Positions 1-64,000 of a stretch of DNA of 64,000 bases are shown piece after piece. Below the pieces are notes generated by a model. The model saw only the letters and a program-made list of their open reading frames with translations, searched no databases and was not told where the DNA came from. The number at the start of each line of letters is the position of its first letter. Position 1 is the stretch's first letter. The position numbers were made by a program, and so were the translations under genes. This DNA comes from Arcobacter sp. (GTDB lineage Bacteria > Acidobacteriota > Terriglobia > Bryobacterales > Bryobacteraceae), in NCBI GenBank assembly GCA_020723085.1, contig DYJN01000011.1, positions 1 to 64,000 of the forward strand, read 5' to 3'.

Positions 1-2
1 TC

Positions 3-686
3 ATCCATCCGGCGGGACGCCCGGCGGTGGTATTCGGCGGAGTGGGGCTGGTGGTGCTGGCGATCGTGATGACGGCAATGGCGTACGCGGCGCTGTCGCG
101 GCAGCGCGAAGCGGAAAAGCCGGCGGAGGCGGCGCCTCCGGAACGGGGCAGGCGCAGCAGGCAGGGCGCGCGCAAAGCTTCGCCGTGGAAAGGCATCGGG
201 CTGAGCCTGGCGGCGGGCGTGCTGATGGGCCTGTTCTATCCGCTCGTGGAGATGAGCAAGCAGGGCGATCTGGGCCTGGGGCCGTATGCGGCGGCGTTCT
301 GCTTCGCCGTGGGCGTGCTGCTATCCACTCCGGTGTTCAACCTGTTCTTCATGAACCTGCCGGTGGAGGGCGAGCCGGTGGGATTCCGGGATTATCTGAC
401 GGGCACATCGCGGCAGCATGCGCTGGGCGTGCTCGGCGGGGTGATCTGGAGCGTGGGTACGATCAGCAATTTCGTGGCGGCAAGCGCGCCGAAAACGGTG
501 AACGTGGGACCGGCGGTGAGCTATGCGATGGGGCAGGGAGCGACGCTGGTGAGCACGCTGTGGGGGCTGCTGGTGTGGAAAGAATTCGCCGGCGCAAACG
601 CAGGGGTGAAGGCGCGCATCTGGCTGATGCTGGTTTTGTATGCGGCGGGACTGGGGCTGCTGTCGATCGCGCCGCTCTACCACTGA
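3..686 (+). CDS. Multispanning membrane transporter of the EamA/GRP sugar-transporter type, 5' end outside the window
   Basis: Frame is open through position 3; repeated hydrophobic TM segments; C-terminal half resembles glucose/rhamnose-uptake-like permeases. Confidence 0.55.
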   Translation: MHPAGRPAVVFGGVGLVVLAIVMTAMAYAALSRQREAEKPAEAAPPERGRRSRQGARKASPWKGIGLSLAAGVLMGLFYPLVEMSKQGDLGLGPYAAAFCFAVGVLLSTPVFNLFFMNLPVEGEPVGFRDYLTGTSRQHALGVLGGVIWSVGTISNFVAASAPKTVNVGPAVSYAMGQGATLVSTLWGLLVWKEFAGANAGVKARIWLMLVLYAAGLGLLSIAPLYH

Positions 687-1852
687 GAGAGGGCGCGGAC
701 CAGGGCTTCGAGAATTTCCGCCGAGGGCAGGCTGCCCTGGGCGATGCGGGCTGAGCCGCCGCCGCGGCCGCCGCACTTTTCCAGCGCCGCTTTCAGGCGC
801 GCGCCGGCGTCGATGCCGGTGTCAGCGCCCGTGGCGAGCAGGATGCTGGGAGGATTCTCGCAGGCGGCCAAGAATACGCCGCGTCCCGCGGCGCAAAAGC
901 TCTGGGCGAGCGCGCGCAGCTCATCATGAATTGGGCCGGCGGCGACCCGCTCCACATGCACGCGCAGGCCGGCTGCTCCGGGAGAGCAGGCTTCGTAGAG
1001 CGAACGGCCGCGCAGAACGGCGAGTTCCATGGCGAGCTTGCGGCGCGTCTTCTCGCACCGTCCGGCCTGTTCGAGAAGCGCGGCGGCGGCCTGGGGCACA
1101 TCGTCCGCTGCAGCGCTGAAAAGGCGGGCTGTGCGGTCGAGGGCTTCGAAGCCGGCACGGGCGCGGGCGATGGCGCGCGAGCCGCATAAGAATTCGACGC
1201 GCGTCTGGCCGCGGATCTTCTCGGTCCTGCGCAGGAGGATGGCGCCGATCTGGCCGGTGGAGCGCACGTGCGTGCCGCCGCAGGCGGAGCGGTCGACACC
1301 TTCGATGGTGATGATGCGGAGGGTCCCTTCGCGCGCAGATTCCTTGCGGAGCCCCGAGGCGGAAGCGGCGTCCTCGAACGTGATCGAGACCGGGAGGTCC
1401 CGCCAGAGGATCTCGTTGGCGCGCCATTCGGCGGCGGCAAGCTGTTCCGGCGTCACCGCGGGCGTGTCGAGATCGATCGTGCTCGCTTCGGCGCCCATAT
1501 GGAAACTGACGGTGACGAAGCCGTACAACTGTTCGAAGACGGCCGACAGCAAGTGCTGGCCGGTGTGCTGCTGCATGTGCTCGAAGCGGCGGGGCCAGTC
1601 GATGACGCCGTGGACCTGATCGGACTCCGGCAGGGGTTGGTCGAGCGCGTGGACAATGCAGCCGTTGGAGTCTTCTGTGACGGCGGTGACGCGGACGCCG
1701 TTCAGGATGCCGGTGTCGTGAGGCTGGCCGCCGGAAGCGGGATAAAAAGCGGTGCGGTCCAGCACGATGCGCGCGCCGCCGTCGAGCCGCTCGACGACGC
1801 GCGCGTCAAATTCGGTCAGGAAGCTGTCCGTGTAGTAGAGCCGCTCTGTCAT
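677..1852 (-). CDS. Alanyl-tRNA editing protein (AlaX-like, with DHHA1-like C-terminus)
   Basis: HTGQHLLS and CGGTH metal-binding motifs of the AlaRS editing domain in a 391-aa ORF; C-terminal GGRGGG DHHA1 glycine motif. Confidence 0.87.
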   Translation of the reverse strand: MTERLYYTDSFLTEFDARVVERLDGGARIVLDRTAFYPASGGQPHDTGILNGVRVTAVTEDSNGCIVHALDQPLPESDQVHGVIDWPRRFEHMQQHTGQHLLSAVFEQLYGFVTVSFHMGAEASTIDLDTPAVTPEQLAAAEWRANEILWRDLPVSITFEDAASASGLRKESAREGTLRIITIEGVDRSACGGTHVRSTGQIGAILLRRTEKIRGQTRVEFLCGSRAIARARAGFEALDRTARLFSAAADDVPQAAAALLEQAGRCEKTRRKLAMELAVLRGRSLYEACSPGAAGLRVHVERVAAGPIHDELRALAQSFCAAGRGVFLAACENPPSILLATGADTGIDAGARLKAALEKCGGRGGGSARIAQGSLPSAEILEALVRALSQW

Positions 1853-1883
1853 GCGGCGGAACGCCTCGCCGGGGATTGCCGTC

Positions 1884-2240
1884 TCAGACCCACTCGAGCG
1901 CGCCCTTCCGGTAAGCCCAGACGTAGCCTGCGATCAGGATGGCGAGGAAGACAGCGACCTCAGCCACGCCGAACCAGCCCAACTGCCGGAAGCGGACCGC
2001 CCACGGGAAGAGGAAAATGGTTTCCACGTCGAAGACAACGAACAGGATGGCGACGATGTAAAAACGAACCGTATAGCGGCCGCGGGCGTTGGAGGCGGCG
2101 CGGATGCCGCATTCATAGGCTTCCAGCTTGACGGGGATCGGAAGCGAAGGGCGCAGGTAGCGGAAGATGGCGAGAAGAACGAGCGGGAAGAGGAGGGCGC
2201 AGATCAGGAAGATGAAGATCGGCAGATATCCTTCCGGCAT
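1884..2240 (-). CDS. nuoA: NADH-quinone oxidoreductase subunit A
   Basis: 118 aa, three TM segments, KLEAYECGI and RFYIVAILFVVFDVETIFLFPWA signature. Confidence 0.9.
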   Translation of the reverse strand: MPEGYLPIFIFLICALLFPLVLLAIFRYLRPSLPIPVKLEAYECGIRAASNARGRYTVRFYIVAILFVVFDVETIFLFPWAVRFRQLGWFGVAEVAVFLAILIAGYVWAYRKGALEWV

Positions 2241-2295
2241 GGTTTCACTATATCATCGCGGCGGGCGGCGGGGCGTCGCCTGCTAGAATCGTCTC

Positions 2296-3129
2296 TTGAG
2301 CCAAGCCGGCGCCATTGCGATGCCCATGCGTGTTCCCGGCATGATGTTTCTGCGCGTGCTGCGCGAGCGCAGGTCGCTGATCTACCAGATGGTGAGGCGG
2401 GACTTCGAGCAGCGCTTTGTGGGCAGCGCGGCGGGTTGGCTGTGGACGCTGATCCACCCGCTGGTGCTGCTGGTGAGCTGGGTGTTCGTGTTTCAGTTCT
2501 GCCTGAAAGTGCCGCCGCCGCCCGGAGCGGGCAACAGTTACACGCTGTTCCTGTTCTGCGGCTATCTGCCGTGGATGCTGTTTCAGGAGACGGTGCAGCG
2601 GTCGGCCAACTCGCTGGTGGAGCAGTCGAGCCTGATCACGAAGACGGTGTTCCCTGCCGAGATCATTCCCGTGACGCTGTTTCTGTCGTCGCTGGCGAGC
2701 CACGGCTTCGCCGTGCTGGTGGCAATGCTGATGGTGCGGTGGATGACGGGCCATTTCAGCGTGCTGATTCTGCTGCTGCCGCTGTACACGTCGCTGCTGG
2801 GGCTGTTCGCGGTGGGCATCGGCTGGCTGGTGGCGAGCCTGCAGGTATTCCTGCGCGACACGGCGCAGCTGGTGATGGTGCTGTTGACGGGCTGGTTCTG
2901 GGTGACGCCGATTTTCATTGACGAATCCTATTTCCCGCCGGCGGCGCGGTTTCTGGTGAAGTACAACCCGCTGGCGCTGGTGGTGAAAGGCTACCGGCAG
3001 CGGCTGATGACCTACGAGCTTCCGGCGGCTTCCGACCTTGCGGTGCTGGCTGCCGTGGCGGGGGCGACGTTCTTCCTGGGGGGGATGTTCTTCCGCCACC
3101 TGAAGCGGGGCTTCGCCGACGTGCTGTAG
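2296..3129 (+). CDS. ABC-2 type (polysaccharide/polyol export, Wzm-like) transporter permease
   Basis: RRDFEQRFVGSAAGWLWTLIHPL N-terminus and YFPPAARFLVKYNPLALVVKGYR C-terminal signature; six TM pattern. Confidence 0.87.
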   Translation: MSQAGAIAMPMRVPGMMFLRVLRERRSLIYQMVRRDFEQRFVGSAAGWLWTLIHPLVLLVSWVFVFQFCLKVPPPPGAGNSYTLFLFCGYLPWMLFQETVQRSANSLVEQSSLITKTVFPAEIIPVTLFLSSLASHGFAVLVAMLMVRWMTGHFSVLILLLPLYTSLLGLFAVGIGWLVASLQVFLRDTAQLVMVLLTGWFWVTPIFIDESYFPPAARFLVKYNPLALVVKGYRQRLMTYELPAASDLAVLAAVAGATFFLGGMFFRHLKRGFADVL

Positions 3130-3158
3130 CCGTGAAGATTCTGACGGAGCAACGAGAC

Positions 3159-4529
3159 ATGGAATTGACGCGACGCGGGCTGATGGCCTCTGTGGCTGCC
3201 CCGATGCTGATGCAGCGGCGCAGGAGCGCGCCGCGCCCGAACATCGTGCTGGTGCTGGCCGACGACCTGGCGGCGTGGATGACCGGCTGCTACGGCAACC
3301 GGGAGATCCGCACGCCGAACATCGACCGGCTGGCGGAGGCGGGCGCGCGCATGTTGCAGTCTTTCGTCTGCACGCCGATCTGTTCTCCCAGCCGCGCCAC
3401 GCTGTTCACGGGGCGGACGCCGCGGCAGCACGGCATCCATGATTTTTTGACGGAGAAGCCGGCGTCCAATCCCGAGCAGGGGCAGAAGGCGCCGCCTGAA
3501 TCGTTCGCGCGGGAGGTGATGGTAAGCGACCTGCTCGCCGGCGCAGGCTACCGCTGCGGCTACGTGGGCAAGTGGCACATGGGGGGCGATGAGAAGCCCG
3601 GGCATGGATTCGAGTTCACGGCCACGATCCGGGGGCGGAAGTATCAGGACCCGGAGCTGACGGTCAATGGCGGGTTGGTTCAAGAAAAGGGATATCTGGC
3701 GGAAATTCTGACAAAATATGCGATAGATTTCCTCGACCGCCGGCAGAAAGACGGGCCGTTTTTTCTCACCGTGGCCCATCTGAACCCGCACACGCCATAC
3801 GAAGGGCATCCGCAGCGGTATTACGACCTGTACCGGGACGCGCGGTTCGAGACTTTCGGCATTCAGCCAGCCGCTCAGAATTCGCTGCGGGAAAAAAAGT
3901 TCCTGCAGGACCCGATTCCGAATATCCGCCGCTGCGCGGCGTCGGCGACGGCGCTGGACGATCAGGTGGGGGCGTTGCACCGGAAGCTGATCGAGCGCGG
4001 GCTGTTCGAGAACACGATTTTCATTTTCACGAGCGACAACGGCTTCCTGCTGGGGCGGCACGGGCTGTGGAGCAAAGGGCACGCCTCGAATCCGATCAAT
4101 ATGTACGAGGAAGTGATGCAGGTGCCGATGATCTGGTCCTGGCCGGGGCGGATTCCGGTGCAGGCGGCGCGGCCTGAACTGGTAAGCTTCTATGATTTTC
4201 TGCCCACGCTGTGCGAGGCGGCGGGGGTGGAGCCGCCGAAGGACCGGAACCTGTGCGGGCGCAGCTATCTCCCGCTTCTGCTGAACCGGCCATTGCCGCG
4301 AAAGAACCCGTGGCCGGATCTTGTGTTCGGGCACTTCCGCTACACGGAGATGGCGCGCGACAAGTACTACAAGGTGATCGTGCGGGAACGCGGCACGGGA
4401 CCGGGCGAGCTGTACGACATGCGCAAGGACCCGCGCGAGCGGGTGAACCTGTACGACGACCCGGGATTCGTCACCGTGCGCACGCGGCTTGAAAAGCGGC
4501 TGGCGGAGTGGCGCGAAAAGTACGCCTGA
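3159..4529 (+). CDS. Sulfatase (type I, Cys-dependent)
   Basis: NIVLVLADDLAAWMTGCYGN start of sulfatase fold; CSPSRATLFTGR formylglycine motif; twin-Arg-like leader ELTRRGLMASVAAP. Confidence 0.92.
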   Translation: MELTRRGLMASVAAPMLMQRRRSAPRPNIVLVLADDLAAWMTGCYGNREIRTPNIDRLAEAGARMLQSFVCTPICSPSRATLFTGRTPRQHGIHDFLTEKPASNPEQGQKAPPESFAREVMVSDLLAGAGYRCGYVGKWHMGGDEKPGHGFEFTATIRGRKYQDPELTVNGGLVQEKGYLAEILTKYAIDFLDRRQKDGPFFLTVAHLNPHTPYEGHPQRYYDLYRDARFETFGIQPAAQNSLREKKFLQDPIPNIRRCAASATALDDQVGALHRKLIERGLFENTIFIFTSDNGFLLGRHGLWSKGHASNPINMYEEVMQVPMIWSWPGRIPVQAARPELVSFYDFLPTLCEAAGVEPPKDRNLCGRSYLPLLLNRPLPRKNPWPDLVFGHFRYTEMARDKYYKVIVRERGTGPGELYDMRKDPRERVNLYDDPGFVTVRTRLEKRLAEWREKYA

Positions 4530-5507
4530 TCAGTCGCGGAAAACCGCTTTGACGCCCGCGGGTCCGGCGAAGACGCAGACGGCGGCGTGGCCGCAGCCGG
4601 GCGCGATGGCGAATCCGTGCCGCGCGTTGAAGCGCTGCCTCATGTAGTTCCAGAATGTCGTGCCGCGTTCGCGGCGGTTGGGGCCCTGAGCCTGCGCGGG
4701 GCAGGTCCTGTCGAGCGTGGGATCTGTGGTGCTCGTGTCGAGCTCGCCGACGAGATAGGTGACGTCGCGCGCGGCAAACTGCTTCCTCACCTGATCCGGG
4801 TCCATGCCCGCGGCGTAGCCTTCCAGTTTTTCGAGGCCGTAGCGGTAGCGGTTGTACGCCGTGCAGTTGTCTGAATCCCAGTACTCCGTGAATCCGCCGG
4901 TGCAGCCGCCCTCGGGCGTGCAGGCGCCGCCCCGGCTGAGGCGGTATTCGTCCGGATAAACGTAGCTGGAAGGGTTGGCGGGGACATAGCGGACACGCAC
5001 GCGCATCTTCGGCTCCTGCCGGTTGAAAGCGGCATAGCGCTGCACGTACTGCCCTCCGGCGGAATGGCCGGCGACGACGACCTCGCGCAGATCGGGCCAG
5101 CGGGCGGCGTCGTTGAAGCACTCCAGGATGCGGTCCATCACGTCAAACGAAGAGACGGCGCCATTGAGGGCGGCGAGGCCGGCTTTCCAGCCTTCGTTCG
5201 TCCAGAACCACTCGCCCGGCTCGACGGCATCGCCGCGGCCAGCCGCCGTGCGCGCTTTGAAGTGCGGCGCGACGACGGCGGTACGGTCGAGCCTGCCGGC
5301 GGCGGCGGTGGAAGCCAGCGCCCAGCGGAAGTAATCTTCGGCGTTGCGGTTGGTGCCGTGGACCATGATGTAGCCTCGTTCGACGCCGCGGTGCACGCCG
5401 CTCTGCAACTCGTGGGTGCGCCAGACGAGGACGTGGCCTGCGGCCACCCGCACCTTCTCCGTCGCGCCGATGCCGGCCAGCAGTGCGAGAACGAACACCC
5501 CCTGCAT
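4530..5507 (-). CDS. Secreted alpha/beta-hydrolase-fold protein
   Basis: Signal peptide; VVVAGHSAGGQ nucleophile elbow (GxSxG); C-terminal GCGHAAVCVF with His. Confidence 0.72.
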   Translation of the reverse strand: MQGVFVLALLAGIGATEKVRVAAGHVLVWRTHELQSGVHRGVERGYIMVHGTNRNAEDYFRWALASTAAAGRLDRTAVVAPHFKARTAAGRGDAVEPGEWFWTNEGWKAGLAALNGAVSSFDVMDRILECFNDAARWPDLREVVVAGHSAGGQYVQRYAAFNRQEPKMRVRVRYVPANPSSYVYPDEYRLSRGGACTPEGGCTGGFTEYWDSDNCTAYNRYRYGLEKLEGYAAGMDPDQVRKQFAARDVTYLVGELDTSTTDPTLDRTCPAQAQGPNRRERGTTFWNYMRQRFNARHGFAIAPGCGHAAVCVFAGPAGVKAVFRD

Positions 5508-5523
5508 CCGCCTCCTTATCCTC

Positions 5524-6936
5524 TTACCGTACTCTGATCAGTCCGGACTCCGTCAAGCGGAACACGGCTGCAAACCGGTTCCATTCAGCCTCCGGCACGT
5601 TCTGGCCGGGATTGCGGGCGCGCCACACGGAGAGCTGAGGATCATGCGCCTTCAGGCGGCAGAGGAAGGCGAGCAGGTGTTCTTCCTGCTCGGGCGGCGG
5701 GAGCGGATCGTCGGCGAAGTAGACGGCGGCGCCGCGCGGCAGAGCAGGCAATTGCCGGCGGAGCACATTGCCGGGGGCCGCGACCTGCTTTTCGTAAGGC
5801 GCGTAGATGTGTTCGCGAATCCAGCCGGAAAGCCAGCGATGCCGGGGCGCGAGAAATAACGCAAGCGCTACGGCCAGCGCCGCGGAGAGGCGCCAGCCGC
5901 GGCGATCCACTCCGCGGGTCAGACGGTCCAGAACCAGTCCGGCGAGCAGGCACCATCCGGCGTACGTGATGTAGAAAGCATAGAAGCTGCGCTGCGGGAG
6001 GAACAGCAGGGGCAGGGGCGAAACGGTGATGAGCGCGAAAGCGGGCCAGGCGGCGCGGTGGCGCGTCCAGAGGGCGGCCAGCAAGGCGAGCAGAAGCGTG
6101 AGCCAGGCAGCGGCGGGGCTCCAGTCCGGGCCGCGGTACAGCAGGTTTCCCGTGAGCAGCTTCCAGCGCTCGCTCAGCACGGCGAGACGGAATTCCGGCT
6201 GATAAGCGGGATTCGAGACCATGGGCGCGCGCCAGGCTGCGTAGGCGATACCGCCCCAGCAGGCGGCGGCGGAGACTGCAACCGCGAGCCATCCCGTACG
6301 TCCGGCTTCGCGCGCAAGCGCCGCCGCGGCGAGGATCACAGGCAGCGAGACGGCGGTCTCCTTCGACCCGCCCGCGAGCGCGGAGAGCGCCGCCAGCGCC
6401 GCCCAACGGCGCCAGGAAAGGGTGGCGCCGGGCTGGAGCAGCGGCTCCGCCGTCAGCAGCGCGCCGAAGCAGTAGAGGAAGCAGAGCAGGTCATAAATCG
6501 TGCCGCTGTTGTAGTAGAGGTCCTGGAGCTGGGCGTGGTAAGCGAAGAACAGGCCGGCCAGGAAGGTTGCGCGCCACAAGCCGGACCACTTGAGAAAGAG
6601 GCGCAGCGCCAGCCAGAGATTCGCCAGCAGCAGGCCGAAACAAAAGACGCGATAGGGACGCGGGTGGAGATCGAACAGCTCCCACAGTCCTTTCAGGACG
6701 AGGTTGGCGGCGGGGCGCTCCTTGGCCATGAGGATGCCGGAGGGGCTCAGGAAAGCCACGCCGTGCAGGTTCATCAGATCATCGGGAGTGAACCAGGCCA
6801 GCAGCCCGGGCCAGGCGAAATAAAGGAACCAGAGCGAAAGAGCGAGCCAGAGAAGAGCCAGAATCGCGGCTCCGGATCCTCTTGACGATCCTGCTGGACC
6901 CCTTCCGCCGCAGGGCTCTGCGGAGTTCTCTGTCAT
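5524..6936 (-). CDS. Polytopic membrane protein, glycosyltransferase-C/O-mannosyltransferase-like
   Basis: Many TM segments; upstream part of the 542-aa ORF lacks coding character, so the ATG at 6936 (MTENSAEP) is preferred. Confidence 0.55.
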   Translation of the reverse strand: MTENSAEPCGGRGPAGSSRGSGAAILALLWLALSLWFLYFAWPGLLAWFTPDDLMNLHGVAFLSPSGILMAKERPAANLVLKGLWELFDLHPRPYRVFCFGLLLANLWLALRLFLKWSGLWRATFLAGLFFAYHAQLQDLYYNSGTIYDLLCFLYCFGALLTAEPLLQPGATLSWRRWAALAALSALAGGSKETAVSLPVILAAAALAREAGRTGWLAVAVSAAACWGGIAYAAWRAPMVSNPAYQPEFRLAVLSERWKLLTGNLLYRGPDWSPAAAWLTLLLALLAALWTRHRAAWPAFALITVSPLPLLFLPQRSFYAFYITYAGWCLLAGLVLDRLTRGVDRRGWRLSAALAVALALFLAPRHRWLSGWIREHIYAPYEKQVAAPGNVLRRQLPALPRGAAVYFADDPLPPPEQEEHLLAFLCRLKAHDPQLSVWRARNPGQNVPEAEWNRFAAVFRLTESGLIRVR

Positions 6937-7150
6937 CGGGCGGCCCGCCGGCGCAAGGCGGAACCTCCGCCGGCGCCAGTCCACAAATCTAGCACGCGGG
7001 AGGGCGGCGGGGCGCTTTCCCGGGGAGGCGCCCCGCATGCCGCAATCCCCGTGGCTGATTTCCGAGTGTAGGTGCCTGACGTGGATTGACAGGGATACAA
7101 AGGCGAGAGCGGATCTCACCGGGTGGGTGCAGGATTGCCAGTGATTCGGC

Positions 7151-8304
7151 ATGGCCTTGCCGAAGGGACCGAAACGCTCGCCGGCCGAAGGCGAGCTGCC
7201 GTTCGACTACGTCTGGGAACCGCCGAGGAAGTGCTGACCGCCTGTGCGGGCGTGCCGCTGTTTGTGCGGGCGATGCGGCCGTTGGCGGCGCCGGTCAGCG
7301 TGCGGCGGCACCTGCGGATCAAGCAGCGCGAGCGGGGCCTGGACGAAGCGAGCCGGGTGGAAAGCTTACTGGTGCTGAATGCGCTCGGGGGCGGGCGCCT
7401 GGATGACTTCGAGCGGCTGCGCGAGGATGTGGGGCTGGCTGAGGTGGCAGGCCACGAGATGCAGGCGCCGAAGGTGGCGCGGACGTTTCTTTACGCGTTT
7501 CACGACGAGGAGCGGATCGAGGCGGCGCAGCAGGAGCCGCTGCCGGTGGCGCAGCGGGCCTTTCAGGCGTTGCCGGAGACGGCGAGGGAGTTCTACTTTC
7601 GCGGCGACTCGGGCTGTTGGGAGAAAGCCGTTTGTGAAGCGGCTACGGGACCCAGAACGAGAGAAAGGGCCGCGGGGCGCGATCACGTTTGCGATCAGTG
7701 TCCGGATGACGCCGACGATGAAGAAACACATTCGGCGGATCCCGAACAACCTGTGGAAGCCGTACCGGGAGGATGCCGAGGCGGCGAGCGAGCGCGCGGA
7801 TCTGCTGAACTACTGGCCGGAGGAGGATCGGCCGGAGGGGGCGGGGCCGTTGCGGTACGTGGCGATTCGGATACGGAAACGCCAAAGAGAGTTGTTTGCC
7901 GATGGCAGTGAGTTCCGCTGCTTCGTGGTGGCCAGCAATCAGTGGGACTGGGAGCCGAAGAAGCTGCTGGAGTGGCATCGGGAGAAGGCCGGTTCAATCG
8001 AAGCGCTGCACGATGTGCTGAAGAGTGAACTGTCGGCCGGGTGATGCCGTGCGGACGCTTCGGAGCCAATGCGGCGTGGTTGCGGCCGGCGGTGACGACG
8101 CACAACGTGCTGAAGGCGCTGAAGCGAACCGCCCTGAAGCCGGAGTGGCTGCGGGCGCGGCCGAAGCGGCTGCGGTTCCACTTCTTCCATTCGCCGGGGA
8201 AGCTGATTCACCATGCCCGGCGGCTGCTCGCCCGAGTCGCTCGGCGAGCGGCTGAGTTGATCGAGTGGGCGGAGGCGTGGCGCCTGCTGCCGCTGCCTGG
8301 ATGA
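7151..8304 (+). pseudogene. IS1380-family-like transposase, frameshifted remnant
   Basis: Successive frames read MALPKGPKRSPAEGELPFDYVWEPPRK / LTACAGVPLFVRAMRPL...FRGDSGCWEK / PEREKGPRGAITFAISVRMT...REKAGSIEALHDVLKSELSAG / VMPCGRFGANAAWLRPAVTTHNVLKALK...EWLRARPKRLRFHFF; at least 3 frame changes. Confidence 0.82.
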
Positions 8305-8534
8305 CCTTCGACGGAGTAAACTCCGCCCACACCAGCAGATTCCGGAAACCAGCATTCCGGCTGCGTACTTGAAGTTTGCTTGCGCAACTGAAGGAACAAT
8401 GCGGGATTGCCGAAATCGGCTTTTTCTGTCGCCTCCGTTCGACCGCAGTGCCCGGAAACCAGCCGTTCGCCCTGCCGGCCGTCCCCCATCGCCCCCGATC
8501 CGCACTCCGGCGTGCGCTTACGGGCGGATTACGG

Positions 8535-9059
8535 TCAAGGTGCGTCGCAGTCCGAAGAAGCTCCGCGCCACTTGCGCAGGAGTTCGTAGACGACGATGCC
8601 GCCGGCGGTGGCCACGTTGAGCGAGCTTTTCAGGCCACGCATGGGGATGCGCACGCGGATGTCGCAGGCATCGAGCACGGCGGCAGAGAGCCCGTCGACC
8701 TCGTTTCCGAAGACGAGGCAGACTGGCCAGCGGGGCTGCCAATCGAAGAGATCCACCGACGGCTCGGAGGTCTCTACTGCCGCGAGCTGGCAGCCGCGCG
8801 CCTTCCAGATGCGCAAGGCGACCAGCGTGTCCATCTCGTATTGCCACGGCACGGTGCGTTCGGCGCCGAGCGCCGTCTTCGCCACGCCGGGCTGCGGCGG
8901 ATGGGCGGTGATGCCGCAGAGCACGAGCTTCTCCACGCCGGCGGCGTCGCAGGTGCGGAAGAACGCCCCGGCGTTGTACATGGAGCGGACGTTGTCGAGC
9001 AAGACCGTGACGGGCAGGGGCTGGGCTGTCATCCGCACGCTAGGATAGCCTGAAGCCAT
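8535..9059 (-). CDS. TrmH/SpoU-family RNA methyltransferase
   Basis: LLDNVRSMYNAGAFFRTCDAAGV, LVFGNEVDGLS and RIPMRGLKSSLNVATAGGIVVYE knotted SPOUT motifs. Confidence 0.92.
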   Translation of the reverse strand: MASGYPSVRMTAQPLPVTVLLDNVRSMYNAGAFFRTCDAAGVEKLVLCGITAHPPQPGVAKTALGAERTVPWQYEMDTLVALRIWKARGCQLAAVETSEPSVDLFDWQPRWPVCLVFGNEVDGLSAAVLDACDIRVRIPMRGLKSSLNVATAGGIVVYELLRKWRGASSDCDAP

Positions 9060-10581
9060 GGTGACGCTGAACGGGGAATCGCTGACGCCGGAGCAGGTGG
9101 CGGCGGTCGCGCGGGGCGGGGAAGAGGTGGAGTTGGAGGCGCGGGCGGTGCGGCGGATGCGCGCCTCGCGGGAGCAGGTGGAGCGGATGGCGGAGGGCGA
9201 GGCGCCGGTCTACGCGGTGAACACCGGCGTGGGCTATCTGGCGGAGACGCGGATCAGCGCCGGAGACATCGCTCTTCTGCAGGAGAACATCGTGCGCTCG
9301 CACGCCTGCGGCGTGGGCGATCCGCTGCCGCGGGAGGCGGTGCGGGCGATGATGCTGATCCGCGCCAACGTGCTGGCGAAGGGGCTGAGCGGGATCCGCC
9401 CGCTGATCGCGCGCCGGCTGTGCGCGCTGTTGAACCGCGGGGTGACGCCTGTCGTGCCTTCGCGGGGCAGCGTGGGGGCAAGCGGCGATCTGGCGCCGCT
9501 GGCGCACATGGCGCTGGTGCTGCTGGGCGAGGGCGAGGCTGAGTATCAGGGCAGGCGCGTGAGCGGGGCGGAGGCGCTGGCGGCGGCGGGCATCGCGCCG
9601 GTGAGCCTGCGGGCGAAGGAAGGCATTTCGCTTGTGAACGGCACGCAGGCGATGCTGGCGCTGGGAGTGCTGGCGCTGCTCGACATCGAAGACCTGTGCG
9701 AGATGGCCGACGTGGCGTGCGCTCTGTCCGCCGACGCGCTGCGGGGCACGCCGCGCGCGTTCGACCGCCGCATTCACGAGGCGCGCCCGCATCCGGGGCA
9801 GATGGCGAGCGCGCGGCTGCTGGAGCGGCTGCTGGAGGGCAGCGAGATCCGCGAGTCGCACCGGACCTGCCGCCACGTGCAGGACGCCTATTCACTGCGG
9901 TGCGCGCCGCAGGTGCACGGGGCGGTGCGCGACGCCGCGGCGGAGGCGCGGCGGATCTTCTCCATTGAACTGAATTCGGCCACCGACAATCCGCTCGTGT
10001 TCGGCGGGGAGATTCTATCGGGAGGCAACTTCCACGGGCAGCCGCTGGCGCTGTCCCTGGACAGCCTTGCCGTCGCCCTGTGCGCACTGGCGGGAATCAG
10101 CGAGCGCCGCATCGACCGCATGGTGAACCCGATGCTCAACGAGGGGCTGCCCGCGTTTCTGGCGATGAATCCGGGTCTCGAATCGGGCCTGATGATGTGG
10201 CAGGTGACAGCGGCGGCGCTGGTGGCGGAGCTGCGGGTGCTCGCTGCGCCCGCCTCGGCCGGCTCGATCACGACCAGCGGCAACAAAGAGGACTTCGTCA
10301 GCATGGGCATGACAGCGGCGTTGAAGCTGTGGGAGGGCGTGAAGATGGCGCGGATGGTGCTGGCGATGGAGATGATGGCGGCGTCGCAGGCCATTGAATT
10401 CCGGCGTCCGCTGAAGACGAGCCCGGCGCTGGAGTCTTTTCTGGCGATGCTGCAGGAGCGCGCGCCTGTGCGCGGCGCCGACGGTCCGGCCTCGCTTGTG
10501 ATCGGAGAAATATCACGCTGGCTGGCGGGGTGGCGGGACATTTCGAGGCCCTGGGCGGAGGCTCAGGTCGAGAACACGTAG
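9058..10581 (+). CDS. hutH: Histidine ammonia-lyase (aromatic amino acid lyase)
   Basis: VNTGVGYLAE, SVGASGDLAPLAHM MIO-forming ASG triad, NGTQAM, SATDNPLV. Confidence 0.9.
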   Translation: MVTLNGESLTPEQVAAVARGGEEVELEARAVRRMRASREQVERMAEGEAPVYAVNTGVGYLAETRISAGDIALLQENIVRSHACGVGDPLPREAVRAMMLIRANVLAKGLSGIRPLIARRLCALLNRGVTPVVPSRGSVGASGDLAPLAHMALVLLGEGEAEYQGRRVSGAEALAAAGIAPVSLRAKEGISLVNGTQAMLALGVLALLDIEDLCEMADVACALSADALRGTPRAFDRRIHEARPHPGQMASARLLERLLEGSEIRESHRTCRHVQDAYSLRCAPQVHGAVRDAAAEARRIFSIELNSATDNPLVFGGEILSGGNFHGQPLALSLDSLAVALCALAGISERRIDRMVNPMLNEGLPAFLAMNPGLESGLMMWQVTAAALVAELRVLAAPASAGSITTSGNKEDFVSMGMTAALKLWEGVKMARMVLAMEMMAASQAIEFRRPLKTSPALESFLAMLQERAPVRGADGPASLVIGEISRWLAGWRDISRPWAEAQVENT

Positions 10582-11342
10582 TAGCGGGTGCAGCGGCGGA
10601 ATCCCAGGCGGCGGTACAGTTCCATTCCCGCGGGCGAGGCTTGCAGCACGAGGGGGCCGGAGGCCCCGCGGAGGCGGAACTCCGCCACGCCGTGGCGCAT
10701 GACGGCCTCGGCATATCCTTTGCCGCGCCAGCCGGGCAGCGTGCCGACCGAGTAGATGCCGATGGCGCCAGCGGCTTCGATGAGTGCGGCGCAAGTGACC
10801 GCGCGCGAACCGTCGTAACCCACAAAGATCTCCACCGGCGCACCCCAGTTTCCCGGGTCGTCATAGACCTCGTGCGCCAGTTGGGGCGGAATGTAGAAGC
10901 ACTGGCCGACGATGTCGGCGAAGTCGAAGCGGGCTTGCTGCACAGCGCCGGTGCGGACTTCCAGAACCGGCAGAGGCCTGCGGGGCGGCGGGAGTTCTTC
11001 GATCTCCATGCCGGGCGGCTCGGCGATGCAGGACATGCCGTGTGCGTCGAAGATCCTGTAGAGGCGGCGCAGGGTGCGCGGGCCGACGAGATGCTCGCAG
11101 ATCCAGAACGACCATTCGCGGCGCAGGGCATGGTAGTGGGCGGAGGCGCGCTCGATGCGGCGTTCCAGTTCGCCGGCGCCTGGCGGGGAGGGGTCGGGGG
11201 CGGGGGAGTCGAGCAGTGCGATGTTGAAGACGGGGTGAGTCACCCAGCTTGTGACGAGGCGCAGGCCGGGCTCAAGGGTGACGGACCCGTAAAAGGAGAG
11301 CGAGGCTGCGAGATTGGCTGCGTTGCGCTCCCATGGCCGCAT
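10563..11342 (-). CDS. GNAT-family N-acetyltransferase
   Basis: C-terminal IYSVGTLPGWRGKGYAEAVMRH acetyl-CoA binding motif and LYRRLGF. Confidence 0.8.
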   Translation of the reverse strand: MRPWERNAANLAASLSFYGSVTLEPGLRLVTSWVTHPVFNIALLDSPAPDPSPPGAGELERRIERASAHYHALRREWSFWICEHLVGPRTLRRLYRIFDAHGMSCIAEPPGMEIEELPPPRRPLPVLEVRTGAVQQARFDFADIVGQCFYIPPQLAHEVYDDPGNWGAPVEIFVGYDGSRAVTCAALIEAAGAIGIYSVGTLPGWRGKGYAEAVMRHGVAEFRLRGASGPLVLQASPAGMELYRRLGFRRCTRYYVFST

Positions 11343-11352
11343 GCTCCGATAG

Positions 11353-13776
11353 TCATAGCAGGGTCATGGGGTCGACGTCCACCACGAGCGCGGCGGCGGG
11401 CCACTTTTGCTCCACGGAATACCGGCGGAGCGCGTGGAGCATATCTTTCAGCTGCGGGCGCGACAGCGCCTTGATGAGGATCTGGTAGCGGTATTCGTTC
11501 TTGAGCCGCGGCACGGGAGCTTCAGCCGGGCCAAGGATCCGGATTCCTGCGCCGCCGGGGCCGAGCTGCTGCGCGGCTTCAGCGCTGAGGCGCAGGGCGG
11601 CTTCCTGCGTGGCGGCGCGGATGAGCACATTGGCCATGGCGCAAAAAGGGGGGTACCGCATCAGACGGCGGAATTCGAGCTCTTTCTGGTAGAACTGGGC
11701 GTAGTCCTGGGCGGCGGCGCAGCGGATGGCGTAGTGATCGGGCGAGTTGGTCTGGATGACGACCTGTCCGGGCAGGTGGTGTCTGCCGGCGCGCCCGGCT
11801 ACCTGCGTGAGGAGCTGGAAAGTGCGCTCGGCGGCGCGGAAGTCCGGCAGCGAGAGGCCGATGTCGGCATTGATGACGCCGACGAGCGTGACGTTGGGGA
11901 TGTCATGGCCCTTGGCGATCATCTGGGTGCCGACGAGGATGTCGAAGGCGCCTTCGCGGAAGCCGCCGAGGATGCGCTCGTACTGGTGCCTGCCGGCGGC
12001 GGTGTCGCGGTCGAGCCGCGCGAGGCGCGCCTGCGGGAAGTGGCGGCGCAGCTCGTCTTCCACCTTCTCGCTGCCCGAGCCGAGGAAGTAAAGGTACTCG
12101 CTGCCGCAGCTCGGGCAGACCTTGGGGACGCGCTGCGCGTAGTTGCAGTAATGGCAGAGGAGGCGGTTGTCGCGGCGGTGGAAGGTGAGCCCGATGGCGC
12201 AGTTCACGCACTGGAGGCGCTCGCCGCAGGAGCGGCAGGAGACCGAAGAAGAAAAGCCGCGGCGGTTCATCAGCAGAATGGTCTGTTCGCCGGCTTCGAG
12301 CCTCGCGGCGATGGATTCCAGGAGGCGCCGGGAAAACAGCGCGCTCTGGCGCGTTTCCAGGAACTCCTCCCGCATGTCGACGATCTGCACCGAAGGCATC
12401 GGCCGGTCGGCGATGCGGGCGGGGAGCTCGAGAAGCGCATACTTGCCGCGATCGGCGTTGTAACGGCTCTCGAGCGATGGCGTGGCAGAGCCGAGAACCG
12501 CCACCGCGCCGGCGCGCTGCGCCCGGAGGACAGCCACATCGCGGCCGTTGTAGCGGGGGGTCTCCTCCTGTTTGTAGCTGTGGTCGTGCTCCTCGTCGAC
12601 GATGACGAGGCCAAGATCGCGCACGGGAGCGAAGACGGCAGAGCGCGTGCCCACGCCGACACGGGCGGCGCCGGAGCGCAGGCGGCGCCACTGTTCGGCT
12701 CGCTCGGCGTCGTTGAAGGCCGAGTGCAGAATGGCGACCCGATCGCCGAAGCGGGCATGGAACTGTCCGGCGACGGCGGGCGTCAGCGCGATCTCCGGCA
12801 CCATCAGCAGCGCGCCGCGCCCGAGTTCGAGAGCGGCTTCAATGGCGTTGAGGTACACCTCGGTCTTGCCGGATCCGGTGACGCCGTGCAGCAGCAAGGC
12901 CTGAAAGCGGCGCGCGGCCAGGGCGGCGCGGATGGCTTCGAAGGCCCGCTGCTGGGGCCCGGTGAGCGCGTGACGGGGATGGGCCCAGGACGCATCGCCC
13001 GTGGCGAGGTCGTACCGAAGGTGCGCGAAGCCCTTGCGCGCGAGCGCCCGGCCGGCCTGGGAAGCGCCCTTCACGCTCCGTTCGAGATCCGAGAGGCGGT
13101 GCGGACCGGGGTGAAGTTCCAGATAGGCGAGCAGTTCGCGCTCGGCGCGCGGCATCTTTCCGTCTGCGTCCGGCCGGCGGGCGAATTCGGCGAAGAGCTT
13201 CGAGGCCGGGGCGCGGAGCGGATCGCGAACGCCGGCGGAATGTTCGCATTCGACCAGTCCCTTCCTTTCAAGCGAGACGAGCAGCTTCCTGGCGCCGGGG
13301 ATTTTCCGCTCCAGAGTGGCTTCCGCGAGCGGGCGGGCTTCCAGCGAACGCAGAACCGCTGCGGCGGGATCGGCCTCCTGGCCATCAAGGCCGAGCTGGC
13401 GGGTCACATCCAGCCCTTTCTGGGTGAGCGCCCAGATGCGGCCGTGGCGCACCTCTGCGGAGATGGGCGCCATGGAGCGCAGGACCTCGCCGAGCGGAGC
13501 GCAGTAGTAGCCGGCCACCCATCGGGCGAGGCCGATCATTTCGTCGTCGAAGGCGGGCTCGGCGTCGAGCAGGCGCAGGACGTCCCTCACCTCCACGTCC
13601 GGGGGATCGTTGTGGAGGCGAAGGACGACGCCCGCGAGTTTGCGCGTGCTGAAAGGAACCAGCAGCCGGCAACCGGGCTGCACGCGGTGGCGCAGGGTTT
13701 CCGGCAGCCGGTAGGTGAAACAACGGTCCACAGGGACCGGCAGGCTCACGTCGGCGAAGGCGAAATTTCGCTCCAT
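11353..13776 (-). CDS. priA: Primosomal protein N' (replication restart helicase)
   Basis: GVTGSGKTEVYLNAI, DEEHDHSYKQEETPRYNGRDVA, zinc cluster CRSCGERLQCVNCAIGLTFHRRDNRLLCHYCNYAQRVPKVCPSCGS; ATG at 13776 (MERNFAFADVSLPVPVDRCFTYRLP). Confidence 0.95.
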   Translation of the reverse strand: MERNFAFADVSLPVPVDRCFTYRLPETLRHRVQPGCRLLVPFSTRKLAGVVLRLHNDPPDVEVRDVLRLLDAEPAFDDEMIGLARWVAGYYCAPLGEVLRSMAPISAEVRHGRIWALTQKGLDVTRQLGLDGQEADPAAAVLRSLEARPLAEATLERKIPGARKLLVSLERKGLVECEHSAGVRDPLRAPASKLFAEFARRPDADGKMPRAERELLAYLELHPGPHRLSDLERSVKGASQAGRALARKGFAHLRYDLATGDASWAHPRHALTGPQQRAFEAIRAALAARRFQALLLHGVTGSGKTEVYLNAIEAALELGRGALLMVPEIALTPAVAGQFHARFGDRVAILHSAFNDAERAEQWRRLRSGAARVGVGTRSAVFAPVRDLGLVIVDEEHDHSYKQEETPRYNGRDVAVLRAQRAGAVAVLGSATPSLESRYNADRGKYALLELPARIADRPMPSVQIVDMREEFLETRQSALFSRRLLESIAARLEAGEQTILLMNRRGFSSSVSCRSCGERLQCVNCAIGLTFHRRDNRLLCHYCNYAQRVPKVCPSCGSEYLYFLGSGSEKVEDELRRHFPQARLARLDRDTAAGRHQYERILGGFREGAFDILVGTQMIAKGHDIPNVTLVGVINADIGLSLPDFRAAERTFQLLTQVAGRAGRHHLPGQVVIQTNSPDHYAIRCAAAQDYAQFYQKELEFRRLMRYPPFCAMANVLIRAATQEAALRLSAEAAQQLGPGGAGIRILGPAEAPVPRLKNEYRYQILIKALSRPQLKDMLHALRRYSVEQKWPAAALVVDVDPMTLL

Positions 13777-13827
13777 GCGTAACCTCAGGCCGCCGGGGCG
13801 CGCTATTGCGCTTGAAGGAGTTTCCCC

Positions 13828-14229
13828 ATGAAAGCCTGTCTTTCCATTTTGACTGTTCTTCTCATGGCCGCCGGTCTGGCCGTTGCCGGGCAGATCGACG
13901 GCAAGTGGGTGGCCGAGCGCACGATGAACCGCGGCGGCCAGGACGTGACCATCCGCCAGACCTTCGAGCTGAAGTCGGACGGCAGCAAGCTGACCGGGAC
14001 GGTTTCGATGCAGTTCGGCCAGATGGAGCCGCGTACGATGCAGATCCAGGAAGGCAAGATCGAGGGCAACAAGTTTTCGTTCAAGACGGTGATGGAGACG
14101 CCGAACGGCTCCATGACGTCGGTGTATGAGGGTACGGTCGAAGGCGACGTGCTGAAGGGCACTTCGAGGCGCGAAGGCGGCCAGGGACAGGGCCGTCCAT
14201 TCGAGGCCAAGCGCGTGCCCGCGTCCTGA
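13828..14229 (+). CDS. Small secreted protein of unknown function (lipocalin-like beta pattern)
   Basis: 133 aa, signal peptide MKACLSILTVLLMAAGLAVAG; good RBS spacing; followed by a terminator. Confidence 0.65.
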   Translation: MKACLSILTVLLMAAGLAVAGQIDGKWVAERTMNRGGQDVTIRQTFELKSDGSKLTGTVSMQFGQMEPRTMQIQEGKIEGNKFSFKTVMETPNGSMTSVYEGTVEGDVLKGTSRREGGQGQGRPFEAKRVPAS

Positions 14230-14254
14230 TCCGCGCCCAGGCGGGAGACATCGC

Positions 14255-14303
14255 GAGCGGCTTTCCCGGAAAGAAATTTCCGCGGGGAGCCGCTTCTTTT
14301 TTC
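14255..14303 (+). terminator. Rho-independent terminator
   Basis: AGCGGCT (14256-14262) pairs with AGCCGCT (14288-14294), followed by TCTTTTTT. Confidence 0.75.
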
Positions 14304-14358
14304 GGACTTCGGGATACAATCGGTCTGATACTGTCACTTCCTGCAAGGAGAGAACCCT

Positions 14359-14772
14359 ATGGCTGACAACATTGCCGTGTTGCCTTATTATTCCGTGATT
14401 GTGCCGAACAAGACCGGCGAAGGAGCAAAGCTGCTGGGCGCGCTGCGCGACGCGGGTGTGAACCTGCTGGGGCTGTGGGCCTACCCGGTGAAGGGCAAGA
14501 AAGCCCAGTTCGATCTCGTGCCCGCGGATCCGAAGCTGTTCGCGAAAGCCGCCAGGAAACTGAAACTGGAGTGCGGGGCGAAGCAGAACGTGATCTGCTG
14601 GAACGGCGAGGACCGGGCGGGTGCGGCAGCCGATGCAGCGGCGAAGCTGGCCGCGGCGGGCATCGACGTTCACGCCATGCAGGCGGTCACTTCCGGCGAA
14701 GGGCGCTTCGGCGCGCTGATCCAGGTGGCGCAGGGCGACGTCAAGAAAGCCGTGAAGCTGCTTTCGGCGTGA
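14359..14772 (+). CDS. Small ACT-domain-like protein
   Basis: 137 aa, YYSVIVPNKTGEGAKLLGALRDAGVNLLGLWAYPVKGKKAQFDLVPAD resembles ACT ligand-binding fold. Confidence 0.6.
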   Translation: MADNIAVLPYYSVIVPNKTGEGAKLLGALRDAGVNLLGLWAYPVKGKKAQFDLVPADPKLFAKAARKLKLECGAKQNVICWNGEDRAGAAADAAAKLAAAGIDVHAMQAVTSGEGRFGALIQVAQGDVKKAVKLLSA

Positions 14773-14787
14773 GCGGGCGGCGCCTTC

Positions 14788-16854
14788 TCACACGCTGAGA
14801 ATCGGCAGGTATTCCGGCGCGCTGGCGTACGGTGCGGCGGCGCCGGAGGCCACCTGGTACATCCGCTCGTGCGAGGCGGCAGCGGCGGCGCCGATCTCCG
14901 GGTACGGACGGTTGCAGATATCCAGGAAGCCGATGTTGTAGTTTTCGCCGTCGAAACGGCCCAGGGCGCTCTGGTCGTACATCGTGAACCAGTGCACGCC
15001 CACGCAGTTCGGGTTGGCGGCGGCGTCTTCCAGATAGACCCGGTAGGCGCGGCCGCGGTCTGCCTGCGTGCGCACATGGCCGAGCCCCGATGCCGGCAGC
15101 CCCGCGTCGAGCGCGCCGAAGTGCCACTCGCCGACGAGCACGGGCATGCCGAGCATGGCATGGATCCTGTCTGAGACCTCGCGGGAAAGCTTCTCGCGGT
15201 AATTGTTCAGGCTGAAGACGTCGAAGCTCTTCATGCCGGCCACGGCCCATTCAGGGGGCACGCCGGCCCAGCGCATGCCGAGGTTAAGGTGATTGGGATC
15301 CACCTTGCGGCAGGCGCGCGAGAGCGTGCTGAAGTAGCGCTCCACCATCAGGACGCTGAACTCGCGCAGGTCGGCGTGCGATTCCTTCGAGAGCGGCCTG
15401 CGCCAGCGCCCGCGCGCGATCCGGCCGAAGGTGGTTTCCAAAGCCCAGGCCTTCGACAGCGCGGCGGAAGTCTCGTATTTCTTCGCGAGCCAGCGGGCCA
15501 GCTCCTCGCGCGTATGGCAGAGGTCGGTGGTGTAGAGCATGCCGGCGGCGGGCAGTTCCGAGGAAAAGCCCCAGGTGGGCTCGTTCATGAGGAAGTAGCC
15601 GAGAAAAGCCGGGTCCTTCGCCGTGTTCTCCAGCTGGCGGGCGTAGTCGGCGGCGTCCTGTTCGAAACCGGGGTGGAAGACGTCGGGGAAGTCGCGGTAA
15701 ATGACGCCGCTGCGCGCGCCGCGGAAGTTCATGGGGCGGACGTAGGGGAAGGAGGCGCGGGCGGCGATCTCCCAGTCGCTCCAGTTGGCGACCGTGTTGA
15801 AGCGCAGGCGCTTCATCTCGGCCAGGGCGATGGCAGCCCATTTCTCGCGCCAGCCTTCGCTGCCGAAGACGCGGATGAAGTTGGCGGCGAGGAAGTTGAC
15901 GAACTTCGCGCCCCGGCGCCCGGCGCGGCCCTCGCTCCATGCAGCCGCATACTCCGGCTTCTCCGGACTCCATTTGAGCGCGGTTTCGAGACCATCGACG
16001 CGCGCTTCGCAATCGACGCGGACGCAGTCGAGCCCCGCGGACCAGAAGGCGTAGCCGTCCGGATCGGCCAGCCACCAGCGGCCGTCCGCCTTTTTCACAG
16101 AGAAGAAGCCCGAACCCTCGCCAAGCCTGAGGTTTTTCCACCCTCCCCACCGCGAGAACATTTCCGGCCATTTCTGGTTTGGCGCGAGCTGGAGCTGCAC
16201 GTTGAGCCGCTGTTTCAGCTCTTCGGCGCTGCGGGTCTTCCCGGGCCAGTCATGCAGCGCGCTCTGGCCGAACTCGTCCACCAGCGGGCCCTTGGGAAGG
16301 AGCGGCGCGCCGAGCCGTTCGGGCATCTTCGGCAGGAATGCGAGGCCGGTCATGCACCAGCGCGCCGTGCGGGGAGCTTTGCGGAGCACGGTGAAGGTCA
16401 GCCGGTCCACCAGAGAGAGGTCCACGCGGTCCCCGCCGCACAGCGGCTTGAGGAAAGCAGCCTCGCGGCCGGCCATCCAGCGGTTCTGGTCTACGAGGGA
16501 GAGATCCATCCGCACGCGGAAGCCGCACTGCGGCAACCCGCCGAAGTCGTAGCGGAAGCGGCGTCCCTTTTCACCCTCGCCCAGCGTGATGCGGAAGGCG
16601 ATGACATCCTTGCCGTCGATCAGCATGTCGCAGGCGATTGCCTTCGCGCCTGCCAGCAGCCCGGGGCGGAAGGTGAAGGCCATGCCGTCGCCGGGCTTTT
16701 CAGCCTCAAACCAGCGGGCGCCTTCGATCGGCGTGCTGCCGTCTTTTTCGGCAAGCGAGCCAAGCGCCGTCCAGACGCCGAGATTCTGCGCACCGGCCGG
16801 CATCGGCGCCGCCGCGGATAGAGCGCTTACGGCAAGAAACGTTCTGCGCTGCAT
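14788..16854 (-). CDS. Secreted glycoside hydrolase, clan GH-A like (agarase/galactosidase-like)
   Basis: Leader MQRRTFLAVSALSAAAPMPAGA; FFSVKKADGRWWLADPDGYAFWSAGLDCVR, FLMNEPTWGF and VLVGEWHFGALD (candidate acid/base and nucleophile Glu). Confidence 0.65.
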   Translation of the reverse strand: MQRRTFLAVSALSAAAPMPAGAQNLGVWTALGSLAEKDGSTPIEGARWFEAEKPGDGMAFTFRPGLLAGAKAIACDMLIDGKDVIAFRITLGEGEKGRRFRYDFGGLPQCGFRVRMDLSLVDQNRWMAGREAAFLKPLCGGDRVDLSLVDRLTFTVLRKAPRTARWCMTGLAFLPKMPERLGAPLLPKGPLVDEFGQSALHDWPGKTRSAEELKQRLNVQLQLAPNQKWPEMFSRWGGWKNLRLGEGSGFFSVKKADGRWWLADPDGYAFWSAGLDCVRVDCEARVDGLETALKWSPEKPEYAAAWSEGRAGRRGAKFVNFLAANFIRVFGSEGWREKWAAIALAEMKRLRFNTVANWSDWEIAARASFPYVRPMNFRGARSGVIYRDFPDVFHPGFEQDAADYARQLENTAKDPAFLGYFLMNEPTWGFSSELPAAGMLYTTDLCHTREELARWLAKKYETSAALSKAWALETTFGRIARGRWRRPLSKESHADLREFSVLMVERYFSTLSRACRKVDPNHLNLGMRWAGVPPEWAVAGMKSFDVFSLNNYREKLSREVSDRIHAMLGMPVLVGEWHFGALDAGLPASGLGHVRTQADRGRAYRVYLEDAAANPNCVGVHWFTMYDQSALGRFDGENYNIGFLDICNRPYPEIGAAAAASHERMYQVASGAAAPYASAPEYLPILSV

Positions 16855-17027
16855 GAGAACTCCTGCTTGATTCCTATCAGAGCCGCGCGTCCCGTTACAA
16901 GCCGCCAGCACGCGCGCTGATGCGGCAGGCCGGCGGCGGCGGAGCGGCTCAGCCGGTAGATGCGCGAGGCCGCCAGGCTTGTCTCCGGCGCCGGTCAGGC
17001 AGGATGATCCTCAACCGGATCCGGGCC

Positions 17028-18398
17028 TCAGTGGCCGCCGCCCTGGCGGGGGCGGCACTCGCCAGCAGCATCCGCAAAATGCAGCGTTTCTGCTTTGGAC
17101 TTCCAGTCCGAGCCAGTTCTGGCCTTGCACCGCGACAACCGTTCGGCGAAATCGCGGAGAAACTCTTCGCGCCACCGGCTCACGTGCTTCGCGCCCGCAT
17201 GGATGCCTTCGGCGGCGTCCGGATCCGGGTCGTCGATCCACCAGTTCGGGTGCACCTTGGAACGGCGGCGGGTCCTCTCAGCCGGCGGCGGAACAGCAGT
17301 GAACTTCGCGGTGAGCCCGTCGAGTCCCTCAAAGCCGCTGCTGATGCGCAGGGACCAGACCTTGGCATCACGGGGCGAGAAGCGAAAACGCAGCGTGCGG
17401 CCGTCATGGACGGCTTCGGCGGGGACGCGGCCGTCGAACAAGATGTGCGCGGCGTGGTTTCGAGTCATGCCGGCAGGGAGCGGCAGCGCGAACTCGGTCA
17501 CGCCGAACACCTCGACCTGATCGGCTTCCGTTGGCAGCCTGTTCAGGACCGTTCTCCTTCCGTCCCAAACGGGCACGAATCTCCCGCCCCAACCCGGCTG
17601 CGATGGATCGTCCGGATTGCCGCGGAGCAGATATCCGACTGACGGGCTGTCCCCCATTTTGAGCGTGCCCTTGAGGAGGCCCGCGAAGAAGCCGCCCAGC
17701 GCGCCATGGCCGGCGGCGTGAGCCGCGACGAACGTCTTGTTGCCCCACTCGCCGGCCTGATTGCCGCCGGTGAACCAGCCGCGATACGTCGAATTCGCCT
17801 CGATGATCCACAGCTTCGGATGGCGCCGCTCGATGTAGTCGTAGGCGTTGACGCTCCACATCTTGTTCGGCCCGCCGATGAAGTACACGCGCAGCCGGGG
17901 CAGGATGTCGGGCGCGTCATGAAGGGCCTGAGCGAGATCGTCGATGCCGCCCCAGACCAGCACATGGAGGGGGCGCGGATCGGAACGCCGGGCGCATTGC
18001 ACGATCCAACGGGACCCCTCGGTCGGCGAACCGAAGCCCGCCGGGCGGGCACTGTCGATCGCACCCTGTTTTGCGAGCGCCCTCAACGCATCGGGTGATG
18101 GGTACTTCAGCGAATGGGTCCTGAGGTTTGCATAGTCCCGCGCGTAGGCGTCGATTACCTGAAGAATGTGCTCGCGGCGCCCCGGTCCCGGAGGGGAAGA
18201 CACCAAGCCCTCGATGTCGAGCACGTCCGCATAGAGCAGGAGATGCACCATCGATTGGAAGTCGTCCGGGTCCGTGCCGCCGATGTCGGTCGACACCAGA
18301 ACGCGGGGACGATCACCGGCCAGCGCTCCACCGCCCGGCGCGGCTTGCGCCAGCGCCGATGCCAGCGCCAGCACGGTCAGTCGAAGGGCGTTCATCAC
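17028..18398 (-). CDS. DUF1593 protein (nucleoside-hydrolase-like fold, secreted)
   Basis: RPRVLVSTDIGGTDPDDFQSMVHLLLYADVLDIEGLVSSPPGPGR signature plus signal peptide. Confidence 0.8.
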   Translation of the reverse strand: MMNALRLTVLALASALAQAAPGGGALAGDRPRVLVSTDIGGTDPDDFQSMVHLLLYADVLDIEGLVSSPPGPGRREHILQVIDAYARDYANLRTHSLKYPSPDALRALAKQGAIDSARPAGFGSPTEGSRWIVQCARRSDPRPLHVLVWGGIDDLAQALHDAPDILPRLRVYFIGGPNKMWSVNAYDYIERRHPKLWIIEANSTYRGWFTGGNQAGEWGNKTFVAAHAAGHGALGGFFAGLLKGTLKMGDSPSVGYLLRGNPDDPSQPGWGGRFVPVWDGRRTVLNRLPTEADQVEVFGVTEFALPLPAGMTRNHAAHILFDGRVPAEAVHDGRTLRFRFSPRDAKVWSLRISSGFEGLDGLTAKFTAVPPPAERTRRRSKVHPNWWIDDPDPDAAEGIHAGAKHVSRWREEFLRDFAERLSRCKARTGSDWKSKAETLHFADAAGECRPRQGGGH

Positions 18399-18642
18399 GA
18401 CTCGACGCGGCTAGCATAGCAAAGTTGCCAGCATGGGTTGCTTGAGGCGGGGCATTCATCCGTGTGAAGTCCGAGGCGGCGAAACGGACCGCCGGACGCG
18501 CGCAGTTCAGCACGGCGAGCGCATGGAACGCCTCCGGGCAGAACCCGGGCTTCAGAAGGCCGGAAGCGGCGCGGGGCGGGGAGACTGAAAAGAGTCCTGC
18601 ATCCGGCAATTCCAGCGGAGCGGTGAAAGGAGGAGAAGGGGG

Positions 18643-18688
18643 GACAGCGCCTTTGCAGGAAGAGGTCAAAGCCGGGCTTGACCCTGTC
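18643..18688. repeat. Intergenic nested near-palindrome
   Basis: GACAG (18643-18647) / CTGTC (18684-18688) flank GGTCAAAGCCGGGCTTGACC (18664-18683). Confidence 0.5.
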
Positions 18689-18803
18689 AGATCACGATTA
18701 CGGATCCGCGCGGCTTCGGGGCTGCGAGAGACCGTGGGCGCACGTCCCGTCTTTGCGGATTCAACGCTGCCGCCACGGATAACCCGCATTTGCCTTTCAT
18801 CGA

Positions 18804-18849
18804 ATAGTAGCCACACGCTAACACAGCTTTAGCGGTCGGGCGCTACTAT
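18804..18849. repeat. Nested perfect inverted repeat upstream of the TonB receptor
   Basis: ATAGTAGC (18804-18811)/GCTACTAT (18842-18849) enclosing CGCTAA (18816-18821)/TTAGCG (18829-18834). Confidence 0.65.
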
Positions 18850-18897
18850 GCAGAAAAGAGATCAGGTGCGTCGCCCAAGGTTCCCTTCCGCACCAAG

Positions 18898-21800
18898 ATG
18901 TACGCCAAGGAGTCCCTCATCATGTGGAAATATATATTCTGCTCCGCACTCGCCACAGCGTTATGGTTCGCGGCGCCTGCCTCGGCGCAATTTGAGACGG
19001 CAGAGGTTCTCGGCACCATTCGCGACAGCTCTGCAGCGGTGGTTCCCAACGTCTCTGTCACGCTGCTGAGTCAGGACACCGGGGTGAAGACCACGACAAC
19101 GTCGGACGCGTCGGGCAGTTACAGCTTTTTCAACGTTCGCGTGGGCCGCTACACGGTTACGGCGGAAGCCGCGGGCTTCTCGAAGTTCACTGCCGCCGAC
19201 ATCCTGGTGAACGTGAACTCGCGCCAGCGGGTCGATATCACGATGCAGCTCGGGGCGGTCACGGAAGTGATCGAGGTGAAAGACGCGGCTGCGGCGCTCC
19301 AGACCGACACGAGCGAGAAGAGCCAGGTGGTCGGCACGCAGCAGATCGTCGAGCTGCCGCTGAACGGCCGCAGTTATTCCGATCTGGCGCTGCTGGCAAC
19401 CAATGTCCGGAAGTCCCCTATCGCCATGACGCCCACGACGCCTCGAGAAGGCTCGGTCAATGTGAACGGCATGCGGAGCACGTACAACAACTTTCTGCTC
19501 GACGGCATGGACAATAACGCTTATTCGACGTCAAACCAGGGCTTTTCCAACCAGGTGGCGCGCCCCTCGCCGGACGCGGTGGCCGAGTTCCGCGTCATTA
19601 CGAGCAACTTCAGCGCGGAATACGGACGCGTGGGAGGAGCGGTAATCAATGTGGTGATGCGCTCTGGCACAAACCAGTTCCATGGTTCGCTCTACGAGTT
19701 TTTCCGCAATACGAAATTGAACGCGGTGGGCTTCTTCAAGCCGAAAGGCGGGTTGAAGCCGCCTCTGAACCAGAATCAGTTCGGACTGACCATCGGCGGG
19801 CCATTCGTGAAGAACCGCGTGTTCTTCTTCGCGGGTTACGAAGGTTTCCGCCAGATTCAAAAGACGGTCTACTTCGCCACGATTCCCAACATGAACGACC
19901 GCGCGGGCATTCTGCCCGTCAGTGTTTACAATCCGCTCACGGCCACGCTGTACCCCGCGGGAACGCCGGCAGCCATGACGCCGTTCGCGCGGAAGGTTCT
20001 CTCCGAGCTGCCTCCGGTGCCCGCCGGCTCGGCGCGCTCCAACGACTACCAGCAGGCGTTGCTGAACCCCCGCGATTACGGCGACAAGTATGACGCCAAG
20101 ATCGATGCGGCGCTCAACAGCCGCATGACCGGCTTTCTCCGGTTCAGCCAGTGGAAAGACAATCAGTTCTACTCGCCTTATCTGGAAGGGCCGTCGGGCG
20201 GGTCGGGCAACGGCTATGTCCGGGTCTTGAGCCAGGCGGCGGCTGCCGGGTACACGTGGACGCTGACGCCGACGTCGCTGCTGGAGGTCCGGATGAGCTA
20301 CACGCACATGCGGGCGGGCAAAGCCCCTCCGTTCCTGGGCGGACCGAGCATGGAAGCGGTCTATGGCATCCGCGGGCTGCCTACAGCGCCGGACATCACC
20401 GGCGGTCTGAGCACGCAGAACATCAGCGGCTTTACGACGGGCATCATCGGACGCCAGGCCACCAATCCGCAATTCCAGCATCCCACCGTGTGGAATCCGA
20501 AGGTCAATTACTCGATTCTGCGGGGGCGCCATAGCATGAAAGCCGGCGCGGAATTCCACTGGATTCTCACCCAGGTGATGGACGTGAATCCTGTCTATGG
20601 ACTGCTGGGGTACGCGGGACAGTTCAGCCGCCCGACGTGCGCCATCCTGGGCCGGCCGGCAGGCTGCTCGATCCCCGCCGATCAGGCCAGCTACAATCTG
20701 GCGGACTTCATGTTCGGGCTGCCCAGCCAGATTCAGCTCGCCAACTGGCTGGTGGGCAACTACCGCCAGCGGGACACTTTCGCCTATTTTCAGGATGACT
20801 TCCGCGTCAACTCGCGGCTGACGCTGAACCTGGGCTTGCGCTATGAATTTGCGACGCCGCGATGGGACCGCGACAACATGCTTTCGAACTTCGATCCCGC
20901 GGGCGTCCGCATGGTGATGGCGCGTCCGGGGAGCCTGTATGACCGCGCGCTGGTCGATCCCGATTACACGAATTGGGGCCCGCGTTTCGGGTTTGCCTTC
21001 ACTGCAAATCCGAAGACGGTCGTCCGCGGCGGCTACGGCATCAGTTACATGCACCAGAACCGCATGGGCAGCGCGGACCTGCTGGGCATCAACGGGCCGC
21101 AAGTCAACATCGCCACCATCAACCAGACCATCCCCGCCGGAGGGCCGGCGCCGGCAACTTTCCGGACGGCCGAAAACGCCTTCCCGCCGGGCATGAACGA
21201 CCCGGACAAGTTCAACCCCGTGAACGCAAATGTCTCCTACATTCCCCGCGACACGCGCTGGCCATATGTGCAGACGTGGTTCCTGGGCATTCAGCGGGAG
21301 CTCCCCTCGAACTGGGTGGTCGAGATCGGCTATACGGGCAACCACGGCTTGCGCCTGCCGATTCTCGGGGACTACAACCAGGCCTTTCCAAACCAGCCGG
21401 GGCAGAGCCTTGGCATTCAAGCCCGGCGCCCCATTCAGAGCTTCGGCGCCATCACCTGGGTGAATCCCGCGGGCCAGACCGTCTACAACGGCCTTTCCGT
21501 GCGTGCCGAGCGGCGCCTCAGCGGCGGAATGTATTTCCTGAATTCGTTCACCTGGTCCAAGGCGCTGGGCAATTCCGAACAAGCCCTGGAGAACAACGCG
21601 GTGGTGCAGAACATCCGCGATCTGAAGAACGAACGCGGGCCCACGAGCTATGACACCACGTTCATCAATGTGACCAGTCTTGTGTACCGTCTGCCATTCG
21701 GAAAGGGCCGGCGGTTCGGCGCGTCGTGGAATGGGGTGCTCGATGCCGCTGCGGGTGGATGGGAGGTCAATACGATCCACACTGCTTACTCCGGGCGCCC

Positions 21801-22227
21801 CGTGAACGTCATCTACACGCCGTCCGCCGCCCTCGATGTCACCGGGCGGCTCGCGGAATGGCGCGGCGGGGCGCAGCAGCGCCCGAATCTCATTGGCGAC
21901 CCGTCCCGCCCGTCCGGCGCGAGCATGATCGACGCGTACTGGAACAAGGCGGCATTCGCCATCCCGGCGGCGAGCGAGCCGTTCGGCAACGTGGGGCGGA
22001 ACGCTTTTCGCGGTCCCGACCTCTGGCAGTGGGACTTCGCCGTGAACAAGAGGTTCCGCCTGCCACGGGAGGGGATGTCGCTGCAGTTCCGCTCCGAGTT
22101 CTTCAACTTCCTGAACCGGGCGAATTTCGGCCAACCTGCCTCCAACGTCAGCGCTTCGAACTTCGGAACCATCCGCTCCACGTTTGCTCCGAGGCAGATT
22201 CAGTTCGCCCTGAAGCTGATGTACTGA
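18898..22227 (+). CDS. TonB-dependent receptor with N-terminal carboxypeptidase-regulatory-like domain (Oar-like)
   Basis: 1109 aa; signal peptide; GTIRDSSAAVVPNVSVTLLSQDTG; plug NVNGMRSTYNNFLLDGMDNN; terminal aromatic LKLMY. Translation may begin at ATG 18922. Confidence 0.9.
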   Translation: MYAKESLIMWKYIFCSALATALWFAAPASAQFETAEVLGTIRDSSAAVVPNVSVTLLSQDTGVKTTTTSDASGSYSFFNVRVGRYTVTAEAAGFSKFTAADILVNVNSRQRVDITMQLGAVTEVIEVKDAAAALQTDTSEKSQVVGTQQIVELPLNGRSYSDLALLATNVRKSPIAMTPTTPREGSVNVNGMRSTYNNFLLDGMDNNAYSTSNQGFSNQVARPSPDAVAEFRVITSNFSAEYGRVGGAVINVVMRSGTNQFHGSLYEFFRNTKLNAVGFFKPKGGLKPPLNQNQFGLTIGGPFVKNRVFFFAGYEGFRQIQKTVYFATIPNMNDRAGILPVSVYNPLTATLYPAGTPAAMTPFARKVLSELPPVPAGSARSNDYQQALLNPRDYGDKYDAKIDAALNSRMTGFLRFSQWKDNQFYSPYLEGPSGGSGNGYVRVLSQAAAAGYTWTLTPTSLLEVRMSYTHMRAGKAPPFLGGPSMEAVYGIRGLPTAPDITGGLSTQNISGFTTGIIGRQATNPQFQHPTVWNPKVNYSILRGRHSMKAGAEFHWILTQVMDVNPVYGLLGYAGQFSRPTCAILGRPAGCSIPADQASYNLADFMFGLPSQIQLANWLVGNYRQRDTFAYFQDDFRVNSRLTLNLGLRYEFATPRWDRDNMLSNFDPAGVRMVMARPGSLYDRALVDPDYTNWGPRFGFAFTANPKTVVRGGYGISYMHQNRMGSADLLGINGPQVNIATINQTIPAGGPAPATFRTAENAFPPGMNDPDKFNPVNANVSYIPRDTRWPYVQTWFLGIQRELPSNWVVEIGYTGNHGLRLPILGDYNQAFPNQPGQSLGIQARRPIQSFGAITWVNPAGQTVYNGLSVRAERRLSGGMYFLNSFTWSKALGNSEQALENNAVVQNIRDLKNERGPTSYDTTFINVTSLVYRLPFGKGRRFGASWNGVLDAAAGGWEVNTIHTAYSGRPVNVIYTPSAALDVTGRLAEWRGGAQQRPNLIGDPSRPSGASMIDAYWNKAAFAIPAASEPFGNVGRNAFRGPDLWQWDFAVNKRFRLPREGMSLQFRSEFFNFLNRANFGQPASNVSASNFGTIRSTFAPRQIQFALKLMY

Positions 22228-22305
22228 GGCCGAACTTCTACGGCGGTGCGCGTCTCGGCAGAAACAGGCGCGCACTGCCGTGCTCCAGCGCGGCGCTTGC
22301 TGCCG

Positions 22306-22375
22306 GCGGCGGAAAGAGGAGAGACTCCTCATTGGAGGAGCGCGGCAGGGGCATCCGGCCCGCGCTTTCCGCCGC
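22306..22375. other. Structured intergenic element (three-way-junction-like inverted repeats)
   Basis: GCGGCGGAAAG (22306-22316)/CTTTCCGCCGC (22365-22375); inside, CTCCTC-ATTG-GAGGAG (22325-22340). Confidence 0.55.
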
Positions 22376-22584
22376 AGCCCTTTGAAAAAGAACATCGTGA
22401 ATCTCCGGTTGTCTTCGGGCTGGGCTGTCTGAGGAGAGCCTCCGCTTTGCAAACGCGGCGGTGAAGCGTCCGGCTGAAAGGGCTCGATCCGCTATACTGG
22501 CGCGCTGGCGCCGGCAAGAGCGCCCCAATGCACAGGACAGACAGAGGATTCCGTGGCGAGGCGATTCCGTGCCGCCGGGGGAAG

Positions 22585-23967
22585 TCAGCCGCCCAAAGAG
22601 GCTTCGTAGACCACGGCGCCTTTGGTGTCGTGGTGGCGCAGCACCAGCCGGCTGCCTGCGGCGGCGGGTTCCACGGTGATACTGAGGAAGCCGCCGCCCA
22701 CGCGGTGGAAGCGGTGGTAGCGTTTGTCCTCGCCGGGACTGCCGAGCGCGCTGCGGTCGCTCGCCGGACCCGCGGAGAATTCCTGGAGCCCCGTCTCAGG
22801 ATCGACGGAGTGATATTGCCAGTGGCGGTCGCCGCAGATCACGACCAGGTTTTTCTTGCCGCCCGCCCACGCGCGCAGTTCCTTGCCCTCGGTGGCGAAG
22901 GCGGCGTTGGCGTGGTTGTCGGTGTTGTCTGAGCGATCCGGCCCGACCCACGGCGTCGGGCTGAGAATGATCTTCCAATCCGCATCGCTCTGATCGACCG
23001 TGCTCTTCAGCCAGGCCTTCTGCTCAGCGCCAAGGATGGTCTTCGACGGGCCATCGGGAGCGTTGTTGGGCGAGCGGTAATCCCGGCCTTCGAGAAGCCA
23101 GATCTGCACGCCTTTTCCCCAGCGGAACGTCCTGTATGTCTTGCCTTCAACCGGCGTCTGTTCCAGGAAAATGCGCTGGCCTTCGGCGAAGGTCATCGGC
23201 TTCATCCAATCCGGATCCTTGCCGGGCCAGCAGTCATCGCACAGCGTGTCGTGGTCGTCCTTCATCCAGTACACGGGCGTTTTGGCCAGGAACTGCAACG
23301 GACGGGGCATGGCCCAGAGCCTCTGCCAATGGTAGCGGGCGGCCTCGGTGGTGCTGGCAAGGGGCGGGTCAAAATCATAGTACACGCTGTCGCCGAGGAA
23401 GACGGCGAACTGCGGCGCGAGCTTCTCCATGGCAGGAAAGATCTCAAGACCCTGGTCATCGTCAGCCGACAGCCAGGAGAAGCAGTCCGCTGCGGCGAAC
23501 TTCACCGGCACGCGGCGCTTGGAGTCCGGAGACGTGGTGAACGAGGCGAGCGCCTTGTCCGGCTTCGTGTGGATTTCGGCCCCCACGTAATAGGTGCGGC
23601 CCGGGCGCAGGCCCGTGAGGGAGGTTTTGACGACGAAATCGTTCTTCGTTTCCGCCTGAAGCCATTCGCCGGGCTTGGCGTCCTTCATGTCGGGCCGCGT
23701 GGCGACCCAGATGCGCACGCGCCCAGGCAGACCGGGCACGGCGCCGGGCAGCAGCCACGGATCCTGATCCTCAGGAAGGGCGGGCGGACGCGAGCCTTCG
23801 TACTTGGGCGCCTGGTAGCGGCCCTTGTTCTGCGCGGGCTGCTGGGACAGGCGGAAGCGCACAGCCGCGGAACGATCCGTGACCTCGCCGATGCGCAGAC
23901 CTTCGGCCACGTAAGGCCCTTGGGCGAGGAGCAGAGCGGGGAAGAGCAAGGCGCAATATCTCATCAC
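22585..23967 (-). CDS. PhoD-like alkaline phosphatase/phosphodiesterase
   Basis: AAADCFSW.. then FAVFLGDSVYYDFD, YWMKDDHDTLCDDCWPG, VVICGDRHWQYHS metal-ligand motifs; signal peptide. Confidence 0.85.
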   Translation of the reverse strand: MMRYCALLFPALLLAQGPYVAEGLRIGEVTDRSAAVRFRLSQQPAQNKGRYQAPKYEGSRPPALPEDQDPWLLPGAVPGLPGRVRIWVATRPDMKDAKPGEWLQAETKNDFVVKTSLTGLRPGRTYYVGAEIHTKPDKALASFTTSPDSKRRVPVKFAAADCFSWLSADDDQGLEIFPAMEKLAPQFAVFLGDSVYYDFDPPLASTTEAARYHWQRLWAMPRPLQFLAKTPVYWMKDDHDTLCDDCWPGKDPDWMKPMTFAEGQRIFLEQTPVEGKTYRTFRWGKGVQIWLLEGRDYRSPNNAPDGPSKTILGAEQKAWLKSTVDQSDADWKIILSPTPWVGPDRSDNTDNHANAAFATEGKELRAWAGGKKNLVVICGDRHWQYHSVDPETGLQEFSAGPASDRSALGSPGEDKRYHRFHRVGGGFLSITVEPAAAGSRLVLRHHDTKGAVVYEASLGG

Positions 23968-24017
23968 AAAGGGTTGTAATGCACGCGTTGCTCCGTGTCA
24001 ACCGTAGAGTGGCGCGC

Positions 24018-25832
24018 TCAGCGCAGTTCGACGCCCGCCAGGAAAGCCCGGCCCGGCATGGGCACGCGGAGGATCTCCTCGTAGCGGGTGTTGGCGAGAT
24101 TGGCGATCTGCACAAAGGGCGAGAAGTGGCGCCCGCGCCAAGCTACCGAGACGTCCCATACCGCGTAGGGGGCGCGCGCCCGCCGTTCCATCGCGCCGAG
24201 GCGCGTCCGGGCGAGCATTTTGCCGGCCGTGCCGGTCCAGGAAAAGACGCCGGAATGGATCGGGTAGTTCAGAACGTATTTGGTGAAAAGCCCTTCCGGG
24301 AGGGACGAAACCGCGTGCATCCCTGTGTAGGAAAATTCCGCCAAATGCGCCCGCCGCCGCCAGGAGGCGGAGGCTTCGATGCCGGTGAAATTCAGCCGCG
24401 TGATGTTGCGGGCTTCCCACGGGCCGAGGGGAGACGGGCTGGCATAATCGATGCCGTCGCGGTCCTGACGGTGGAAAACGGTGCTCTGGAGGCGCCAGGG
24501 ACCGGACGGGCGGAAATCGGCGCCGGCTTCGAAGTTCCAGGCGGTCTCCGGACGCAGCGAAGCGTTGCCGCGGTTGGCAGGATCGCGGTAATAGAGGTCC
24601 GTGAACGTGGGGAGGCGGAAGGCGCGGCTCGCTGAGACGCGCAGCTTGAGCCGCGAACTTGCCCACCAGCCGCCTGCCAGCATGGGGCTCACCTGATCGA
24701 AGGCGCCGCGGAAGCTCTCGCTGCGGAGCCCGAGCGAGAGCGAGAAGCGCCGCAGCGCGCGGACATCGAAAGCCGCATAGGCTGCTCCGCGGGCGCGGCT
24801 GTGGACGCCGAGATTGGACGACTCGATCCGGTCGGTGAACGCTTCCGCGCCGGTGAACAACGTGACGCCGCCCCGCCAGTGGTCGCGGCGGCGGAGCGAG
24901 CCGTGGAATCCCTCGGCGACATGATGGTTCTGATAGCGCTGCGGGTTGTCACGGAACAGGTAAAAGAGATCGGAATGGCGGCGGTAGCTGAATGCCGCTT
25001 CCCATGACGAGGAAAAATTCTGGTGCAGGCTGGCGAACCAGGTTTTGGTCCGCTCCCAGGACGGATAGGGTCCGTAAAAATCCTGCGCGCCGAAAGGCTT
25101 GTCGGCATAACCGAGATCCAAGCCGGTGCGTCCGAGGGGGGATTCGACCAGCGTGTGCGCGCTGGCGGCGAGGTTGCGGTAGTCGCGGTTCGCCATGAAG
25201 CCGCTCGAGAAATCGCGCGACACTGAGAGCGACTGCGCCACGGCGCCTGCCTTGCCGGACAGCGTGGCCATCTGGTGCTGCGTGCCGAAGCTGCCGGCTG
25301 CGAGGCGCAGGCGCGCCTGCCAGCCTTCCGGCGGCGCCGTGAGAATGTTCACCACGCCTCCGAGCGCGTCGGACCCGTACAGCGTGGAACCTGAGCCGCG
25401 CAGCACCTCCACCGCCTGCACGGCGTCCAGCGGCGCGGGCACGTCCAGGGAATGGTGACCCGACTGCGGATCATTCATTCGCCGCCCATTCAGCAACACC
25501 AGTGTCTGCCCGAACGACGCGCCGCGGATGGAGAGATCGCTCTGCACGCCGCCGGGCGCGCGCCGGCGCACGTCCAGGGAGGGATCCAGCTGCAGCAGGT
25601 CAATGACGCCGGAAAACAGCAGGGACTGCTCTTTCACCGGCAGCGAGACGACGGCGCGATCGGCTTCCTCCAGCGGCAGCGGCTCCCACGTGCCGGTTAC
25701 GACTACGGCATCATGCCGAGCAGGCGGCTGGCTCTGTCTGTCCGACTGAGGGTCTGAGGGCGGTTGGGGCGCCTGCGCCAGAAGGGCCAGGCAGAGCGGG
25801 ACAAGACACGCTCGGCGGGCGATTCTCCACAT
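24018..25832 (-). CDS. TonB-dependent receptor (BtuB/FepA type)
   Basis: Plug LSIRGASFGQTLVLLNGRRMNDPQSGHHSLDVPAPLDAVQAVEVLRGSGSTLYGSDALGGVVNI; C-terminal NLANTRYEEILRVPMPGR. Confidence 0.92.
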   Translation of the reverse strand: MWRIARRACLVPLCLALLAQAPQPPSDPQSDRQSQPPARHDAVVVTGTWEPLPLEEADRAVVSLPVKEQSLLFSGVIDLLQLDPSLDVRRRAPGGVQSDLSIRGASFGQTLVLLNGRRMNDPQSGHHSLDVPAPLDAVQAVEVLRGSGSTLYGSDALGGVVNILTAPPEGWQARLRLAAGSFGTQHQMATLSGKAGAVAQSLSVSRDFSSGFMANRDYRNLAASAHTLVESPLGRTGLDLGYADKPFGAQDFYGPYPSWERTKTWFASLHQNFSSSWEAAFSYRRHSDLFYLFRDNPQRYQNHHVAEGFHGSLRRRDHWRGGVTLFTGAEAFTDRIESSNLGVHSRARGAAYAAFDVRALRRFSLSLGLRSESFRGAFDQVSPMLAGGWWASSRLKLRVSASRAFRLPTFTDLYYRDPANRGNASLRPETAWNFEAGADFRPSGPWRLQSTVFHRQDRDGIDYASPSPLGPWEARNITRLNFTGIEASASWRRRAHLAEFSYTGMHAVSSLPEGLFTKYVLNYPIHSGVFSWTGTAGKMLARTRLGAMERRARAPYAVWDVSVAWRGRHFSPFVQIANLANTRYEEILRVPMPGRAFLAGVELR

Positions 25833-25873
25833 ACGCTCTTGGGATAGAAGACTGCGAACTCTTTTATTCCAGT

Positions 25874-26809
25874 TTACTCGGAAACGGGGCCGGCTGGCGC
25901 GGGTAATGCGCCGACGATCTCGAGAAACGCGCGCGCGGCGTGGCTGAGGGCGCGCCGGGCGGGGTAGACGAGGCGGATCTTGCGCTCGACGCGCAGTTCC
26001 TCGACCTCCACCTCGTTGAGCAAGCCTTGTTCGATCTCCTGCTCCACGCACATCTTGGGAAGGAAGGCGACGCCCTCGTTCTGCTGCACCATGCGGCGGA
26101 TCGTCTCCACGGTGGGCATCTCCACGTCCATGTTCAGCGGGACGCGCGCGCGCTGAAAGGCTTTCAGCACCACCTCGCGGTACGGCGAAAGGACATTGTG
26201 GGCGACGAAGGTCTCCATGCCGAGTTCCGTGATGGAGACGGTCCTGCGACCGGCGAAGCGGTGACCCGGGCTGACGACGAACGCGAGGTGATCCGTGTAG
26301 ATGACCCGCGTCTCCAGGCGGTTGTCCTCGGGGTCGTAGCTGATGACGCCCATTTCGAGATCTCCGTCCAGAAGCTGAGCGGGGATGCGGCTGGAAAGGC
26401 AGCGGCGCACCTGCACCTTGACCTTGGGATAGAGCCGCCGGTAGGCTTCGATGTGCTTGAGCAGGTAGAGCGCCGTCGATTCGTTGGCGCCGATCGAAAG
26501 GCGTCCGGACGCCCGGTCACGGAGCTCGGCGAGCGCATTCATCATGTCCGATTCGAGGTTCTGGAAGCGGCGGCAGTAGTCCAGCACAATCTTGCCGGCA
26601 TCGGTAAGAATCAGGTCGCGCCCGGCGCGGTCGACGAGTTTCTCCCCCAGTTCAGACTCCAGCTTCTGTAGCGACAGCGACACGGCGGGCTGGGTCCGCA
26701 TCAGCTTCTCCGCAGCCCGGGAGAAGCTGCCCTCGGTGGCAACCGTGTGGAAGACTTTAAGCAGATAGAGTTCCAAGAGTGCGATCTCCCTCTTGCAGGT
26801 TCGTATCAA
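25874..26809 (-). CDS. LysR-family transcriptional regulator
   Basis: N-terminal wHTH FHTVATEGSFSRAAEKLMRTQPAVSLSLQKLESELGEKLVDR; divergent from leuA. Confidence 0.93.
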   Translation of the reverse strand: MIRTCKREIALLELYLLKVFHTVATEGSFSRAAEKLMRTQPAVSLSLQKLESELGEKLVDRAGRDLILTDAGKIVLDYCRRFQNLESDMMNALAELRDRASGRLSIGANESTALYLLKHIEAYRRLYPKVKVQVRRCLSSRIPAQLLDGDLEMGVISYDPEDNRLETRVIYTDHLAFVVSPGHRFAGRRTVSITELGMETFVAHNVLSPYREVVLKAFQRARVPLNMDVEMPTVETIRRMVQQNEGVAFLPKMCVEQEIEQGLLNEVEVEELRVERKIRLVYPARRALSHAARAFLEIVGALPAPAGPVSE

Positions 26810-26963
26810 CCCTGTTTATCACATATGCTCCGATTATTCAATGGTAGTCTCTTATTAATTTGATCTATGCTATGGATTTGAAGAGAATGAGAAGAAGCGC
26901 TGCCGACGGCTGACCGGCCCCCGACAGCCTGGATCGCCAAGACCAAGGAGAGCGAACCTGATC
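26810..26963. promoter_or_regulatory. Divergent lysR/leuA intergenic control region
   Basis: AT-rich core (26815-26885: TTATCACATATGCTCCGATTATTCAATGGTAGTCTCTTATTAATTTGATCTATGCTATGG) inside a strongly GC-rich sequence, between divergent genes. Confidence 0.5.
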
Positions 26964-28163
26964 ATGGATGATGTACGAGAGCGAGAACGTGTCTATATCT
27001 TCGACACCACGCTGAGGGACGGCGAGCAGTCGCCCGGTTGCTCGATGACGGTGCCGGAGAAGCTCCAGATGGCACACAAGCTTGCCGAGCTTGGAGTGGA
27101 TCTGCTGGAAGCGGGCTTTCCGATCGCCAGCGAGGGCGACTATCAGGCAGTCCGCCTGATCAGCACGGAGCTGCCGTGGGTCCGGGTGGCGGCCCTGGCG
27201 CGCGCCTGTCGGCTGGACGTGGAGCGCGCGGCGAGCGCGCTGGAGCCGGCCAAGCTCAGCCGCATTCACACGTTTATCGCCACCAGCGACATCCATCTGA
27301 AGTACAAGCTGCGGAAGTCGCGCCAGCAGGTGCTCGAGGAGGCTTGCGCGGCGGTGGAGCTGGCCCGGCAGTTCACCGGTGACGTGGAGTTCTCGGCGGA
27401 AGACGCGACGCGCACTGATCCGGACTTTCTGGAGCAGGTGACGCTGGCCGTGGTGAACGCCGGGGCGAAGACGGTGAACCTGCCCGACACGGTGGGCTAC
27501 TCGGTGCCGGAAGAGCACGCGGAGCTGATCGGGAGGATGGCGCGGGCAGTGAACGGGCGGGCGATCATCAGCGTGCACTGCCACAACGATCTGGGGCTGG
27601 CGGCGGCGAACTCGCTGGCGGCGGTTCTGGCGGGGGCGCGGCAGGTGGAGTGCACGATCAACGGCATCGGCGAGCGGGCGGGCAACTGCGCGCTGGAAGA
27701 GGTCGTGATGACGATGAAGGTGCGTGCGGACCGGTTCCCGTTCTACACGGGCATCGCCACTGAGCACCTTTTCCCGGCCAGCCAATTGCTGTCTTCGCTG
27801 ATCAGTTTCGGGCCGCAGCCGAACAAGGCCATTGTGGGCTCCAACGCGTTCGCGCACGAGGCTGGCATTCATCAGGACGGCTACCTGAAGGAGAAGTCGA
27901 CCTACGAGATCATCGACCCGAAGACGGTGGGCATTCCGGAAGGGCGCCTGGTGCTGGGCAAGCACTCCGGGCGGCACGCGCTGCGCGCAAAGTGCGAGCA
28001 TCTCGGCTACCAGCTCGCCAAGGATGAACTCGATGTGGTCTATCACGGCTTCATCGAAATCGCCGACCGCAAGAAGGGCGTCACCGACCAGGAGATCCTC
28101 GCGCTGATTCACACGCTGAAGGCGGGCGAGCACGTGCGGGCCGACCGCGTGGCAGCCGACTAG
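26964..28163 (+). CDS. leuA: 2-isopropylmalate synthase, short form without C-terminal regulatory domain
   Basis: [48 protein letters not shown]; first gene of leuABCD; ORF ends at 399 aa. Confidence 0.93.
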
Positions 28164-28227
28164 CCCTGCGCCGCGGCCGCACGGCGCGCTACACTCTCGA
28201 TTTGCGCCAGAGGCTGAATCACGATCT

Positions 28228-29310
28228 ATGAAGCTGAATATCCTTGTCCTGCCCGGCGACGGCATCGGAACCGAGGTCACGCGCGAGGCCGTGCGCGTGC
28301 TCCGCCGGGTCGCGGAAAAATACGGCCACGAGCTGTCGCTGGCCGAGGGGTTGCTCGGCGGCATCGCGATTCACAGGACGGGCAGCCCGATTCCGGAAGA
28401 GACGGCGCGGCTGGCGGCGGAAGCCGACGCCACGCTGCTCGGCGCGGTAGGGCTGCCGGAATTCGACAACGCGCCGCCTTCGCAGCGTCCCGAGCGCGGG
28501 CTGCTGGGGATCCGGAAGGTGCTCGGCGTGTTCGCCAACCTGCGTCCCGTGCGCGCCTACGAAACGCTGCTGGATTCCTCGCCGCTCAAGAACGAGCGCG
28601 TCCGCGGCACCGACATGATCATCGTGCGGGAGCTGACCGGCGGCATCTACTACGGCACGCCGCGCGGCATCGAGGGTTCGGGACCGGAAGAGCGTGCCGT
28701 GAACACGATGGCCTACACGCGCGCCGAGATCGAACGCATCGCGCGGATGGCGTTCGAACTGGCCCGGCAGCGGCGGCGGAAGCTTTCGAGCGTGGACAAG
28801 TCGAACGTGCTCGAGTGCTCGCAGCTCTGGCGGCGGGTGGTGGCCGGGCTTTCGGCGGAATATCCGGACGTGGAGCTCGAGCACGTTCTGGTGGACAACT
28901 GCGCCATGCAGCTGGTGCTGAACCCCACGCGGTTCGACGTAGTGCTGACGGAGAACATGTTCGGCGATATTCTGAGCGACGAAGGGGCGGTGCTGGCCGG
29001 ATCGATCGGCATGCTGCCTTCGGCCTCGATCGGCCCGAAGCGGCCGTCGGGCGCATGGGTGGGACTGTATGAACCGGTGCACGGTTCGGCCCCGGACATC
29101 GCCGGGCAGGACCGGGCCAATCCCTTCGGCGCCATCGGGAGCGTGGCGGCGATGCTCGAGTATTCGTTCGGACTGAAGGAAGAGGCCGCTGCCGTGCAGC
29201 GCGCGATGGACGCCGTGCTCGCCAGCGGCCGTGTGACCGCCGACCTGAAACCCAAGGGCGCCCCGTGTTCCACGAGCGAAGCCGGCAGCGCCGTCTGCGA
29301 AGCGATTTGA
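28228..29310 (+). CDS. leuB: 3-isopropylmalate dehydrogenase
   Basis: [72 protein letters not shown]. Confidence 0.96.
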
Positions 29311-29315
29311 AAGTC

Positions 29316-30725
29316 ATGTCTCAGCCACGCACGATCATCCAGAAGATCTGGGATTCGCATGTTGTGTGCCAGCCGCCGGGCGCGCCGGCGCTGCTTTACA
29401 TCGATCTGCATCTTGTGCACGAGGTCACCTCGCCGCAGGCGTTTGACGGGCTGCGCAAGCGGGGTCTGAAAGTGAGGCGCCCGGACCGCACGTTCGGCAC
29501 CTGTGATCACTCGACGCCGACGACGCCGCGCGGGCTTCCGATTGTGGATCCGGTGGCGCGGGCGCAGGTGGAGCAGTTCGAGAAGAACTGCCGCGAGTTC
29601 GGCATCCCGCATTTCGGCTTTCATCATCCGCGGCAGGGGATTGTCCATGTGATCGGCCCGGAACACGGGCTGACGCAGCCGGGCATGACGGTGGTCTGCG
29701 GCGATTCGCACACAGCCACGCATGGCGCATTCGGGGCGCTGGCATTCGGCATCGGCACCAGCCAGGTGGAGCATGTGCTGGCCACGCAGTGCCTGCTGCA
29801 GTCGCCGTCGAAGAGCTTCGCCGTGCGTGTCGACGGGCATCTTCGCGCGGGCGTAACGGCCAAGGACATCATCCTGGCGCTGATCGCGAAGATCGGCGTG
29901 GGCGGCGGCACGGGCTGCGTGTTCGAATACATGGGCCCGGCCATCCGGGCGCTCTCCATGGAAGAGCGCATGACGGTGTGCAACATGTCGATCGAAGGCG
30001 GCGCGCGGGCGGGACTGATCGCGCCCGACGAGACGACCTTCGAGTATCTGGCGGGGCGCGAGTTTGCCCCGAAGGGCGAAGCGTGGGACCGGGCGGTCGC
30101 TTTCTGGAAAACGCTGCCCACCGGCGAGGGCGCCTCCTACGACCGCGAGGTGGCGATCGATGCCGCGGCTCTGGAGCCGATGATCACCTACGGCACCAAC
30201 CCCGGCATGGGCATTCCGATTTCGGTGCCGGTGCCCGATCCGGCGGAAGCGCCGGACGCGGTGGAGCGCGAGACGCGCCGCAAGGCCCTCGCCTACATGG
30301 GGCTGGAGCCCGGCAAGCCGCTCACGGGGCGGCCGGTGGACGTCGTCTTCATCGGTTCCTGCACCAATTCGCGCATGACCGATCTGCGCGCCGCCGCATC
30401 CGTGCTGAAGGGCCGCAAAGTGAGCCCGAACGTGCGCGTGCTGGTGGTGCCCGGATCGCAGTCGATCAAGCGGCAGGCGGAAGCCGAGGGGCTCGACCGG
30501 ATCTTCCGCGAAGCGGGCGCCGAGTGGCGCGAAGCGGGCTGCTCGATGTGCATCGCCATGAACGGCGATCAGCTCGCCCCGGGCGAGTACGCCATCTCGA
30601 CATCAAACCGCAATTTTGAAGGGCGGCAGGGCAAGGGCGGACGCACGCTTCTGGCCAGCCCCCTCACCGCCGCCGCCAGCGCCGTCACCGGCGCGGTGAC
30701 CGATCCGCGCGTGCTGCTCGGCTAG
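29316..30725 (+). CDS. leuC: 3-isopropylmalate dehydratase large subunit
   Basis: [69 protein letters not shown] at 29316. Confidence 0.97.
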
Positions 30726-30743
30726 GACACGGAGGTCCGCACG

Positions 30744-31367
30744 ATGGAGAAATTCACCGCCTTTGAATCGTGGGTCGCCGTTCTGCCGGTGGACAACATC
30801 GACACCGACCAGATCATCCCGGCGCGCTTTCTCAAGACGACCTCCAAGGAGGGTCTCGGCGATCAGCTCTTCTACGACTGGCGCTACGACGGGGAGGGCC
30901 GTCCGAGGCCGGATTTTGTCATCAACCGCCCGCCGGGCAACCGGGCGCAGGTGCTGCTGGCGGGGGACAATTTCGGCTGCGGGAGCTCCCGCGAACACGC
31001 CCCGTGGGCGCTGACGCAGTTCGGATTCAAGGCCGTCATTTCGACTTCATTCGCCGATATTTTCAAGGGAAATGCGCTGAAAAACGCGCTTCTGCCCATC
31101 GTGGTCCCCACCGACATCCATGCGCGCCTGCTGCACATGCTGGAAGCCAATCCGATGGCCACAGTGCGCGTGGACCTGGCCTCGCAGACTCTGACGCTGC
31201 CGGACGGGGCCGCGGTGGAATTCCCCGTGGATCCGTTCGCGAAAACGTGCCTGCTTGAAGGCGTCGACGAACTGGGCTTCCTGCTGAAGCACGAGGCGGA
31301 GATCGCCGCTTACGAGCAGTCGCGCCCCGCGCCTGTCAATACGCTGTCGGTAAAGCTGGAGAGCTGA
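30744..31367 (+). CDS. leuD: 3-isopropylmalate dehydratase small subunit
   Basis: [46 protein letters not shown]. Confidence 0.97.
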
Positions 31368-31370
31368 CGG

Positions 31371-33035
31371 TCAGGGGGCGGGCGGCGGCTCGATGGCGTC
31401 ATAGACCCGGCCTGCCTTCAGGTTTCTCAGTTCCTGCCGCGCTCCGCTAAGCCAGAGGATCTCCACCACGTCCGCAGTGTCGTCCTGGCCGAGACCGAAG
31501 TGCAGAGGCGCGGCGCTCGCGCTGGCGTAGCCAGAGGTGAAGGCGGCGTGGTTGTATTGGGTGAGCGAGCGGCTGACCACCTTGACACGCGCGCCCTGCC
31601 CGTCGCGCGGCGAGCGCGTGCCTCTGAGCCGGAAGGCGATCCAGCGGTTCGCGCCCGCGCTGTCGTTGATCCACAGGGAAGCCCGCCCGTTCAGGGCGCT
31701 GACGGCGAAGTCGAGCCTTCCGTCGCCGTTGAAATCAGCCACGGCGGCGCCGCGGTGACGCGCCGGGGGCAGGGCATTGAGTCCCGCCTCGCCCGTCAGC
31801 GCCTGCCACCTGCCTTTGCCCAGATTGCGAAATACGGAGTTGTGCTGGTTGACCAAGACGCGCGGTTCCATCAGAGGCGACTGCACATGCCCGCGGCTCA
31901 CCAGCAGGTCTTTCCAGCCGTCGTTGTCGAAGTCCGCCAGCACAGGGCTGTAACCCGCCATCGAACGCGAAAGGGACGTCATGCCAGTCTGAGCGGTGAT
32001 TTCGCGGAAGGCGCCCTTGCCCGTGTTCAGGAAGACGGGGAACGTTTCGTTGTCGAGCGCCACCAGGACGATGTCCGGGTAGCCGTCGTTGTCGAGATCG
32101 CGGAAATCCACCCCCATGCCGGAGATCATGTTGCCGTGTTCGGCCAGGGCTACACCGATGTCAAACGCTTTTTCCTCGAATTTCGCTCCGTCGAGGTTAT
32201 GGAAAAAGAAGTTGAACAGCTTGTCGTTTGAGACGAAAATGTCGGGCTTTCCGTCGAGGTCGTAGTCCGCCACTCCCGCGCCCATGCCTTTTCCGCGCTG
32301 TGCGAGGATGCCGGCAGGAGCGGAAATGTCCCGGAACGTGCCGTCTCCGTTGTTGAGGAAGAGCTGGTTGGGCAGCTCCTTGTAGTACTTCGGGTGGCAA
32401 TATTCATTCCGGCCTTCATAAGGGCAGACGGGCTCGGTCTTTTCGTCCCAGAGCAGATAATTCACGACGAAGAGGTCGAGCCGCCCGTCGGCGTTGAAGT
32501 CCGACCACACGGCGGACACAGCCCACAGCGGTCCGTACTGTTCGAGCCGCGCCGGGGGCAGTCCGGCGGCCGCGGTCACGTCGGTGAAAGCGCCGTCGCC
32601 ATTGTTGCGGTACAGGGTGTTGCGGTGGACGCCGGCCAGAAACAGGTCGAGGTCGCCGTCGTTGTCATAGTCTCCCACCGCCGCGCCGGTGTCATAGCCC
32701 GCCCCCTGAAGGCCGGCTCTTTCGGTGACGTCCGTGAAGCGCCCCTTGCCGTCGTTGGCGTAGAGGCGGTTCCAGTGCCTTGGCCCCTTCTTCTGGAGCG
32801 AGGACAGATCCGCGCCGTTGCAGAAGAACAGATCGAGATCCCCGTCGCCGTCGTAATCGAACGCCGCCACGCCGCCGGCCATCGTCTCGGGGGCGCGGCG
32901 CTTTTCGGATTCGTCGTTATCCAGAAAAAAATCGAGCTGGATTCCGCGGAAATGGACGGGTGATTCCGCAGTCCGCCCCTGAAACATCCAGAGGGAAATC
33001 GCCGTCAGCGCGGCGGCAGCCCAGCGTGCGGTCAA
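31371..33035 (-). CDS. FG-GAP/VCBS repeat protein with ASPIC/UnbV C-terminal domain
   Basis: Repeated DxDxDGDxDLF/DFNxDGxxDL calcium-type motifs; C-terminal ARVKVVSRSLTQYNHAAFTSGYASASAAPLHFGLG. Confidence 0.88.
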   Translation of the reverse strand: MTARWAAAALTAISLWMFQGRTAESPVHFRGIQLDFFLDNDESEKRRAPETMAGGVAAFDYDGDGDLDLFFCNGADLSSLQKKGPRHWNRLYANDGKGRFTDVTERAGLQGAGYDTGAAVGDYDNDGDLDLFLAGVHRNTLYRNNGDGAFTDVTAAAGLPPARLEQYGPLWAVSAVWSDFNADGRLDLFVVNYLLWDEKTEPVCPYEGRNEYCHPKYYKELPNQLFLNNGDGTFRDISAPAGILAQRGKGMGAGVADYDLDGKPDIFVSNDKLFNFFFHNLDGAKFEEKAFDIGVALAEHGNMISGMGVDFRDLDNDGYPDIVLVALDNETFPVFLNTGKGAFREITAQTGMTSLSRSMAGYSPVLADFDNDGWKDLLVSRGHVQSPLMEPRVLVNQHNSVFRNLGKGRWQALTGEAGLNALPPARHRGAAVADFNGDGRLDFAVSALNGRASLWINDSAGANRWIAFRLRGTRSPRDGQGARVKVVSRSLTQYNHAAFTSGYASASAAPLHFGLGQDDTADVVEILWLSGARQELRNLKAGRVYDAIEPPPAP

Positions 33036-33056
33036 AGTCCGGCTCCCGCCACCAGT

Positions 33057-33521
33057 CTAGCAGCCGCATGAGGCGAATTCGTCCAGGAGCCGTTCGGCTT
33101 CGCCGGCCGCGCGGGGCACCGCCACCTGCACTGCGCCGGAGGGTGGCTGCCCGATCTCGAACCGCGCCGCGGTGATGCCTACCAGGGCCAGATGCTTCGG
33201 CCGCATTCCGAGCCGTTCCGCCATCCGCAGCGTTTCTGCCAGCGAAGGCTGGTGGGCGCCGCCGCCTCGCGACTCCGCGTATTGCAAGAGTTCCTCGGCG
33301 CGGAACACCCGCACCGTCCCCGGCGCGTCCGGGGCGGCCAGGGCGTCGAGCAGGATCAGCGTATCCGCCTCCTCCAGCTCGAGCAGCAGATCGACTCCAG
33401 CCATTCCCACGTCGCGCAGCCGCGCCCGGCGCCCGGCGCCGCGGCGGGCCAGTTCCGAGAGCACGGCCGAGCCTGCCGCGTCGTCGCCCATCAGCGCGTT
33501 ACCCAGAGCCACGATCGGCAA
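33057..33521 (-). CDS. Hydrogenase maturation protease (HyaD/HupD-like), TTG start
   Basis: VALGNALMGDDAAGSAV (GN..MGDD), DALAAPDAPGTVRVF, HQPSLAETLRMAERLG, LVGITAARFEIG. Confidence 0.8.
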   Translation of the reverse strand: MPIVALGNALMGDDAAGSAVLSELARRGAGRRARLRDVGMAGVDLLLELEEADTLILLDALAAPDAPGTVRVFRAEELLQYAESRGGGAHQPSLAETLRMAERLGMRPKHLALVGITAARFEIGQPPSGAVQVAVPRAAGEAERLLDEFASCGC

Positions 33522-33954
33522 GCCCGCGCTCCACCACTTTCGTGTCGCCCGTCATGATCCGCAGGCCTGCGCGCTGCGCCGCCTTGGCCATCGATTCCAC
33601 GACGCGGCGCAGCGTTTCCATCTCCAGCCCTTCTTCGAGGATGAACGCCGCCGACTGGGCGACCGGCTCCGCTCCCGCCATGGCGAGGTCGTTGACGGCG
33701 CCATGGACGGCGAGGGACCCGATGTCGCCGCCGGGAAAGAAGATGGGACGGACGACAAAGGAGTCCGTCGTGAAGGCGAGCCGCTTGCCGTCGAGGGTCA
33801 GGCTTGCGGCACCGGTTTCATGCTGCGGGTCGAGCCTTGCGGCGAAGATCCGCTCGATCAGTTCCCGCATCAGGCGCCCGCCGCTGCCATGCGCCATCAG
33901 CACACGCTCGTGTTCGCCGAGCGGGGCAGGACTGCAGAGCGCGAAATCAGACAT
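33499..33954 (-). pseudogene. hypE: hypE, truncated to N-terminal half (~151 aa)
   Basis: MAHGSGGRLMRELIERIF, DSFVVRPIFFPGGDIGSLAVHGAVNDLAMAGAEP, RIMTGDTKVVERG, then ends at a stop overlapping the protease gene; ATP-binding C-terminal half absent. Confidence 0.85.
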
Positions 33955-34060
33955 GGTTCCTCCCGTACCGGTAGTAAGCGGCGCAGGCGCCTTCACTCGA
34001 GACCATCGGCGCGCCCAGCGGGTGGTCCGGCGTGCAGCGGGCGCCGAACGCCGGGCATGC
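33947..34060 (-). pseudogene. hypD: hypD, C-terminal ~36 codons only
   Basis: [36 protein letters not shown] is the conserved HypD C-terminus; stop overlaps hypE start (CATGTCTGA). Confidence 0.82.
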
Positions 34061-34113
34061 GGGCGGAAACCGACTCCCTGGACGGCCCCTTTGATCCGCG
34101 CGCAAATTCGCAT
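34056..34113 (-). pseudogene. hypF: hypF, first ~19 codons only (acylphosphatase motif)
   Basis: [18 protein letters not shown] then immediate transition into the hypD 3' end in another frame. Confidence 0.75.
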
Positions 34114-34202
34114 CTTCGTATCCGATATTCCAGTACACGGACGGGCCTCTTGCCAGAGGCCGGGGCGCATGCCGGGCAGGGAAGCGCGCGCCGGACGCCG
34201 CG

Positions 34203-36461
34203 TCAGCGGCGGGCGTCCGGGATCAGCCGAAGCGTCTCCCGCGCCTCGATGCGCGCAAATTCGAGCCGGAAGGCGCCCCCGTTCAGGTACGTCTGCCACT
34301 GATCTCCGTAATGGCCGGAAAAGCGGTGCCCGGAGACGCCGGTGGGGATCACGATCCGGCTCGAGTCCAGATCGGAAAGGTCAGCCACGAAGCGCATGGA
34401 TGGCCCGTAGGCTTGGGTGACCGCGCGCACGCTTGTGGCGCCGCCGTCCATTTCCGCGGGGCCGAAGTTGAAATACCGCCCGAGCCAGGGAATGCGTCCC
34501 ATCACAGGGTGGGGCAGGGAGACGCGGTTGGCCAGCCCGTAGCGCCACTTTCCCGGGTCCCGTCCCTGCATCCGCCGGCCCTCTTCCACGGCGTCGGCCA
34601 AGGAATTGGCCAGCAGCAGGTCGAAATCCTCGAACCACTCGCGCCTGCGCTCGCGGACGATCCGCGCCACGACTCCCGGCGCCAGGAAGGTCCGGTATGC
34701 GGCGCCGTACTTGGGCGAGGCGCGCTCGCCGATGGCGCGGCGGAGGTGCTGGTAGAGCAGGTGAGCCAGGAACGCCGCCGCCGAGTCCCTGCGCATCTGC
34801 CCGTCCCATCCTGCCAGCAGCCGTGCGCCCGCCTGCGCCGCCTCATTCGAATCTCCGCGGCGATGGACCGCGTCCGCGGCGGCGCGCGCCAGCCCGTGAT
34901 GCAAGGCGGAATAGACATCTCCCTGCAAGGCCAGCATGCCGGCCGGGGCGAACTTCGGCTTGCGGTCGAGGCGGGCCGTGATCTGCAGGGCCCTGTCCGG
35001 GGAAGAGAAAAATCCGCTCACCGTATAAGGCGTATTCGGCGGGAACGGGTTTTGATTGGCCGACACGAGGAGGCCGTTTTTCGGATTGAAATAAGAGGGC
35101 AATTCTTCAAATGGCACGAAGCCTTTCCAGTCGAAACGGCCCGAGGAGCCGTCGGCCGGCTCGGTGCCGTCGAAACCCTCGCGCACGGGGAGCCGCCCGG
35201 TCACCTGCCAGCCCGTGTTGCCGTCCACGTCCGCGTACAGGACATTGATGTTGGGGCCAGGCAGGCGCCGCAGGGCTTCGCGGAACGCCTGCCAGTTTCT
35301 GGCGCGGTTCAGGTCCAGGATGGAAAACTCCGAGCCGCCGTCCTGCGCGGCGGACCAGGCGAGGGCAAGCGGCGCGCCTTCCTCCTCCGCGACCACCGGT
35401 CCGTGGACCGTGATCCAGAGAGCCGTTTCCACCGGCTTCTCGCCTTTGACGGCGATCCGTTCCACCGCCCGCAGGGCCTGTGCCTGCCGCCCCTGGTGTT
35501 CGTAGCGGCCGGTGCGAACGTCCAGTTTTTCAAAATAGAGATCCATGTTGTCGAATTGCAGGGCGGTAATGCCCCAGGCAATCCGGTCATTATGGCCTAT
35601 AATGACGCCTGGAATTCCGGGCAGAGCGGCGCCCGCCGCGTTCAGTCCCGGCGCGCGCAGATGAACCAGGTGCCAGGTGGCGGGCTGCGTCCAGGGCAGG
35701 TGCGGGTCGTTGGCCAGCAAAGGCTTGCCTGACGTGGTGCGCGATCCGCTGACGGCCCAGGCGTTGGAGCCGGGCAGCGGCTCCGTTCCCAGCCTGGGGG
35801 GGAAGAGCTGATCGACCAGCGCACGGTCGCCCGCGCGCGCCATGCGGTGTTTCAGAAGGTCGTGCTCCCATTGGCCGGAAAGCGTGCGGTTCATCTCCAG
35901 CGCGCACAAAAGCGTGTCGGCGATCCGCCAGGGGCGGGGCGCATAGCCGAGCAGGGTGAATTCAGGCGGCAGCCGGCGGAGGTTCTGTTCGAGGAAAAAG
36001 TTGACGCCGCGCGCGTAAGCGGCCAGCAGCGTGCGTTGCGCCGGCGGCAGAGCCGCCGCCCAGCGCTCGGCCAGCCAGCGCATGCGCAACTGCCGGGCGC
36101 GGAGATCGAGCGTCAGGGCGCCTTTGCCGGCGATCTCGGCCAGTTCGCCCGCCGCCAGCCGCCGGAGGCTATCCATCTGCCACAGGCGGTCCTGAGCCGT
36201 AACGTAGCCTTGGGCGAACAGTGCGTCCTCAATCGAGGCGGCGGCGATGTGGGGCACGCCGAGCCGGTCCCTCTCCACGCGCGCTTCGGCGGCGACGGGC
36301 GCCATGATTCCGCCGGAAAGCCCCGTGCCGGGACGCCAGAGAAACCACCATGCTGCGGCTGCCGCTGCGGCTGCGGCGAGGGCGAGAATCCAGTTCACTG
36401 CTCGGACGATGCGTTTCCACACGGTTTCTTCATAGTACTGAGACCGGGATGCGGCCGGCAT
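34203..36461 (-). CDS. Penicillin acylase family (Ntn-hydrolase) protein
   Basis: [38 protein letters not shown] with catalytic Ser after GSNAW; TM anchor near N-terminus; ATG 36461. Confidence 0.92.
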
Positions 36462-36507
36462 CGAAACCGGGGTGGGGCTGAACTCTTCCGCGCCATGTGC
36501 GGATACA

Positions 36508-37077
36508 ATGACAGATTCGGAGGCAATCGTGAACACCGGCGTGGAGTCGTCCCCGGTTGAAGTGGCCTCAGACCTGAGCGCCCCGATCCGATGGCCGTGG
36601 TATGCAGTCCGGGTCAAGCCGAAATTTGAAAAGGCGGTGGCGCAGTCGCTGGTGGCGAAGGGCTTTGACTCCTACCTGCCGCTTTACAAAGAGCGGCGCC
36701 GGTGGTCGGATCGCGTGAAGGTGGTCGAACTGCCTCTGTTTTCCGGCTACGTTTTTTGCAATCTGGATGTACGGCACAGGTTGCCGGTGCTGCAGACGCC
36801 CGGCGTGTTGCATTTTGTGTGCTTTGATGGCGAGCCGGCGCCCGTCGAGCGAGCCGAGATCGAGGCTCTGCAACGAGCCACGGGCAGCGGCGCTGCTCTG
36901 GCGCCCTGGCCCTATCTTCGGGAGGGACAGCGGGTGGTGGTGGCGCGCGGTCCCATGAAAGGGCTGGAGGGCATCCTTCTGAAAGTTCGAGACGAATTCC
37001 GCCTCATCATCAGCGTGACGCTGCTGCAGCGCTCGGTCGCGGTGGAGATCGACCGGGAAGCGATCCGTCCGGCTTGA
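36508..37077 (+). CDS. NusG-like transcription antitermination factor (UpxY/RfaH class)
   Basis: WYAVRVKPKFEKAVAQSLVAKGFDSYLPLYKERRRWSDRVKVVELPLFSGYVFC (NGN) and C-terminal EGQRVVVARGPMKGLEGIL KOW. Confidence 0.88.
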   Translation: MTDSEAIVNTGVESSPVEVASDLSAPIRWPWYAVRVKPKFEKAVAQSLVAKGFDSYLPLYKERRRWSDRVKVVELPLFSGYVFCNLDVRHRLPVLQTPGVLHFVCFDGEPAPVERAEIEALQRATGSGAALAPWPYLREGQRVVVARGPMKGLEGILLKVRDEFRLIISVTLLQRSVAVEIDREAIRPA

Positions 37078-37155
37078 AGCGAAAAACGCTCAAGAACGCC
37101 CGAAAAAGACCGATACGAAGGCTTCCAGACCCCCACTATTTTCTGGAGGCGCGGC

Positions 37156-37602
37156 GTGATCCTCTACCATCCGAATGGCGAGGCGCTCGTTCTGAACCCG
37201 GCAGTCTGGCGCGCAGCGCTGGATCTGGCGGAAACAGCGGGATGGCGGCCGGACGGGACCCTGCCGCCCCCGTCGGATCTGGAGCAGCCGCCGGTGGTGT
37301 GGCGCGGGGCATATGAACCTGCGCTCGGGCAGCAGGTGACGCGGTCCGATGCCGCGGCGTTGGCGGCGGCGCTTCACCGTGCTCTGGCAACGAGGCCGCA
37401 CGCCGGCCGGGAACTGCGGCTGCTGGCCGAATTCTGCCGCTGCGGCGGCTTCCTGACCTGCTCTTCGCCCGGGATCTCCGACAGCCTGGCGAGCCTGGCG
37501 GTTCACGTTGGGACGAGCACTGAAGTGCCGTCCACCCTCCCGGTTGCACGCCCGCTGCACGGCCCCGCTGCGGACGGGCAAAGCGCGTCCCCGCAGCCAT
37601 GA
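37156..37602 (+). CDS. Hypothetical protein
   Basis: 148-aa ORF downstream of the nusG-like gene; no recognised domain. Confidence 0.45.
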   Translation: MILYHPNGEALVLNPAVWRAALDLAETAGWRPDGTLPPPSDLEQPPVVWRGAYEPALGQQVTRSDAAALAAALHRALATRPHAGRELRLLAEFCRCGGFLTCSSPGISDSLASLAVHVGTSTEVPSTLPVARPLHGPAADGQSASPQP

Positions 37603-37711
37603 CTGACCGCGATCCATGGGCGGTTCCCGGAGACTGCCTTGCCGCGGCGCCTGAGAGGCAGCACCCCGAAGGCCGGTTCGCCGAGCCCGCCACGGCCGGT
37701 ATAATTCCTCT

Positions 37712-39073
37712 TTGACGCCGCCTTCTACTGGGATCGCCAAGGCCGCCGACAAGCCCTTCGCGCAAGCGTTGTTGAAGCCCGCCGTCCGCCCTCGGCCGCT
37801 GCCGCTGCTGGGCTCGGCCGGCCTGCACGCCGCTGCCCTGTTCCTTCTTCTGCACGTCCCGGCGGCCAATCCCCGCGCGTTCCGCGTCGAGGATTACCGG
37901 GTGCTGCCGCCGCCGCGTGACCGCAAGCTGATCTGGTACAAGCTCGACACCCGCATGCCGGATGTCTCCATCGGGCGCAAGTACGGCCAGAGGCCGCCCC
38001 GCGCCCGCCTCCGCTCGAAGGATCTCGCCATCCACGCCTCCATGCCTGACGCGCCCGCCCGCGACGAGTTGATCTTCCAGCCCGCAGCCGCGGCCGAGAT
38101 CCCGAAGAGCGTGCCGTCGCCGAACATGGCCGCATTTCAACCCGCGCCTCCGCCTGAGCCGCCGCTCCAGCCCAAGCCGGAACCGCCGAAGCCGGAAGTC
38201 CCGCCTGTCTCCGTGCCCGCTCCGAGACGCGCGGTCCGGGCTTTCAAGCCTCCGCCCGCGCCAGCGCCGTCCAAGCCCAGACCCATCGAACTGACCGAAG
38301 CCCCCATTGATGCCGTCCCGGATACCGCTGCTCTGGGACAACTCACGGCGGTCGTGGTGGGCGTAAAACCGATGCCCGGAGCGCCGCCTGCCCTGCCTGA
38401 AGGGATCCGCCCCGCCAACGTTTCCGTGGGACCGGCGGCAGGCAACGGTCCGGGCGGAGCGCTGAACCCCTCGCCCGCCTCCGGAATAGAGCTGATCGCA
38501 AGCGGCGGCGGCTCCGGAGCGGGCATGTCCGGAAAGCCGGTCTTCGCCTCTCAGACCATCCTGTTCACGCGCTCGGAAATCGAGCAGCGCCGCGGCGCTG
38601 TCGCCGTGCCCGTCCGCCTGGCAATGGTGCCGGAACTGGCGCAGAAGCACTTCGGCGACCGCACCGTCTACCTGACGTTTCTCGAAAAGCCGAACCCGCA
38701 GCATTACACGGGCGACATCCTGCTGTGGTTCGCCGAACGCGGCCAGACGGCGGCAGGCGGGCAGGCGATGCATGCGCCTGTGCCGTTTCGCCAGATGGAT
38801 CCTTTCGGGCCGAAGTCGCGCTCGCCGCGCCGGATCCGCGGCACGATCCGGCTGGCGGCCATCATCGGCGCCGATGGGTTTCTCTCCGATTTGCGCGTGC
38901 TCGACAGCCCCGATGACGCGCTCGACTCGCCGCTGCTGGAGGCCGCCGCCAAGTGGACTTTTCTGCCGGCGCTGCGCGGGCCGGCGCGCATTGCCGTGGA
39001 TGCGTTGTTTGAGATCCCTGTCGCGTTCGCGCCGGCATCGCCGGGCGGAACCACGCCGGCTGCGGCCCGTTGA
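37712..39073 (+). CDS. TonB-family energy transducer-like protein
   Basis: N-terminal TM, Pro-rich periplasmic stretch, C-terminal GTIRLAAIIGADGFLSDLRVLDSPDDALDSPLLEAAAKWTFLPAL TonB-C motif. Confidence 0.8.
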   Translation: MTPPSTGIAKAADKPFAQALLKPAVRPRPLPLLGSAGLHAAALFLLLHVPAANPRAFRVEDYRVLPPPRDRKLIWYKLDTRMPDVSIGRKYGQRPPRARLRSKDLAIHASMPDAPARDELIFQPAAAAEIPKSVPSPNMAAFQPAPPPEPPLQPKPEPPKPEVPPVSVPAPRRAVRAFKPPPAPAPSKPRPIELTEAPIDAVPDTAALGQLTAVVVGVKPMPGAPPALPEGIRPANVSVGPAAGNGPGGALNPSPASGIELIASGGGSGAGMSGKPVFASQTILFTRSEIEQRRGAVAVPVRLAMVPELAQKHFGDRTVYLTFLEKPNPQHYTGDILLWFAERGQTAAGGQAMHAPVPFRQMDPFGPKSRSPRRIRGTIRLAAIIGADGFLSDLRVLDSPDDALDSPLLEAAAKWTFLPALRGPARIAVDALFEIPVAFAPASPGGTTPAAAR

Positions 39074-39158
39074 GCTTGCCGGAGCGGGGCTTTCGCCGGC
39101 TGAGGCTTGACGCCGGGCCAGAAGCGGGCGTACGTTCCAGAAAGTGGGTTGAATCAAA

Positions 39159-39773
39159 ATGGAGTCGATTCCGGCCGGGCGTGAATCATCTGCGCAGCGG
39201 GTGTGGGAAAAGACATGGTGGATTTTCGCCATACTCTTTCTCGCGCTGAATGTCTGGGGCTGGAACGAGTTCGGCGTCTATGCCCTGCTACGGTTCTGGG
39301 CGGGTTTCTTTGCCTTGCTTGGAGCAGCCACCATCCTTTACGCGCGGCGCAGCCGGCGCCTCGCGGAAGAAAGCCTGAACTGGCCTCCGGTCGAGGCCAA
39401 GGTTTTGCGGTCGCAAGTCGTCAAGGACGTCCAGACGTCTTTCAACGATGAGTCTTTCGGATCCTCCAGGACGATGGTCTACTACTACCCGGAAATCGAA
39501 TATGAATACGAGGTGGAAGGCCGGAAGTACCACTCGAACCGCCTGATTGCCGTTCGCGTGAACTTCCCGGAATCCGCGGCCGCCTCGTGGGTGGCGCAAT
39601 ACCCGGCCGGCGCCGTCGTCACGGCTCGCCGTCATCCGGAAAAGCCCGAACTGGCCATCCTGCAGCCGGGCATCCAGGGTTTTGAAGGCAGGTATCGGAT
39701 TCCCTTCCTGGTGGGCGTCGTGTTTCTTGCCGTTGGCATCACAGGCTGGCTTCTGCTATCCCGGTTCGGCTGA
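39159..39773 (+). CDS. DUF3592 membrane protein
   Basis: Two terminal TM regions; WPPVEAKVLRSQV..., YPEIEYEYEVEGRKYHSNRL, AQYPAGAVVTARRHPEKPELAIL. Confidence 0.8.
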   Translation: MESIPAGRESSAQRVWEKTWWIFAILFLALNVWGWNEFGVYALLRFWAGFFALLGAATILYARRSRRLAEESLNWPPVEAKVLRSQVVKDVQTSFNDESFGSSRTMVYYYPEIEYEYEVEGRKYHSNRLIAVRVNFPESAAASWVAQYPAGAVVTARRHPEKPELAILQPGIQGFEGRYRIPFLVGVVFLAVGITGWLLLSRFG

Positions 39774-40010
39774 GCGCCAAGGCGGTCTGGCGCGCGCTGT
39801 GTTTCGGAGCTTCCACAGAAGCGGGACCGCCGCGTGCCGGAGCCGAGATGACGGGCGGCGCTTGAGTCCATAGCCCCGGGACGTCCGCGCTGCTCGAGCG
39901 CAAAGAGTTCCATCTGTCGCAGCTGCCATGGCCGGCGAGTTCAGCTCCCGCTGCCGCAGCACGCAGCGGGTTGCCCGCGCCGGGCGCGCAGAGACGCTGT
40001 GCTGCACGCC

Positions 40011-40409
40011 CTATGGGCGGCCGCCCTGCTCTGCGAGCCGGCAGGCGATCGCCCACGCCCGGCGCATCCATCGCCGGCGGGACGCCTCGCTGCGCAGTTC
40101 CAGCCACAGCCACGGCGCGCCCCACGCCACATGCCGGACGATCTCCCAGGCGGCGCGATCCTGCTGCGGACCGGCCGGCCGGCGCTCCGGCGCCAGCAGC
40201 AGAGGCAGCCAGCGAAACTCCTCTGCGTGCGCGGACGCGGCTTCCAGGAGACGGAACGTTTCCTCGCTGATTTGTTCCATCTGCATCCGCCGCAGCCGGA
40301 GGCTGAGCCCCGCTGCGCGCAGCTCCGGCCACAGTTCCAAGATCACCCACCACAGGAGCACCCACGACAGGAGCGTGAAGGAGACCGCCGTGGCGCCGGA
40401 ATCGCTCAT
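40011..40409 (-). CDS. Hypothetical membrane-anchored protein
   Basis: MSDSGATAVSFTLLSWVLLWWVILELWPELR N-terminal TM; overlaps upstream ORF by 4 nt. Confidence 0.5.
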   Translation of the reverse strand: MSDSGATAVSFTLLSWVLLWWVILELWPELRAAGLSLRLRRMQMEQISEETFRLLEAASAHAEEFRWLPLLLAPERRPAGPQQDRAAWEIVRHVAWGAPWLWLELRSEASRRRWMRRAWAIACRLAEQGGRP

Positions 40410-40789
40410 CCCTGCCGCTGCTCCTTCAGGCACGCGGCCAGAGTCTTTTCCAGTTCCCGCCGCAGAGCGCGCTGCCCGAGGCCATAGGCGACACCGGCCA
40501 GCCCGAAGATGATCGCCGAGAGCCGGGTCACCTGCGCCTTTCCCATCCAGGCGATCCACAATTCCAGCATCGAGTCCTTGCCAAGCAGCCCTGCGGCTAT
40601 CTCCCGGATCAGATACAGGGCGGCCAGCAGGGCCGCCCACGGCAGCACCTTCCGGATCAGCCATAGAAGAATCCCTTGAGAATTCACGCTCTTCACGCTC
40701 CCTTTGCCGCCGTCTTCCAGAGGAACGGGCGGCAGGCCGCCGGCCACGCGGAAGCCGGCGCCACGGCTGCACACTTCCGGCCACGGCAT
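40406..40789 (-). CDS. Hypothetical membrane protein
   Basis: 127 aa with two TM segments (ILLWLIRKVLPWAALLAALYLI; LSAIIFGLAGVAYGLG). Confidence 0.5.
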   Translation of the reverse strand: MPWPEVCSRGAGFRVAGGLPPVPLEDGGKGSVKSVNSQGILLWLIRKVLPWAALLAALYLIREIAAGLLGKDSMLELWIAWMGKAQVTRLSAIIFGLAGVAYGLGQRALRRELEKTLAACLKEQRQG

Positions 40790-40950
40790 CGCAGCCCGGC
40801 ATCATGACACAGTGTAGCCGACCGGTTTGCAGACTCGGCGGCCATTGTGGCGACCCTCCCGGGGAGCGGGCCTGCGCGGGGGGAGGAATGCGCGCTATTT
40901 ACGGCCCCGGTGAGACATTTCTCAGGAGCGAACTAAGGTTTCCTTCGGAT

Positions 40951-40980
40951 TTGAGTAGAACCCGAGTACCGTTACGCTTG
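40951..40980 (+). promoter_or_regulatory. Candidate pilin-1 promoter
   Basis: TTGAGT-N16-TACGCT; CCGTTACGCTTG at 40969-40980, 62 nt before ATG 41031. Confidence 0.45.
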
Positions 40981-41030
40981 ATCTAGCAACGGACAAGAGT
41001 TGCGAATTCGGGAGAGGAGAAAGAGAAAGA

Positions 41031-41228
41031 ATGAAGAAGCTCAACACCCTGATTTGGAAGCTGCGGCTCATGAAGGACACCCGCGGCCAGGATCTGATTG
41101 AATATGCCCTGATGGTCGGCTTCATCGCGGTGGCGGCTGGCGCCGTCATCCCGGGCGTGGTCACCAGCATCCGGAGCATCTTCGAGAAGATCTCGGGCGT
41201 TCTCGTGAACAGCGCCAGCCAGCAGTAA
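41031..41228 (+). CDS. Flp/Fap-type pilin (copy 1)
   Basis: MKDTRGQDLIEYALMVGFIAVAAGAVIPGV: Flp pilin G/xxxxEY processing motif and hydrophobic helix; 65 aa. Confidence 0.9.
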   Translation: MKKLNTLIWKLRLMKDTRGQDLIEYALMVGFIAVAAGAVIPGVVTSIRSIFEKISGVLVNSASQQ

Positions 41229-41252
41229 CCCCTTTTCTCAACAGAAAGCGGA

Positions 41253-41299
41253 GGGCCGGTCCTGCTCCACGGCGTGGGGCGCCGGCCCTTTGTTTTTTC
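41253..41299 (+). terminator. Rho-independent terminator after pilin 1
   Basis: AGGGCCGG (41253-41260)/CCGGCCCT (41283-41290) then TTGTTTTTT. Confidence 0.85.
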
Positions 41300-41605
41300 C
41301 CCGGCTGATTCCCCTGCCCGTAAATCGTTCCGCTGCCCTCCCCCTCAAAGCGTCCGGACGGCGGCATGGCTGCCTACTCCCCTTGCTTGCCTGGAAGCCA
41401 GACCCCAATCCGCTGAATGGCAAGGGATTGCCGGCCCGGTCTCCAGGCTGGGAACGCAGATGGTCATCAGAGGGATCGGGCCGGTCCCGTTTGGCGTCAT
41501 CGAGTCTTCCTCGTACTACCTGCCTGCAGTCCGCCGGCGCCGCCTGCCGGAAACTCCCCCCTCGTCATGGGTCCCACAATCCTCGGGACTCAGGTGAGTC
41601 GCGGA

Positions 41606-41636
41606 TTGGGGCTTTGCCTCCCTTCCGTTACACTCG
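41606..41636 (+). promoter_or_regulatory. Candidate pilin-2 promoter
   Basis: TTGGGG-N17-TACACT; CCGTTACACTCG at 41625-41636, 62 nt before ATG 41687. Confidence 0.45.
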
Positions 41637-41686
41637 TCTCAAGGTCCGGACGGGACCATTTCGGCGGTAAAGAGGAGTGGCCGCGA

Positions 41687-41884
41687 ATGCAGAGATACAA
41701 GAGGCTGGCTTTGAAGCTGTGGCTGATGCGGGATAGCCGTGGTCAGGATCTGATCGAATATGCTCTCATCGTCGGTTTCATCGCCGTCGCGGCGGGCGCT
41801 CTGATTCCCGGCATCACCACCACCATGCGGAGCATTTTCGAGCGGATGTCCGGCATGCTCGAGAACAGCGCCAATCAGCAGTGA
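41687..41884 (+). CDS. Flp/Fap-type pilin (copy 2)
   Basis: MRDSRGQDLIEYALIVGFIAVAAGALIPGI; same 65-aa length and layout as copy 1. Confidence 0.9.
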   Translation: MQRYKRLALKLWLMRDSRGQDLIEYALIVGFIAVAAGALIPGITTTMRSIFERMSGMLENSANQQ

Positions 41885-41953
41885 CTCCATCAGCGGGCCA
41901 AGGCATGGCGCTGCCGGCGCTCCGCGGAGCGAGCCCCGGCTCGGGGACCCGTT

Positions 41954-43228
41954 TCAGCCGAGTTCGAGCCCCAGCCACTCCCGGAGGTCGCCGTTCTCGT
42001 CGAATTCCAGCGGCTGAGGCTGGCGCAGCAACTCGACATGCGGCCGCGCCAGCGCTTCCTCCAAAAGGCTCTCCGAGACGGCGAGCACCGTCAGGTCCTG
42101 CGTATTGCGGATCCACGCGAGGCCCAGCTCATGCGGCGCGAGCTTGCCCGTGCTGCGCGCCAGCGCCTCCAGGCATTCGCGGTCGTTGCGGAACGTGGCG
42201 GGGATCTTCAGGCACGCCAGGGCGCCGGAGGTGAGTCCATTGACATAGGTGGGCCGTTTCTTCATCGCCCGCGCCAGCCTCTGGTGCACCGCGTCCGCCA
42301 TTCCGATGCCGATGGCGTTTCCATAGCTGAGGGGATGCAGCCGCCGCGCGGCCACCCTGCCCACCTTGGGAGCGTAAGGCCAGGGGTTCACGTGGCCATG
42401 GATGTGGCGGTTGATGATTTTCGGATCCATCCCGGAGCCCGACCAGTTCTTCCCGATCTCATCCACCACCAACAGGTCCACCGCGTCTGCCGGCAGGCGC
42501 GGCATCCAGCTCTTGACGCGGTCCAGGAGCTCTTCTTCCCGCGCCTCCATCCCGGCTGGCGGGAGGAACTCGATGTGGGCCACCTCGTGCCAGGCGTCCT
42601 CCAGAATCGCCAGCCCTCCGGCGATCCTGCCTGTGGCCAGCACCTGCCGCCCAACGGACCGGATCACCGTCTCCAGTCCCAAGCGGTGGCCGAAGGCATG
42701 GTACATCTGTGCGCCGGCCAACTTCCCCAGCCCGATGGCCATCATCTTGAACAGCCCGCTTTCGAGCTTGCCCTCGAAATCGGTATGCCACTTGACGCGC
42801 GCCACCAGGACGATCGCATCCGCGCGGAAGGCCTCGCGGCCGGCGACGACATCAATCCCCTCGGGTGTCCGCCCCAGCGGCACGACGGCCAGAGAACTGC
42901 GGATGGGCGCGCCCGTGCGCTCTTCGCTGAGCCCCAGCTTTTCGAGCACCGCCGCCTGCCCGCGCGCCGTCGCCGCGCCATGGCTGCCCATGGCTGGAAA
43001 CAGGAAAGGGCGCAGACCGCGCCCTTTCAGGCAAGCCACCAGTTCGCTGACGATCTCGTCGATCCGCGCGATGCCCCGGCTGCCCACCCCCACCGCCACG
43101 CTCGCGCCGGCGGGCAGGCGGTTCAGAGTCTCCGCGCCCCGCACGGCCTCCCACACCGCCGCGCGAACGCCGGCAAGCCCGCGGCGCGGGAAGTTCTGCC
43201 GGATCAGGGCACAACGGGGCAGCTCCAT
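41954..43228 (-). CDS. DUF2088/LarA-like protein (lactate racemase N-terminal domain family)
   Basis: VAVGVGSRGIARIDEIVSELVACLKGRGLRPFLFPAMGSHG; KWHTDFEGKLESGLFKMMAIGLGK. Confidence 0.75.
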   Translation of the reverse strand: MELPRCALIRQNFPRRGLAGVRAAVWEAVRGAETLNRLPAGASVAVGVGSRGIARIDEIVSELVACLKGRGLRPFLFPAMGSHGAATARGQAAVLEKLGLSEERTGAPIRSSLAVVPLGRTPEGIDVVAGREAFRADAIVLVARVKWHTDFEGKLESGLFKMMAIGLGKLAGAQMYHAFGHRLGLETVIRSVGRQVLATGRIAGGLAILEDAWHEVAHIEFLPPAGMEAREEELLDRVKSWMPRLPADAVDLLVVDEIGKNWSGSGMDPKIINRHIHGHVNPWPYAPKVGRVAARRLHPLSYGNAIGIGMADAVHQRLARAMKKRPTYVNGLTSGALACLKIPATFRNDRECLEALARSTGKLAPHELGLAWIRNTQDLTVLAVSESLLEEALARPHVELLRQPQPLEFDENGDLREWLGLELG

Positions 43229-43463
43229 ATGTCCATTCTAGGGAGGGCGCGCACGGACCGCGCCGGGACATGCCGCCGGCGGTTGCCCGGCGCGTGCCGC
43301 GCGTGTGCGCCAAGGCGGGGGATCGCATTTCCAAATGGAATTATTGGAAAAAAGCGTGCCGTGCGCGCCAAGGCGGGAGTGAGCCTGCGGCGAGAGTCAG
43401 TCGCCCGGCGCCTGGGCAGGCGCGGCGCGCATTCCGTGGCGTTGCGCCGCCTACGCACTCAAA

Positions 43464-44085
43464 TCAGGTAAAGCCGTGCTGCCGGCGGTGGAATCCGGCG
43501 TCGAACCGCTGCGTGGTCTTGAACAGCTCGTAACGCCCGTCCCCGCTCACTTCGCGGACGCGTTTCAGCAGCCCGCCCATCTCCGCCTCGGTGATCGGCT
43601 GGAAATTCCGCGCGATCTTCGCTGCCCTTTGCAGGTCTTCCATCGACGCCAAGCCCACCACCTGCACGCTCACCGGCTGAGAAAGGAAATACCGGTAACA
43701 CTCCTCCACCGTCACCACGCCGTCTGTCAGCACCCGCCCGTCGCCGCCGCAGCCCTTCATGCCGATCACCGCGATGCCCCGCCGTTCGCATTCGGGCGCC
43801 ACTTCATGGCGGAAACTCTCGAAACCGCGATCCATGATGCCGATCGGCATTTGACAGGCGTCCCAGGGAAAACCGAGCGCCGGCATTTTCCTGTGAATCC
43901 GCGGATGCTTATGGCCGATAAATCCAAAAAACTTAACTTTTCCCAGTTTTTTGCCTCTAATGCTTCCCGTAATCCGCCTTTTTCCATCAGAAATTCTGGG
44001 TCATTGTGATAGTTGCATTCGTGGAACTGTCACAGGTCGATGACGCCCGCCCTCGGCCTCCGCTGCCATTCGATTCGAACCGCCC
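43464..44085 (-). pseudogene. Aldo/keto reductase family remnant
   Basis: Reads AGVIDL*QFHECNYHNDPEFLMEKGGLREALEA, frame change in A6, then GKKLGKVKFFGFIGHKHPRIHRKMPALGFPWDACQMPIGIMDRGFESF...; start of gene missing. Confidence 0.8.
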
Positions 44086-44123
44086 CCGGCAAAGCGCGCG
44101 CCGGGCGCGGCGAGGCGCAGGAT

Positions 44124-45572
44124 CTATCCGCGGCGTGCGTCGTCTTCCCGCCAGCGAACACGGAAGGCTCGCGGCGCCGCCTCGGGAGGGCGTTCCGCCT
44201 CCGGGATCGCCGTCTCGTTGCCGTCGCGCAGCGCGTTGTAGGCGGGCGAAAGAATCTCGACGCCTGCCGCGTTGAACTGATCCTGAATATTGGCGTGCAG
44301 CGCCGAATAAATGTCCACCATGTCGTTAGGCCGGTCCGTGTAAGCGTTGATTTCGTAAGAGACGTGGAAATCGTTGAGCGAGGTCTGGAGCACGAACGGC
44401 GGCGGGTCGCGCAGGACGCCCGGAGTGGACAGCGCCGCCTGCTTCAGCAGTTCATGCACCTGCCGCCACGGCGCGTTGTAGCCGATGGTGACCGTCGTGT
44501 GCAGGATGAGCCCCTGATTCAGCGCAAGCGTGCTGTAGTCCAGGATCTGCCCCCCGAGGATGGCTGCGTTGGGGATCGTCACCTCGACGTTCTTGATCGT
44601 CCGCAGCCGGGTCACCAGCAGTCCCCGGGCTGCCACGTCCCCCAGCGTGTCAGCGATCCGCACCCGGTCCCCCACCCGGAACGGGCGCATGTAGGCCAGC
44701 ACCACGCCCGCCATCATGTTGCTCACCGCCGAGCCCGAACCCAGCGAGATCACCACGCCAAGAAAGATCGACACGCCCCGAAACGCCTCCGTGTGGCTCC
44801 CTGGCAGGTACGGAAACACGATGATCAGCACGAGCACGACCACCGCGACGCGCAGGAGCTGATACGTGATGCCCGCCGTCTCCGGATGAAACTGCTTCAG
44901 GCGCAGGTCGCCGCGCTCCACCGCACGGAAGAAGATCTTCGCAATCTGCAGCCCGTAATACGCGAAGGCGCAGACCACAAGGACGAAGAGTCCCCGCGGC
45001 AGATAGCCCACGAATCCGTGGACCGCCTGTTTCAGGGCGTTCCACAACGACGACACCAGCGACACCGAGATCCCTTCCGTCGCAGGAAACAGGCTGAAAC
45101 TGTAAGTCACAAGGACCGACACCCACACCAGGACCAGCACCGCAGCGGCGGCGCGGGCCAGCATCAGGGCCAGCCGCATCAGGCGTTCGAACATGAGCGC
45201 CACCAGCCCGCGGGCGCCCTTGCGTTCCGCAAGGCGCGCGAACCACCGTTGGATGCCGGCGCCGGCTTCGTCCAGCAGCCGCTTCGCCAGCCACAGCACG
45301 GCGGCAAAGACCGCCCACGCCAGAACGAGCTTGCCAATATTTACCAGCACGGCCCGCCACCCCGGGCGCCGCGGGGTTTCAGGAGGCGCCGCCGGAGCCG
45401 CGTGAGCCGCGGGCGCAGCGGCTCCGGGCGTGTCCTGAAGAAGCCCGGCTGCCAAGGCGGCATTGGCGGATGCCGCCTCCACAGCCGCTCCGCTTATGAC
45501 AGCGGCCTCTGGGGCGCACCGCAAAGCGGCGAGCGACAGCGACAGAACCCACACAAATCGTAGCCATCCCAT
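44124..45572 (-). CDS. Mechanosensitive ion channel, MscS family
   Basis: VVISLGSGSAVSNMMAGVVLAYMRPFRVGDRVRIADTLGDV and VTIPNAAILGGQILDYS. Confidence 0.92.
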   Translation of the reverse strand: MGWLRFVWVLSLSLAALRCAPEAAVISGAAVEAASANAALAAGLLQDTPGAAAPAAHAAPAAPPETPRRPGWRAVLVNIGKLVLAWAVFAAVLWLAKRLLDEAGAGIQRWFARLAERKGARGLVALMFERLMRLALMLARAAAAVLVLVWVSVLVTYSFSLFPATEGISVSLVSSLWNALKQAVHGFVGYLPRGLFVLVVCAFAYYGLQIAKIFFRAVERGDLRLKQFHPETAGITYQLLRVAVVVLVLIIVFPYLPGSHTEAFRGVSIFLGVVISLGSGSAVSNMMAGVVLAYMRPFRVGDRVRIADTLGDVAARGLLVTRLRTIKNVEVTIPNAAILGGQILDYSTLALNQGLILHTTVTIGYNAPWRQVHELLKQAALSTPGVLRDPPPFVLQTSLNDFHVSYEINAYTDRPNDMVDIYSALHANIQDQFNAAGVEILSPAYNALRDGNETAIPEAERPPEAAPRAFRVRWREDDARRG

Positions 45573-46055
45573 GTCCAGTCAGGCTACCGCGAATCCGGCC
45601 GCTTCTGGACGTTGTCAAGCCCTTGCGGTATAGGCCACGATTCGAATGGCTGTTGCGGCTCCTTCCGGCGCCGCAAGTTCTCCCAGCTCCGGGCCGTCTC
45701 CAGCCGCCCGCGGATGCGCCGCGCCGGCCCGGGCATTGGAGCCGCTACGGTGGCAGACGTGAGTGCGCCTTACAAGGGCCAGCGGGCTCCGGGCGCGCTG
45801 TGCGGCGGGCAGAGGCGTCGCCCTCAAAGAACCCGCCAGCGTCGCAGGGGCGATCGGCTCGTGTTTCTGTATTGCAACATGTGCCGGGCAGTGATGCCTC
45901 GCGGAGAGACATTTTCCCCTTCCATGAATCGATTTCATCGAATTTGCGTGCGCGCCCCGATGAGGTGTCAAGGGGAAAATTGGACAATCCCATCCGCCGT
46001 GGCGTCCCGGGCGCCAGCATCAAGCGCGGAGGCGTGTGGGGGCGGCTGCCCGCGT

Positions 46056-47404
<1,349 letters not shown>

Positions 47405-47408
<4 letters not shown>

Positions 47409-48211
47409 GGCGCCCCCCGCTGCCGCATGGCTTCATAGAGAACCACGGCCGCAGCCGACGCGGCGTTCAGGCTTTCGACGCCGGCTGTGGGGATGCGCAC
47501 CGGTTCGCCCGCGCGCGCCCATTCCGAGCCCACGCCATGCGCTTCGTTGCCGATCACCAGGGCGCAGGGCGCGCGCCAGTCCAGCTCCCAAGGCGGCGCG
47601 CCTTCCCGCGGCGAGGTGATGCGGATGGCTGCGCCTCGCGATTGCAGCATCTCCGCCGCCTCCGCGGCTTCCGCTTCGATCACCGGAAGCCGGAACAGCG
47701 ATCCGGCGCTCGCGCGCAGCGTCTTCGGGTTCCACTGCGCCACCGTGCCTTTCACCCACAGGATGCCCGCCGCGCCGAAGGCCTCCGCGGCGCGCGCGAT
47801 GGTTCCCGCGTTGCCCGGGTCCTGCACCCGGTCCAGAACCACCAGCGGCGCGCGGCGCGCAAAGAGGTCCTGCTCGCGCCATTGCGGCGGCTCGACCAGC
47901 GCCAGCACGCCCTGCGCGTGTTCGGTGGCCGAAATTCCCGAAAACAGGCTCTCGCCGATCCGTACGAACCTTGGTTTCCGCCCGCGCCCGAAGTCCGCGC
48001 GGAGCTCCGGGGCTGCCCGCTCCGTGGCCAGCACTGTGTCGATGCGCAGCCCGCTGCGCAGAGCCTCTTCCAGCAGGTGGAAGCCTTCGGCGACGCACAG
48101 GCCTCCGCGGGTAAGGCCGCCGCGCGCCACCGCCCGGCGGATCTCCCTGACGAGCGGGTTGTGCGCGCTCTGGATGGAAGAGGCTGCATTCATTCCGGCT
48201 ACAATCATCAT
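47405..48211 (-). CDS. TrmH/SpoU-family RNA methyltransferase
   Basis: VVLDRVQDPGNAGTIARAAEAFGA, LVIGNEAHGVG, VRIPTAGVESLNAASAAAVVLYE. Confidence 0.92.
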
Positions 48212-48217
48212 CAGACG

Positions 48218-48805
48218 ATGCGGAGGACCTTCGCCATCCTCGGCACTGGCGGGGCCATCGCGCTCGCCGTCTATCTGCTGGCCATTTCACACCGGATCGC
48301 CCGCCAATCGGAGGCCGACGAGGCCAAGGCGGCAGATATCATTGTCGTGCTCGGCGCGGCCGAATACAACGGGCGTCCCTCGCCGGTGCTGAAGGCGCGG
48401 CTCGACCACGCCTACTCCCTGTACCAGCGCGGCCTGGCGCCGCTGATCTTCACCACCGGCGGCGCCGGCGGGGACCCGCAGTACACCGAAGGGCAGGTGG
48501 GCCGGGATTATCTCGTGCAGCGCGGCATCGCCAGCGAGCACATCGTGGTCGAGGGCGAAGGCGACACCACGGTGGAGTCGCTGCTCGCCGTGAGCGAAGT
48601 GATGCGGCGGATGGGGCTGCGCAAGGCCATTCTGGTCTCCGACGGCTATCACATTTACCGCGCCAAGCATATCCTCCAGCACGCAGGCATGGAGGTCTAC
48701 GGTTCGCCCCGCCCGCACACGCGCCGCGGCGGGTGGCGCGAACGTTGGCTCTACGTCAGGCAGGCGGTGGGTTATCTGCTCTGGCGCCTGCACATCGCCG
48801 TGTGA
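48218..48805 (+). CDS. YdcF-like (DUF218) protein
   Basis: ADIIVVLGAAEYNGRPSPVLKARLDHAYSLYQRGLAPLIFTTGGAG, EGDTTVESL, LVSDGYHIYRA. Confidence 0.9.
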   Translation: MRRTFAILGTGGAIALAVYLLAISHRIARQSEADEAKAADIIVVLGAAEYNGRPSPVLKARLDHAYSLYQRGLAPLIFTTGGAGGDPQYTEGQVGRDYLVQRGIASEHIVVEGEGDTTVESLLAVSEVMRRMGLRKAILVSDGYHIYRAKHILQHAGMEVYGSPRPHTRRGGWRERWLYVRQAVGYLLWRLHIAV

Positions 48806-48813
48806 CGGCGCGC

Positions 48814-49572
48814 CTAGAGCCGGAACAATTCGCGCAGCCGGCGCGTTTGCACGCGGCTGACCGGAATCACGGCGCCCTTCTTATCATCCATGCGGATCTG
48901 ATAGCTCGACTTGAACCAGGGGATCACTTCGCGAATCCGGTGGATGTTGACGAGGAAGCTGCGGTGGGGGCGCCAGAACACGGCCGGATCCAGGCTCGCC
49001 TGCAGCTCTTCCAGCGTCTTGAAATTGCTCTCGCCCTCAGCCTGCGCCGCCGCCACCGTGATCAGGCCGTCTTCGATGCGCGCGTAGATGACGTCGGAGG
49101 CGTCGACGATCAAGTGGCGGCCGCCGCTGCGGATCAGCAGCTTGCGCACCTGCGGGACCGTGGAGGCCGCAGCGGGCTCCGGCTCCAGCATGGTTCTCTT
49201 CACGCGGTCGATGGTCACCGCCAGCCGCTCGCGCGCGATGGGCTTCAGCAGGTAATCGAGCGCCTCCATGCGGAACGCCTCCAGCGCGTACTGCTCATAG
49301 GCGGTGCAGAGGACGAACGCCGGCACGGGCGCCTTGTCCTCGTGCAGTTTCTCGATCAGCCGCAGGCCGTCGAGCCCGGGCATCTGCACGTCGATAAAGA
49401 CCAGGTCGGGTTCCAGCTCTTCGATGCGCTTCAATGCCTCCAGGCCGTTGGATGCCGTGCCCACGACCTCGATTTCGGGGAAGCTTTTCAGCAGGTACAG
49501 CAGCTCATCCAGGGCCGGCGCTTCATCGTCGGCCACCACAGTGGGAATGGTTGCGCCAGTCCGCCCGCTCAT
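48814..49572 (-). CDS. LytTR-type response regulator
   Basis: VVADDEAPALDEL receiver, VFIDVQMPGLDGL, and C-terminal LytTR HRSFLVNIHRIREV. Confidence 0.92.
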   Translation of the reverse strand: MSGRTGATIPTVVADDEAPALDELLYLLKSFPEIEVVGTASNGLEALKRIEELEPDLVFIDVQMPGLDGLRLIEKLHEDKAPVPAFVLCTAYEQYALEAFRMEALDYLLKPIARERLAVTIDRVKRTMLEPEPAAASTVPQVRKLLIRSGGRHLIVDASDVIYARIEDGLITVAAAQAEGESNFKTLEELQASLDPAVFWRPHRSFLVNIHRIREVIPWFKSSYQIRMDDKKGAVIPVSRVQTRRLRELFRL

Positions 49573-49684
49573 CGGCCACAGTATAGCAGCCCGATGGCGC
49601 CGCTCCCTTCCGCACGCTGCTAAGATAAGATTTGGCCTTCATTCGGCTGCATCTCGTTTCGACCTACCCAAGGAGTGTCTGACT

Positions 49685-51004
<1,320 letters not shown>

Positions 51005-51031
51005 CGGTTCTGAGGAAAGCGCGGACCGGGA

Positions 51032-52024
51032 ATGAAAGCTCTTGTCATTGGCGGAACGCAGTTCATCGGCCGGCAACTCGTGCAGACGTTGCTGCGCGGG
51101 GGCCACGAAGTGGCCATCCTGCACCGCAAGCCGGAGCATGACTTCGGCAAGCGCGTGGCCAATTTCCAGGCCGACCGCAACGATCCCAGGCAGGTGAAGG
51201 CGGCGCTGAACGGCCAGGTCTTCGACGCCGTCTTCGACCTGGCCTACGACTGGGAGCGCGGCACGCCTGCGCAGGCGGTGGCCGAAGTGGCGCACTTCCT
51301 CACCGGGAGCATCGGCCGCTACGTGTTCGTTTCCTCTGTGGCCGCTTACGGCGACGGGCTCAACCATCACGAAGGCGACGCCCTGGCGGCCGACGATCAC
51401 CCGGATGCCTACGTGCGCAATAAAGCGCAGTCGGAGCGCGCGCTGTTCCGGCTCTTCCACCGCTACGGAACGCCCATCACCACCATCCGGCCGCCGTTCG
51501 TCTACGGGCCTGGCAATCCGATCTACCGCGAGCAGTTCTTCTGGGACCGCATCCGCGACAAGCGGCCCATCATCCTGCCGGGCGACGGCAGGCGCCTGAT
51601 GCAGTTCGTGTACGTGAAGGACCTGGTCGGCGCGATGATCCGCGCCGTCGAAGTCCCGGCGGCGCTCGGCCACGCCTTCAACGTCGCCAACGCCAGGCCC
51701 CTGACGCAGGCTGAACTGATCGACGCCTACTTCGCCTCGGCCGGCAAGCAGACTGCCGTGGCGCGCGTCCCGCGCGAGCGGATCCTGCGCTCCGGAGGCC
51801 ATCCGATGGGGCCCCGGCTGTACTTCGGCGTATATTTCGATCTGCCGCCCGTCACCATGGTCATCAGCAAGGCCCAGCGGGTGCTCCGCTTCAAGCCCAC
51901 GCCGTTTCTGGACGGGCTGAAGGAGACCTACCGCTGGTATCTGCGCCACCACACGAAGCCGCAGATCGACTACACGTTTGAAGACTCGCTGCTCAACGGC
52001 TACCGGGCGCAAATCGCAAGCTGA
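51032..52024 (+). CDS. NAD-dependent epimerase/dehydratase (SDR)
   Basis: VIGGTQFIGRQLVQTLLRGGHEV nucleotide-binding motif; PPFVYGPGNPIYREQFF. Confidence 0.87.
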   Translation: MKALVIGGTQFIGRQLVQTLLRGGHEVAILHRKPEHDFGKRVANFQADRNDPRQVKAALNGQVFDAVFDLAYDWERGTPAQAVAEVAHFLTGSIGRYVFVSSVAAYGDGLNHHEGDALAADDHPDAYVRNKAQSERALFRLFHRYGTPITTIRPPFVYGPGNPIYREQFFWDRIRDKRPIILPGDGRRLMQFVYVKDLVGAMIRAVEVPAALGHAFNVANARPLTQAELIDAYFASAGKQTAVARVPRERILRSGGHPMGPRLYFGVYFDLPPVTMVISKAQRVLRFKPTPFLDGLKETYRWYLRHHTKPQIDYTFEDSLLNGYRAQIAS

Positions 52025-52108
52025 AGCCCGCCTCCGGTTCAAACCACCCCGGCGGACGCCGATAAGGAACTCGGAGACGCGCCGCGATTGCGGCGCCGGG
52101 ATACTACC

Positions 52109-52954
52109 ATGCCGCCGACCGCCGAGCCATACCGGAACCAGGGGCAGGCCCCTTGGGTCATCGTGCAGGTACATCATCAAAGCGCCGCCCTGCATACCTC
52201 CATCGTTCGTGAACTCGTGATTCAGCCTGACGTCACTTCCGTGCCTGGCATGCCGGATTCCATCCGCGGCGTGATGAACTGGCGCGGCAAAATCATTCCC
52301 AACATCGACCTCCGGCTGCGCCTCGGAGTGCCCGCAGCGAGGGAGGAACTCAACGAACTCGCGGCCGCCATCACCGTGCGCGCCGCCGATCACATGGACT
52401 GGCTGAAGGAGTTGGAGGACTCGGTCACCGAGCACCGCCCGTTCACCCTGACCGCCGATCCGCACGCCTGCGCCTTCGGCCGCTGGTATGACACTTACCA
52501 GACCAGAAACCTGGTCGTCGCCGCGCTGCTGCGGAAGATGGACGCGCCTCACAAGGCCATCCACGCCGTCGCCGAGCGCGTGGAGGCTTTGATGGGGCGG
52601 GGCAAATTTGAAGAGGCGAAACAACTGGTCGAGTCCACGCGGGAGACCTCGCTTGCCCGCCTGCTCGATCTATTCACGAACTTCGAGCAGGCCATTCAAG
52701 AGAGCCACCGCCCGGTGGCCGTGATCGTGAACACCTGTGGGACCCTGGCGGCTTTGACCGTCGACCGCGTGCAGGCGGTCGAACCCATCGATCCCTCCAC
52801 CATCCAACCCCTGGACGATCGAGGCGTCGAAAGCTACTCCTCTGTGATCCGCTCCATCGCCCAGCGCGCCAAAGGAGCGGGGCTCGTCGGTCTGATCGAC
52901 GAATCCCAGATCCTCGAGTCCGCCGCCTGCCTGTCCGCCCCGCCGGCTTCCTGA
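52109..52954 (+). CDS. CheW-like protein with an internal CZB (chemoreceptor zinc-binding) domain
   Basis: CheW first half SIVRELVIQPDVTSVPGMPDSIRGVMNWRGKIIPNIDLRLRLGV; CZB DHMDWLKEL...DPHACAFGRWYDTY...PHKAIH; CheW second half VIVNTCGTLAALTVDRVQAVEPIDPSTIQP. Confidence 0.85.
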   Translation: MPPTAEPYRNQGQAPWVIVQVHHQSAALHTSIVRELVIQPDVTSVPGMPDSIRGVMNWRGKIIPNIDLRLRLGVPAAREELNELAAAITVRAADHMDWLKELEDSVTEHRPFTLTADPHACAFGRWYDTYQTRNLVVAALLRKMDAPHKAIHAVAERVEALMGRGKFEEAKQLVESTRETSLARLLDLFTNFEQAIQESHRPVAVIVNTCGTLAALTVDRVQAVEPIDPSTIQPLDDRGVESYSSVIRSIAQRAKGAGLVGLIDESQILESAACLSAPPAS

Positions 52955-53057
52955 CCAAGCCCGCTCGAACAGCGCTTCGCCAAGGTTGCAAGTACTAGGA
53001 CTCACAGCCGACTGGTTTTCTATCTCTCGCAGGAAGTCCGGGCGAAAATGGGGACAA

Positions 53058-54713
53058 ATGAATGCACGTGTCTTCATCACGCTCCTGGCGTGCGGTTTCC
53101 TGCTGCCTTGTGCGGCGCAGGAGCCGCTGGAGGCCGCACGCACCCTGCAGGAACGCCTCCGCGCCGTCTCGCGGCAGGAACCCGTCCCGCGCGCCGTCCG
53201 GCTGGGAATCCTCGCGCTGGATGGCGAGGCCGCCCGGCTCCGCGCGCTGGTCGGTGAGCTGTCCTCGCTTGAAGGCTTTGAAGTCCTGCCGGAGGAGATG
53301 TCAGAGGCAGCAGACGTCCGTATTTTTCTGCGCGCATCCGGCTCGGACGCTCCGCTCGTCATCTCCAGCAGATCGCTGAGCGACGCGGCATCGGTTTGGA
53401 AGACGCTCACGCCCGGAAGCCGGGCGGCGGCTTGCGACAGCTGCTTTGCGGACGGCAAGCCGGGTCTGGTTGTGGATGTAGGCCGCGCCGCCTCGACGCC
53501 CGGACAGATGATGGAGGCCGCGCTCGCCGTGCGCGGGGCGCTGGCGAAACTGTCCTCAGCCGGGCCGCGCACGGCGCAGAAGGGCGTCATGCTCTCGCCC
53601 GCGCCGGGCTCCACTCTGCCCGGCGGCGCGGTCACGTTTCAGTGGTCGGCCGGCGAGGGCGTGCAGCAGTTCTGGCTGATGATCGGGCTCTGGCCCGGCG
53701 GCAATACGCTCTATTCGGCCGATCAGGGATTGCTGACTTCGGCGCCGGTGAGCGGACTGCCCGCCGACGGGCGCACCATTTACGTGCGGCTTTGGTCTTA
53801 CATCGACAATCAGTGGGTCTACAACGATTACCAATACCGCGCCGCCGGCGCAGTGACGCCCGCCAAGGCGCAGATCACCGATCCCGCGCCCGGTTCGACG
53901 CTCGGCGGCTCCACCGCCACTTTCCGGTGGAACACGGGCACGGCGGTTTCGCGCTATTTCCTCTTCATCGGCCAGTGGCAGGGGGGCAACACGATCTTCA
54001 GCCAGGACATGGGCACATCGACGGAAGCCACCGTCACGAACCTGCCCGCCGACGGCTCGACGATCCATGTGCGGCTGTGGTCCTACATCGACGGCGCGTG
54101 GCAGTTCAATGACTGCACGTTCAAAGCCGCCGGCTCGGTGACGCCGGTGAAAGCCGAGCTGACCTCGCCCGCGCCCGGCTCGGTGCTTGCAGGGACGAGC
54201 GCCGCATTCCAATGGAGCGCGGGACAGGCGGTCACGCGTTACTTCCTCTTTGTCGGGCGCTGGCAGGGCGGAAATACGATCTTCAGCCAGGACATGGGAA
54301 CCTCTCTCAGCGCCACGGTGAACAACCTGCCCGCCGACGGCTTGCCCGTATATGTGCGCCTGTGGTCGTACCTCCAGGGCGCGTGGCAGTTCAACGACTA
54401 CGTCTTCACGGCCTCCGGCTCGCAGCCCGCGGGGCAGAAGGGCGTCCTCGTCTCGCCAGCTCCAGGCTCGACCCTGGCCGGCGCATCAGCCACGTTCACC
54501 TGGACTCCAGGCGTGCGCGTGGAGCGATTCTGGCTGTTTGCAGGCACGAGCCTCGGCAACAACAACATCTACGGCGGCGACCAGGGAACGAACACTTCCG
54601 CCACGGTCAGCAATTTGCCTGTCAACGGGCAGGTCATCTATGTTCGGCTCTGGTCCTATATCGACGGCGCCTGGCAGTACAGCGATGCCTCGTATCGCGC
54701 TGCCGGGCCTTGA
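53058..54713 (+). CDS. Secreted protein with four ~95-aa tandem repeats
   Basis: Signal peptide MNARVFITLLACGFLLPCAAQ; four SPAPGS(T/V)L...LW(S)YI(D)xxW units. Confidence 0.85.
   Translation: MNARVFITLLACGFLLPCAAQEPLEAARTLQERLRAVSRQEPVPRAVRLGILALDGEAARLRALVGELSSLEGFEVLPEEMSEAADVRIFLRASGSDAPLVISSRSLSDAASVWKTLTPGSRAAACDSCFADGKPGLVVDVGRAASTPGQMMEAALAVRGALAKLSSAGPRTAQKGVMLSPAPGSTLPGGAVTFQWSAGEGVQQFWLMIGLWPGGNTLYSADQGLLTSAPVSGLPADGRTIYVRLWSYIDNQWVYNDYQYRAAGAVTPAKAQITDPAPGSTLGGSTATFRWNTGTAVSRYFLFIGQWQGGNTIFSQDMGTSTEATVTNLPADGSTIHVRLWSYIDGAWQFNDCTFKAAGSVTPVKAELTSPAPGSVLAGTSAAFQWSAGQAVTRYFLFVGRWQGGNTIFSQDMGTSLSATVNNLPADGLPVYVRLWSYLQGAWQFNDYVFTASGSQPAGQKGVLVSPAPGSTLAGASATFTWTPGVRVERFWLFAGTSLGNNNIYGGDQGTNTSATVSNLPVNGQVIYVRLWSYIDGAWQYSDASYRAAGP
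53574..54713 (+). repeat. Four tandem ~275-300 bp coding repeats
   Basis: Units begin near 53574, 53872, 54147 and 54435; shared PAPGSTL, GGNTIF(S)xDxGT, NLPADG, VRLWSYIDGAWQ(F)ND. Confidence 0.85.
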
Positions 54714-54736
54714 ATCTCCCTGTGCCTGGAAGGGAC

Positions 54737-54772
54737 GGCGCCGCGTGCCGCACGGTGCGCGGCGCTTTTTTT
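54737..54772 (+). terminator. Rho-independent terminator
   Basis: GCGCCGCG (54738-54745)/CGCGGCGC (54758-54765) followed by TTTTTTT. Confidence 0.88.
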
Positions 54773-55979
54773 ACAGCAGCCGGCCCGGGCGCGGCGCCGC
54801 CGCCTTCTCTCTCAGGCGGCGGATGCGCTTCTCGAGTTCCTGGCTCGGCTCGATGGCGGACGCCGCCATCGCCATCTCCAGCGCCAGCGCAGCGTTCTTC
54901 TCCCGCCGTTCGTAATGGATGGCCAGCTTCTCGAGCGCCTGCGCCTGATGAGGATTGCCGATGGTGGACAGTTCCGACCAGCGCGCCACGGCGGCGTCCG
55001 TGCGCCCGAGCTTGCGCTCCATGTCCGCCGCCTGCCACAACGCCTCCCACAGCATCTCCTCCGGCAGCGTGCGCCGGAGCGCTTCGTCGATCAGCGTGAG
55101 CGCCTCCTCCAGCCTTCCTTCCCTCTGGAAGTACCGCGCCAGCGCCACCATTTCGGCCGGGTGCGCGAGCCGGGAAGGATCGCGGAACGCCGCGGGCACG
55201 ATCGCCGTCAGGCAGGCGAGCGAGAGGATGTCGAACGCATTGTGAGAAAACACGGGCACGAGCGGGCGGAAATTCCCGGTGTGAAGGAACTCCAGGTAGA
55301 GCCTCGGAACGGCCGCCCCGCCGGGGTCGCCCTCGCGCTCATAGCCCAGAATGCGGGCCTCCAGTTCCACCAGCCGGCACGAATCCAGCGCCAGCCGCCA
55401 CAGCCGCCTGGCTGAATGCAGCAGGTCTATGTGCGCCAGATGCGCGAACGGGGCGCGCTGCCGCGCCAGCCGGTAGCGGGTTTCGAGCAGCGGCAGATCG
55501 AACGCCTTGCCGTTGTAAGTCACCACCACGCGGAACTTCTCAAGATGCCGCGCCAGGGCGTCAAGCATGGAGGGCTCTTCGCCGTGCTCGCGCATGAAAA
55601 ACTGGCGTACGGCGAAACCCTCCGGAGTGGCGTGGCCCGTGCCTACGAGGAACGCGAACGCTCCGCTGCCGCCGGACACGCCGCTCGTTTCCGTGTCGAG
55701 AAACACCCATTGCTCCGGCGGGCATCCGGCCGCCTCTTCGTCGAGTACAACGAGAAGATCGGCGGGCAGGTCGGCCAGCGCGCCCACATCGGAGCTGCCG
55801 TGGCGGTGGTGCGCCGGCCAGCGCCTCTCGATCTCCCAATGGGAGCCCAGGGAGGTTTCCACGGCGTGGCCCAGTTCCGGGGGCAGGGAAGCGGGGGCGT
55901 CCCGCGAGGCGCCGCGGGACTCCAAACGCGCGATTCTGCGCCGGAGCTGTTCCAGTTGTTTTTTCAGCAGCTCGTTCAT
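54771..55979 (-). CDS. Ribonuclease-H-like (YprB/DEDD) exonuclease with C-terminal helical repeats
   Basis: WVFLDTETSGVSGGSGAFAFLVGTG, VVVTYNGKAFDLPLLETRY, VFSHNAFDILSLA; TPR-like C-terminus. Confidence 0.85.
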   Translation of the reverse strand: MNELLKKQLEQLRRRIARLESRGASRDAPASLPPELGHAVETSLGSHWEIERRWPAHHRHGSSDVGALADLPADLLVVLDEEAAGCPPEQWVFLDTETSGVSGGSGAFAFLVGTGHATPEGFAVRQFFMREHGEEPSMLDALARHLEKFRVVVTYNGKAFDLPLLETRYRLARQRAPFAHLAHIDLLHSARRLWRLALDSCRLVELEARILGYEREGDPGGAAVPRLYLEFLHTGNFRPLVPVFSHNAFDILSLACLTAIVPAAFRDPSRLAHPAEMVALARYFQREGRLEEALTLIDEALRRTLPEEMLWEALWQAADMERKLGRTDAAVARWSELSTIGNPHQAQALEKLAIHYERREKNAALALEMAMAASAIEPSQELEKRIRRLREKAAAPRPGRLL

Positions 55980-58333
55980 TCAGCGTCGCGCCAGTTCGGT
56001 CCGTCGGCGGTTTCCACGAGCAGCGGCACTGTCAGCTTTTCCACGCCTTCCATGGTGCGCTTGACCATGGCGCGGACCTCGCCGAGCTCCTCCGGCGGGC
56101 ACTCGAGCACCAGCTCGTCATGCACCTGCAGCAACAGCCGGCTGCGCCAGCCGCGCTGCCGCAGCTCGGCGTCGACGAGAATCATCGCCTTGCGCATCAG
56201 GTCGGCTGCCGTGCCCTGCAGCGGCGTGTTCACCGCCGTGCGCTCGGCGAATGCCCTCGCGTTCGGGTTCTTCGAAGCGATGTCGGGAATGGGACGCCGC
56301 CGCCCCCAGAGCGTGAGCGTGCAGCCGCGCTCGCGCACCTCCTCGATGGTGCGGTCGATCCAGATCCGCACGCCGGGATAGCGTTCAAAGTACCTGGCAA
56401 TGTAAGCCCGCGCTTCCTCCACCGGAATGCCGAGCTGCTGCGACAGCCCGAACGGCGTCTGCCCGTACACGATGCCGAAATTCACGGCCTTGGCCGCACG
56501 GCGCATCTCGGGCGTCACCATCAGCGGCGCGACGCCGTGAATCTCGCTGGCGGTGCGCGTGTGGATGTCCTCGTTGTGGCGGAACGCCTCCAGCAGCGCG
56601 GAGTCGGAAGAAAAGTGGGCCAGCAGGCGCAGCTCGATCTGCGAATAATCGGCCGACAGCAGCATCCAGCCCGGTTCGGGGATGAAGCAGGAGCGGATCT
56701 CGCGGCCGAGTTCGGTGCGCACAGGGATGTTCTGGAGATTCGGATCGGCCGAAGAGAGCCTGCCCGTGGCCGCGCCCGCGGGATTGAACGTGGTGTGGAG
56801 CCGGCCGTCTTCCGGCGAGATCAGTTGCGGCAGGGCGTCCACGTAAGTGCCCTTGAGCTTGGCGAGCTGCCGGTAGTCGAGGATCTTCGCCACGATGGGG
56901 TGCGCCGCAGCGAGTGATTCCAGCACGTCGGCCGACGTGGAATAGGCCTTGGTTCTGCTCGTCTTGCCCTGCGGCTGGAGGCCCAGACGTTCAAACAGAA
57001 CCTCTCCCAATTGTTTCGGGCTGTTGATATTGAAAGGCATGCCGGCCAGGGCGTAGATCTCGTCTGTCAGCCGGCCCAGCGCGGCCTCCATCTCCGAAGA
57101 CAGTGCGGCCAGACGGCCGGTGTCGATGCGCACGCCCGTCTGTTCCATGCGCAGCAACACCGGCATCAGCGGCAGGTCGATCTCGTCGTAGAGCCGGCGG
57201 AGATCGCCCGTGACCATGGGGCGCAGCCGGCGCGCCAGAGCCCGCAGCGTCTCCTCGCGCGTAGCCGGAGCCCTCTCCAGGTAGCGCGCGATCAGCGATT
57301 CCAGCGCGCACGATGATGGATCCGCCAGGACCAGGAACGCATAGAGGAGCACGTCTTCCACCGGTTTGCCGGGATCCGGGCAGCCCGCGGCCTTCCAGTC
57401 GTAGAAGATGGCCGTGTCCGGCTCGGCTTCCCCGCCCTCCGCCTCAGCCGCTTCGGGACCGGCTGCCTGCAGATCCAGCTCTTTGAGGAAGCTCAGGAAC
57501 TCGTACTCGCGGTAGAACGCCGCCAGCGCCTCCAGATCGGGCGGCTGCGCGCGCAGCAGCTCCACATCGATCTCTACCGGCGCGCTCGTATCGATCGTCG
57601 CCAGCCGGCGCGACAGCTCGATCTGATCCCGATGGTTCAGCAGGCTCTCGCGGTAAGACTTGCGGCTCACCTCGCCCGCCTGGTCGAGCAGCTCATCCAG
57701 GCTGCCGAACTGGCTGAGCAGCTGCACGGCGCCCTTTTCGCCGATGCCCGGCGCGCCGGGGATGTTGTCCGAGGAGTCTCCGACCAGCGCCAGCAGGCCG
57801 ACGATGCGTTCCGGCGGCACGCCCTTGAACTCCTTGACCTTGGCGGGATCGTACAGCGTGTCGTTTTTCATGGGATCCAGCATGAAGATCCCATCGCCTA
57901 CCAGTTGCAGCAGGTCCTTGTCCGAGCTGATCATCCATACTTCGAGCCCAGCCGCCGCGGCTCGGCGCGCCAGCGTGCCGATCACGTCGTCGGCTTCAAA
58001 GCCCGGCGCCTTGAGCACGGGGACGCGCATGGCGCCGAGCATCCGCTCGATGGCAGGGATCTGCTCGATCAGCTCGGGCGGCGTTTCGGCGCGGTTCGCC
58101 TTGTACTCGGCGTATGCCTCGTCGCGGAAGGTCGGCCCTTCGCTTTCAAACACGGCCGCCAGGTACTCCGGCGAATACTGTTTTTGCAGACGCCGGATCA
58201 TGTTGTGGAAGATGTAAATGGCCTCGGTGGATGAGCCGCGTGAAGTGCGCATGGGCGCCGCACCGCTGCGCTGCCGGGCGTGATAGGCGCGGAAGATCAG
58301 ATTGAAGGCGTCGACGAGGAACACACGCGGCAT
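55976..58333 (-). CDS. polA: DNA polymerase I with shortened 3'-5' exonuclease region
   Basis: 5'-nuclease APGFEADDVIGTLARRA, GDSSDNIPGAPGIGEKGA; polymerase DYSQIELRLLAHFS, RRAAKAVNFGIVYGQTPFGLS, QVHDELVLE. Confidence 0.95.
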   Translation of the reverse strand: MPRVFLVDAFNLIFRAYHARQRSGAAPMRTSRGSSTEAIYIFHNMIRRLQKQYSPEYLAAVFESEGPTFRDEAYAEYKANRAETPPELIEQIPAIERMLGAMRVPVLKAPGFEADDVIGTLARRAAAAGLEVWMISSDKDLLQLVGDGIFMLDPMKNDTLYDPAKVKEFKGVPPERIVGLLALVGDSSDNIPGAPGIGEKGAVQLLSQFGSLDELLDQAGEVSRKSYRESLLNHRDQIELSRRLATIDTSAPVEIDVELLRAQPPDLEALAAFYREYEFLSFLKELDLQAAGPEAAEAEGGEAEPDTAIFYDWKAAGCPDPGKPVEDVLLYAFLVLADPSSCALESLIARYLERAPATREETLRALARRLRPMVTGDLRRLYDEIDLPLMPVLLRMEQTGVRIDTGRLAALSSEMEAALGRLTDEIYALAGMPFNINSPKQLGEVLFERLGLQPQGKTSRTKAYSTSADVLESLAAAHPIVAKILDYRQLAKLKGTYVDALPQLISPEDGRLHTTFNPAGAATGRLSSADPNLQNIPVRTELGREIRSCFIPEPGWMLLSADYSQIELRLLAHFSSDSALLEAFRHNEDIHTRTASEIHGVAPLMVTPEMRRAAKAVNFGIVYGQTPFGLSQQLGIPVEEARAYIARYFERYPGVRIWIDRTIEEVRERGCTLTLWGRRRPIPDIASKNPNARAFAERTAVNTPLQGTAADLMRKAMILVDAELRQRGWRSRLLLQVHDELVLECPPEELGEVRAMVKRTMEGVEKLTVPLLVETADGPNWRDAE

Positions 58334-58391
58334 GATCTGATTGTCCCGCATGCGCGCCGCCCCTGCGCCGCCACTCTGGCAGAATGGGCAC

Positions 58392-58913
58392 GTGGCCTCC
58401 TACCGGGACCGCCTGCGGCCGGAACTGCTTCGCTTTCCCGGCTTGTGGCGCACGCGGATTCTGATCGGCGCCGGGCTCTTTCTGGCGGCCTTCAGCGCGG
58501 TGCTCGTCTGGGAATTCGGCGGCCCGCGCGTGGATGCCCGCTGGAGGGAACTGGGCGTGCTGGCGATCTTTGCGCTCTGGCTGCTGGCCTGCTGGCCGGG
58601 CGAGATCGTCTGCAGCCCCGCCGGAGTCGAGCAGCGGCGCTGGTTCGGACTGGTCAGGAAGACGGTCCGCTGGGATCAGGTTCTGGGCATCGAAGAGACG
58701 GAAGAGTTCGCGGGGCTGGGCCGGCGCCTGGGACTGGCCGCCCGCGTGATTGCCGTGACAGGCACGGACGGGGCTGTCCGGCACACGCCGCGCCACCCGG
58801 ACCCTGACCGGTTTCTCCGGGAGTGCCGTATGAGAATGGAGGAATGGAACGCGCGGCAGGGCGGCGCGTCTGTATCATCCCGCCCGTTCCGCGCGGGGGA
58901 GGAAAACAGATGA
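58392..58913 (+). CDS. Small PH-domain-like membrane protein (GTG start)
   Basis: Two TM segments then EIVCSPAGVEQRRWFGLVRKTVRWDQVLGIEETEE. Confidence 0.6.
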   Translation: MASYRDRLRPELLRFPGLWRTRILIGAGLFLAAFSAVLVWEFGGPRVDARWRELGVLAIFALWLLACWPGEIVCSPAGVEQRRWFGLVRKTVRWDQVLGIEETEEFAGLGRRLGLAARVIAVTGTDGAVRHTPRHPDPDRFLRECRMRMEEWNARQGGASVSSRPFRAGEENR

Positions 58914-60919
58914 GACATGGCACGGTTCTCGCGCTCGCAGCACTGCTGGCGATGGCGCCGGCTTCGGCGCAGAAGAAAACGGTCACGCTGGACGGCGGGC
59001 AGACCTGGGTGGATACGGGCGTGGATGTGCAGCCGGGCGACCTTGTCCGCATGACCGCCGAAGGACGCCTGAAGTACGCCGATGCGCGCGAGGAAGCCAC
59101 GCCCGAAGGCCTCAGACGGGGCTGGATGGATCTGATCCGCGCCATGCCCCTCAACGATGCCGGCCGCGGCGCTGTCATCGGCCGCGTCGGACAGGCGGCG
59201 TCGGCCCGGCCGTTCCTCATCGGCTCGCGCCGGGAAAGCCGCATGACCGGCGCCGGACGGCTGTTCGTCGGAGTCAATCAGAACACGTCCCCCATAAGCG
59301 GCCAGTATCAGGTGACCGTCGAGATCGTGGAAAAAGCCAGTGCCGCTGAACAGAAATTCGAAGGCGAATTACCGCGCATTACCGACGAAATCCTGGCAAA
59401 AATTCCGCGCCGGGTTGTGGACAAGGCCGGCCTGGAGGGAGACCGCGTCAACTTCCTCATCCTCGGCACGGAAGAGCAGGTGAAGCGCGCGCTGCTCGAC
59501 GTCGGCTGGGTGGTGGTGGACCGCTCGGTGAAGGACTCCATCCTTCGCGGAGCGCTCGGCGCGCTCTCGCGTCAGGCGTACCTGACCATGCCGATGAGCG
59601 AACTCTATGTTTTCGGGCGCCCGCAGGATTACGGCTTCGCGATGAGCGATCCCGTAATGACCGTGGCTGAGCGGCACCATTTCCGCATCTGGAAGGCGCC
59701 GTTCGAGGTTGGCGGGCTGACTCTCTGGGTCGGCGCCGGCACGCACGACGTGGGCTTCGACCGCGACCAGCGCACCGGCGGCGTCACCCACCGCATCGAC
59801 CCCGATACCGACAAGGAGCGCGAGTTTATCAGCGAAACGCTGAAGCACAGCGGCCAGGTGGTCAGGACCGAATATGTCACTCCGAAGGACACAATTACGA
59901 AGGCGAAGACGGCGCACGGCCAGGAGTATTTCTCTGACGGCCGCATTCTCGTGATTTACCTGCGTCCGGACACCGGCAATCGTGCAAAGGAGTTCTCCGA
60001 CCTCTTCTGCTCCGTGCTCAGGCAGAACCATCCGGACGGAGAAGAATTGCAGCCGTGCTCGCAGTGGCTCGAAACGCCCGGAAGGGAAGACCTGCCGCTC
60101 GGAGAAGTGAGCTGCGGCTACCGCCTGCTGGTCATTCCGGGCATCTTCAATACCTGCGTCTCCGACAACCCGGCCTATGCGGCCGGCCGCAAGGTCCTGG
60201 CGGAGAAGTATGGGGTGAGCACCGAGATTCTCTCCGTCCCGAACGACTCGAGCGAGGACAACGCGAAGCTCATCTCCGACTACATCGAGGAGAAGTGGCT
60301 CGATGACAAACGGCCCTTCATCCTCGTGGGCTACAGCAAGGGCACGCCGGACATCATGACCGCGCTGGCCTTGTACCCGCGGCTCCGGGAAAAAGTGGCG
60401 GCTTTTGTCAGCACGGCAGGCGCCAGCGGCGGCTCTCCCATCGCCGACTCGCTCCCGATGCAACTCGACGCCTGGATGGGCAAGGTGAAAGACCGCGCGG
60501 GCTGCAAGGGCAATCCCGCCGACGGCTTCAGGAGCCTGAAGCAGGACACGCGCCGCCGCTTCCTCTCGGCGCATCCGCATCCGTATGTGCCCACATATTC
60601 CCTCGCCGCCGTCATTCCGCCGGACCGGGTGCCGAAGAACGCCGCGCAGACCTACCGGATGCTTTCCGCGTGGGATCCAAAGAACGACGGGCAGCTCCTG
60701 CGCATGGATCAGATCATTCCGGAGTCTGTCTACCTCGGCGTGGCGTGGTCCGATCACCTGAACATGGCCCTGGTGATGGGCGAGAAGTTCCCGCGGGCGG
60801 CGCTGCTCGAGTCCGTGTACCGCTTTGTGACCGGGGATCTGAAGAAGCGCAAAGCCGCCGCCCCAGCCTCGCAGCCGCCCAAGTCCTGGGCCGACGGCTG
60901 GAGCCAGCAGAAGAAATAG
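58910..60919 (+). CDS. Secreted multidomain protein: lectin-like N-terminus, LssY_C domain, alpha/beta hydrolase C-terminus
   Basis: VDTGVDVQPGDLVRMTAEGRLKYAD; FLILGTEEQVKRALLDVGWVVVDRSVKDSI..MPMSELYVFGRPQDYGFA..HHFRIW..LWVGAGTHDVGF; FILVGYSKGTPDIMTAL. Confidence 0.78.
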   Translation: MRHGTVLALAALLAMAPASAQKKTVTLDGGQTWVDTGVDVQPGDLVRMTAEGRLKYADAREEATPEGLRRGWMDLIRAMPLNDAGRGAVIGRVGQAASARPFLIGSRRESRMTGAGRLFVGVNQNTSPISGQYQVTVEIVEKASAAEQKFEGELPRITDEILAKIPRRVVDKAGLEGDRVNFLILGTEEQVKRALLDVGWVVVDRSVKDSILRGALGALSRQAYLTMPMSELYVFGRPQDYGFAMSDPVMTVAERHHFRIWKAPFEVGGLTLWVGAGTHDVGFDRDQRTGGVTHRIDPDTDKEREFISETLKHSGQVVRTEYVTPKDTITKAKTAHGQEYFSDGRILVIYLRPDTGNRAKEFSDLFCSVLRQNHPDGEELQPCSQWLETPGREDLPLGEVSCGYRLLVIPGIFNTCVSDNPAYAAGRKVLAEKYGVSTEILSVPNDSSEDNAKLISDYIEEKWLDDKRPFILVGYSKGTPDIMTALALYPRLREKVAAFVSTAGASGGSPIADSLPMQLDAWMGKVKDRAGCKGNPADGFRSLKQDTRRRFLSAHPHPYVPTYSLAAVIPPDRVPKNAAQTYRMLSAWDPKNDGQLLRMDQIIPESVYLGVAWSDHLNMALVMGEKFPRAALLESVYRFVTGDLKKRKAAAPASQPPKSWADGWSQQKK

Positions 60920-60968
60920 CGCGCGGCCATTGCATCCGCGGGGGCCGATTCAGGAAAATGGGAGCGCT

Positions 60969-63209
60969 ATGTCCCGGAAATGGCTTGTCCCACTGATCCT
61001 GGCTTCCGTCCTGCCGATGGCCAGCCAGCAGACCCCGCGGCGCCGCGCGCCCGTCACGGGGCCGGAAGCGAAGATCGAGCGCCTTCTGCGCCAGATGACG
61101 ATCGAGGAGAAGGTCGGTCAGATGACGCAGGTGACCATCGATGTCGTTTCGGTCCCCAACGCGGTTGGCCGGAACCACCGGATCGATCCCCAGAAGTTGG
61201 AAGAGGCGATCCTGAAGTGGAAGGTGGGCTCGATCCTGAACGTGAACGGTGAAGCCTATACGGTGGATCACTGGCACGAGATTCTGAACGCCATTCAGGA
61301 CGTGGTGGAGAAGAGCCGCCTGAAGATACCGGTGCTGTATGGGATCGATTCGATCCATGGCGCCAACTACACGCTCGATGCGGTGCTGTTTCCGAACGCC
61401 ATCTCGGCGGCGGCCACCTGGAACCTGGATCTGGTCAGGAAGTCGGCTCAGATCTCCGCGTTCCAGACGCGCGCCTCGGGCATCCCGTGGACGTTTTATC
61501 CGGTGATGGACATCGGCCGCCAGCCGCTGTGGCCGCGTTTCTGGGAGACCTTCGGCGAGGACGTGTATCTGGCTTCCCGGATGGGCGCTGCGTACACCGA
61601 AGGGCTCCAGGGCAGCGACGTGTCAGCGCGGGACAAAGTGGCGGCGTGCATCAAGCACTACGCGGGATACTCGATGCCGTTCAACGGGAAGGACCGTACG
61701 CCGGCCATTCTGGACGAGCGCACCATGAGAAGCGTGATTCTGCCCCCGTATGAAGCCGTCGCCCGTGCCGGCGCGCCCACCGCCATGATCAACTCCAGCG
61801 AGATCAGCGGCGTGCCGGGCCACGCGAATTCGTGGCTCATCAATCAGGTGCTGAAAAAAGAATGGGGCTTCCGCGGCTTCGTCGTCAGCGATTGGGAGGA
61901 CATCAAGCGCCTGCACACGCGCGACCGCGTGGCCGCCACGCCGAAGGACGCCGTGCGCATCGCCGTCATGGCGGGCGTCGACATGAGCATGGTGCCCTAT
62001 GATTACAGCTTCGCCGAACTGCTGTTGCAGTGCGTCAAGGAGGGCAGCGTGCCCGTGTCGCGCATCGACGACGCCGTGCGCCGGATCCTGCGGGTGAAGA
62101 TGCAGTTGGGGCTGTTCGACCGCCCGCGCCCGGATCCGGCGATGAAAGCGCAGTTCGACAAGCCCGAGTTTCATCAGACGAATCTCGAAGCGGCGCGCGA
62201 AGCCCTGGTGCTGCTGAAGAACGACGGCGCGCTTCCGCTCGCGCGGGGCAGGAAGATCCTGGTGACCGGACCGAACGCCGACCTGCTCAGCGTGCTCAAT
62301 GGCGGCTGGTCGCTCACCTGGCAGGGCAACAGGGAAGATCTGTTTCCAAAGAGCAAACCGACGATCCTGAAAGCCATACAGTCGCTGAACAACGGCGGCG
62401 CCGTGCAGTATGTGAAAGGCGTCGAGTGGGAGAAGGAAGTGGACATCCGCGCTGCCGTTGCGGCGGCGGCTTCCGCCGATGTCATCGTCGCCGTGATGGG
62501 CGAGCCCACCTATTGCGAGACGCCGGGCAACATCGAAGATCTTGCCCTGCCAGAGCCGCAGATCCGGCTGGTGGACGCGCTCGCCGCCACGGGCAAGCCG
62601 GTGATCACGGTGCTTGTGGGCGGGCGCCCGCGCGTGCTGCGCACCGTGACGAAGAACTCGAAAGGCCTCCTGTGGGCGGGACTGCCCGGCAACGAGGGCG
62701 GGCGCGCCGTGGCGGAAGTGCTGTTCGGCGATGTGAACCCCAGCGGCAAGCTCCCGTTCAGCTATCCGCGCAATGTCAACGGCTTCACCACCTACGATCA
62801 CAAGCCGCTCGAAAGCACTCACGACAATCCCACCGGCTGGGAGTTTCCCTTCGGCCACGGGCTCACGTACACGACCTTCGCCTACAGCGACCTTCAGCTC
62901 AGCGGAAAATCCATGGCGCGCAACGGCAGCATCTTCGTCACGGTGAAGGTGAAGAACACCGGGCGCCGCCCGGCGAAGGAAGTCGTGCAGCTCTATGTGA
63001 GCGATCTGTACCGGCAGGTTTCGCCGCCGAACAAAGAGCTGAAAGGGTTTCAGAAGATCGGCCTTGGTCCGGGCGATGAAACAGTCGTGCGCTTTGAGCT
63101 CGCCGCAAAGGACCTCGCCTTCGTCGGGCTGGAGAACAAGTGGATTCTCGAGCCGGGCGAACACAAGGTGCAGATCGCCAATCTGACGTCAGGCTTCGTG
63201 CTGCGCTGA
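60969..63209 (+). CDS. bglX: Glycoside hydrolase family 3 beta-glucosidase
   Basis: KVGQMTQ, YGIDSIHGANY, KHYAGYSMPFNGKDRTPAILDERTMRSVILPPYEAVARAG, GFRGFVVSDWEDI; C-terminal FnIII-like domain. Confidence 0.93.
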   Translation: MSRKWLVPLILASVLPMASQQTPRRRAPVTGPEAKIERLLRQMTIEEKVGQMTQVTIDVVSVPNAVGRNHRIDPQKLEEAILKWKVGSILNVNGEAYTVDHWHEILNAIQDVVEKSRLKIPVLYGIDSIHGANYTLDAVLFPNAISAAATWNLDLVRKSAQISAFQTRASGIPWTFYPVMDIGRQPLWPRFWETFGEDVYLASRMGAAYTEGLQGSDVSARDKVAACIKHYAGYSMPFNGKDRTPAILDERTMRSVILPPYEAVARAGAPTAMINSSEISGVPGHANSWLINQVLKKEWGFRGFVVSDWEDIKRLHTRDRVAATPKDAVRIAVMAGVDMSMVPYDYSFAELLLQCVKEGSVPVSRIDDAVRRILRVKMQLGLFDRPRPDPAMKAQFDKPEFHQTNLEAAREALVLLKNDGALPLARGRKILVTGPNADLLSVLNGGWSLTWQGNREDLFPKSKPTILKAIQSLNNGGAVQYVKGVEWEKEVDIRAAVAAAASADVIVAVMGEPTYCETPGNIEDLALPEPQIRLVDALAATGKPVITVLVGGRPRVLRTVTKNSKGLLWAGLPGNEGGRAVAEVLFGDVNPSGKLPFSYPRNVNGFTTYDHKPLESTHDNPTGWEFPFGHGLTYTTFAYSDLQLSGKSMARNGSIFVTVKVKNTGRRPAKEVVQLYVSDLYRQVSPPNKELKGFQKIGLGPGDETVVRFELAAKDLAFVGLENKWILEPGEHKVQIANLTSGFVLR

Positions 63210-63240
63210 CCGCTGCGCAGCACGAGCCCGGACTGTCCTG

Positions 63241-64000
63241 TCAGCGGAGCCTGCCGAACCGCCCGCGCACTTCCTGCTCGAACTCGCGGATGTGCGACAC
63301 GGCGAACTCGAGCGGGTCGATCGACGTATCGGTCACCAGCGGCGTGAGATCCATGCCGAAGATGATCGCCTGCGCCTGATCCACGGCATGGCTCTGGAAG
63401 TACGTCGCGTTGGCGCGGCGCCGCCCCAGCGTCGCCAGATCGTAACGCTTGCCGCCGGCGATCTGCGAGTCGAACACGCCCAGCAGCGCGGCGGAGAGGT
63501 TCTCATGCGCTCCGGCGTCGAAGACGACCTTCTTCGCGTCAGGCAGCCAGTCGAGATCGCGCCACACCTCGCACCCCAGCAGGCGCGCCGGGCGCTGCTC
63601 GAGCGGCAGGCTGCGGATGGCCTCAACGGCGCGCAACGCGACGGCGACATGCGTGTCGTGCTTGTCGCAGAGATTGTGCGTGTAGACGATCTCCGGACGC
63701 GCCGTTTCGAGCACCTGCCTCAGGTCCTCCGCCGGACGGCGGTTCGAGCCGTCCTTGATCTCGCGGCTCGGATAGTCGAGGAAGACGCAGGCGCCGTACT
63801 CGCCGACCATCGCCGCCTTCTTCTGCTCGATGCGGCGCACGCGCATCATGTCGGCATCGGTGTAATGCGCATAATCGCCTTCGCGGGCGCTGCCCGCGCC
63901 ATCGGTGACGATCACGCAGGAAAACCACTGGTCCGGCTTCTGGAAGCAGGCGAGGATGCCCTCCATCGCCATGATCTCGATGTCGTCCTGATGGGCGGAG
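63241..64000 (-). CDS. PIG-L/LmbE-like deacetylase, 5' end outside the window
   Basis: Open frame to window edge reads SAHQDDIEIMAMEG; TDGAGSAREGDYAHYTDADMMRVRRIEQKKAA; VYTHNLCDKHDTHVAVALRAVEAI. Confidence 0.88.
   Translation of the reverse strand, partial: SAHQDDIEIMAMEGILACFQKPDQWFSCVIVTDGAGSAREGDYAHYTDADMMRVRRIEQKKAAMVGEYGACVFLDYPSREIKDGSNRRPAEDLRQVLETARPEIVYTHNLCDKHDTHVAVALRAVEAIRSLPLEQRPARLLGCEVWRDLDWLPDAKKVVFDAGAHENLSAALLGVFDSQIAGGKRYDLATLGRRRANATYFQSHAVDQAQAIIFGMDLTPLVTDTSIDPLEFAVSHIREFEQEVRGRFGRLR

Follow-up and report, generated by a model that had tools for sequence, protein, structure and literature searches.

The window, by which we mean the whole 64,000-nt stretch of DNA analysed, carries at positions 52109-52954 a gene whose product contains a CZB domain nested between the two pieces of a CheW domain. 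Its features are:

52109-52954, plus strand: CheW-CZB gene, 281 aa, with ATG at 52109 and stop codon at 52952-52954 (open reading frame and Pfam)
52157-52333, plus strand: first CheW half, residues 17-75, with strands at 16-67 and a short helix at 68-71 (Pfam and AlphaFold2)
52334-52711, plus strand: inserted CZB module, residues 76-201 (Pfam, AlphaFold2 helices and Foldseek)
52712-52921, plus strand: second CheW half, residues 202-271 (CheW profile match and AlphaFold2 strands at 203-263)
52391-52393, plus strand: predicted zinc ligand His95 (DHMDW), present in 11 of the 12 rows of alignment A2, Leu in genome G371
52469-52471, plus strand: predicted zinc ligand and redox Cys121 (CAFGRWY motif), invariant in the 12-row alignment A2
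52550-52552, plus strand: predicted zinc ligand His148 (PHKAIH), invariant in the same 12 rows of A2
52562-52564, plus strand: predicted zinc ligand His152 (PHKAIH), likewise invariant in the 12 rows of A2

The start at 52109 is backed by orthologues that begin at roughly the same point. Pfam recognises CheW (PF01584) in two stretches of the 281-aa protein (78.7 bits against a cut-off of 23.5; whole-protein E 4e-22), the best of them covering residues 17-89, and CZB (PF13682) at residues 95-158 (48 bits against a cut-off of 29.4; E 1.6e-12). A profile scan of the whole genome matched the CheW halves separately, at window positions 52157-52378 and 52694-52924, and placed the CZB match at 52391-52582. 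Open reading frame, Pfam and genome-wide scans thus agree with the first-pass annotation on the coordinates, the domain order and the ligands. Two separate genes for the CheW halves, or a pseudogene with a chance CZB match, are ruled out by the open frame, the orthologues and the low dN/dS described below; the gene product is a real, conserved protein with CZB nested between CheW pieces.

Among 150 genomes sampled from the family Bryobacteraceae, nine have the full nested protein, all five of the genus among them; across the phylum it occurs in 5 of 396 genomes, in three families (f1, f6 and f63). Its orthologues share 64-77% identity within the genus and 33-43% in other genera and families, and because they keep the same nested order a chance arrangement is excluded. 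In a tree with plain CheW, 3xCheW and CheA domains, obtained by a short search over 143 columns and with many forks unresolved, the 13 CheW-CZB proteins form one group with an SH-aLRT value of 100. Judged from this tree, CheW-CZB is one clade spanning three acidobacterial families, a point absent from those parts of the published texts that were accessible. Comparison of the window gene with its genus orthologues gives dN of 0.06-0.27 and dS of 0.57-1.58 in each of the three segments; the ratio is well below 1, and all three segments are therefore under purifying selection. Plasmid and viral collections were scanned and contained no CheW-CZB relative.

From the window protein and 11 orthologues as input, AlphaFold2 built a model with a mean pLDDT of 83.7 and a pTM of 0.67. 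Strands at 16-67 and 203-263 make up a split CheW β-barrel, and the helices lying between them at residues 77-199 (77-107, 122-129, 135-142, 145-163, 167-179 and 181-199) form the CZB bundle, which rises out of one CheW loop; since the pTM is only 0.67, the orientation of CheW and CZB relative to each other is uncertain. Foldseek against the PDB ranks CheW structures at the top (9a72, 2qdl, 8c5v, 6s1k and 2ch4), with alignments of 251-269 columns that run across the insert (E 8e-10 to 3e-5), and matches the insert to the CZB domain of DgcZ (3t9o; E 6e-3, target TM 0.77-0.79). The first-pass annotation had left it to structure prediction whether the CZB bundle projects from a loop of CheW and whether the split halves have a CheW fold at all; the model displays the former, and AlphaFold2 and Foldseek together recover the latter. 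Because the bundle leaves a CheW loop and the halves keep the CheW fold, it is a sound reading of the model that the coupling protein itself could be the zinc or oxidant sensor. A sequence search of the PDB gave matches to the CheW part only, and hence no solved structure of the CheW and CZB combination.

When the 13 CheW-CZB proteins are aligned to our own CheW profile, the match of the first half ends at about position 66-93 (66-82 in most), and that of the second half begins at about 48-67. The end of the one and the start of the other put the break at about position 67, which on E. coli CheW is the loop between DLRIKF and the VVIVL strand. CZB is thus nested at one fixed CheW site across the clade, which is likewise not a point made in the published texts to the extent that these were available.

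The combination of CheW with CZB is not new, contrary to what the first-pass annotation had implied; that annotation itself named wide prior description as grounds for refutation. CheW-CZB is a named subgroup that makes up 1.4% of 10,140 CZB proteins, with its highest abundance in Clostridia (PMC8262984), and PMC10653840 includes it among the known CheW architectures alongside another CheW fusion, CheWS, which was shown to mediate chemotaxis to SAM. The accessible text of neither paper describes a CZB insertion, and Figure 6A of PMC8262984 may show one. In the literature found, as far as its text extended, CheW-CZB is listed but not studied.

The 3His/1Cys set of CZB domains is complete in the window protein (H95, C121, H148 and H152), which on the strength of these residues is predicted to bind zinc. 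The cysteine is followed by Ala (CAFGRWY), and the 13 aligned CheW-CZB inserts mostly have C-A and in some cases C-K at this place. Ala or weak conservation after the Cys is given as a trait of the CheW-CZB subgroup in PMC8262984, which the Cys-Ala of the window protein fits. Its CZB domain is the sole one found in a scan of its genome. In the orthologue of G371 (loci L068 and L082) the first zinc His is replaced by Leu (DLLAW) and the remaining three ligands are retained.

A profile scan of the 64,000 nt of the window found no CheA, CheR or MCP, and its one CheY/CheB-like match, at 48817-49638, belongs to the receiver domain of a LytTR regulator. The earlier statement that no chemotaxis partner lies nearby therefore holds for the window. 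It does not hold for the genome, in which contig C23 carries a CheW-MCP-CheA-CheR-CheY-CheB cluster, contig C134 another cluster, with a hybrid CheA and an MCP of its own, and contig C124 a lone MCP, amounting to three MCPs in total, plus FliG. With cheA located on C23 and C134, the partner seems missing only because the window is limited in size. On another contig of this genome (C81, L076:1-1270) the minus strand encodes CheY, a protein resembling CheX and a CheW-like one that runs off the end of the contig; these genes are possibly a further chemosensory unit, CheX being assigned by reading of the sequence.

The G195 orthologue is found upstream of an MCP-3xCheW-CheB-CheR-CheY-CheA cluster, separated from it by one opposing gene that, by reading of its sequence, resembles polyphosphate kinase 2; the G093 orthologue adjoins motA and motB. 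The remaining loci examined have no chemotaxis neighbour. The G195 cluster (L083, 11306-18999) encodes a cytoplasmic-looking receptor with two signalling-like repeats, and its 3xCheW protein is without any insert. At the genus loci examined the CheW-CZB gene comes after an epimerase gene, and in most of them a repeat-protein gene follows. In the window the latter (52986-54713, plus strand) encodes a protein of 575 aa that has a signal-like N-terminus and four repeats, similar to one another and ~100 residues long, and that matches no Pfam family. Further along, at 55976-58351 on the minus strand, lies a gene for a DNA polymerase I that has the 5' nuclease and polymerase domains but in which Pfam detects no 3'-5' exonuclease domain.

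We think it on balance probable that the window protein is an auxiliary CheW-CZB coupling protein, zinc- or oxidant-responsive, that acts in trans on chemosensory complexes. This role is favoured by the G195 orthologue near a che cluster, by the G093 orthologue next to motAB, by the full cluster and FliG of the genome itself and by the experimental precedent of CheWS, a CheW-fused sensor that mediates responses, and it is weakened by the lack of a chemotaxis neighbour at most loci and by the one orthologue that lacks the first His ligand. But might the protein work outside chemosensory arrays altogether, as a scaffold of CheW fold taken over by another pathway, its CZB serving zinc homeostasis? 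Its position beside metabolic genes (inositol-phosphate synthase and epimerase), conserved across the genus, and the lack of a che gene near the orthologue in most relatives would agree with such a use. However, the core CheW residues hardly vary, and two lineages have che or mot genes close to the locus. FliG is present in all nine family carriers, a weak point since 135 of the 150 family genomes have it too, and an association of FliG with CheW-CZB was for this reason discarded as uninformative. We regard a role outside arrays as very improbable.

The manner in which the proposed coupling protein would sit in an array is a further question, as the two CheW halves have evolved unequally. Outside the genus, identity is 38-52% in the first CheW half, 37-44% in CZB and 17-28% in the second CheW half, whereas plain CheW proteins of similar first-half identity (0.47-0.51) retain 28-38% in the second. 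The equivalents of V36, E38, G57 and R62 of E. coli CheW, which we take to be important for binding, are kept in 12-13 of the 13 CheW-CZB proteins. By contrast, E27 is present in 27 of 27 plain CheW proteins and in none of the 13, F122 in 22 of 27 and again in none, and G133 in 27 of 27 and in three of 13. CheW-CZB thus lacks the residue set of array interface 2 (E27, R117 and F122 in E. coli), a comparison that is a hint only, as R117 is unconserved even in plain acidobacterial CheW and the E. coli interface mapping is therefore imperfect. E27 is an interface-2 cross-linking position in E. coli CheW, F122 and R117 have been mutated to break this interface, and such lesions disperse arrays and yet keep signalling (PMC5181776). 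Since the second half has diverged and E27 and F122 are absent from all 13 proteins, an ordinary seat in arrays is in doubt, and the pattern suggests that CheW-CZB retains the ability to dock but may be unable to network arrays as ordinary CheW does. The loss of array-networking residues in the second CheW half is a detail that does not appear in the published texts, as far as these could be consulted.

The same pattern might be taken to mean that CheW-CZB breaks or caps arrays: it would bind receptor or CheA by its first half, be unable to network for loss of interface 2, compete with ordinary CheW and disperse arrays, the zinc state setting its affinity. The retained binding residues beside the lost E27, F122 and G133, the faster divergence of the second half than in plain CheW and the behaviour of the E. 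coli lesions are all in line with this. Then again, one of the interface-2 residues, R117, is already changed in plain acidobacterial CheW, and purifying selection on the divergent half within the genus speaks for some role of this half. We consider such dispersal unlikely.

The CheW-CZB loop is occupied in other proteins as well, namely in the middle CheW of eight 3xCheW proteins of family f1 and in one of G428, where it holds a helical insert of ~117 residues (shorter in one):

L025, L035, L087 and L126-L130 (family f1) and L101/L131 (G428, a distant acidobacterium): insert in the middle CheW of 3xCheW proteins

These inserts are without the full His/Cys ligand set, and Pfam detects no CZB in them. 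A profile of the eight family inserts alone gives no convincing match to the CheW-CZB inserts (E 0.011, probability 3.7%); when G428 is included, hhalign aligns the two over 114 columns with an E value of 3.4e-7 and a probability of 93%, the score being 43.7 and the highest among 60 block shuffles 31.2. The insert is predicted as a confident helical bundle with a weak Foldseek match to the DgcZ CZB domain, the CheW halves around it being poorly modelled. The 3xCheW insert is probably a degenerate CZB, and no firmer grade is given because the link is based on the profile that includes G428. The tree separates CheW-CZB from the 3xCheW insert proteins, and an AU test does not reject a single clade (p 0.425). 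Tentatively, a single CZB insertion into the CheW loop may have made a zinc-controlled coupling protein, and the module, minus its ligands, may have become a structural part of the 3xCheW middle CheW, the loop being one that accepts sensor domains. If so, signal input via the baseplate would be a general route independent of chemoreceptors. G428 also has a receptor (L049) in which two tandem CZB motifs lie close to the N-terminus and precede both a likely membrane segment and the signalling domain.

For the zinc- or oxidant-responsive coupling protein, computation shows the nested architecture, the folds, the ligands, the conservation and the presence of partners in the genome, whereas zinc binding, stimulus, choice of partner and direction of effect are inferences. 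The CheW barrel would dock in trans on chemoreceptor/CheA complexes encoded elsewhere in the genome, with CZB leaving the loop that connects the DLR strand/helix to the strand after it and its first and last helices clamped to the barrel. In the zinc-bound, reduced state the CZB bundle would be ordered. If Cys121 were oxidised, HOCl being one example of an oxidant, or if zinc were lost, helices 2-3 would become looser and the first and last helices would move, which would distort or release the CheW part and thereby alter CheA activity or array coupling. Because both CZB ends are fixed to neighbouring barrel strands, the CheW part would feel a change in CZB directly. In DgcZ, helices 2-3 unfold when the zinc-Cys is oxidised and zinc is lost, and helix 1 and helix 5 change in their dynamics; in modelling, zinc loss alters the α1 and α5 ends that join CZB to its partner domain (PMC8262984). 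The DgcZ CZB is moreover a homodimer via α1 (PMC8262984), and α1 (77-107) is the longest inserted helix in the AlphaFold2 model of the window protein. By analogy, a CZB homodimer held by zinc could tie together two receptor/CheA units or two CheW rings, which we judge a distinctly unlikely function. If the role is the one that we propose, zinc or oxidant signals would reach the chemosensory array via the coupling protein and not via a receptor.

Of the systems closest to the window protein, the CheW-CZB subgroup of PMC8262984 shares with it the presence of both domains in one protein and Cys-Ala at motif positions 1-2; in the accessible main text, however, nesting is unstated and Acidobacteria are absent, whereas the window protein is nested and acidobacterial. 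The CZB domain of E. coli DgcZ (PDB 3T9O/4H54) has the same fold and 3His/1Cys site, and the window protein has a Trp three residues past the first His, as in diguanylate cyclases, but the DgcZ domain regulates GGDEF from the N-terminus whereas the window CZB is joined to CheW at both ends. TlpD-type cytoplasmic chemoreceptors likewise use CZB as a zinc/HOCl sensor in chemotaxis, a function predicted for the window protein; in these receptors CZB forms the C-terminal domain, whereas in the window protein it belongs to the coupling protein. In CheWS of Treponema and in CheV, too, the coupling protein becomes an input point by fusion of CheW to a sensor or receiver domain, yet theirs are terminal fusions with a CheR-like or receiver domain and not an inserted CZB. 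To these the window case adds a defined insertion site, an orthologue clade and natural ligand-less versions for comparison.
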